Below the pieces are notes generated by a model. It did not search any database, had not been told where the DNA came from, and worked only from the letters and a program-made list of their open reading frames with translations. From contig NZ_JAFKIC010000155.1 in assembly GCF_017306585.1 (NCBI RefSeq), positions 1 to 37,495 on the forward strand: 37,495 nucleotides of DNA. The letters run 5' to 3'. The position numbers and the translations under genes were made by a program. The stretch is from Mesorhizobium sp. (GTDB taxonomy: Bacteria > Pseudomonadota > Alphaproteobacteria > Rhizobiales > Rhizobiaceae). Below, one piece after another: positions 1-37,495 of this stretch (position 1 is the first letter of the stretch; every line of letters starts with the position of its first letter).

Positions 1-13
1 CGGGTCTCGCCAT
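1..13 (-). CDS. possible start of a divergent regulator gene (partial)
   Basis: An ATG on the minus strand at position 13 opens a frame reading M-A-R-P before the window ends. A divergent regulator (LysR type) beside an AraJ-like MFS efflux gene is a common arrangement in rhizobia, and such regulators often begin MARP. Only four codons are visible and there is no clear Shine-Dalgarno sequence, so this is a guess from context. Sequence to the left of the window would settle it. Confidence 0.28.
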
Positions 14-53
14 TCGTGAATCTATTTCACAAACAATATGCCTTGATCAAGGC
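13..53. promoter_or_regulatory. operator-like palindromes upstream of the MFS gene
   Basis: Two dyad elements are visible. TTCGTGAA (13-20) faces TTCACAAA (26-33), with 7 of 8 positions complementary. GCCTTGATCAAGGC (40-53) is a perfect 14-base palindrome. Both lie about 95-135 bases upstream of the MFS start, in what is probably a divergent promoter region. They could bind a LysR- or TetR-type regulator. The regulator class is inference. Confidence 0.4.
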
Positions 54-148
54 TGGTTCACAGGCAACGCGATCACGATCTTCCATGCTCCAACACGGAA
101 TCCGGGGCGCGGAACTGGAGCGTCCTTTCTGACAGATGGACCACCGCC

Positions 149-1336
149 ATGCCTCTCGCTCTCTACGCTCTCACCGCCGGCGCCTTCGGCATCGGCGTCA
201 CCGAATTCGTCATCATGGGCCTGCTGCTCGACGTCAGCGCCGACCTAGGCGTCTCGATCTCGGCCGCCGGCCTGCTCATTTCCGGCTATGCGCTGGGTGT
301 CGTCGTCGGCGCGCCGCTGCTCGGCGCCATCGCCGGCCGCCTGCCGCGCAAGACCTTGCTGCTCGCCCTGATGGTCGTTTTCACCGTCGGCAATCTCGCC
401 TGTGCGCTCGCGCCCGACTACTGGACGCTGATGGCGGCGCGCGTACTCACCGCCTTCGCCCACGCCTCCTTCTTCGGCGTCGGCTCGGTCGTCGCCACCG
501 GTCTGGTCGCGCCCAACAAGAAGGCGTCCGCCATCGCCTTGATGTTCACCGGCCTCACCGTCGCCAACATCCTCGGCGTGCCGTTCGGCACCTGGCTCGG
601 CCAGGCCTATGGCTGGCGCTCTACCTTCTGGGCCGTCACCCTGGTCGGCGTCGTCGCCTTCGCCGTCATCGCGTTGCTGGTGCCGCGTGACGAACCTGCC
701 GCCGAGGAAGAGGAAGCAGACGCCGAAAGCGCGCTTGCCGTGCTCGGTCGTGGACCGGTGCTGCTAGGCCTGCTGACCACGGTGCTGAGTTGGGTCGGCG
801 TGTTTGCCGCCTTCACCTATCTGGCGCCGATCCTCACCCGCATCAGCGGCTTTTCCGAGCCTGCCGTATCGCCGATCCTGCTGGTCTTCGGCGGCGGGCT
901 TGTCGCCGGCAACCTGCTGGGTGGCCGCCTCGCCGACCGGCATCTGGTGCCGACGGTCATCGGCACGCTGGTGGCGCTTTCGGCCGTGCTCTTCGTCATG
1001 ACCGCCGCCATGCATCAGCCGGTCGCGGCCATCATCGCCGTCGGCCTGCTCGGCGCCGCCGCCTTCGCCACGGTTGCGCCGCTGCAGATATGGGTGCTGG
1101 AGAAGGCCAAGGGTGCCGGCCAGGGCCTGGCATCGTCCTTCAACATCGCCGCCTTCAATCTCGGCAATGCGATCGGCGCCTGGCTTGGCGGCTTCGTCAT
1201 CGACCATGGTCCTGGCCTCGGCGCGGTCACGCTGGTTGCCGCGCTGGTGCCGCTCGCAGCCCTCGCCGTGGTGTTTGTGGCGCTGCGCCTGGAGCGGGGC
1301 CGCGCACTTGGCGCACCCGCGCCGGCCCGGTGCTGA
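149..1336 (+). CDS. MFS transporter, AraJ/NepI-like efflux permease
   Basis: A 395-residue integral membrane protein of the major facilitator superfamily, probably a proton-driven exporter of sugars, nucleosides or drugs in the inner membrane. The N-terminus (GAFGIGVTEFVIMGLL, about residues 11-26) is typical of the AraJ/PbuE/NepI efflux subfamily. The loop between helices 2 and 3 carries the MFS signature in the form GAIAGRLPRK. About twelve hydrophobic segments are visible, with a charged, Glu-rich central loop near residues 180-195. The ATG at 149 begins the conserved part; the Shine-Dalgarno sequence is weak. The aldo/keto reductase follows 49 bases downstream on the same strand and may be co-transcribed. 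The substrate cannot be told from sequence. Confidence 0.9.
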   Translation: MPLALYALTAGAFGIGVTEFVIMGLLLDVSADLGVSISAAGLLISGYALGVVVGAPLLGAIAGRLPRKTLLLALMVVFTVGNLACALAPDYWTLMAARVLTAFAHASFFGVGSVVATGLVAPNKKASAIALMFTGLTVANILGVPFGTWLGQAYGWRSTFWAVTLVGVVAFAVIALLVPRDEPAAEEEEADAESALAVLGRGPVLLGLLTTVLSWVGVFAAFTYLAPILTRISGFSEPAVSPILLVFGGGLVAGNLLGGRLADRHLVPTVIGTLVALSAVLFVMTAAMHQPVAAIIAVGLLGAAAFATVAPLQIWVLEKAKGAGQGLASSFNIAAFNLGNAIGAWLGGFVIDHGPGLGAVTLVAALVPLAALAVVFVALRLERGRALGAPAPARC

Positions 1337-1385
1337 CCATCGCCGCTGGTTAGCGATCCCTTCCACAAATCAACAGGAGCATTAA

Positions 1386-2420
1386 ATGGACTATCGATCT
1401 CTCGGCGCATCGGGCCTCAAGGTCCCGGCGCTTTCCTTCGGCGCGGGCACCTTCGGTGGGTCAGGACCGCTGTTCGGCGCCTGGGGCAACAGCGACGCGG
1501 CGGAAGCCCGCCGGCTGGTCGACATCTGCCTGGAAGCGGGCGTCAACCTCTTCGACACCGCGGATGTCTATTCGAACGGCGCATCGGAAGAGGTGCTTGG
1601 CGAGGCAATCAAGGGCCGCCGCGACGCGGTGCTGATCTCGACCAAGACCTCGCTGCCGATGGGTGACGGACCGGCGGACTGGGGTTCGTCCCGCTCCCGG
1701 CTGATCCGCTCCGTGGATCAGGCATTGAAGCGCCTCGGCACCGATTACATCGACCTCCTGCAGCTTCATGCCTTCGATGCCTCGACGCCGATCGAGGAGG
1801 TGTTGTCGACGCTCGACGACCTCGTGCGCGCCGGCAAGCTGCGCTATGTCGGCGTCTCCAATTTCTCGGGCTGGCAGGTGATGAAGTCGCTCGGCATTGC
1901 CGAGAAGCATGGCTATCCCCGCTATGTCGCGCATCAAGTCTATTATTCGCTCGTCGGCCGCGACTATGAGTGGGAGCTGATGCCTCTCGGCCTCGACCAG
2001 GGCGTCGGGGCGCTGGTGTGGAGCCCGCTCGGCTGGGGCCGCCTGACCGGCAAGATCCGCCGCGGCCAGCCCCTGCCGGAAAAGAGCCGGCTGCACGACA
2101 CGGCAAGCTTCGGCCCGCCGGTGGAGGACGAGCATCTCTACCGGGTGATGGATGCGCTCGATGCGGTGGCTGAGGAAACCGGCAAGACCGTGCCTCAGAT
2201 CGCCATCAACTGGCTGCTGCGGCGCCCGACCGTGTCGTCGGTGATCATCGGCGCCCGCAACGAGGAACAGTTGCGCCAGAATCTCGGCGCCGTCGGCTGG
2301 TCGCTGACGCCGGATCAGGTGAGGAAACTAGATGCCGCGAGCGAGGTCACCGCGCCCTATCCGTACTTCCCCTACCGGCGGCAGGAAGGCTTCGCCCGGC
2401 TGAGCCCGCCGGCGGTGTGA
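1386..2420 (+). CDS. aldo/keto reductase
   Basis: A 344-residue cytoplasmic NADPH-dependent oxidoreductase with the (beta/alpha)8 aldo/keto reductase fold, which reduces aldehydes or ketones. The catalytic tetrad is visible as D57, Y62, K87 and H128 (motifs FDTADVY, STKTSLP, LLQLHAF). Near the C-terminus VIIGARNEEQL matches the cofactor-binding segment of the Kv-beta/YajO-like branch. The start is the ATG at 1386, preceded by AGGAG (1375-1379). It lies just downstream of the MFS gene on the same strand. Its physiological substrate is unknown; a role in carbonyl detoxification alongside efflux is only inference. Confidence 0.92.
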   Translation: MDYRSLGASGLKVPALSFGAGTFGGSGPLFGAWGNSDAAEARRLVDICLEAGVNLFDTADVYSNGASEEVLGEAIKGRRDAVLISTKTSLPMGDGPADWGSSRSRLIRSVDQALKRLGTDYIDLLQLHAFDASTPIEEVLSTLDDLVRAGKLRYVGVSNFSGWQVMKSLGIAEKHGYPRYVAHQVYYSLVGRDYEWELMPLGLDQGVGALVWSPLGWGRLTGKIRRGQPLPEKSRLHDTASFGPPVEDEHLYRVMDALDAVAEETGKTVPQIAINWLLRRPTVSSVIIGARNEEQLRQNLGAVGWSLTPDQVRKLDAASEVTAPYPYFPYRRQEGFARLSPPAV

Positions 2421-2429
2421 GCGGCCGCC

Positions 2430-2455
2430 AATCTCCCCCCTCGAGGGGGGAGATT
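2430..2455. repeat. perfect 26-base palindrome, likely bidirectional terminator or repeat remnant
   Basis: Arms AATCTCCCCCC and GGGGGGAGATT flank the centre TCGA. The palindrome sits between the convergent aldo/keto reductase and Usg-family genes, so it can fold in either transcript. The same palindrome type forms each end of the larger element at 31875-32033, which suggests this is a solo copy of one end. Confidence 0.7.
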
Positions 2456-2467
2456 ATGCGCGACGCC

Positions 2468-2740
2468 CTAATGCAGCACGAACTCTCCATCCACCTTGCG
2501 CCACTCGTTCGGCGCGATCAGCTTCTGGTGGGTGTAGCAGACCGAATGCAGCGGCCCGTCGAGCTTGGCCTTCCAGAATTCGATGAACTTGATCAGCACC
2601 GGAAACTTCGGAGCGATGTCGTAGTCCTGCCAGATGAAGCTCTGCAGCAGGTGGGGATGGTCGGGGAAGTGATAAAGAATCTTGGCCGTGGTCAAGCCAT
2701 AGCCCTTGAGCATCAGGTCCATTTCGAGATGGTCGCGCAT
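2468..2740 (-). CDS. Usg family protein
   Basis: A 90-residue protein matching the small Usg family of alphaproteobacteria (MRDHLEMDLMLKGYGLTTA..., DHPHLLQSFIWQDYD, ending WRKVDGEFVLH). These proteins are often labelled as a probable phosphoribosylanthranilate isomerase subunit, but no biochemical function is established to my knowledge. The frame is open further upstream (to 2929), but family similarity begins at the ATG at 2740, preceded by AAGGGGA about six bases away. It is convergent with the aldo/keto reductase and divergent from acs. No signal peptide or membrane segment is visible. Confidence 0.85.
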   Translation of the reverse strand: MRDHLEMDLMLKGYGLTTAKILYHFPDHPHLLQSFIWQDYDIAPKFPVLIKFIEFWKAKLDGPLHSVCYTHQKLIAPNEWRKVDGEFVLH

Positions 2741-3055
2741 AGCGGTCCCCTTGGCGGTCCCTTGGTTGATTCTCCTTTCCTCCCACGCCCGATTGTGCGC
2801 GCCGTTGATTAACCGTCTATTGATTTTTTCTTCACTGAGGCCGGGTTTAGCATGAGAAAACATGCGCTTAGCAGCGCGCCCATGCGAGTGCTGACAGCCT
2901 TGCGGACGTGACCTGCGGCATCCCGCCACGCGAATCCAACGTCTAATGTTGCCGTCGCGGCGGAACTGGTAATAATGCCGCCGAATTCGCGGCCGCTTCG
3001 CCGCGATCCCGCCTGCGTTTCAAGCCGGCGGATTGGTTCGGGAGGAAAGTCAGGA
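2741..3055. other. intergenic region between the Usg gene and acs
   Basis: About 315 bases separate these divergent genes and should hold both promoters. A short inverted repeat GCATG...CATGC is present near 2849-2864. Apart from the weak promoter candidate at 2949-2976 I see no RNA gene or convincing ORF. Confidence 0.5.
2949..2976 (+). promoter_or_regulatory. candidate promoter for acs
   Basis: TTGCCG (2949-2954) and AATAAT (2971-2976) are separated by 16 bases, resembling a sigma70-type -35/-10 pair. They lie about 80 bases upstream of the acs ATG, in an otherwise GC-rich stretch. The match is partial and was judged by eye. Confidence 0.28.
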
Positions 3056-5010
<1,955 letters not shown>

Positions 5011-5011
<1 letters not shown>

Positions 5012-5757
5012 TGTCTGGTCCGGTACTGGGTTCGGTCGCTGAGCTCTGGCGTTATCCGGCGAGTTCGCTCGCCGGCGAGCGCCGGGACGCCATCGAGGTC
5101 GGTTCGGAAGGCATCGAGGGCGACCGCATGTTCGGTCTTGTCGACGCCTCCGACAATGAGATCGCCCGGCCCGACCGCGAAGCGAAATGGCACAAGGTGC
5201 CGCGCATCCGCACCCGGCTGACTGATGGACACGACCTGGAGATCGCCATCCCCGGCGGCGACTGGCTGCGTGCGCCGGGCGCCGAATGCGACTCGGCCGT
5301 GTCGGCCTATCTCGGCTTTCCCGCCTCGATCCGGCCTTTCGGCCACGACAATGCGCCGCCGGCCTATGCCGGCCCGATGACGCAGGCGCGTTACGGCAAG
5401 GCGCCCGTCCATCTCCTGACTACGGCTTCGCTGGCGCGCCTGAAGGCATTGCATCCGGACGGTGCGGCCGACCACCGCCGCTTCCGCCCCAACATCGTCG
5501 TCGACATGGCTGAAGTCGAAGGCTCGTTTCCCGAAACCGAATGGATCGGCCGCAAGCTCGCCATCGGCGGATTGCTGTTGACGATTTCCGAGCCGTGCCG
5601 GCGCTGCGGCTTCACCATCATCGCGCAGGACGGTTTCGACCACGATCCCGCGATCCTGCGCAACCTGGTGCGCCACAACGCGCACAATATCGGCGTTTAC
5701 TGCACCGTCGACCAGGCCGCGCGCGTCGAGATCGGCGCGCCGATGCGGTTCGTCTGA
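5011..5757 (+). CDS. MOSC domain-containing protein
   Basis: A 248-residue protein with an N-terminal MOSC beta-barrel-like region (about 1-95) and a MOSC core. The core carries the segment RFRPNIVVD and the cysteine motif PCRRCGF (C196 and C199). MOSC domains occur in molybdenum-cofactor sulfurases and in mARC/YiiM-type reductases, where a conserved cysteine ligates the molybdenum cofactor or carries sulfur. The ATG overlaps the acs stop codon by one base (TGATG), so translation is probably coupled. Why it is paired with acs is unclear. The substrate is unknown. Confidence 0.85.
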
Positions 5758-5772
5758 CGGCGCTTCGCGCCG
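5758..5772 (+). terminator. small hairpin after the MOSC gene
   Basis: CGGCGC-TTC-GCGCCG forms a 6-bp GC stem one base after the MOSC stop codon. It has no T-tract behind it, so it is only a weak terminator or mRNA 3'-end stabiliser candidate. Confidence 0.3.
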
Positions 5773-5869
5773 CCCAACCTGTAATACGCCTGACAGAAAA
5801 CCGCGCCATACAGCCGGACGCGACGGCTGGTCGCCTTCCCTATCCAACAATTCCACGATCGGAGTGCCG

Positions 5870-6688
5870 ATGACCTCCCTGCCCGTTCTTGGCGCCGCCA
5901 TGACCCTGGACGATCTCGAAATCCATCGCGACTGGCTGTTCGAGAAACAGCGCGACCTGGAGCTGCAGGATTTCGCCGAGGCCGGTGTCCTCAATGGCGA
6001 CTGGGCGCCGCTCGCCGCCCGCGCCAGAAAGCTTCTCGACGGCCATCAAGGACGGCTAGGAATCCATGGGCCTTTCTGGGGCTTCACCATTGCCTCGCAG
6101 GATCCCGATATCCGCGCTGTTGTCAGCAAGCGCCTGATGCAAGGACTTGAGGTCTGCGCCGCCATCGGCGCCACCCACATGGTCGTGCACAGCCCCTACA
6201 CGACCTGGTCCTACAACAACCTCGACAACAATCCAGGTGAGCGCGAAAAGATCGTCGATTACTGCCACCTCACCTTGGGCGACGCAATCAAGCGGGCCGA
6301 GGATATCGGCTGCACCATGGTGCTGGAGAACATCGAGGACAAGGACCCGCATATCCGCGTGGCGCTGGCCGGGAGCTTCAACTCTCCTGCCATAGCCGTT
6401 TCGATAGACACCGGCCATGCCTATTACGCCCACGGCTCGACCGGTGCTCCGCCTGTCGATTACTACGTGCATGCCGCGGGCAACCGGCTGCGGCACGTCC
6501 ACCTGCAGGACGCCGACGGTTACGCCGACCGGCACTGGAGCCTGGGTGAAGGCACCATTCAGTGGCGCTCGGTCTTCGCCGCGTTGGCGAAGCTCGACAG
6601 CAATCCGCGCCTTATCATCGAGATCAAGGACAAGTCGAAAATACCGGCCTCGGCGGCCTATATCGCCGCGCTCGGCCTGGCTGAGTAA
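5870..6688 (+). CDS. sugar phosphate isomerase/epimerase (xylose isomerase-like TIM barrel)
   Basis: A 272-residue protein of the AP-endonuclease-2/xylose-isomerase-like TIM-barrel superfamily. Metal-ligand-like motifs typical of the fold are present: MVVHSPY, MVLENIED, VSIDTGHAYYAHG, RHVHLQDADG and LIIEIKD. Members isomerise or epimerise sugars and inositol derivatives; the substrate here is unknown. A GTG at 5864 would add two codons, but GGAG at 5861-5864 is correctly spaced for the ATG at 5870. It stands alone between the MOSC gene and the GH114 gene. No signal peptide is seen. Confidence 0.85.
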   Translation: MTSLPVLGAAMTLDDLEIHRDWLFEKQRDLELQDFAEAGVLNGDWAPLAARARKLLDGHQGRLGIHGPFWGFTIASQDPDIRAVVSKRLMQGLEVCAAIGATHMVVHSPYTTWSYNNLDNNPGEREKIVDYCHLTLGDAIKRAEDIGCTMVLENIEDKDPHIRVALAGSFNSPAIAVSIDTGHAYYAHGSTGAPPVDYYVHAAGNRLRHVHLQDADGYADRHWSLGEGTIQWRSVFAALAKLDSNPRLIIEIKDKSKIPASAAYIAALGLAE

Positions 6689-6810
6689 CGCACAGGCACG
6701 CCCACTCGCCATAGCCGCGCCTTCGCTTCGCCGACCTCGTCGGCGTCAATCGGGCCACCAGATTGCCACATCGATCGGATGAATGAGGTCGACCAGAAGG
6801 AAGCGAAGCC

Positions 6811-7626
6811 ATGCGTCGATTGAACCTTGCCCTGGCGCTGGCGATCTTCTGGCCCGCGCCCCTGGCTGTCGCAGGCGAAACTGCCGCCGACCCAGGCAGG
6901 CGGGAATCGCCCACCGGGCTTCCGGCCAACGCGGTCGCGGACTATCAACTTGGCGGCGCCTATGAACCACCGGCCGGGGTAAACGTCGTTGTGCGCGACA
7001 GCAGCGCCGCGCCGGCTTCGGGGCTCTACAACATCTGCTATGTCAACGGTTTCCAGACCCAGCCGGCGACACAATGGCCTGCGGATCTGCTTGTTGCGGA
7101 TCGAGCGGGACAGCCTCTCGCCGACGCCGACTGGCCAGACGAATACCTGCTGAACATATCTTCGCAGAAGCTTCGGCAGCGAATCCTGGGTCGTCTCGCT
7201 GAAACCATCTCCAAATGTGCGCGGGCCGGCTTCAACGCCGTCGAGTTCGACAATCTCGATTCCTACACGAGATCGAAAGGTGCCTTGAAGAAAGCGGACG
7301 CGCTGGCCTTCGCGCTGTTGCTGGTGCGCACGGCACACGCAAGCGGGCTCGCTGCCGGACAAAAGAACACGCCGCAGCTGACTGAAAAAGATCGGCAGGG
7401 GATCGGTTTCGACTTCGCGATCGCCGAGGAGTGTCACCGATACGACGAATGCACGGCCTACACCCGTTTCTACGGCAACAAGGTCATCGACATCGAGTAC
7501 ACCGACAATCTCCGGGGCTCGTTCTCGGATGTGTGTGCGGATCCCACAGTCCCCCGCAACACGATATTGCGCGACCGCAAACTCTCGCCGGCGACGCACC
7601 GGCAATATCACTACGAGCATTGTTGA
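6811..7626 (+). CDS. secreted endo-alpha-1,4-polygalactosaminidase-like protein (GH114 type)
   Basis: A 271-residue protein with an N-terminal signal peptide (MRRLNLALALAIFWPAPLAVAG). The body resembles glycoside hydrolase family 114 and the related TM1410-like TIM barrels: ICYVNGFQTQP, DEYLLNIS, a carboxylate-rich strand NAVEFDNLDSY, then QKNTPQL and FAIAEECHRYDEC. Characterised GH114 enzymes cleave alpha-1,4-linked galactosamine polymers. Here the substrate could be an amino-sugar exopolysaccharide, but that is inference. Export to the periplasm or outside is likely. It is convergent with the cyclopropane synthase gene, with stops 22 bases apart. Confidence 0.78.
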   Translation: MRRLNLALALAIFWPAPLAVAGETAADPGRRESPTGLPANAVADYQLGGAYEPPAGVNVVVRDSSAAPASGLYNICYVNGFQTQPATQWPADLLVADRAGQPLADADWPDEYLLNISSQKLRQRILGRLAETISKCARAGFNAVEFDNLDSYTRSKGALKKADALAFALLLVRTAHASGLAAGQKNTPQLTEKDRQGIGFDFAIAEECHRYDECTAYTRFYGNKVIDIEYTDNLRGSFSDVCADPTVPRNTILRDRKLSPATHRQYHYEHC

Positions 7627-7648
7627 TGCGCCGGCAGGCGGTCTGGCG

Positions 7649-8911
7649 CTACCGGTACAAATCGGCCCGCGTCGGCGGCAGGCCGCTCGGCCCGCGCGCC
7701 CGCCTGGTGGCGACGGTCTGAAAGATCTGCGCCGAGCCGCGATCGAAGGTGATCGAGCAGCCGGTGAGATAAAGCAGCCAGAGCCGCGCCCGGGGCTCGC
7801 CCACCTCGGCGATCGCCTCGTCGAAGCGGGCATGCAGGCGTTCGGCCCACAGCCGGCAGGTGCGCGCATAGTGTTCGCGCAGGTTCTCGACGTCGGCCGC
7901 GAGAAAGCCATGCGCCTCGAGATTGCCTAACGTCATGCCGATCGTGTCGACCTCGCCGCCGGGGAAGATGTATTTGATCAGCGCCTTGTACTCCGCGCCC
8001 TTGCGCAGCGTCTTCCTCGTGCCGCCCTTGCCGCGCCTCGTGATGGCGTGGTGCAGATAGATGCCGCCGGGCTTGAGCAGGCGGTGCACGGTCGAGAAAT
8101 AGGTGGCGTGGTTGGCGATGCCGACCGCCTCGAACATGCCGATCGACGAAATCTTGTCATAGGAGCCGTCAAGCTCGGTGTAGGACTTGATGTCGATGGT
8201 GATCCTGTCCTCCAGCCCCTCGGCGCGGATGCGCTCGCGCGCCAGCCGGGTCTGTTCTTCCGACAGCGAAACACCGTGCCCGACGGCGCCGTAATGTTTC
8301 GCGGCATGGATGAGCATGGCGCCCCAGCCGCAGCCTATGTCGAGCAGCCGGTCGCCCGGCTTCAGCCTCAGCTTGCGGCAGATATGGTCGAGCTTGTCTT
8401 TCTGCGCCTGGTCGATGCCGTTGGCGAAGTCGGTGAAATAGGCGCAGGTGTAGACCATGCGCTCGTCAAGGAAGAGCCGGTAGAATTCGTTCGAGATGTC
8501 GTAGTGATGCTCGATCGCCTTCTTGTTGGAACCGCTGACGAAGGGGTTTTGTCCCCCGAGATCGGCCCGTTTCGTCATCTGCCTACGAGAAAAGAGCACA
8601 GCGGGCAGGTCGCGCAGGATCGCCAGCTTCGGTAGCGACTTGAGACGCAGCTTGCCTTTCGACGGCAGTGCGTAGAGGTCGAATAGCGACCCGCCTTCGA
8701 CGTCGATGGTCTTGGCGATCCACATTTCGACCAGGGTTGAGAAGTTCGGCCGGCGGGCCAGCTGCCAGACGATGTCCTGGTCGTTGATGGCCAGCACCGG
8801 GCCGGCCGTCGGGCCGATGCGTTCGCCGGTCCACAGCCGGACGGCAAAGCCCGGCTTCAGCGCTTCAACGACGGTCCGAACGATGCGTGCCGCCTTGTCG
8901 GCTGCATCCAT
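7649..8911 (-). CDS. cfa: cyclopropane-fatty-acyl-phospholipid synthase
   Basis: A 420-residue SAM-dependent methyltransferase of the CFA synthase family. It adds a methylene bridge to unsaturated acyl chains of membrane phospholipids. The N-terminal lipid-binding domain precedes the SAM-binding motif LLDIGCGWGAM (about residues 188-198). FYRLFLDERMVYTCAYF and FEAVGIANHATYF are family signatures. A GTG at 8917 lies in frame, but GAGGAG ends five bases before the ATG at 8911, which I chose. Such enzymes act at the inner face of the cytoplasmic membrane and often respond to acid or stationary phase. No regulator is visible nearby. Confidence 0.92.
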   Translation of the reverse strand: MDAADKAARIVRTVVEALKPGFAVRLWTGERIGPTAGPVLAINDQDIVWQLARRPNFSTLVEMWIAKTIDVEGGSLFDLYALPSKGKLRLKSLPKLAILRDLPAVLFSRRQMTKRADLGGQNPFVSGSNKKAIEHHYDISNEFYRLFLDERMVYTCAYFTDFANGIDQAQKDKLDHICRKLRLKPGDRLLDIGCGWGAMLIHAAKHYGAVGHGVSLSEEQTRLARERIRAEGLEDRITIDIKSYTELDGSYDKISSIGMFEAVGIANHATYFSTVHRLLKPGGIYLHHAITRRGKGGTRKTLRKGAEYKALIKYIFPGGEVDTIGMTLGNLEAHGFLAADVENLREHYARTCRLWAERLHARFDEAIAEVGEPRARLWLLYLTGCSITFDRGSAQIFQTVATRRARGPSGLPPTRADLYR

Positions 8912-9091
8912 GCCCACTCCTCACGGTCGATGACCCCGGCGATGATCTTGGCGGTTTGATCGGCTTGCCGCAACCCCTGCCTCGGCTGCCCCGGCGCACG
9001 TGCGGGTGTTTCAGCCAGAACACACTCCAACGGCTTTGGCACGCCTCGGCAGGTCGCCGTCGAAAAGGAGCACTTGCCAAAGCGCAGGAAA

Positions 9092-9108
9092 GACCCCACC
9101 TTGGGGTC
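9092..9108 (+). promoter_or_regulatory. 5' leader hairpin of the extended-SD small ORF
   Basis: GACCCCA and TGGGGTC form a perfect 7-bp stem with the loop CCT, 14 bases before the extended Shine-Dalgarno. Further upstream GCTTTGGCA (9033-9041) and TGCCAAAGC (9075-9083) form another exact 9-base inverted repeat. Both point to a structured leader or a regulatory site. Confidence 0.5.
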
Positions 9109-9122
9109 GTGTTCAACGAACT

Positions 9123-9137
9123 GAAAGGAGGTGATCC
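9123..9137 (+). promoter_or_regulatory. extended Shine-Dalgarno sequence (15 bases)
   Basis: GAAAGGAGGTGATCC is complementary without mismatch to the conserved 3' tail of bacterial 16S rRNA. The next base, G, could add a G-U pair. Ordinary Shine-Dalgarno sequences use four to seven bases. It ends one base before the ATG at 9139, and the GGAGG core sits about seven bases from that ATG, which is the normal spacing. Confidence 0.85.
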
Positions 9138-9138
9138 G

Positions 9139-9210
9139 ATGTCGAGTGATTTCGTTTTCCAGAACGTGGCCTCAGCGGATTGCACTTTCGGGAAGCAGAC
9201 TTCCCGTTAA
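9139..9210 (+). CDS. 23-residue peptide preceded by an extended Shine-Dalgarno (rreB-like)
   Basis: The ORF starts MSSDFVFQNVASADC and ends FGKQTSR, 23 residues in all, closed by TAA. It has no signal peptide or membrane segment. The case for a gene is the 15-base perfect anti-16S match directly upstream, a leader hairpin, and a folded 3' region ending in a strong terminator at 9282-9320. I recall a Bradyrhizobium small mRNA (rreB) with a 17-nt extended SD whose expression is controlled at the ribosome; this looks like a unit of that kind. The peptide may matter less than the ribosome binding. It lies in the roughly 400-base gap between cfa and the TadG-like gene. Confidence 0.68.
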   Translation: MSSDFVFQNVASADCTFGKQTSR

Positions 9211-9263
9211 GGCGCGAGAAGCGCGGCGGGTAGCCCGAAGGGGTTACCGCCAGGAGCCGCGCC
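9211..9263 (+). ncRNA. structured 3' region of the small transcript
   Basis: Directly after the small ORF, GCGC-GAGAA-GCGC can pair (9212-9224). As a competing fold, GCGCGGC (9221-9227) pairs with GCCGCGC (9256-9262) and encloses a second hairpin, GGTAGCCC against GGGTTACC (9229-9248, with one G-U pair). The two GC-rich folds share bases, so alternative structures are possible. It is probably part of the same RNA as the small ORF. Confidence 0.45.
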
Positions 9264-9281
9264 ATGGACGGAAACACGGAA

Positions 9282-9320
9282 GGCCGCCGGCTTCGAAAGA
9301 AGCGGCGGCCTTTTCCTTTT
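9282..9320 (+). terminator. rho-independent terminator
   Basis: GGCCGCCGGCTTC and GAAGCGGCGGCC form a 12-bp stem with one bulged G and a GAAA tetraloop, followed by TTTTCCTTTT. This is the clearest intrinsic terminator in the window. It ends the small-ORF transcript just before the convergent TadG-like gene. Confidence 0.85.
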
Positions 9321-9330
9321 GGGCCGGAAC

Positions 9331-10692
9331 TTACTTCGTCAATGTCAGGCTTTCGATGTTCCGGGCGATTGTCTGGAAGGCCGTATCGAGTTCGGTGCCG
9401 TCGGCTGCCTGGTAGAAGTGCTTGACCGAACCGGTATCCGGGCTGGCGCAAGCCTGTAGCGTCGCGGCGGCATTGGCCTCGTCGAGCTTGAAGCCGATCG
9501 TGAAGATTTCTATGCCCTTGTCGCGCATGTTGGCGCACAGCTTGGTTGCCGCCGCGCGGGTCTGTTCCTTGCCGGCGTCGTTGTAAACCTGGTTGACGCC
9601 GGAAGCATCGAAGTACGACAGGTTGAATTCGCCGTCCGTCATCAGGATCGCGTATTTGCCGACTTTTTTCGGATCCATCTTGGCCGGCCGCTGCGAGGCA
9701 TTCATTACAGTGCCCCAGTTTTCGGAGAGCATGTACCAAGCCCATTGAACGCCGATATGGCCGGCGGTTCCGCCCGACGCGACGAGGTCCCTGATGACGT
9801 TCTTGAGCGTCGTTGCGTCGGCCGTCAAAGGAACGAGCGTAGCGACAGGGCAAGCAGCAGTACGTGTGTTCGTTGCAAAACCGGACAGCAGATAGTCACG
9901 ATTGACCATGCTGGAGTCAGGTCCTGCGTCCGAGTACTGATCGGCGCCCTTGCGCTCGGTGGCACAGTTATCCGGCCGCGTCGAGGCAGAAGCAAGCTGG
10001 GCGCTTGCATTGCCGGGCGCCTGCTTGCGGTCGCTGGCATTGGCCTCGACGTAAACACTGCTGGCCGCAAGCTGTCCGGCATTGACCGAATTGGCGTAAG
10101 GCACGATCGAAACGCGTACCCGCGGCTTGCTCGGATCCTGGCCGCCCAGGAAACTGTCGACGGCATTGGCCGCGGCAGCCTTGAGGTCCTTGATCTTCTG
10201 GCCGGCCATCGATCCGGTGACATCGAGCATCATCGCCACTTCGATGGTCCTGTCCGAGTAGAGCGATGTCGTCGACGCAGTGACGCGCCTCGTGTCGGTC
10301 ATACCGAAGATCGGGAAGAACAGGGCGACATCGACATAGGCGTCCACCTGGACCGTTTTGGCAGTCTTGTCGACAATCAGCTTGTCCAGCACGATCTGGT
10401 CGGGCTGCAGGATGCCCGCCGTGCTGTTGGCGCCGAGAAAAGCCTGCACGGACTTGCTGGCATCGGCTTCCTTGATGGCGCCGGTGGTGATGTCGCGGGC
10501 CGTGGATGTCACGGCGGCGTCGACCACGCCCTGCAGGCTCGATCTGGCGTTGTAGAGTTGCGCGACATTGACCGAGAAGCCGGCGGCTAGCGCCAAGACC
10601 GAGGCAGCAAGGCCGAACAGGATTGCGAAATTTCCACCGCGATGTCCGGCGAACCCGCCGACCGCGTGAACAAGACCCCCGTAATTTCGCAT
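9331..10692 (-). CDS. TadG-like pilus-assembly protein with von Willebrand factor A domain
   Basis: A 453-residue protein. The N-terminal TadE/TadG-like segment (RGGNFAILFGLAASVLALAAGFSV, within about residues 18-41) combines a short cytoplasmic stretch with one membrane helix. A von Willebrand A domain follows, with a metal-site motif DVTGSM (D157, S161) and a later MTDGEFNL. In Tad systems TadG helps anchor or assemble Flp pili in the cell envelope. No other tad/cpa gene is in this window, so it is an orphan copy of the kind common in rhizobia. The start ATG is supported by GGAGG seven bases upstream. Partners and binding targets are unknown. Confidence 0.85.
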   Translation of the reverse strand: MRNYGGLVHAVGGFAGHRGGNFAILFGLAASVLALAAGFSVNVAQLYNARSSLQGVVDAAVTSTARDITTGAIKEADASKSVQAFLGANSTAGILQPDQIVLDKLIVDKTAKTVQVDAYVDVALFFPIFGMTDTRRVTASTTSLYSDRTIEVAMMLDVTGSMAGQKIKDLKAAAANAVDSFLGGQDPSKPRVRVSIVPYANSVNAGQLAASSVYVEANASDRKQAPGNASAQLASASTRPDNCATERKGADQYSDAGPDSSMVNRDYLLSGFATNTRTAACPVATLVPLTADATTLKNVIRDLVASGGTAGHIGVQWAWYMLSENWGTVMNASQRPAKMDPKKVGKYAILMTDGEFNLSYFDASGVNQVYNDAGKEQTRAAATKLCANMRDKGIEIFTIGFKLDEANAAATLQACASPDTGSVKHFYQAADGTELDTAFQTIARNIESLTLTK

Positions 10693-11015
10693 CCAACAGC
10701 CTCCGCATGCCTCGGCCTCGTCGCCGCGATGAGGGCAATGCAGGATTCCAGCCGGATGCCGCCAGCAATCTGGATCATCGGATCAAGATGTTATTTTTGC
10801 TACATTTTTTCAGGTAAAGAAGGTGAACGATCGGTAAATGCCGCCACAATGCGATTCGGTCGTTTACGAAGCACTTACCAAGACATCGTGGCCTGTGGCA
10901 CAGGACGCGGGAGACGTCCCGGGACGGCACATCGCGACCTGTGCCAGAGCGAAGCAGAATCACCTATCCGGCGTGCATTCCGGGGTCAGGCGGACGTTCC
11001 CAAGCCTCGGCGGGC
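10693..11015. other. intergenic region upstream of the TadG-like gene
   Basis: About 320 bases without a supportable gene. An AT-rich patch (about 10787-10840) may contain the promoter for the TadG-like gene. GGCACAGG (10897-10904) and CCTGTGCC (10938-10945) form an 8-base inverted repeat around a smaller GC-rich dyad (CGGGAGACGTCCCG, 10908-10921). Short open frames here have no family resemblance and no good start sites. Confidence 0.45.
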
Positions 11016-11885
11016 CTAAGCCAGCATCCGGGCGCTGGCCGTCCGGTCGATGCCATGATGGGGCGGATTGAACAGCCTTCCTTGCTGCTCATAGGTCCAG
11101 ACCTTGAACAGGCTGAGCCGGTGCGGCCCGAAGCTGTGCAGCAGGGGCACGTCAGTGGCGTCGCGGCCGCGCGCAATGACGACGCGGCCTATCCGGGGCG
11201 TGTTGTGGCGTGCGTCGAACGTGTACCATTTGCCGCCGAGGAACACTTCCATCCAGGCCGAGAAATCCATCGGCGCCGGATCGGCCGGCACGCCGATATC
11301 GCCGAGATAACCGTTCACATAGCGCGCCGGAATGTTCATGCAGCGGCAGAGCGTGATCGCCAGGTGGGCGAAGTCGCGGCAGACTCCGACCCGCTCCTCA
11401 TGCGCCTGCGCCGCCGTGCGGGTGGAGCGTGCATAGCCGTATCCGAAGGACAGCCGGTTGTGGACATAATCGACGATCGCCTGCACCCGCGCCCAGCCGG
11501 ACGGCAGGTGACCGAAAAGCTGCCAGGCAAGGCTGCTGAGATGATCGGTCTCGCAATAGCGGCTGCCCAGGAGATAGCCGAGCACCTCGTCCGGCAGTTC
11601 CGCCACCGGCACCTCGCGCGCCAAAGTGTTGACTTCGTCGGTCTCGCCGCTGTCTTCGACGACGGCATCGTAAAGGATGCGAAAGGTGCCTGCGGGCGCG
11701 GTGAAGCGGCGGCAGGCATTGCCGTGCAGGTCCTCATAGAGCCTGGTCGGCACCGAAGGCGAGGTCAGGACACGCGTCTGCCGCTTGATGTCGGCCTTTC
11801 TGTCCTTGTGAATCTCCAGCAGCGAAATAACCGGCGTGGCCTCGGTGCACTCAATGGCGATCTCGTAGCCGAGGCGGATCAGCAT
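11016..11885 (-). CDS. transglutaminase-like protein
   Basis: A 289-residue protein with an N-terminal transglutaminase-associated beta region (about 1-90) and a transglutaminase-like papain-fold core. The nucleophile motif GVCRDFAHL places Cys at 169, and WYTFDARHN places Asp at 224. Where most members have HAW, this protein reads DFSAW, so the usual catalytic His position is Ser209. Substrates of bacterial members are mostly unknown; some act as proteases or amidases. The frame extends upstream to 12047, but the conserved region begins at the ATG at 11885 (MLIRLGYEI), preceded by AAAGGGA. No signal peptide is seen. It is divergent from the HAD gene. Confidence 0.85.
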   Translation of the reverse strand: MLIRLGYEIAIECTEATPVISLLEIHKDRKADIKRQTRVLTSPSVPTRLYEDLHGNACRRFTAPAGTFRILYDAVVEDSGETDEVNTLAREVPVAELPDEVLGYLLGSRYCETDHLSSLAWQLFGHLPSGWARVQAIVDYVHNRLSFGYGYARSTRTAAQAHEERVGVCRDFAHLAITLCRCMNIPARYVNGYLGDIGVPADPAPMDFSAWMEVFLGGKWYTFDARHNTPRIGRVVIARGRDATDVPLLHSFGPHRLSLFKVWTYEQQGRLFNPPHHGIDRTASARMLA

Positions 11886-12055
11886 GGGCGTCGTCCCTTT
11901 GTTCGCATGATGGGGATTTCCGGGTTCAAACGTCGCAACATGACCACGGTTCCGCCGGATGGTCGTAAAAACACCCTTCGCGCCTTTCCATGTCGGCGGC
12001 TGGACGTTACGGTTGCGGCCTCCCTCGACACGCTCCCCGAATTTCAAGGAAAATC

Positions 12056-12721
12056 ATGTTTGCAGGCAGAAAATTCGCCGCCTTCCTTTTCGACATGGAC
12101 GGCACGCTCATCAATTCCATCGCCTCGGCGGAGCGGGTGTGGGGCGATTGGGCACGCCGCCATGGCCTGGACGTCGCCGCCTTCCTGCCGACCATCCACG
12201 GCGTGCGGGCGATCGAGACCATCACCAACCTTGCCCTTCCCGGCGTCGACCCCGCGCATGAGGCCGACCTGCTACTGAAGGCCGAGGCCGCCGATCTGGA
12301 CGGCATCGTGCCGATCCCCGGCGCCGTGGCGTTTCTCAATGCGCTGCCGCCCGAGCGCTGGGCGATCGTTACCTCGGCGCCACGCTCGCTGGCGCTCGCG
12401 CGCATGAAGGTCGCCGGCATTCCCGTGCCCACGGTTCTCGTCGCGGCGGAAGACGTATCCCGCGGCAAGCCGGCGCCCGACTGTTTTCAGCTTGGGGCAA
12501 GACGCCTTGGCTTCGACGCCCGCGACTGCTTGGTGTTCGAGGATGCTCCGGCCGGCATCGCGGCGGCAGAGGCGGCGGACGCTTCGGTCATGGTCATCAA
12601 CGCCACGCACCCGCATCCGGTGCCGACGCACCATGCCGCCATACCGGACTACGGCGCGGTCGGCATCACCGTCGACGATCGCGGCTGGCTGGCGATCGAG
12701 CCTCGGCGCAACGCCGCCTGA
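12056..12721 (+). CDS. HAD-superfamily phosphatase
   Basis: A 221-residue cytoplasmic hydrolase of the haloacid-dehalogenase superfamily, of the beta-phosphoglucomutase/sugar-phosphatase type. The nucleophile motif FDMDGT gives D13 and D15. Motif II is TSAPRS, motif III is GKPAPDCF (K138), and motif IV is FEDAPAG (E162, D163). A helical cap lies between residues 18 and 85. The probable reaction is dephosphorylation of a small sugar phosphate (YfbT-like). The frame opens at 11990, but AAGGA at 12046-12050 is well placed for the ATG at 12056, where similarity begins. Confidence 0.9.
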   Translation: MFAGRKFAAFLFDMDGTLINSIASAERVWGDWARRHGLDVAAFLPTIHGVRAIETITNLALPGVDPAHEADLLLKAEAADLDGIVPIPGAVAFLNALPPERWAIVTSAPRSLALARMKVAGIPVPTVLVAAEDVSRGKPAPDCFQLGARRLGFDARDCLVFEDAPAGIAAAEAADASVMVINATHPHPVPTHHAAIPDYGAVGITVDDRGWLAIEPRRNAA

Positions 12722-12732
12722 GCAGACCGGCC

Positions 12733-12900
12733 AGGGTGCGTTGAGATTCAGGTCAGGCCGAGCCGAAAATGGTGGCTTCCGAGACCGGAGCGGAACGTAC
12801 TTTTCGTACGTGAGCTCAGTTCTACTGCGACGCAGTAGAACGGGGAAGCGCAGAAGGCTGCCGTTTGCAGGCCGGCCTCACCTGAATATCAACGCACCCT
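12733..12900. repeat. composite palindromic intergenic repeat (RIME-like)
   Basis: Terminal arms 12733-12760 and 12873-12900 are inverted copies, 26 of 28 bases complementary (outer ends AGGGTGCG and CGCACCCT). Inside is a hairpin CGTAC-TTTT-CGTACG. There is also a perfect 11-base inverted repeat, GTTCTACTGCG-A-CGCAGTAGAAC (12819-12841). The design is like the mosaic palindromic elements scattered through rhizobial genomes. Its right end supplies two bases of the stop codon of the SDHAF4-like gene, and the element could act as its 3' hairpin. Confidence 0.75.
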
Positions 12901-13120
12901 AGAAGTCGCTGGTCAGGCCCTTGACTTCCCAGTCGCCGTAGCGGCCGGGTTCCTTGCCGCCGCGGCCGCCAATTTCCTTCGGCAGCGCCGCTTCCTTCTC
13001 GCGATATTCGCCACGCCGTGCCTCGGCTTCGGCCAGGGCGCGGCGCGCGGCGGGGCTCAATTCCCTTGGCGGCGCGTCGTTCGCCGCACCGGTGGGCGTT
13101 TTACTGGTTTCGTCGTTCAT
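12899..13120 (-). CDS. DUF1674 / succinate dehydrogenase assembly factor 4-like protein
   Basis: A 73-residue protein whose C-terminus, GRYGDWEVKGLTSDF, is the hallmark of DUF1674, the bacterial relatives of SDHAF4. Eukaryotic SDHAF4 binds the flavinylated SdhA subunit and helps assemble succinate dehydrogenase; the same role here is inferred. The N-terminal half is charged and Ala-rich and probably flexible. The stop codon overlaps the right end of the 12733-12900 repeat. It is divergent from htpX, an arrangement I believe is common in Rhizobiales. Confidence 0.88.
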   Translation of the reverse strand: MNDETSKTPTGAANDAPPRELSPAARRALAEAEARRGEYREKEAALPKEIGGRGGKEPGRYGDWEVKGLTSDF

Positions 13121-13222
13121 GCGATATCTCGGGCGGATTGAAACGGCAGCAAGCCTTTCCCATCATATAGCGATGAGCTTGAGGGATCGACCCCTTTCAC
13201 CACGAACGGACAGGAGCAGACG

Positions 13223-14245
13223 ATGAACACCATCCGCACCGCCATGCTTCTTGCCGCGATGACGGCGCTGTTCATGGGCGTCGGCTTCCTGATCGGCGGC
13301 TCGGGCGGCATGATGATCGCGCTGGTGATCGCCGCCGGCACCAATCTGTTCAGCTACTGGAACGCCGACAAGATGGTGCTGTCGATGAATCGCGCCGTCG
13401 AGGTCGACGGGAAGAACGCCCCGGAATATTACGCCATCGTCCAGGCGCTGGCCAAGCAGGCCGGCCTGCCCATGCCCAGGACCTATCTGATCGACAGCCC
13501 GCAGCCGAACGCCTTCGCCACCGGCCGCAACCCGCAGAATGCGGCGGTCGCCGCCTCCACCGGCCTGCTGCAGCGGCTGACCCATGAGGAGGTTGCGGCC
13601 GTGATGGCGCACGAGCTTGCCCATGTTCAGCATCGCGATACGCTGACCATGACCATCGTCGCCACCTTTGCCGGCGCCATTTCCATGCTTGGCAATTTCG
13701 CCTTCTTCCTTGGCGGCAACCGCAACAACAACAGCCCTTTTGGATTCGTCGGCGTGCTGGCCGCGATGATCGTCGCGCCTTTCGCGGCCATGATCGTGCA
13801 GATGGCGGTCAGCCGCACCCGCGAATACGAGGCCGACCGGCGCGGCGCCGAAATCTGTGGACACCCGCTGTGGCTGGCCTCGGCGCTTGACAAGATCGCC
13901 CGCGGCGCCGAACGCATTCCCAACCCCGATGCCGAGCGCAATCCGGCGATGGCGCATCTCTTCATCATCAATCCGCTGCATGGCGAGCGCATGGACAACC
14001 TGTTCTCCACCCACCCCAGCACCGAGAACCGCATCGCCGCGCTGCAGGCGATGGCGCGCCAGATGGGTGGCGGCGGTTCGCAGGGCACACAATCCCGGGC
14101 GCCGGCACCGACCGAGACGGAAGAGCCGCAATCGGCCGGCCCCTGGGGTAAGCCCGCTGCGCCACAGCAGCCGGCAGAGCCGGCCGCGCCCAAATCCAAC
14201 CCATGGGGCCGCAACCCCACCGGACCCAAAGGCCGGTGGTCGTGA
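13223..14245 (+). CDS. htpX: membrane zinc metalloprotease HtpX
   Basis: A 340-residue inner-membrane M48 peptidase for quality control of misfolded membrane proteins. Two N-terminal hydrophobic segments (about 5-40) are followed by the zinc site HELAH (H130, E131, H134) and the third ligand in REYEADRRG (E203). Another hydrophobic pair lies near 140-190. The C-terminal tail from about 290 is Pro/Ala-rich, of low complexity, and longer than in E. coli HtpX (about 293 residues). AGGAG at 13212-13216 supports the start. The stop codon overlaps the probable rsmB start. HtpX is often heat- or envelope-stress-induced, but no such site was identified here. Confidence 0.95.
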
Positions 14246-15630
14246 ACGTGACAGGCAAAGCCCCCCGACGCAAAGTCTCCAGCAATCAGGAACACAGGGA
14301 CAGCGGCGAGTTCGTCGCCGGCCTTGCCGCCCGCAAGGCGGCGGCGCGCCTGCTTGCCGCCGTCATCGACGCCAGGACACCGCTCGACGGGCTGACAGAC
14401 CACGAGAACGGTCACCCCCAGTACAAGTCACTCGACCTGCGCGATCGCGGCCTGGTGCGCGCAATCCTGGTCACGGCGCTGCGCTATCGCATGACCATAT
14501 CGGGCCTGCTGGCGCGGCGCCTGGAAAAACCGCTGCCGCCCAACGCCACCGCGCTGTCGCACATGTTGCATGTGGCGGCCGCGCAGATCCTGTTCCTCGA
14601 CATTCCCGACAGCGCCGCCGTCGACCTGGCGGTCACCCATGCCAAGTCCGATCCGCGCACCCAGCGCTTCTCCGGTCTGGTCAACGGCGTGCTGCGCACG
14701 CTGGCGCGCGCCAAGGACACCGAACTTCCCGAGGCCCTTGCCGCGACCGACGAAGCGCCCAAGTGGTTTTCGGACCGGCTGAAGGCCGCCTATGGTCCGG
14801 ACAAGGCCAAGCTCATTCTCGAGGCCCATCGCGTTGAGGCGCCGGTCGATTTCTCGGTCAAGACCGATCCCGAATACTGGGCTGGAAAGCTCGGCGGCAT
14901 CGTCCTGACAACCGGCACGGTACGGGTCGAGAAGCTTGCCAGTGCCGTCACCGAACTGCCGGGCTTCGCCGAAGGCGCCTGGTGGGTCCAGGACGCGGCG
15001 GCCAGCCTGCCGGCAAAACTGTTCGGTGATGTCAAAGGATTGCGCGTCGCCGATCTCTGTGCCGCGCCCGGCGGCAAGACCGCGCAGCTCATCCTGGCAG
15101 GCGCCAGGGTCACCGCCGTCGACACCTCGAAGAACCGTCTGGCGCGTCTGGCGCAGAACCTTGGTCGCCTCGGCCTGTCGGCCGATATCGTCCAGGCCGA
15201 CCTGCTCAAATACGAGCCGGCCGAGCTCTTCGACGCAGTACTGCTCGACGCGCCCTGTTCATCGACCGGCACGGTGCGGCGGCATCCAGACGTGCCCTGG
15301 ACCAAGACGACGGCCGATGTCGATAAGCTCGCCGACCTGCAGCACAGGCTGCTCGCCCGCGCCGTCACGTTGGTCAGGCCCGGCGGCCGGATCGTCTTTT
15401 CCAATTGTTCGCTCGACCCGCTCGAAGGCGAAGACCTGCATCGCGCCTTCCTGGCGCAGACAGCATTGGTCGCCGACGATCCGCTGCATCGGGGCGAGAT
15501 TGCCGGCATCGATCCGTTCCTGACGCAGCAGGGAACGCTGCGCACCACGCCGGCCGATCTCGACCTCGGCGCGCCGGAGCGCTCGGGTCTGGACGGCTTC
15601 TTCGCCGCACGCATGCGCCGCGCCGGCTAA
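14242..15630 (+). CDS. rsmB: RsmB/NOP family 16S rRNA (cytosine-5) methyltransferase
   Basis: About 462 residues. The N-terminal NusB-like RNA-binding domain covers roughly 25-160. The Rossmann-like methyltransferase domain carries the SAM motif [13 protein letters not shown] and both catalytic cysteines, PCSSTG (C339) and NCSLDP (C389). It methylates cytosine-5 in rRNA, in E. coli C967 of 16S. An ATG at 14203 would add 13 residues but lacks a Shine-Dalgarno. I prefer the GTG at 14242, which overlaps the htpX stop (GTGA) with AAAGG nine bases upstream. Translation is probably coupled to htpX. Confidence 0.92.
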
Positions 15631-15777
15631 TGATTTAACCATCTGGGTTTGCTGACTTTTTTAGGGAGGGTCCGGGTCAAAACCCGGTGAGCCGTAGCCG
15701 CTGCCAGGAATTCGCCTTCGCACGAGTCGTTCAATCATGTAGACTCGCACCGGGGTTAAGGACGATCAGGAGGGCTT

Positions 15778-17502
15778 TTGGCACTGGCTGCCAGCAACAC
15801 GACGCGTCTGTGGACGCTGGTCGCGAGGGAGTTCTGGCGCAAGACGCGCCGGCGCCTGCGCGCCGGGCCGGTCTATCGCTGGCGCTATTCCGGCCGCACG
15901 CCTGAGCGCGTGCTGATCGCGCCGCCGGACCTGCGGCTCGCCGACCCCCAGATCGCACTCGAGATTTATTATGGCCGCTATCCCCTGTCGGGGCATCTTG
16001 TAGAGACCGGCGGCAAATCGCCCTTCCAGATCAATGTGCCCAACCATGGCTGGCTGAAGACACTGCATGGCTTTCGCTGGCTGCGCCACATGCGCGCCGC
16101 CGGCACCGAACTCGCCGCCGCCAATGCGCGCGCCCTGGTGTCCGACTGGATCGCCATGCATGGCAGCCATATTTCGGGCGTTGCCTGGGAGCCGGGGACG
16201 ACGGCCAAGCGCATCATCGCCTGGCTGCAGCATTCCTCCGTCGTGCTGCAGGGCGCGGAGTTTCCCTTCTACCGCGCCTTCCTGAAATCGCTGGCCATCC
16301 AGATCCGCTACCTCAGGTCGATGGCGCGTGAAATGCCCGACGGCAAGGACCGGCTGCGGGCTCGCGTGGCGCTTGCCTTCGCGGCCCTTTCCCTGCCGGC
16401 CCCCGCCTCGGCGCTGCGCGGCGCCACCCGCAACCTTGCCGAGGAACTCAACCGCCAGATCCTTGCCGATGGCGGCCATATCTCACGCAATCCGATGACG
16501 GTTCTGGAGATCCTGGCCGACCTTCTGCCGCTGCGGCAGACCTACGCCAACCAAGCGGAGACGCCGCCGCAGGCGCTGATTGGCGCCATTGACCGGATGT
16601 TGCCGGCGCTGCGCTTCTTCCGCCATCAGGACGGCAGCCTCGCCCGCTTCAACGGCATGGGCGCCACCATCCACGACCGCATCGCCACCATCCTGCGTCA
16701 TGACGACACCGCCGGGGCGCCGCTCCTGCATGCGCCGCACTCCGGCTATGAGCGCCTGTCGATGGGCGGCACCACCGTGATTGCCGATACCGGCCTGCCG
16801 CCGCCGGTCGACGTGTCCAACGCCGCGCATGCCGGCTGCCTGGCCTTCGAACTGTCGTCGGGCCGCCAGCACTATATCGTCAATGCCGGCATCGACACCT
16901 ATGGCGCGGCCGAGTTCCGGCCGCTGGCGCGCGCCACCGCGGCCCACTCGACCGCCACCATCAACGACACCTCGTCGGCCCGCTTCACCCATTCGTTGCG
17001 GGTCAACGACCAGCTGGGCTCGCCCTTGATCGGCGGCCCGCAGCATGTGCAGTGCAAGCGCACCGACCAGAAGGGCGTTCACGGCTTCATCGCCCGCCAT
17101 GACGGCTACCTCCAGCGTTTCGGCTTCCTGCATGAGCGCGAACTGAAACTCGCCTCGAACGGCAATGTGCTGACCGGCCGGGACCGGTTTCAGCGGCCGG
17201 GCAATGCCGCCATCCGCAACAATGGCCGCGACTTCATCACCGTGCGCTTCCATGTCCATCCAGACATCAATCTTCTGCAGGACGAACACGACCGGCTGGT
17301 GCTGGCCGCCGACCAGGCAGACACCTGGGTGTTCACATCAGACGAGGTGGTGCCCGAGGTCGAGGAATCGATCTATTTCGCCGGCCTTGGCGGTCCACGC
17401 CGCAGCCGGCAGATCGTGCTGGCCTTCAAGGCATCCGATATCAACGACGTCCACTGGCAGCTAACCCGCACCAGGATCGCCGGCTATCCGGAAAACAACT
17501 GA
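15778..17502 (+). CDS. heparinase II/III family protein
   Basis: A 574-residue protein of the heparinase II/III-like polysaccharide lyase family. An N-terminal alpha-helical toroid (about 60-310) is followed by a beta-sandwich domain with conserved segments such as YERLSMGGTTVIADTG, HAGCLAFELSSG and VRFHVHPDI. Members break acidic polysaccharides by beta-elimination; the substrate here is unknown, and no signal peptide is visible. The start is TTG, supported by AGGAGG at 15768-15773. In Rhizobiales this gene commonly lies between rsmB and purH, as here, which suggests a housekeeping envelope role. Confidence 0.88.
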   Translation: MALAASNTTRLWTLVAREFWRKTRRRLRAGPVYRWRYSGRTPERVLIAPPDLRLADPQIALEIYYGRYPLSGHLVETGGKSPFQINVPNHGWLKTLHGFRWLRHMRAAGTELAAANARALVSDWIAMHGSHISGVAWEPGTTAKRIIAWLQHSSVVLQGAEFPFYRAFLKSLAIQIRYLRSMAREMPDGKDRLRARVALAFAALSLPAPASALRGATRNLAEELNRQILADGGHISRNPMTVLEILADLLPLRQTYANQAETPPQALIGAIDRMLPALRFFRHQDGSLARFNGMGATIHDRIATILRHDDTAGAPLLHAPHSGYERLSMGGTTVIADTGLPPPVDVSNAAHAGCLAFELSSGRQHYIVNAGIDTYGAAEFRPLARATAAHSTATINDTSSARFTHSLRVNDQLGSPLIGGPQHVQCKRTDQKGVHGFIARHDGYLQRFGFLHERELKLASNGNVLTGRDRFQRPGNAAIRNNGRDFITVRFHVHPDINLLQDEHDRLVLAADQADTWVFTSDEVVPEVEESIYFAGLGGPRRSRQIVLAFKASDINDVHWQLTRTRIAGYPENN

Positions 17503-17531
17503 ACGATAGACGGCATCGCGATTGGCCGGGA

Positions 17532-18149
17532 TCACGCCGCTTTTGTCGAGAAGGCCTGCTTGGCGAGCTCCAGAGCGTAGCCTCTTACATCGGCCGGCCA
17601 CGATTGGATAAGCTCCCGGAAGCGCGGCTCTCCGCCCGCGAACAAGGCCCGCGTCGCCTCCTCGAAACCGGGGAGGTCACCAGCAATTGCCGACATGAAG
17701 CGGTATGTCGCCTCGCGCGCCATCCGCATCCGGTCCTGACCGGTGGCCGAGCGCCGGGCCTCGTCCACAAGGCGCCGCAGCGCCTGCGAGGCTCCGCCTG
17801 GCTGCAACGCGAGCCATTCCCACTGCCTTGGCAGAAGCGTTACCTCGCGCGCGACCACGCCGAGCCGCGGCCTGCCGCGCCCTCGTGTGTCTGACGTAAC
17901 GTTGCCAGGTGACGGTCCGCCTTCGCCTTCTTTCAGATCAGCCGATGCAACAAACCGCGCGGAAACATCGGCGGTCGAACCGCGCAAATCCAGATCGACC
18001 ACCGCGCCGGTCTCGTCGTTGAAGACCAGCACCGGCTTTGTGCCGGCTGCCGCGGCCTTTGCCACGAGCGCGACATCGACCAGCGCTCCGCGAGTCAGGA
18101 TGCAATCGTCGGCAAAGGCCGTATAGCGCCCGGCGCCCGGTGTGGTCAT
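17532..18149 (-). CDS. DUF2239 family protein
   Basis: A 205-residue cytoplasmic protein matching DUF2239 (MTTPGAGRYTAFADDCIL, VLVFNDETGAVVDLDLRGS, RPRLGVVAREVTLLPRQWEWL). A basic, Arg-rich segment near residues 130-160 could bind nucleic acid, but no function is known to me. A GTG at 18173 would add eight residues, but it directly abuts the RIME-like repeat, and similarity begins at the ATG at 18149, so I chose that. It is convergent with the heparinase gene and interrupts the usual heparinase-purH neighbourhood. Confidence 0.82.
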   Translation of the reverse strand: MTTPGAGRYTAFADDCILTRGALVDVALVAKAAAAGTKPVLVFNDETGAVVDLDLRGSTADVSARFVASADLKEGEGGPSPGNVTSDTRGRGRPRLGVVAREVTLLPRQWEWLALQPGGASQALRRLVDEARRSATGQDRMRMAREATYRFMSAIAGDLPGFEEATRALFAGGEPRFRELIQSWPADVRGYALELAKQAFSTKAA

Positions 18150-18173
18150 TGGCAAGCTCGCATGGGACCTCAC

Positions 18174-18277
18174 TAGAGCAATTCCAGGAAAAGTGTGTAA
18201 CGGTTTTCCGTCCGGAATTGCGTAGAAACAAAGAGTTAGAGCGGTTCGGCGATTCCATCAAACGCTGAACCGCTCTA
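18174..18277. repeat. RIME1-like intergenic repeat, two adjacent palindromes
   Basis: About 104 bases. The left hairpin joins CAATTCC (18179-18185) to GGAATTG (18214-18220), with inner GGAAAA against TTTTCC. The right hairpin joins 18237-18251 to 18263-18277 (TAGAGCGGTTC... and ...GAACCGCTCTA, 14 of 15 paired). Length and two-palindrome plan fit the RIME1-type repeats of rhizobia as I remember them. It lies in the divergent space between the DUF2239 and GIY-YIG-like genes. Confidence 0.8.
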
Positions 18278-18302
18278 GCCGTCCACCACCTTGGCGTCAA
18301 TA

Positions 18303-18314
18303 TTACCCGGGTAA
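18303..18314. promoter_or_regulatory. operator-like palindrome upstream of the GIY-YIG-like gene
   Basis: TTACCCGGGTAA is a perfect 12-base palindrome in an AT-rich setting, 56 bases before the ATG at 18371. Its size and symmetry suit a dimeric regulator of TetR or similar type. No cognate regulator is adjacent. Confidence 0.42.
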
Positions 18315-18370
18315 AATTGACAAAGCCTGGTTATTCCTCTACTGGCGGCCGGGAAGAAAGGCTTGCAACG

Positions 18371-18694
18371 ATGATCGACCGGAAAGAGGCAATCGCCGCC
18401 TACAGGAAACGCGAAGTGGTTTCGGGCATCTATGCCCTCCAGTGCAGGGCGACGGGACAGAGGTGGGTCGGCTACTCTCCGGATATGAGCACCGTACAGA
18501 ACCGGCTGTGGTTCACCCTGCGCTTGGGGAACCACCCTTCGAAGGATCTGCAGGCCGCGTGGAACGGCAGTGGCGCCGATGGCCTTCTATTCGAGACGAT
18601 CGAGCGGTTCGAGGCCGACGAGGCGCCTGCGGGAGCCGCGCTCCAGGCATGCCTGGCGCGATGGCGCGGCAAATTGAACGCATTGCCGGCCTGA
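18371..18694 (+). CDS. small GIY-YIG nuclease-like protein
   Basis: A 107-residue protein with a single recognisable domain: SGIYALQ (GIY at 19-21), then RWVGYS (32-36) in the YIG position. NRLWFTLRLGNH supplies Arg and His candidates (R45, H55), and FETIERF gives Glu76 as a possible metal ligand. This pattern fits stand-alone GIY-YIG domain proteins, whose cellular targets are mostly unknown. The frame opens at 18317, but GAAAGG nine bases before the ATG at 18371 marks the better start. It lies 75 bases before purH, in the same direction. Confidence 0.75.
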   Translation: MIDRKEAIAAYRKREVVSGIYALQCRATGQRWVGYSPDMSTVQNRLWFTLRLGNHPSKDLQAAWNGSGADGLLFETIERFEADEAPAGAALQACLARWRGKLNALPA

Positions 18695-18769
18695 GGCCTG
18701 GTTTGATTTCCACGGATCATGTGCTAGGGCGCGGGCATCCACCCACACCAGCCGTGAAAGGCCGCGCCC

Positions 18770-20386
18770 ATGGCCATCGCCGCCAAGAACATTCCCGCAC
18801 CGGACCTCGTGCCCGTGCGCCGCGCCCTGCTTTCGGTCTTCGACAAGACCGGACTGATCGATTTCGCCAGAGCGCTGGCCTCGGCGGGGGTCGAGCTGGT
18901 GTCGACTGGCGGCACGGCGAAAGCCATCGCCGAGGCCGGCATGGCCGTGCGCGATGTCTCCGAGCTCACCGACTTTCCCGAGATCATGGACGGGCGCGTC
19001 AAGACGCTGCATCCCTCCGTGCATGGTGCGCTGCTTGGCGTACGCGACGACCCTGAACACTCGGCGGCGATGCGCAAATACGGCATCGAGCCGATCGACC
19101 TGGTCGTCTGCAACCTCTACCCGTTCGAGGAAGTCCGCCGGTCCGGCGCCGATTATGCCGCGATCGTCGAGAACATCGACATTGGTGGCCCGGCGATGAT
19201 CCGCGCCTCGGCCAAGAACCACGGCTACGTCGCTGTCGTCACCGACCCCGGCGACTACGCTTCCGTGCTCAATGCGCTGGAGATGAACATCGGCTCGCTG
19301 TCGCTGGATTTCCGCAAGAAGCTGGCAGCCAAGGCCTTTGCCCGCACCGCCAGCTATGACGCCGCGATATCAGGCTGGTTCGCCGAGGCGCTCGGGATCG
19401 AGCATCCGACCTGGGGTGCCTTCGGCGGCAAGCTGGCCGAAGTGATGCGCTACGGCGAGAACCCGCACCAGAGCGCCGGCTTCTACGTCAATGGCGACAA
19501 GCGGCCGGGCGTCGCCACCGCGCGACAACTGCAGGGCAAGCAGCTGTCCTACAACAACATCAACGACACCGACGCCGCCTTCGAACTGGCCGGCGAGTTC
19601 GATCCGGCACGCTCGGCGGCCGTGGCCATCATCAAGCACGCCAACCCCTGCGGCGTCGCCGAGGCTGCCTCATTGAAGGCCGCCTACGCCAAGGCGCTGG
19701 CCTGCGACCCGGTCTCGGCCTTTGGCGGCATCGTCGCCGTCAACCGCACGCTCGACGCCGAAGCGGCGGAAGAGATCGTGAAGACCTTCACCGAGGTGAT
19801 CATCGCGCCCGATGCCACCGACGAGGCCGCGGCGATCGTTGCGGCGAAGAAGAATCTGCGCCTGCTGGTCACCGGCGGCCTGCCGGACCCGCGCGCGGCC
19901 GGCACCACCGTCAAATCCGTTTCCGGCGGCCTGCTCGTCCAGGGCCGTGACAACGCCGTGGTCGACGATCTCGAACTGAAGGTGGTGACGAAGCGCGCGC
20001 CGACGCCGGCCGAGATGGCCGATCTGAAATTCGCCTTCCGCGTCGCCAAGCACGTCAAGTCGAACGCCATCGTCTACGTCAAGGACGGCGCCACCGTCGG
20101 CATCGGCGCCGGCCAGATGAGCCGGGTCGATTCCTCGCGCATCGCCGCCCGCAAGGCGCTCGATGCGGCCGAGGCGGCTGGCATGGCCGAGCCACTCACC
20201 AAGGGGTCGGTCGTCGCCTCGGACGCCTTCTTCCCCTTCGCCGACGGCCTGCTGTCGGCCATCGAAGCCGGCGCCACCGCCGTCATCCAGCCCGGCGGCT
20301 CGATGCGCGACGACGATGTGATCGCCGCCGCCGACGCGCACGGCATCGCCATGGTGTTTACGGGCGTCAGGCATTTCAGGCATTGA
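18770..20386 (+). CDS. purH: bifunctional AICAR formyltransferase/IMP cyclohydrolase
   Basis: A 538-residue enzyme for the last two steps of IMP synthesis: formylation of AICAR from 10-formyl-THF, then ring closure. The N-terminal MGS-like cyclohydrolase domain (about 10-150) carries STGGTAKAI and DGRVKTLHP. The C-terminal transformylase contains the catalytic motif KHANPCG (Lys near 288), [10 protein letters not shown], and the C-terminal [10 protein letters not shown] and [10 protein letters not shown]. The length is normal. GAAAGG lies shortly before the ATG. It closes the rsmB-heparinase-purH neighbourhood and is convergent with the MFS gene. Confidence 0.97.
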
Positions 20387-20387
20387 G

Positions 20388-20427
20388 CGCCCTCTTCCTT
20401 CCCCCCTTGTGGGAGAAGGAAGAGGCG
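20388..20427. terminator. bidirectional terminator between purH and the MFS gene
   Basis: CGCCCTCTTCCTTCCCCC and GGGAGAAGGAAGAGGCG pair over about 16 bases with small irregularities, starting two bases after the purH stop. The two genes are convergent, so the hairpin can serve both. There is no strong T-run on the plus strand. Confidence 0.6.
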
Positions 20428-20430
20428 TTA

Positions 20431-21807
20431 CTACTCAGCCGGCCGATCCGCCGGATAGGGCGTGCGAACCAAAATCGCCATCCCGATGCCGAGGAACAGG
20501 ATGATGGCGGCCATGCCGAGCCGCGCAGAGCCGCTGAGCGCGGTGATGGTCGCCACCAGGAACGGCGCCAGGAAACTGGTCGCGCGTCCGGCGAGCGCGT
20601 AGATGCCGAAGTAACGGCCCGACTCCGCAGCCGTGACGCTGCGCGCCATGTAGGAACGTGATGACGCCTGCACCGGCCCGAAAGCCAGGCCGATGAGCAG
20701 GCCGTAGAGAATGTAGGCCTTCTCGGCCGCCGTGCCGAACAGGCCGCCCGAATCGGTTGTCGAGAGCTGGATGAGGCCGAGCAGCGTGAAGCCCGGCCCA
20801 GTCGAGATGATGCCGATGGTGGCGACCGAGAGCATGACCAGCGCGATCATCACCACCGCCTTGGAGCCTAGTGCGGTGTCGAGGCGCGCCGCGATCCAGC
20901 AGCCGAAGATGGCGACCACATTGAGGATGATGCCGAACATGCCGATCTCGGTGATCGACCAGTGGAACATCGCCGCCGCGAAGGTGCCGCCGAGCGCCAG
21001 CAGCGCATTGACGCCGTCCTGGTAGATCATGCGGGCGATGAGGAAGCGGAAGATGCCGCCGCGCTTGCGCACTTCGGCGAGCGTCGATTTCAGTTCCGAC
21101 AGGCCCTCGCGCACCGCCGGTCCGATCGGGATGCCCTTGACGGCGTCCGGCGTGAAGAAGAACATCGGCAGGATGAACAGGAAATACCAGCCGGCGGCCA
21201 GCGGCCCGGTGGCGCGCGCGTCCTCGCCGAGCTTCGGGTCGAGGCCGAACAGCGGGGTGATGCCGATGATGGTCTTGCCGGTTTCCGGGGACCCCGCGAG
21301 GCAAGTGACGACGAAGATCAGCGCGATCATGCCGCCGAGATAGCCGAGGCCCCAGGCGGTGTTGGAGATGCGGCCGATCTCGCTCTTCGGCACCAGCCTC
21401 GGCATCATGGAATCGTTGAACACGGTGGAGAATTCCGCCGCCACCGAGGCCAGCGAGAACAGCGCCACGATGAAGAACAGGTTCGAACCGGGCGCGGCGA
21501 GCCACAGCAGCGCAAGGCTCACGATCTTGATTGCGGCGAAGAAGGCGATCCATGGCTTGCGTGGTCCGGTCTGGTCGGCGATCGAGCCGAGGATCGGCGA
21601 CAGCACGGCAATGACCAGCCCGGCCGCCGCGATGCCGTAACCCCAGACGGCCTGCCCGGTGTTGGGGTCGCTTGCCATGCGCGAGACGAAATAGGGACCG
21701 AAGATGAAGGTGGTGACTACCGTGAAGAACGGCTGCGCCGCCCAGTCGAAGAACATCCAGCCCCAGATGCCGCGCCCGGACGCCCGCTGCACTGTCTCTA
21801 CCGCCAT
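20431..21807 (-). CDS. MFS transporter, UMF1/Atg22-like
   Basis: A 458-residue membrane protein with about twelve hydrophobic segments. The N-terminus WGWMFFDWAAQPFFTVV is characteristic of the UMF1 (Atg22-like) branch of the major facilitator superfamily, whose bacterial members have unknown substrates; the yeast relative exports amino acids from the vacuole. LGSIADQTGPRKPW is the conserved loop between helices 2 and 3. The frame is open to 22074, but that extension runs through a repeat. The ATG at 21807 with GGGGGAA upstream is the credible start. Confidence 0.88.
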   Translation of the reverse strand: MAVETVQRASGRGIWGWMFFDWAAQPFFTVVTTFIFGPYFVSRMASDPNTGQAVWGYGIAAAGLVIAVLSPILGSIADQTGPRKPWIAFFAAIKIVSLALLWLAAPGSNLFFIVALFSLASVAAEFSTVFNDSMMPRLVPKSEIGRISNTAWGLGYLGGMIALIFVVTCLAGSPETGKTIIGITPLFGLDPKLGEDARATGPLAAGWYFLFILPMFFFTPDAVKGIPIGPAVREGLSELKSTLAEVRKRGGIFRFLIARMIYQDGVNALLALGGTFAAAMFHWSITEIGMFGIILNVVAIFGCWIAARLDTALGSKAVVMIALVMLSVATIGIISTGPGFTLLGLIQLSTTDSGGLFGTAAEKAYILYGLLIGLAFGPVQASSRSYMARSVTAAESGRYFGIYALAGRATSFLAPFLVATITALSGSARLGMAAIILFLGIGMAILVRTPYPADRPAE

Positions 21808-21890
21808 GCTGATTCCCCCGGCATCTGCTCCGCCCGCGTCGGGCGCCATGTCTGCATGTTTCCGATGCTCATGCAAATGACATACGTCGC

Positions 21891-22066
21891 GCTGCCCCTC
21901 ATTGTCCTGCCGGACATTTCTCCCCGTATGGTGACGGGGAGAAAGACGCTGTCCGGAAGGATTTCGCCAATTGTCGATGTCGCAGAATCGGCGCCGACCT
22001 TGCGGCCAGTTCCCTTTTCCCGTCACTATACGGGGAGAAGGTGGCGGCAGCCGGATGAGGGGCCGC
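21891..22066. repeat. palindromic intergenic repeat with inverted arms
   Basis: Left arm 21891-21927 and right arm 22030-22066 are inverted, imperfect copies. They share GCCCCTCAT/ATGAGGGGC, CTGCCG/CGGCAG and TTCTCCCCGT/ACGGGGAGAA. The left arm end also forms its own hairpin with ACGGGGAGAA (21934-21943). The spacer has no coding character. Elements of this type are common between rhizobial genes. It lies between the divergent-looking 5' side of the MFS gene and the 3' end of NAD-GDH. Confidence 0.7.
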
Positions 22067-22085
22067 GCCGACATCGCCAGACTGC

Positions 22086-25000
22086 CTACATCCCCGTCAG
22101 GTCGCTCATCAGCCCCGAGGCCACCGACAGCCGCGACACGGTGATGTCGCCGCCTTCGGTCAGCGCCTGCAGCCGCTCGCGGATGCGCGCCACCCGCTCG
22201 CCGCCGGCTTCCAGCCAGGCGGCCACCGGATCGGCCGCGCCGGCGTGGCCGGTGAGCGCGGCGACCGCGATGCCGCGCCGCGCCGCGCCGATCGTGTCGG
22301 TCGCCCGCGAGAGAGCGAGCTGGTCGTAATAGTCCGACGGCGTGATCGAGCGCGCGGCGTCCTCGACGCGAGGGATGCGGAAGGCATCGCTGACGGCGAA
22401 GAAGGCCCTCGCCGCGGCGACGATGTCGGCGCCAGCGGTGCGGGCCGTCAGCGCGATATCGGGGATCAGCTCCGCGACCTCGCTCATGGCCAGCTGCTCG
22501 GCCAGCTTTTCCGGGGCGCCGCCCTTGAACAGGCCGTGCCGCTTCTCCTCTATGCGCTCGCGCGAGAAGGCCGGCAGCAGCGACACCAGCTTGGGCTCCA
22601 GCGCCTTGCGCGCCGCCTGCAGTTCGCCGATGCGTTCGCTGAGCGGCGCGGTGCCGGCATCATTCTTCAGGTACCAGCCGCAGCTCATATAGATCAGCCG
22701 GCTGACCGCCTGGTAGAGATCGAGCTGCACCTGGCCGTCGATCTGGTTGTCGAGCGCGTCGATCTCCCGGTAGAGCGCCGGCAGGGCAAAGCCGTCCCGC
22801 ACCACGGCGAAAGTGCGCACCACGTCGGCCGCGCTGCGGCCCGTCGATTCCTGCAGCCGGTTGACGAAGGACGGTCCGCCGCGATTGACGAGGTCGTTCG
22901 CCACGACACGGGCGATGATCTCGCGGCGCAGCCGGTGGCCATGGATTTCCGCAGCGTATTTCTTGGCCATCCGGTCCGGGAAATAGCCCATCAGGTCGCG
23001 GTCGAAATGCGCGTCGTCAGGCACGTCGCTGGCGACGATATCGGAAAACAGCACGATCTTGGCATAGGCGAGAAGCACGCCGAGCTCGGCCCGGGTCAGC
23101 GGTTCGCCGCGCGCCTCGCGCTCGGCAAGGGCCGCGGGCGATGGCAATGTTTCCACCGCCCGGTCGAGCAGGCCGCGCGCTTCGAGCGCCGCCATGAAGC
23201 GCGCCTGGTGCGCGATGTCGGCGAGGCCGCGCTTGCGCGCGATCGAAAGCGCCAGCGTCTGCTGGTAGTTGTTGGACAGCACCAGCGCGCCGACCTCGTC
23301 GGTCATCTCGGCCAGCAGCTTGTTGCGGGCCGGGCGCGTCAGCGATCCCTTGCGCATAGCCGAGGCCAGCGCGATCTTGATGTTGACCTCGACGTCGGAG
23401 CAATTGACGCCGCCCGAATTGTCGATGGCATCGGAATTGCAGCGACCGCCATTCATGCCGAACTCGATACGCGCCCTTTGCGTGACGCCGAGATTGGCGC
23501 CCTCGCCGATGACCTTGGCGCGCACGTCGAGCGCGGTGATGCGGATGGCGTCGTTGGCACGGTCGCCGACCTCGGCATTGGTTTCGCCGGATGCCCTCAG
23601 ATACGTGCCGATGCCGCCGAACCAAAGCAGATCCACTGGCGCCTTGAGGATGGCGGTCATGATCTCGACCGGCGTGGCGGTCGTCTTGGTTAGGCCGATC
23701 GCCTCCGCGGCCGCCGCCGGCAAGGTGATCGATTTCTGGCTGCGCGAGACGATGACGCCGCCCTCCGACAGCTTCGACTTGTCATAGTCCTGCCAGCTCG
23801 AACGCGGCAGGGCGAACATGCGCTGCCGCTCGGCCAGCGAAGCCGCCATGTCCGGATTGGGATCGATGAAGATGTCGCGATGGTCGAAGGCGGCGATCAG
23901 CCTGGTTTGCGGCGACAGCAGCATGCCGTTGCCGAACACGTCGCCCGACATGTCGCCGACACCGACGACGGTGAAAGGCGAGGTCTGGATATCGCGGTTC
24001 ATCTCGCGGAAATGCCGCTTCACCGCTTCCCAGGCGCCCTTGGCGGTGATGCCCATCTTCTTGTGGTCGTAGCCGGCGGAGCCGCCGCTGGCGAAAGCGT
24101 CGTCGAGCCAGAAATGGTGCTTCTCGGAAATGGCGTTTGCGGTGTCGGAGAAGGTTGCCGTACCCTTGTCGGCGGCGACGACGAAATAGGGATCGTCGGG
24201 GTCGCGGCGCACCACGCCGGCCGGCGGGATGACACCCTCCAGCCCGATATTGTCGGTGATCGACAGCAGGCTTGAGACGAAATTCTTGTAGGCCGACGTG
24301 CCCGCCTCGAAGATCGCGTCGCGGCTGCCGCCCGCCGGCAGGCGCTTGGGGAAGAAGCCGCCCTTGGCGCCGACCGGCACGATGACGGCGTTCTTGACCT
24401 GCTGCGCCTTGACCAGTCCCAGAACCTCCGTGCGGTAGTCCTGGGCACGATCCGACCAGCGCAGGCCGCCGCGCGCCACCGGGCCGAAACGCAGATGCAG
24501 GCCCTCGACCTCGGAACCATAGACGAAGATCTCTCGCCAGGGCCTTGGCGCCGGCAATCCTTCGACCGCGTGCGAGTCGAGCTTGATCGCCAGCGACTGG
24601 CCCTTCTCCTTCGTATCGGCAACGAAATGATTGGTGCGCAGCGAGGCTTCGATCAGGTTGAGATAGCGGCGGATGATGGTGTCGTCGTCGATGTTGGGCA
24701 CGTCCTCCAGGGCATCCTTGATCTTGGCCTTGAGGTGCTTGGCCGCCACCGCGCCTTCAGTCTCGGCCGTCGGCCCAAGCCGGGCGATGAACAGCGCGTG
24801 CAGGCCACGTGCGATCTCGGGGTAGCGGTTGAGGACAGCAGCGATGAAATCCTGGCTCTGCGGAATGCCGACCTGCTGCAGATAGCGGCCATAGGCGCGG
24901 AGGATGGTGATTTCGCCCGACCACAGGCCGGCGGTCTGGGCAAGGCCGTTATAGCCGTCATTGTCGACATCGCCGCGCCAGACCGACAGGAAAGCGTCCT

Positions 25001-26876
25001 CGAACAGCGCGCCGCCATCGGCAAGGTCGATAGGCTTGCCGTAGCTGTTCTCCAGTTCCATGTCGTGGATGAAGACCAGGCCGAAGGTTTCGTCGCCAAC
25101 CTCGAAAGTGCGCTCGCTGATGACGCGGAAGCCGATGTTTTCCAGTACGGGCACGCGCCGCGACAGGGCCACCGGGCTGCCATGGTGGTAGATCTTCAGC
25201 GCCGCCTGATGCGGCTTCTGCTCGGCATGACGATAGTAGTCGATGGCGATCGGGTTTTCGGCACTGATCCTGGCGATGCGCCCGGCATCGACCAGCGCCA
25301 CGGCGGCGCTGAACGAATCCCGGTAGCTTTCAGGCAATCGCGCTGCGATCGCCTTCAACGCCTGGTCGCCGCCATCGGCATCCGCAGCGTCGGACAGGGC
25401 GTCCTCCCAGGTCCGCACGATGTCGCGGATCGCCGCCTCGATGGTGGCTTGCTCGACCTTGGGCGTCTTGCCGCCGGAACGGCCGATGATGAAATGGACG
25501 CGCGCCAGGCCGCCTTCCGGGAAGGCCGGATAATAGGCCGACAGCCGACCGTCGAAGACGGTTTTCAGGTAGCTGCCGATCTTCTCGCGCACGACGCTGT
25601 CGTAGCGGTCGCGCGGCACGAAGACGAGAATCGAGACGAAGCGGTCGAACTGGTCAGCGCGCACCAGCGCCCTGACCCTCGGCCGCTCGATCAGCCCAAG
25701 AATGGCGCTGGCGTGCTTGCGCAGGATCGGCACCGGCACCTGGAACAGCTCGTCGCGCGGATAGCTTTCCAGCACGTTGATCAGCGCCTTGCCGGAATGG
25801 TCGTGCCGGTCGAAGCCGGACTTGGCGATGATGGTTTCGGCCTTGGACCTCAGATAGGGGATTTTCATCACCGAGCGCGTGTAAGCGGTCGAGGTGAACA
25901 GGCCGACGATGCGCAGTTCGCCCGCGAGCGCGCCTTTCGCGGTGTAGGTCTTGACGCCGATATAGTCGAGATAGATGCGGCGATGCACCAGCGACTTGGC
26001 ATTGGCCTTGGTGACGATCAGCGGTTCAGGCCCATGCAGGAAGGCGCGGATTTCAGGCGTCGTCGTCACCGCTTCCGTGCCGCGCCTCAGAACCAGCACA
26101 TCGGGATCGGTCAGGATGCCGAGGCCGGGCTTTTCGGCCCGCTCCAGATTGCCGCTTTCCTCGCCGCCGGTGTATTTGAACTCGCGCATGCCGAGGAAGG
26201 TGAAATTGTCGTCACGCAGCCATTCGAGGAACGCGATCGCCTCGGCGACGCTCTTCTTGTCGAGCGGCACCGCCGAATAGCGGAATTCCGAGATCGCCTG
26301 ATCGAGCCGGGCCAGCATCGGCCGCCAGTCCTTGACCGCGGCATGCACCTGACCGAGCATCTTGCGCAGCCGCTCGGTCAAGGCATCAGCCTGCTCCGCG
26401 GTCAGCCGGGGAATATGGACATGGATGACGCTCAGCCGGTCATGGCTGCCATCGTCCTTGGCGAAATTGCCGTCGCCGAGGATTTCCTCGACACCCTTCT
26501 TGCCGTGGCGGACGGTGATGACCGGATGCGTGACCAAGGTCGGCTCGCCTGCGGTTTCGGTGACCTCGCCCAGGATGGAATCGAACAGGAACGGCATGTT
26601 GTCGTTGACGACGGTGATGACCGTCACCGGCTTGCCTTCGCGAACGACACCCGAATCGGTCTCGACCGCGACTACGCAGGCGCCCTTCTTGTGGCCGGCG
26701 ACCGCCTGGCCGGCGAGATCGGCGGCACGTTCGAGGTCGGCCACGTCATAGGCGGCGATGTCTTCCGCCGGCGCTCGGGCGAGCAGGTAATCGGCAAGCC
26801 TGGCCGGCCTTTCCTCCGTTTTCGCCGCCGCCGTTGCCTTCTTCTTGGACTTAGCTGCGGATTTCACGCTGGCCAT
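22086..26876 (-). CDS. NAD-specific glutamate dehydrogenase, large (180-kDa class)
   Basis: A 1596-residue enzyme of the very large NAD-GDH class found in proteobacteria and actinobacteria. It oxidatively deaminates glutamate to 2-oxoglutarate and ammonia. The long N-terminal region (about 1-700) holds ACT-like regulatory segments. The catalytic part includes PVGAKGGFFPKRLP (about 833-846) for substrate binding. GVGDMSGDVFGNGM (about 972-985) and GEGANLGVTQRARIEF lie in the cofactor domain. A helical C-terminal region of about 500 residues follows. GGGAGGAAG precedes the ATG. A Lys/Ala-rich N-terminus (AAKSKKKATAAAKTEE) is probably disordered. Members of this class are often allosterically controlled by amino acids. 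A long plus-strand frame across it is a codon-bias shadow. Confidence 0.96.
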   Translation of the reverse strand: MASVKSAAKSKKKATAAAKTEERPARLADYLLARAPAEDIAAYDVADLERAADLAGQAVAGHKKGACVVAVETDSGVVREGKPVTVITVVNDNMPFLFDSILGEVTETAGEPTLVTHPVITVRHGKKGVEEILGDGNFAKDDGSHDRLSVIHVHIPRLTAEQADALTERLRKMLGQVHAAVKDWRPMLARLDQAISEFRYSAVPLDKKSVAEAIAFLEWLRDDNFTFLGMREFKYTGGEESGNLERAEKPGLGILTDPDVLVLRRGTEAVTTTPEIRAFLHGPEPLIVTKANAKSLVHRRIYLDYIGVKTYTAKGALAGELRIVGLFTSTAYTRSVMKIPYLRSKAETIIAKSGFDRHDHSGKALINVLESYPRDELFQVPVPILRKHASAILGLIERPRVRALVRADQFDRFVSILVFVPRDRYDSVVREKIGSYLKTVFDGRLSAYYPAFPEGGLARVHFIIGRSGGKTPKVEQATIEAAIRDIVRTWEDALSDAADADGGDQALKAIAARLPESYRDSFSAAVALVDAGRIARISAENPIAIDYYRHAEQKPHQAALKIYHHGSPVALSRRVPVLENIGFRVISERTFEVGDETFGLVFIHDMELENSYGKPIDLADGGALFEDAFLSVWRGDVDNDGYNGLAQTAGLWSGEITILRAYGRYLQQVGIPQSQDFIAAVLNRYPEIARGLHALFIARLGPTAETEGAVAAKHLKAKIKDALEDVPNIDDDTIIRRYLNLIEASLRTNHFVADTKEKGQSLAIKLDSHAVEGLPAPRPWREIFVYGSEVEGLHLRFGPVARGGLRWSDRAQDYRTEVLGLVKAQQVKNAVIVPVGAKGGFFPKRLPAGGSRDAIFEAGTSAYKNFVSSLLSITDNIGLEGVIPPAGVVRRDPDDPYFVVAADKGTATFSDTANAISEKHHFWLDDAFASGGSAGYDHKKMGITAKGAWEAVKRHFREMNRDIQTSPFTVVGVGDMSGDVFGNGMLLSPQTRLIAAFDHRDIFIDPNPDMAASLAERQRMFALPRSSWQDYDKSKLSEGGVIVSRSQKSITLPAAAAEAIGLTKTTATPVEIMTAILKAPVDLLWFGGIGTYLRASGETNAEVGDRANDAIRITALDVRAKVIGEGANLGVTQRARIEFGMNGGRCNSDAIDNSGGVNCSDVEVNIKIALASAMRKGSLTRPARNKLLAEMTDEVGALVLSNNYQQTLALSIARKRGLADIAHQARFMAALEARGLLDRAVETLPSPAALAEREARGEPLTRAELGVLLAYAKIVLFSDIVASDVPDDAHFDRDLMGYFPDRMAKKYAAEIHGHRLRREIIARVVANDLVNRGGPSFVNRLQESTGRSAADVVRTFAVVRDGFALPALYREIDALDNQIDGQVQLDLYQAVSRLIYMSCGWYLKNDAGTAPLSERIGELQAARKALEPKLVSLLPAFSRERIEEKRHGLFKGGAPEKLAEQLAMSEVAELIPDIALTARTAGADIVAAARAFFAVSDAFRIPRVEDAARSITPSDYYDQLALSRATDTIGAARRGIAVAALTGHAGAADPVAAWLEAGGERVARIRERLQALTEGGDITVSRLSVASGLMSDLTGM

Positions 26877-26911
26877 GACGCTTCTTCCTCCCGTCGCATG
26901 CTTTTGTGACT

Positions 26912-26942
26912 ATGGTAGCAGATGACCGCTGTTTGGCGACAA
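26912..26942 (-). promoter_or_regulatory. weak promoter candidate for NAD-glutamate dehydrogenase
   Basis: On the minus strand TTGTCG (26937-26942) and TACCAT (26912-26917) are 19 bases apart and end about 36 bases before the ATG. The spacing is long and the -10 imperfect. This is an eye judgement only. Confidence 0.22.
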
Positions 26943-27012
26943 AGGTTTGACGGCTTGCCAAGAAATATCGGAATTCGGCACCGGGACGCGGCCCAACGAG
27001 GAGAAATGACCC

Positions 27013-27576
27013 ATGACCGGCAAAATCACGGCGCTTGATCTCGGCTCGGAAGAGTGGAGCGAACCGACAAAGGCCTATTTCGCCAAATGCGAGGAAAAGC
27101 TCGGCCTCGTGCCCAACGTGCTTAAGGCCTATGCGTTCGACGACAAGAAACTGCGCGCCTTCACCGACACGTACAACGACCTGATGCTGGGGGAGTCCGG
27201 CCTGTCGAAGCTGGAGCGCGAGATGATCGCGGTCGCCGTCTCCTCGATCAACCATTGCTACTACTGCCTGACCGCCCATGGCGCAGCGGTACGGCAACTC
27301 TCGGGCGACCCGGCGCTCGGCGAAATGATGGTGATGAATTTCCGCGCCGCCGATCTATCGCCCAGGCAGACCGCGATGCTCGAATTCGCCGTCAAGCTGA
27401 CCGAGGCGCCGGCAAAAATCGTCGAGGCCGACCGTGCGGCCCTCCGCAACGCCGGCTTCAGCGACCGCGACATCTGGGACATCGCCTCGACCGCGGCCTT
27501 CTTCAACATGTCGAACCGCGTGGCAGCGGCGATCGACATGCGGCCGAACGACGAATACCACGCCATGGCAAGGTGA
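27013..27576 (+). CDS. AhpD-like peroxidase-related protein (carboxymuconolactone decarboxylase family)
   Basis: A 187-residue alpha-helical protein of the AhpD/CMD superfamily. The redox motif HCYYCLTAHG gives C82, C85 and H89, the arrangement that supports peroxidase or thiol-reductase activity in AhpD. Family members annotated as peroxidase-related enzymes share the C-terminal RVAAAIDMRPNDEYHAMAR. A role in oxidative-stress defence is likely, but the electron donor and substrate are unknown. GAGGAG lies nine bases before the ATG. Divergent from NAD-GDH; convergent with lysE. Confidence 0.9.
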   Translation: MTGKITALDLGSEEWSEPTKAYFAKCEEKLGLVPNVLKAYAFDDKKLRAFTDTYNDLMLGESGLSKLEREMIAVAVSSINHCYYCLTAHGAAVRQLSGDPALGEMMVMNFRAADLSPRQTAMLEFAVKLTEAPAKIVEADRAALRNAGFSDRDIWDIASTAAFFNMSNRVAAAIDMRPNDEYHAMAR

Positions 27577-27590
27577 GGGGTTTCCTCACC
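27572..27590. terminator. hairpin overlapping the stop of the AhpD-like gene
   Basis: GGTGAGG and CCTCACC form a 7-bp stem with loop GGTTT that includes the TGA stop. It lies between convergent genes and could serve both, but lacks a T-tract. Confidence 0.35.
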
Positions 27591-27611
27591 CCGTAAGCAG
27601 GGCGAGAGAAA

Positions 27612-28232
27612 TCAGCGCGCAGCGATCGCAGCTGCCGCGCCGGCCATTGTCGTCGCGCTGACACGGTTGGCGATCTTCATGGCGCGCTTGCTCTTCAACA
27701 GCTTGCGCGCCTGCGAGGCGGCAAGCACCCAGGCAAGATCGATGGCGATCAGCACCACCGCCATGGTGGCTGTCAGCTCGACCCAGCCGACGATGCTCAC
27801 CGAAGCGAGGTCGATGATGGTCGGCAACAGCGCCAGGTAGAACATCATGATCTTGGGGTTGCCGAGCGTCACGGCCATGCCGGCGAAGAACAGTTTGACG
27901 GCCGAATCCTCGCGCGGCATCTCGCCCTCCCTGGCGTCGACAGGCGCCGTCCACATCTTCCAGGCGAGGTAGGCGAGGTAGGCGAGGTAGAGAACGCCGG
28001 CCCATTTCACCACGACAAAGGCGAAGTGGAATGTCTGCGCCACCACGGCAAGGCCGAACACCGCCAGCGACAGCCAGATGCCCTCGCCGATCCACATCGC
28101 AAGCAGAAACGGGAACACGTCGCGAAAACCCTTCGAAATGACGCGCGCCACGAGAGCCGCGATCGAGGGACCGGGCGACCCGGCCGCAACGAACAGGGCA
28201 GCGGCGAAGATGAGCAGCGATGTGAGGTGCAT
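27612..28232 (-). CDS. LysE family amino-acid exporter
   Basis: A 206-residue inner-membrane protein with about six hydrophobic segments and the LysE/RhtB signature SPGPSIAALV near the N-terminus. Such proteins export amino acids or related metabolites. A TTG at 28259 would extend it by nine residues without a Shine-Dalgarno; the ATG at 28232 with GGAG nine bases upstream is better. A 9-base unit (gcgaggtag) repeated three times near 27964-27990 encodes the LAYLAYLAW stretch of a membrane helix. Confidence 0.9.
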   Translation of the reverse strand: MHLTSLLIFAAALFVAAGSPGPSIAALVARVISKGFRDVFPFLLAMWIGEGIWLSLAVFGLAVVAQTFHFAFVVVKWAGVLYLAYLAYLAWKMWTAPVDAREGEMPREDSAVKLFFAGMAVTLGNPKIMMFYLALLPTIIDLASVSIVGWVELTATMAVVLIAIDLAWVLAASQARKLLKSKRAMKIANRVSATTMAGAAAAIAAR

Positions 28233-28843
28233 GGCGAAGATCTCCGCGTCAGGGCTCAATCAACTACAGATACTCGACAGCTGCAGCTCTGGTAAAGGCA
28301 GCCGCGATACGAGCCATTGGCGCTGACATGCCAATGCCTGGGTTCCTCGCCCCCGCAAAGCGGGGGAGAGGTGGCCGCGAAGCGGTCGGAGAGGGGGCCT
28401 GCGGCGCTGGTGAGTTTGCTCGAGATTCTTGTCAACGCCGAGCCTTCCCCCCTCTCCGTCTCGGCTGCGCCGAGCCACCTCTCCCCCACTCCCGTGGGGG
28501 CGAGGAAACCCAAGGCTTACGAAGCCCCTTGCAGACACTGCGTCGCATCGCTAGAAGACCCGTCCCGACATCCATTTCGAGCTTCATTTTGCCTCAGTAA
28601 CCACCGGTCTCGCCAACTCCCCTGATCACACTTGGCAGGGCGCCGCATCAGCGGTGTCTGCTCCATTTTCACGTGTTCCTCAGGCGGCGGTTCGAGACCG
28701 GTTTGGCACTGCTGAACCGCTGTCGCGTGGCGCCGCCCGTGACATTTGACTTCCGACCATAGCTAGCTCTCGCCACGCCGTGCCCGCAGGGGCATCTCGA
28801 CATTGCCGGCCTGAAGAACTTCCACACTGGAAGGTTTTTCGGC
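28233..28843. other. long intergenic region holding a repeat
   Basis: About 610 bases lie between lysE and the DUF1062 gene. The left half carries the palindromic element at 28335-28517. The rest (28518-28843) has a weak dyad GCGGTTC...GAACCGC (28687-28720) and no ORF with family resemblance. No tRNA or recognisable sRNA was seen. Confidence 0.5.
28335..28517. repeat. palindromic intergenic repeat with 37-39-base inverted ends
   Basis: The left end (GCCTGGGTTCCTCGCCCCC, continuing to GAGAGGTGGC) and the right end (GCCACCTCTCCCCC, continuing to GGGGGCGAGGAAACCC) are inverted copies. Each also contains an internal CCCCC...GGGGG hairpin. Between them GGAGAGGGGG (28389-28398) faces CCCCCTCTCC (28448-28457). 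The element looks like a mobile or amplified palindromic unit of rhizobial type. Confidence 0.72.
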
Positions 28844-29470
28844 TTGTCTCAACATCTCGCTATCCACTGGACGATCGCGCCTCTCACCGCACCGCGCCCC
28901 CTGATCAACTGCAACCGCTGCGGCGGCGTGAAAGCCTATGGCTGCAGCGGCAAATTCCGCGTCAACGCCAATGGCAAGCGCATCGACGTGTGGCTGATCT
29001 ATCGCTGCGTCGACTGCGACAATTCCTGGAATTTCGGCATTTTCGAGCGTTGCAACCGCCGCGACATCGACCCGGACCTGCTGCGGGCGCTCGAAGGCAA
29101 CGATCCGGCGCTGGCACGGCGCCACGCCTTCGATGTCACAGCCCTGCGCAACAAGGTCGGCCGCGTCGAGGAATTTGCCGATGTCGCGGTGGGCAAGCGT
29201 GTGATCGGCGAAACCGTGGAAAATGCCACCACGCTGGAGCTACGGCTCGGCCTGGAAGTGCCGGTATCGCTCCGGCTCGACCGCTTGCTGGCAAACGAGC
29301 TCTGCATCTCGCGATCGCGGCTTCAAACGCTGGAGGAGCGGCGATTGCTGGCCGTCGACCCCGACGGAGCCAAGGCCTTGCGCAAACCGGCCCGCGAAGG
29401 CACGACGATCCGCCTCGATCTTGCCGGCGAACCCGACCGGCAAGCCATCCTCTCGGCGGCCGGGGCCTGA
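28844..29470 (+). CDS. DUF1062 protein with zinc ribbon and S4-like region
   Basis: A 208-residue protein matching DUF1062. The N-terminal part has a four-cysteine zinc ribbon, CNRC (C23, C26) and CVDC (C55, C58). Residues 141-173 (VSLRLDRLLANELCISRSRL and onward) resemble an S4 RNA-binding fold, LRLDxxL...SRSR. Together these suggest binding to RNA or the ribosome, but no function is established to my knowledge. The start is TTG with GGAAGG nine bases upstream; no in-frame ATG precedes the conserved region. A much longer frame on the same strand (28780-29694) is a shadow. Confidence 0.82.
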   Translation: MSQHLAIHWTIAPLTAPRPLINCNRCGGVKAYGCSGKFRVNANGKRIDVWLIYRCVDCDNSWNFGIFERCNRRDIDPDLLRALEGNDPALARRHAFDVTALRNKVGRVEEFADVAVGKRVIGETVENATTLELRLGLEVPVSLRLDRLLANELCISRSRLQTLEERRLLAVDPDGAKALRKPAREGTTIRLDLAGEPDRQAILSAAGA

Positions 29471-29474
29471 AGCA

Positions 29475-29508
29475 AGAAGGGCGAGGCACTTGTGTACCTC
29501 GCCCTTCT
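29475..29508. terminator. bidirectional terminator between DUF1062 and typA genes
   Basis: AGAAGGGCGAGG and CCTCGCCCTTCT form a perfect 12-bp stem with a 10-base loop, five bases after the DUF1062 stop. The genes converge here. T-richness behind the stem is modest on both strands. Confidence 0.65.
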
Positions 29509-29530
29509 CCATTTCATGGAAACAGAAAAA

Positions 29531-31360
29531 TTAAGCCGCGCCGGCCGCCTTGGCCGACTTCTCGAAACGCTTGCGCTCGTTGGGGTCGAGATAGAGCTTG
29601 CGCAGGCGGATGGTCTTCGGCGTCACCTCGACCAGTTCGTCGTCCTGGATCCAGGCCAGCGCGCGCTCCAGCGTCATGCGGATCGGCGGCGTGAGCTTGA
29701 CCGCCTCGTCCTTGCCGGCGGCGCGGATGTTGGTCAGCTTCTTGCCCTTCAGCACGTTCACTTCGAGATCATTGTCTCTGGAGTGGATGCCGATGATCAT
29801 GCCCTGGTAGACCTTGACGCCGGGGTCGATGACCATCGGGCCACGGTCTTCCAGGTTCCACATGGCGTAGGCGACCGATTCACCCTGTTCGTTGGAGATC
29901 AGCACGCCGTTGGTGCGGCCGGGCAGTTCGCCCTTGTAGGGCTCGTAGGCATGGAACAGCCGGTTCATCACGGCGGTGCCGCGCGTGTCGGTCAACAGTT
30001 CCGACTGGTAGCCGATCAGGCCACGCGTCGGCGCGTGGAACACGAGGCGCTGGCGGTTGCCGCCGGAGGGGCGCAGTTCGACCATTTCGGCCTTGCGCTC
30101 GGACATCTTCTGCACGACGACGCCGGCATGCTCTTCGTCGACGTCGATGACGACTTCCTCGACCGGCTCCAGCAACTCGCCGCCTTCACCCCGCTGCATG
30201 ACGACGCGCGGACGCGACACGGCGATCTCGAAACCTTCGCGGCGCATCGTCTCGATCAGCACGGCGAGCTGCAATTCGCCGCGGCCCGACACGAAGAAGG
30301 AATCCTTCTCCGGGGATTCCTCGATCTTGAGCGCCACATTGCCCTCGGCCTCGCGCAGCAGGCGGTCGCGAATGACGCGGCTGGTCACCTTGTCGCCTTC
30401 GGTGCCGGCAAGCGGTGAATCGTTGACGAGGAAGGACATGGTCACGGTCGGCGGATCGATCGGCTGCGCATGCAGCGGCTCGCTCACCGCCGGGTCGCAG
30501 AACGTGTCGGCGACGGTGCCCTTCGACAGGCCGGCAATGGCGACGATGTCGCCCGCCTGGGCTTCGTCGATCGGCTGGCGCTCGAGGCCGCGGAAAGCGA
30601 GGATCTTGGAGACGCGGCCGGTTTCGATCTGGGTGCCGTCATGGTGCAGCACCTTGACCGCCTGGTTGGCCTTCAGCGTGCCGGATTCGATACGCCCGGT
30701 GATGATGCGGCCGAGGAAGGGGTTGGCTTCCAGGATGGTGCCGATCATGCGGAACGGACCGGGGTGGACGGTCGGCGCCGGCACATGCTTGACGACGAGA
30801 TCGAACAGCGGCGCCAGCTGCTGGTCCTTCGGGCCTTCCGGATTCTCGGAAACCCAGCCATCGCGGCCTGAACCGTAGAGGATCGGGAAATCGAGCTGCT
30901 CGTCGGTGGCGTCGAGCGCGGCGAACAGGTCGAACACCTCGTTGACGACCTCGACATGGCGCGCGTCCGGCCGGTCGATCTTGTTGATGACGACGATCGG
31001 CTTCAGGCCGACCTTGAGCGCCTTGCCGACAACGAACTTGGTCTGCGGCATCGGGCCTTCGGCGGCGTCGACCAGCACGATGGCCGAATCCACCATCGAC
31101 AGGATGCGCTCGACCTCCCCGCCGAAATCGGCGTGTCCGGGCGTGTCGACGATGTTGATGCGGGTGCCGTGCCAGTCGACGGAGGTCGCCTTGGCCAGGA
31201 TGGTGATGCCGCGTTCCTTTTCAAGATCGTTGGAATCCATGGCGCGTTCGGCCACGCGCTGGTTGTCGCGGAAGGCGCCGGATTGTTTCAGAAGCTGGTC
31301 GACGAGGGTGGTCTTTCCATGGTCGACGTGCGCGATAATCGCGATATTGCGGAGGTTCAT
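29531..31360 (-). CDS. typA: ribosome-associated GTPase TypA/BipA
   Basis: A 609-residue translational GTPase of the EF-G family. It binds the ribosome and supports 50S assembly and stress or cold adaptation in other bacteria. The G1 loop AHVDHGKTT (10-18), ERGITILAK switch I, G3 [11 protein letters not shown] and G4 NKIDRPDA are intact, and the BipA C-terminal domain is full length. The frame opens with a TTG at 31396, but similarity starts at [18 protein letters not shown], the ATG at 31360. The Shine-Dalgarno is weak. Confidence 0.97.
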
Positions 31361-31556
31361 GGTCTGGTCTCGGGAGCGTTGCAGGCAGCTGGCCAAAGGC
31401 GCCGCCTCTTTCGGTTGCGCGGCTCATACAGGGTTTTTCGCATTTGCGAAAGAGGAAGCGCGACACCAAATACTCATCAAATCTTAACGGTCTCGGTGTG
31501 AAATGATTTTGTTAACCAAGGCGGGAACCATCCGGGGCCCGAGCAGTTCGAACGCC

Positions 31557-31838
31557 ATGACCGACAAACTCAACCGATTCTGGCCGCTCATCGCGTCCGC
31601 CGCCTTTGCCGTGCTGCTGGCTGTGAACGCTGCGCAGTCGGCCGCCACATCCAATGAAGCACGGACTGTCCTGCCGGCCGACGCGCCTTCGGCCCAGCAG
31701 GTTTTCGCCGACGCCCCCGATGGCGTCGACCCGGTGGTGACCGGACCGGTCAGCACCGCCTTCAAGCAGAGGCAGGACGCCGCCAACTGCGATACCGCGG
31801 TCTGGCCCAACATTCCGATGATCTGCTACCCGGACTGA
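31557..31838 (+). CDS. small secreted protein of unknown function
   Basis: A 93-residue protein with a clear signal peptide (RFWPLIASAAFAVLLAVNAAQSA, ending near residue 29). An Ala/Pro/Val-rich linker follows, and the C-terminal motif reads CDTAVWPNIPMICYPD. Two cysteines 14 residues apart around a WPNIP core could form a disulfide. Similar WP-x-I-P-x-x-C tails occur, as I recall, in other short rhizobial exported proteins of unknown role. The frame also has an ATG at 31503, but the one at 31557 starts just before the signal peptide. Divergent from typA. Confidence 0.65.
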   Translation: MTDKLNRFWPLIASAAFAVLLAVNAAQSAATSNEARTVLPADAPSAQQVFADAPDGVDPVVTGPVSTAFKQRQDAANCDTAVWPNIPMICYPD

Positions 31839-31874
31839 GACGCCTCCAAGGGCTGGCGGCGAGGTCGAAGCTGC

Positions 31875-32033
31875 TGATCTCCCTCCTCGAGGGGGAGATG
31901 GCCGGCAGGCCAGAGGGGGTCCTTGCGCGTGAAGCGCCGACTTCCAGCGTATGCGGCAAGAGAAAAGCAGAGCCCGGTCGGACCGACCCCCTCTGTCGCC
32001 TTCGGCGACATCTCCCCCTCAAGGGGGGAGATT
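31875..32033. repeat. palindromic intergenic repeat
   Basis: The left end (GATCTCCCTCCTCGAGGGGGAGAT) and right end (ATCTCCCCCTCAAGGGGGGAGATT) are each palindromic and are inverted with respect to one another. Inside the ends AGAGGGGGTC and GACCCCCTCT also pair (31912-31921 and 31984-31993). The right end lies within ten bases of the stop of the downstream minus-strand MFS gene. The 2430-2455 palindrome matches one end of this element. Confidence 0.72.
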
Positions 32034-32041
32034 AGCCCGCC

Positions 32042-33325
32042 TCAAGCCGCCTGTGGCTCCGGATCGAACGCCGGCCGGCTGGTGTTGATCAGCAGCGAGA
32101 TACAGGCCGCCGCGATCGCCGTCATGCCGGCGATCAGGAACGCCAGTTCGTAATTGCCCTGCAATTCGCGCATGGTGCCGCCAAAGGCTGCCGCCGTGGC
32201 GGCACCGACCTGGTGGCCGGCGACGATCCAGCCGAAGACGATTGGCCCGCTGCGGTCGCCGAACGCCTCGTTGGCAAGCCGCAGCGTCGGCGGCACGGTG
32301 GCGATCCAGTCGAGGCCGTAGAGCACGGCAAAGATGATCAGGCTGGTCGCCGAGAAGCCGGAATAGGGCAGATAGATCAGCGACAGGCCGCGCACCGCGT
32401 AATAGACGCCGAGCAGCTTGCGCGGATCGAAGCGGTCGGTGAGCCAGCCCGACAGCGTCGTGCCGATCAGGTCGAAAATGCCCATCATCGACAGCAGGCC
32501 GGCGGCCTGCACCTCGCCGATGCCCATGTCGCCGCAGAAAGCGATCAGATGCGTGCCGACCAGGCCGTTGGTGGTGAAGCCGCAGACGAAGAAGGTGGCG
32601 AACAGATACCAGAACACCCGCGTGCCGGCGGCGCGGCGCAGCGTGTTCAGCGTATGCGCCAGGAAATTGCCCTGCGAAGCGGGCGACACCGGCGGCACGC
32701 CGTCGGCATCGGCGCCGTAGCGGACCATGCCAATCGAGGAGGGCCGCTCCGGCACCAGCAGCCAGACCAGCGGCAATAGACAGGCCGTGGCGACCGCGAC
32801 GGCGATCGCCACCGGCTTCCAGCCGCCCGACTGGGCGAGCGAGGCGATCAGCGGCAGGAAGATCAGCATGCCGGTGGCGCTGGAAGCCGACATCAGCCCC
32901 ATGACGAGGCCGCGATTGGTCTTGAACCAGCGGTTGACGATGGTGGCGCCCAGCACGCTGGCAACGGCGCCCGAGCCGATACCGGAAAACACGCCCCAGG
33001 TGATGAACAGGTGCCAGGGCTTGGTCATCAGGAGGCTGAGCGCGGTCGAGCCCGACATGATAACCAGCGCGGCGAGCAACGTGCGGCGCAGCCCGATCCG
33101 TTCCATCAGCGCGGCGGCGAACGGACCGGTGAGGCCGTAAAGCAGGATGCCGACGCCGGCGGCCAGCGAAATGACATCCCTGCGCCAGCCGAAACTGCTT
33201 TCCAGCGGCAGCATCATCACCGAAGGCGCCGAGCGCAGGCCCGCCGCGATCAGCAGGCAGAGGAAGATGACACCGACCACGACGAAAGCGTAGCGCTGGC
33301 CAAGGGGACGGGATTGAGCTACCAT
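32042..33325 (-). CDS. MFS transporter, TetR-regulated
   Basis: A 427-residue inner-membrane permease with about twelve hydrophobic segments. It resembles the monocarboxylate/oxalate-like branch of the major facilitator superfamily (SVMMLPLESSFGWRRDVISLAAGVG, GPFAAALMERIGLRRTLL). The frame runs on to 34021 across the TetR gene, but that part is a shadow; the ATG at 33325 begins MVAQSRPLGQRYAF. It is divergent from the TetR gene with two matching palindromes in between, so local repression is likely. The substrate is unknown. Confidence 0.9.
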   Translation of the reverse strand: MVAQSRPLGQRYAFVVVGVIFLCLLIAAGLRSAPSVMMLPLESSFGWRRDVISLAAGVGILLYGLTGPFAAALMERIGLRRTLLAALVIMSGSTALSLLMTKPWHLFITWGVFSGIGSGAVASVLGATIVNRWFKTNRGLVMGLMSASSATGMLIFLPLIASLAQSGGWKPVAIAVAVATACLLPLVWLLVPERPSSIGMVRYGADADGVPPVSPASQGNFLAHTLNTLRRAAGTRVFWYLFATFFVCGFTTNGLVGTHLIAFCGDMGIGEVQAAGLLSMMGIFDLIGTTLSGWLTDRFDPRKLLGVYYAVRGLSLIYLPYSGFSATSLIIFAVLYGLDWIATVPPTLRLANEAFGDRSGPIVFGWIVAGHQVGAATAAAFGGTMRELQGNYELAFLIAGMTAIAAACISLLINTSRPAFDPEPQAA

Positions 33326-33327
33326 GT

Positions 33328-33375
33328 TACTGACCGGTACGTTGCAGATGCCGCATTCATACGTACCGATCGGTA
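33328..33375. promoter_or_regulatory. paired operator-like sites in the MFS/TetR divergent promoter
   Basis: TACCGATCGGTA (33364-33375) is a perfect 12-base palindrome. TACTGACCGGTA (33328-33339) is a degenerate copy keeping the outer TAC and GGTA. Their starts are 36 bases apart. They flank the space between the two divergent start codons (33325 and 33398), as expected for an autoregulating TetR protein. Confidence 0.65.
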
Positions 33376-33397
33376 ACATTGTCAATCGAGTCCCGTA

Positions 33398-34015
33398 ATG
33401 CCAAGCGACAAAAATATTGAACTTGCTATCAGCGAAGGTCATGCGTCGGCCCCGCCCAAGGCCGCCAAGAAGATCCTCGACGTCGCCTATGACCTGTTCT
33501 ACCGGCGCGGCATCAGGGCGATCGGCGTCGACGAGATCGTCAAGCGCGCCGGCGTCACCAAGCCGAGCCTGTACCGCAGCTTTCCCTCCAAGGACGAACT
33601 GGCCGCCTCCTATCTCAGGCAGTACGATCTCGAATTCTGGCAGCGCTTCGACGAGGCGGTGGATGCCCATCCCGGCGACCCGCGCGCGCAGATCCGCGCC
33701 TTCCTCACCCGCGTCGGCAAGCGCACGCAGATGCCGCAATATCGCGGCTGCGGCATGACCAACGCGGCGGTCGAATATCCCGAGCGCGGCCACCCCGCGC
33801 GCGTAGTGAGCGAGGACAACAAGCGCGAGCTGCGCCGGCGGCTGCGCGTCATGGCCGCCGCGATGGGTGCTCCCGACGCCGACACGCTGGGTGACGGGCT
33901 GCTGCTGCTCATCGAGGGCGCCTATATCAGCGGCCAGCTGTTCGGGCTCGGCGGGCCGGCGCAGTCGGTAGCGGTGAACGCCGACCTGCTGATTGAAGCA
34001 AGCTTGAAGAAATAG
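33398..34015 (+). CDS. TetR/AcrR family transcriptional regulator
   Basis: A 205-residue regulator. The N-terminal helix-turn-helix domain (about 20-68) includes KILDVAYDLFYRRGIRAIGVDEIVKRAGVTKPSLYRSFPSKDEL, with the recognition-helix motif KPSLYRSF. The C-terminal ligand domain (about 75-205) is unspecific in sequence and has a Cys in RGCGMTNA. It probably represses the divergent MFS gene and itself through the two palindromes at 33328-33375. The inducer is unknown. The ATG lies about 22 bases after the perfect operator-like palindrome. Confidence 0.92.
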   Translation: MPSDKNIELAISEGHASAPPKAAKKILDVAYDLFYRRGIRAIGVDEIVKRAGVTKPSLYRSFPSKDELAASYLRQYDLEFWQRFDEAVDAHPGDPRAQIRAFLTRVGKRTQMPQYRGCGMTNAAVEYPERGHPARVVSEDNKRELRRRLRVMAAAMGAPDADTLGDGLLLLIEGAYISGQLFGLGGPAQSVAVNADLLIEASLKK

Positions 34016-34059
34016 CGTCAAACGATAGGCTGCCCCGGCCCGAACCGGAGATCTTCGTC

Positions 34060-34653
34060 ATGCGCGCCATTCTGATCCCGCTTGCAGTTCTTGGCCTGTC
34101 GCAGGCGGCGCGTGCAGCCGACATATCGAGCGCCTATACCGACCTCGACTCGAAGAAGGACTGCGTGACCTACGCGCAGGCCGAACAGGGCGACGGCGAG
34201 TGGGCCGACCTCGCCTGCTCCGGCTATCGCGGCTATCCCGTGCTGATCGCCTATGACGACGCGCGTGAATCGCTGTTCTACGGCTTTCCGCCCGGCGGCG
34301 ACATGACATCGGCCTGGGAAAGTTTTTCCGGCTTCAATTCATCCGAGACCAAGGTCGAGTGGCGCATTGAAACTACAGGCGACAGGGCCGTGCCTTTCGC
34401 GGTCATCCACCGCCGAACGATCAGCAACGCCGAGGACGGGAACAAGCCGACCGAGGTGCTGCTGGTCGCCAAGGTCGCCCAGATGGATGCGCGTGACGGC
34501 TGCACGGTTGGTCTGGTGATAGCCACCGGCAACCCCACCGCGAACGACCAGGCGCGCAAGCTCGCCGACGAAAAGGCAAAGAACTTCGCCTGCGGCAAGG
34601 ACAAACGCGTCGTGATCGGCAATGTGCCGGCTTTTGGGCGGGTCGACAACTGA
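34060..34653 (+). CDS. secreted hypothetical protein
   Basis: A 197-residue protein with an N-terminal signal peptide (MRAILIPLAVLGLSQAARA, cleavage expected near residue 19). The mature part has four cysteines (C35, C53, and those in DGCTVG and NFACGKD), which could form two disulfides in the periplasm. I do not recognise a family with certainty. No membrane helix is seen beyond the signal. It follows the TetR gene by 44 bases on the same strand and is convergent with ppa. Confidence 0.72.
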   Translation: MRAILIPLAVLGLSQAARAADISSAYTDLDSKKDCVTYAQAEQGDGEWADLACSGYRGYPVLIAYDDARESLFYGFPPGGDMTSAWESFSGFNSSETKVEWRIETTGDRAVPFAVIHRRTISNAEDGNKPTEVLLVAKVAQMDARDGCTVGLVIATGNPTANDQARKLADEKAKNFACGKDKRVVIGNVPAFGRVDN

Positions 34654-34677
34654 CCGCGTCGGAGCGCGGCGCCGGCG

Positions 34678-35211
34678 CTACTTGATCTTCTTCGCCCGGT
34701 CGACCGCGTCCATGATCATCTTCTTGGCGTATTTGGAATCGTGCCAGCCTTCGATCTTGACCCATTTGCCGGGCTCGAGATCCTTGTAGTGCTCGAAGAA
34801 GTGCTGCACCTGGTGCCGGGTGATTTCGGGCAGATGCGTGTATTCGGTGACGTTCTCGTAGCGCAGCGTGAGCTTCGGCGACGGCACGGCGATGACCTTT
34901 TCGTCCTGGCCGGCATTGTCTTCCATGATCAGCACGCCGATCGGCCGCACATTGATGACGCAACCCGGCACCAGCGCGCGCGTGTTGCAGACCAGAACGT
35001 CGATCGGATCGCCGTCCCCCGACAGCGTGTGCGGCACGAAGCCGTAATTGCCGGGATAACGCATCGAAGTGTGCAGGAAGCGGTCCACGAACAGCGTGCC
35101 GGCCTCCTTGTCTATCTCGTACTTGATCGGCTCGCCGCCGATCGGCACCTCGATGATGACGTTGACGTCCTCAGGCGGATTCTTTCCGGTTGCTATGGCT
35201 TCAATGCGCAT
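34678..35211 (-). CDS. ppa: inorganic pyrophosphatase
   Basis: A 177-residue soluble family I pyrophosphatase, hydrolysing pyrophosphate to two phosphates and so driving biosynthetic reactions. The metal-binding signature [10 protein letters not shown], with YGFVPHTL before it and KYEIDKEAG near the N-terminus, is intact, and the length is normal. The frame is open to 35325; the ATG at 35211 ([15 protein letters not shown]) has AGGGA about eight bases upstream. It is hexameric in most bacteria. It would also remove the pyrophosphate made by acetyl-CoA synthetase. Confidence 0.96.
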
Positions 35212-35403
35212 GGCTTTGTCCCTCTCTCGATCGGCAGGGCAATAGCGGGCGGCGCACAATGGTGCAATGCGGCGAATCGTGTTCGCGCATGCCAAGCCGC
35301 ACGCGACGGCGCTTCGCGCGTTCAATCATCGCCACAACATGTTTCAGCGCCGTGATTTGGCGCCGAAAATGCCTGGAAACCGGCTTCGCTGCCGGCGAGA
35401 CGG

Positions 35404-35910
35404 TCATTCCCAGACGAAAGCGACCTTCTTCAGGGCTTTCTGTTCGAATATCTCGACGCCTTCGGCGACGTCGCGGCCGCCGGCGCCGGCATAGAAGGCA
35501 AGCGCGCTCTGGTTGTCTTCAAGCGCCCACACAACCATACCTTTCAGGCCATGGTCGGCGAGCCGCGCCCGGGCTGCCGAAAACAGCCGCCTGCCGAGCC
35601 CGATGCCCTGATATTCAGGGCGAAGGTACAATTCGTAGATCTCGCCCTGCTGCCGGAGCTCGCGCGCCCGGTTCTTGCCGATCGTGGCGTAGCCGGCGAT
35701 CGTGCCGCCGATCTCGACCACCAGCACGGTGGCGGCGCGGCGAATCGCATTCGCCCACCAGTCGGCGCCACGGCGGTTGATCATCGATGTCAGCGTGCGG
35801 TGCGGGATGATGCCGCTATAGGCTCCGCGCCAGGCTTCCAGATGCACTTCGGCGATGGCCGCAGCATCACGCGGATCGGCTTTGCGGATGTCTATCGTCA
35901 GCGTATTCAT
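35404..35910 (-). CDS. GNAT family N-acetyltransferase
   Basis: A 168-residue acetyl-CoA-dependent acetyltransferase of the GNAT fold. IRKADPRDAAAIAEVHLEAW is the N-terminal strand and helix. IYELYLRPEYQGIGLGRRLF contains the acetyl-CoA pyrophosphate-binding loop (Q-G-x-G-x-G/R), and ALEDNQSALAFYAGAGG is the typical C-terminal motif. The acceptor (small amine or protein) is unknown. It stands alone between ppa and the TPM genes. Confidence 0.9.
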   Translation of the reverse strand: MNTLTIDIRKADPRDAAAIAEVHLEAWRGAYSGIIPHRTLTSMINRRGADWWANAIRRAATVLVVEIGGTIAGYATIGKNRARELRQQGEIYELYLRPEYQGIGLGRRLFSAARARLADHGLKGMVVWALEDNQSALAFYAGAGGRDVAEGVEIFEQKALKKVAFVWE

Positions 35911-36057
35911 GATTTGTTAACCATAAACCCGCATGGCCCGATTGCAAGAGTCCGGGCGGCCCGCCAGCCGATTTCTCACAGCCGATCACGAGACTGCTGA
36001 CATTAGGAAAAGCTCATCTGAGGGCACACGGGCTAGGTGGATTCCAAGCCCCGGCTT

Positions 36058-36696
36058 TCAGATTTCGACGAGGTGATCGTCGAGCTCGTTGATATCGCCC
36101 GGCGTGACCGGGAAATGCTCTGAAAGCACCACTCCGACCTGCCCGATCGCCTTGACGAACCCGTCGGCGAGCCGGTCGTCGCCGGCATGCGCGGTCAGGT
36201 CACGCACCACGCCGTCCCAGACATGCTGGCCGACACGGCCATCGATGCCGCTATCGGCGATGACTTCCGCGTAACGCTCGGCGATCGAGACGAAGACCAG
36301 CACCCCGGTGCGCGCCGCAGTGCGATGCACGTTGCGGGCAAGGAACTGCTTGATCGCATTGGCGTGCGCCGCCTGATAGCGCAGGCGCCTCGGCACCATG
36401 TGGATGCGCAGGCCGGGCAGCGCCCACAGCAGGGCCAGCACGCAGGCCAGCGCCAGGAGTTGCGCGATGACGAAATGCGGCAGGCGGATGGTCAGCCACC
36501 ATGCCTCCAGACCATAGGCGACGGCGAGGCTGACAACCAGCATGCCCAGCGTCGCCATCAGCGCGGCGGGAGCGAAATAGCCGTCGCTGGAACGCGCGAC
36601 GACGCAGTAGATCTCGCCATCCGTGGCCGCCTCGGCGGCGCGGATCGCGTCGGCGATGCGCTCATGGTCTTCCGGACTGATCGGTCGCGTCGCCAT
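36058..36696 (-). CDS. TPM domain membrane protein
   Basis: A 212-residue protein with two hydrophobic segments in the middle (about 45-70 and 77-100) and a TPM-domain-like C-terminal half (GVLVFVSIAERYAEVIADSGIDG..., GQVGVVLSEHFP). TPM domains occur in bacterial membrane or secreted proteins and in plant thylakoid TLP18.3/Psb32, but the enzymatic role in bacteria is unsettled. The frame extends upstream into the neighbouring gene; the ATG at 36696 begins MATRPISPEDHERIADAI. It starts four bases after the stop of the upstream TPM gene, so the two form an operon. Confidence 0.85.
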   Translation of the reverse strand: MATRPISPEDHERIADAIRAAEAATDGEIYCVVARSSDGYFAPAALMATLGMLVVSLAVAYGLEAWWLTIRLPHFVIAQLLALACVLALLWALPGLRIHMVPRRLRYQAAHANAIKQFLARNVHRTAARTGVLVFVSIAERYAEVIADSGIDGRVGQHVWDGVVRDLTAHAGDDRLADGFVKAIGQVGVVLSEHFPVTPGDINELDDHLVEI

Positions 36697-36700
36697 TGTC

Positions 36701-37495
36701 TCACCAGCTCCCGGAAGATCCACCGCCGCCGGACGAACCGCCGCCGCCGGAAAAGCCGCCACCGCCGCCGCCCGAGGACCAGCCGCCGCCGGAACTGCCG
36801 GAAGACCAGCCGCCACCCGATGAGGAGCTCCGGCCGGGTTCGAAGGTCATGCCCAGCCAGCGGTAGCGGCCGGGCCCAAGCTTCTGGCCGAAGATCGGCG
36901 GCAGGATCGAGGCGGCGATGCTGCCGAAGAAGATGACAGCCCAGACGGTGATGAAAAGCGCGAAGAACAGGTCGTCGGAATTGAACGGCGCCTGCTGGTT
37001 GCGCTTGCCGCGCGCCTCCAGCTCCTCCGGATTGCCTTGCAGCACCATGATCATGTCGTCGACGGCCTTGGAGATGCCGCCGGAGAAATCGCCGGCGCGG
37101 AAGGCCGGCACCATGTCGTTTTCGATGATCAGCTTGGTGTGCAGATCGGTCAGCGTGCCTTCGAGCCCGTAGCCGACCTCGATGCGCATCTTGCGGTCGT
37201 TGGGCGCGACCAGCAGAAGCACGCCGTTGTTTTCCTTCGCCTGGCCGAGTTTCCAGAAGCGGAACAGCCGGTTGGCGTAGGGTTCGATCTCCTCGCCGTC
37301 GAGGCTGGGAATGGTGGCGACGACGATCTGGTCGGACCCTTTGGCCTCGAAATCCGCGAGTTTCTGGGTCAGCGTGGCACGCGTGCCGGCATCGATGATG
37401 CCGGCACTGTCGACGACACGGCCGGTAAGGGCGGGGAGATCGGCGGCCAGGGCGAAGACGGGAAGGACGAGGCAGAAGACGCTCAGCAAAATGCC
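36701..37495 (-). CDS. TPM domain protein, YgcG family (5' end outside window)
   Basis: At least 264 residues. The visible N-terminus (ILLSVFCLVLPVFALAAD) is the end of a signal peptide that continues past the window edge. A TPM domain (about 20-150; LTGRVVDSAGIID, NNGVLLLVAPNDRKMRIEVGYGLEG) is followed by one membrane helix (FFALFITVWAVIFFGSIAASI). It closes with a Gly/Ser-rich tail of about 40 residues. This is the YgcG-like layout, often encoded downstream of lemA, which I would expect just beyond the right edge. The Gly-rich tail is typical but unexplained. Confidence 0.88.
   Translation of the reverse strand, partial: GILLSVFCLVLPVFALAADLPALTGRVVDSAGIIDAGTRATLTQKLADFEAKGSDQIVVATIPSLDGEEIEPYANRLFRFWKLGQAKENNGVLLLVAPNDRKMRIEVGYGLEGTLTDLHTKLIIENDMVPAFRAGDFSGGISKAVDDMIMVLQGNPEELEARGKRNQQAPFNSDDLFFALFITVWAVIFFGSIAASILPPIFGQKLGPGRYRWLGMTFEPGRSSSSGGGWSSGSSGGGWSSGGGGGGFSGGGGSSGGGGSSGSW

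Follow-up and report, generated by a model that had tools for sequence, protein, structure and literature searches.

A conserved small RNA gene with a 15-nt anti-16S Shine–Dalgarno sequence in Mesorhizobium: a divergent member of an apparent CC2171/rreB superfamily and a candidate 30S trap or sensor

The window, by which we mean the whole 37,495-nucleotide stretch of Mesorhizobium sp. DNA that was analyzed, contains a single-copy, standalone small RNA gene at positions 9109–9320 of the plus strand. The element lies between two minus-strand genes, which by eye encode a cyclopropane-fatty-acid-synthase-like protein and a VWA/Tad-type protein. An earlier sequence-only reading of this DNA had described a 15-base Shine–Dalgarno (SD) sequence separated by one base from an ATG and a 23-residue open reading frame (ORF); the sequence bears this out, and all of the strings quoted in that reading are present where it placed them. 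The predicted product should be a structured RNA of ∼205 nt. The features of the locus are as follows.

9073–9101, plus strand: promoter-like site, with CTTGCC at 9073–9078, a 17-nt spacer and a weak −10 at ∼9096–9101
9113–9122, plus strand: C/A-rich leader TCAACGAACT, directly 5′ of the SD
9123–9137, plus strand: extended SD GAAAGGAGGTGATCC, a 15-nt perfect complement of the 16S rRNA 3′ tail
9138, plus strand: spacer G between the SD and the ATG
9139–9141, plus strand: ATG start codon, from the sequence
9139–9210, plus strand: 23-codon ORF MSSDFVFQNVASADCTFGKQTSR, given with its stop codon (9208–9210)
9146–9154, plus strand: 5′ strand of the long-range helix P1, in codons 3–6 (shuffle test, column counts and RF01867 consensus)
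9189–9206, plus strand: hairpin P3, CGGGAAG-CAGA-CUUCCCG, at the end of the ORF (RNAalifold and alignment)
9211–9263, plus strand: hairpin P4 in the 3′ UTR, with outer stem 9211–9218/9257–9263 and inner stem 9225–9236/9241–9251 (alignment)
9269–9277, plus strand: 3′ strand of P1, CGGAAACAC, directly 5′ of the terminator (shuffle test, column counts and RF01867 consensus)
9281–9320, plus strand: intrinsic terminator, with stem 9281–9311 and a T-run (alignment)

The CTTG of the promoter-like site and its spacing to a CCATCA-like stretch recur, by eye, in the Mesorhizobium-type alignment, and this spacing would place the start of transcription at ∼9109. The sequence-only reading had also included in the unit an exact 9-base inverted repeat (9033–9041/9075–9083) and a hairpin (9092–9108). 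Both are present in the window, but neither is kept in relatives and, as they fall before or over the promoter-like CTTGnC-N17-CCATCA, they are probably incidental and outside the transcript. At the other end of the gene, the strong terminator that had been proposed has alignment support. The two competing 3′ pairings also exist by eye, at 9211–9216/9258–9263 and 9221–9227/9256–9262, and the first of these is the one that entered the counts given below.

Within the window, GAAAGGAGGTGATCC is the sole exact match to the complement of the 16S tail. One more site matches with three mismatches, where about one site with up to three is expected by chance; the arithmetic expectation for an exact 15-mer is ∼7e-5 in 2 × 37,495 bases. 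The 7.09-Mb genome has a single exact copy of the 14-mer AAAGGAGGTGATCC, and the one further genomic site with a single mismatch is at chance level, the reversed control having three sites. The tail used for these comparisons was taken from plasmid-borne alphaproteobacterial 16S genes, including those of Rhizobium and Phyllobacterium (GGATCACCTCCTTTCTAAGG); it is also supplied by 9 of 30 class-level loci fetched by SD sequence, which are 16S ends. The duplex of the 15-mer with the 16S tail GGATCACCTCCTTTCT has a computed energy of −28.0 kcal/mol. Directly 5′ of the SD, a CAAC/AACA element recurs across clades, AAC at this place having also served as a locus filter in the later alignments.

Lack of conservation of the SD and ORF in related species had been named in the sequence-only reading as grounds for refutation, and this condition did not arise: in a DNA search with 9030–9325, 36 of 37 genomes of the genus, its own included, had the element (G013 lacks it). 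Shorter matches covering the leader and SD were present in 8 of 24 other genomes of the order. Searches with shorter queries extended this range: the pattern AAAGGAGGTGATCCNATGTC with at most one mismatch occurred in 188 of 397 genomes of the order (reversed control, 1), a 26-base form with at most three mismatches in 127 of 199 genomes of the family (control, 0), and the exact 15-mer in 105 of 385 genomes of the class (control, 0), some of these last matches being 16S genes. Carriers include at least Mesorhizobium, Bradyrhizobium, Bosea, Methylobacterium, Ancylobacter, Ruegeria, Loktanella, Sphingomonas, Novosphingobium, Brevundimonas and Roseococcus. The plasmid search gave no match to the element.

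The gene neighborhood is much less constant than the element. Both flanking genes adjoin it in 30 of 49 loci of the MSSDFV type, but either one does so in only 10 of 144 others. The element thus acts like an autonomous gene, staying while its neighbors change. A terminator such as the one that ends this RNA might also be expected of a leader or attenuator serving an adjacent gene; given that both neighbors also lie on the opposite strand, however, we regard such a role as very improbable.

Variation within the SD is largely of a kind that preserves its pairing. Among the matches listed, 25 of 26 single SD mismatches were A-to-G or C-to-U changes that keep wobble (G-U/U-G) pairing (P = 4e-7 against a transition-only null, the genomes being not fully independent). 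A looser search gave 32 SD mismatches, of which 24 keep pairing. All 24 of these sites recurred with the longer pattern and none of the eight pairing-breaking sites did, so the latter are probably chance matches. True exceptions occur in the 26-base family search, in which the first G is changed in four rows, the last C is changed to G in three rows and an A is inserted in eight rows; perfect pairing is therefore not universal. The predominance of wobble-keeping change nevertheless suggests that pairing with the ribosome is under selection. Moreover, the SD is generally accompanied by a start codon. Of the 30 loci fetched by the SD alone, a subset of the class-level 15-mer matches, 21 were not 16S, and these had N[A/G]TG next in 19 cases, an ATG without spacer in one and neither in one.

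At the Rfam gathering threshold there were no matches in the window. A permissive scan placed RF01867, the Caulobacter sRNA family CC2171, at 9115–9311, across model positions 1–159 of 159 and in the same place as the DNA match, with 33.3 bits (the RF01867 cut-off being 75 bits) and E values of 9.4e-6 in the window and 6.9e-5 genome-wide. The RF01867 consensus contains the SD, the start codon and helix P1. At E ≤ 0.001, the model matched 29 of 41 relatives, including 21 of 25 same-genus genomes, in which it lay at the positions of the DNA search, compared to 1 of 14 controls (Caulobacter vibrioides). Four Bradyrhizobium-like loci with a 14-codon GTG ORF (VSYLKRCHLAGIAR and kin) matched RF01867 with 42–50 bits in a scan at the loose threshold of E ≤ 1, at which 6 of 14 controls also match and weak matches mean little. 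All eight loci chosen as rreB, rreR and Sphingomonadales types matched the model over its full length, with 37–60 bits, below the cut-off, which was passed by 5 of 18 loci, including those of Methylobacterium, Bosea, Caulobacterales and Falsiroseomonas. Because a single Rfam model matches the window element as well as the loci of rreB-like and rreR-like type, they and CC2171 appear to form one superfamily that spans the Alphaproteobacteria. Peptide lengths and start codon suggest that the rreB-like and rreR-like loci are the published rreB and rreR. Our literature search found no paper joining rreB, rreR and CC2171.

Hahn et al. are said to have described rreB in 2017 as a small mRNA of Bradyrhizobiaceae with a 14-aa ORF and 17 nt of complementarity, and rreR, with 18 aa, in the Rhodobacter/Roseobacter lineage. 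They reportedly observed a GTG start, co-sedimentation with 30S subunits, weak translation and stabilization of the RNA by mutation of the start codon, and are said to have required, 5′ of the small ORF, at least 16 nt complementary to the 3′ end of 16S rRNA. The window element has 15 nt, and the base preceding them is T, not A. Like rreB, it is a short standalone mRNA in which a tiny ORF follows an extended SD directed to the 16S tail; it differs in its 23-codon ATG ORF, in an unrelated peptide and in the length of its complementarity (15 rather than the reported 17 nt). By eye, MSSDFVFQNVASADCTFGKQTSR shares no pattern with VSYLKRCHLAGIAR or VSRVILERGVGTVRGAVA beyond residue 2. The rreR RNA has the same layout, and 18-codon Rhodobacterales loci match RF01867, but rreR starts with GTG and its 3′ UTR often has CCACCUCC-like segments, whereas by eye the window has no CCUCC in the ORF or 3′ UTR. 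CC2171 shares with the window the leader of SD, start codon and ORF, the helix from the first codons to the bases before the terminator, and the position of the terminator; in the window the first codons are UCGAGUGAUUUC instead of UCUCAUUGUC, the 3′ UTR is longer and P4 is an extra hairpin. The proposal that this is a conserved, small standalone RNA gene akin to rreB thus holds. The two appear to be homologous as RNAs, matching the same model below its cut-off, but to call the element an rreB counterpart with merely a different peptide does not fit, since no peptide constraint is seen in five clades (see below). The contrast drawn earlier between its ATG and the GTG of rreB means little, as the start codon is either ATG or GTG within the superfamily.

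Rfam 15 reports one added covarying pair for RF01867 (PMC11701678). An account of M. huakuii lists the sRNA MH_s33 as RF01867/CC2171, with a 215-nt RNA-seq product, and tabulates it and both of its flanks on the minus strand (PMC5596092). Its size fits the window RNA, but the strand layout differs, the window element being opposite to both of its neighbors; MH_s33 is thus a candidate counterpart only. Two other sRNAs from the same source, MH_s25 and MH_s39, were set aside because MH_s33 carries the RF01867 annotation (PMC5596092).

Outside the Alphaproteobacteria, the same 14-mer stands 5′ of a GTG and a short ORF (9–32 codons) in Phycisphaerae (L095, L096 and L100), Planctomycetaceae (L111), Myxococcota (L147 and L175) and Betaproteobacteria (L162 and L192). 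By eye, six of these eight loci have a terminator and several have complementarity between ORF and 3′ UTR (10 bp in L096); L147 and L175 have a similar 15-codon ORF. Scanned with RF01867, three of nine non-alphaproteobacterial loci matched at E values of 0.011–0.04 and six had no match up to 0.05. Judged by eye, the loci of Planctomycetota, Myxococcota and Betaproteobacteria may indicate a strategy that is wider than the Alphaproteobacteria. Separately, the extended SD precedes a 59-codon ORF in L170 (Azospirillum sp. B21) and a 56-codon ORF in L229, both with a signal-peptide-like start, MSHGA..LFG..ALLTAG, and followed by a terminator; these are possibly RNAs of the CC2171/rreB kind that have gained a real protein.

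For the comparisons that follow, loci were grouped by the start of the ORF into SS (Met/Val-Ser-Ser and kin, the group of the window), SH (Ser-His, Ser-Asp and Ser-Thr), SHG (Ser-His-Gly, in Sphingomonadales), the rreR type (18 codons) and the rreB type (14 codons). The alignment set comprised 221 loci (L003–L223). A filter that required an SD with at most one mismatch, AAC in the 16 bases before the SD and an ORF of 9–40 codons rejected 26, some of which look like true members (Sphingomonadales, for example L079 and L128), and two more were excluded for insufficient length; a terminator was called in 176 of the remaining 193. The P1 shuffle tests used 166 loci, excluding those with terminators at least 125 nt away or weaker than −11 kcal/mol, as well as non-members or doubtful members (L095, L175, L192, L162, L195 and L210) and loci whose terminator call looked wrong (L066, L069, L071 and L073).

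One might suppose that the locus is a small-protein gene and acts through its peptide. The ORF has 23 codons in each of the 36 Mesorhizobium-type loci, where the peptides are very similar, and start codons are kept. The sequence-only reading had proposed codon conservation as a check on the ORF, but constraint on the peptide is not detectable. Specifically, pN/pS was 1.23 in the Mesorhizobium type (23 unique ORFs, interval 0.58–3.65), 0.80 in the rreR type (18 ORFs, 0.52–1.18), 1.30 in Sphingomonadales (15 ORFs, 0.88–2.26), 1.09 in Bradyrhizobium (5 ORFs, 0.30–2.58) and 0.92 in the 25-codon SH type (15 ORFs, 0.72–1.23). These values near 1 reveal no purifying selection on the peptide in the five clades, with intervals that are wide and compatible with weak selection. 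Further, the motif GGAGCA, found toward the 3′ end of the ORF, occurs in all three reading frames (frames 2, 0 and 1 in 40, 4 and 2 matches, one of these last two being the doubtful member L210). Peptides of different orders have little in common beyond Met-Ser, and codon 2 adjoins helix P1. We therefore give a peptide function little credence. The data suggest instead that what is kept is the RNA fold, the anti-16S sequence and the start codon, and not detectably the peptide.

The strongest evidence for a conserved fold comes from P1, in which codons 2–8 pair with the 27 nt around the start of the terminator. Among 47 representatives (clusters at 75% identity from the 166 loci), matched pairs of these segments gave −14.43 kcal/mol, compared to −12.01 kcal/mol (standard deviation of 0.38) when partners were shuffled within groups, and none of 10,000 shuffles reached the matched value. 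Six control segment pairs, among them reversed strands, an upstream segment, later codons and the SD, were null. Helix P1 covaries across clades. Tested alone, covariation was significant in SS (29 representatives, 0 of 20,000 shuffles) and SH (10 representatives, 13 of 20,000), and none was found within rreR (14 representatives, 4130 of 20,000) or SHG (5 representatives, 14,942 of 20,000). In column counts, which rest on a sequence-only alignment, the columns that beat shuffles at the 5% level were +8, +11, +12 and +13 in SS and only +10 and +12 in SH; the strongest, +12 in SS, was paired in 35 of 42 sequences with five pair types (0 of 2,000 shuffles). Other P1 columns were invariant or no better than shuffles. 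Within Mesorhizobium, P1 is nearly invariant, with 98.5% of cells paired and no double changes.

RNAalifold, applied to 38 divergent SS-type sequences, did not recover P1, the 3′ strand of which slips in the alignment. It predicted instead short pairings within the leader, with SD bases joined to one another or to the start region, and it found P3, with many compensatory cells. In 25 Mesorhizobium-type sequences, 96.7% of structure cells were paired, P3 had a double change in two of its seven pairs and the inner helix of P4 had compensatory change in 7 of 11. Double-change pairs in this set numbered 11, compared to 4.2 in shuffles (0 of 500), and 8 of the 11 lie in the 3′ UTR hairpin. Two loci (L034 and L035, from G016 and G020) have ∼50 extra bases inside the 3′ UTR hairpin, the outer and inner stems of which are still recognizable by eye. 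In L105, a small palindromic hairpin, ATCCTTTTAAAAGGAT, stands between the 3′ strand of P1 and the terminator, and by eye that strand is displaced but kept.

The window RNA is strongly structured (z of −4.8) and has its own terminator, as would also be expected of an ordinary base-pairing regulatory sRNA, and Rfam indeed files CC2171 as an sRNA. The SD-like stretch, the loops or the 3′ part would then pair with target mRNAs, and contact with the ribosome would be incidental. We consider this unlikely, because a target seed has no need of an SD kept with a start codon at fixed spacing and because, outside the leader, no long single-stranded stretch is kept across clades by eye. Taken together, these data better describe the locus as a gene for a divergent RNA of the CC2171/rreB superfamily, in which the RNA is conserved and the peptide is not detectably so, with the function to be surmised from its anatomy.

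The relationship of P1 to the SD was considered by computed folding. When the window RNA is free, only a minority of folds contain P1 (probability of 0.18–0.20); the figure rises to 0.87–0.97 when the leader and AUG are held single-stranded as a proxy for a bound 30S subunit. The expected number of pairs between the P1 segments likewise rose from 0.4 to 12.7 in rreR (six sequences) and from 0.0 to 10.3 in rreB (two sequences), compared to 8.6 to 11.9 in SS and 9.1 to 13.3 in SH. As P1 is already formed in the free fold of SS and SH, a ribosome-triggered switch is not general. General sequestration of the SD in the free RNA was also considered and rejected, as in several groups the SD core is less paired than in controls with shuffled bodies (0.64 compared to 0.75 and 0.76 in SS and SH; 0.69 compared to 0.79 in SHG). 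Pairing of the core was clearly higher than in shuffled bodies in rreR (1.00 compared to 0.71) and weakly higher in rreB (0.83 compared to 0.74, two representatives). One clade, perhaps of Rhizobium-like bacteria, carries an additional A within the SD (GGAAGGUGAUCC; L259–L262, L264, L267 and L270–L277, of which L275 and L276 repeat L264 and L267). Just 3′ of the stop codon, CCTTCC is present in 11 of its 12 distinct loci (L277 has TCTTCC), compared to 0 of 103 canonical SS loci, many of which are closely related Mesorhizobium types. This suggests intramolecular pairing of the SD in that clade, with an apparent co-change of SD and anti-SD.

The anatomy of the element points to a model in which the RNA docks free 30S subunits strongly while the helix after the start codon hinders initiation, making it a 30S trap or sensor. 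We give this reading a probability of roughly 0.55. Strong docking of 30S subunits would be expected on the leader and SD, since together with the start codon these present a C/A-rich stretch and bases complementary to almost all of the 16S 3′ tail. The region that the 30S subunit would have to hold single-stranded includes the start of P1, at nucleotide eight of the ORF. As the 15-bp duplex stops a single base short of the start codon and P1 closes a few nucleotides past it, both would hinder accommodation of the start codon and entry into elongation, so that strong docking and poor initiation are to be expected. The RNA might thereby hold or sense free 30S subunits, as a trap or buffer with ribosome-dependent stability, and the peptide would be incidental to this. 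We infer from sequence that the gene is transcribed in the host strain, that 30S subunits dock on the RNA and that initiation is blocked, and the same holds for its physiological role.

An alternative is that the RNA is a translational sensor of altered 30S subunits, lacking bS21 or having an unusual 16S 3′ tail. A special subpopulation of ribosomes would read the extended SD, with the act of translation or the stability of the RNA serving as the signal. Such a role would account for an SD and start codon that are both kept when the peptide is not. However, no ribosomal protein is encoded at the locus, and ordinary alphaproteobacterial mRNAs use SDs, unlike those of Bacteroidota, which makes this alternative improbable. 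Precedent for it is given in a study of Flavobacterium johnsoniae, in which an mRNA with an extended SD is preferentially translated by ribosomes without bS21 (PMC9976891). The rpsU mRNA described there has, like the window element, an exceptional SD through which the state of the 30S tail could be reported, but it encodes the ribosomal protein bS21 and comes from a different phylum (PMC9976891).

The 30S trap or sensor reading can be carried a step further, although more tentatively and with clearly less confidence: CC2171, rreB, rreR and the window element may be a single RNA, spread across the class and itself the gene product, in which docking would favor the closing of P1 and the level of free 30S subunits could be read out as RNA stability or occupancy. 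We know of no established function for the CC2171 sRNA family. This family and rreB, a small-mRNA gene that has been puzzling, seem to be one and the same, in which case rreB should be viewed less as a tiny protein gene than as a ribosome-engaging RNA, and work in Caulobacter, Rhodobacter or Bradyrhizobium would inform much of a bacterial class. A dedicated bacterial RNA that holds or senses free 30S subunits would then be a directly testable idea.
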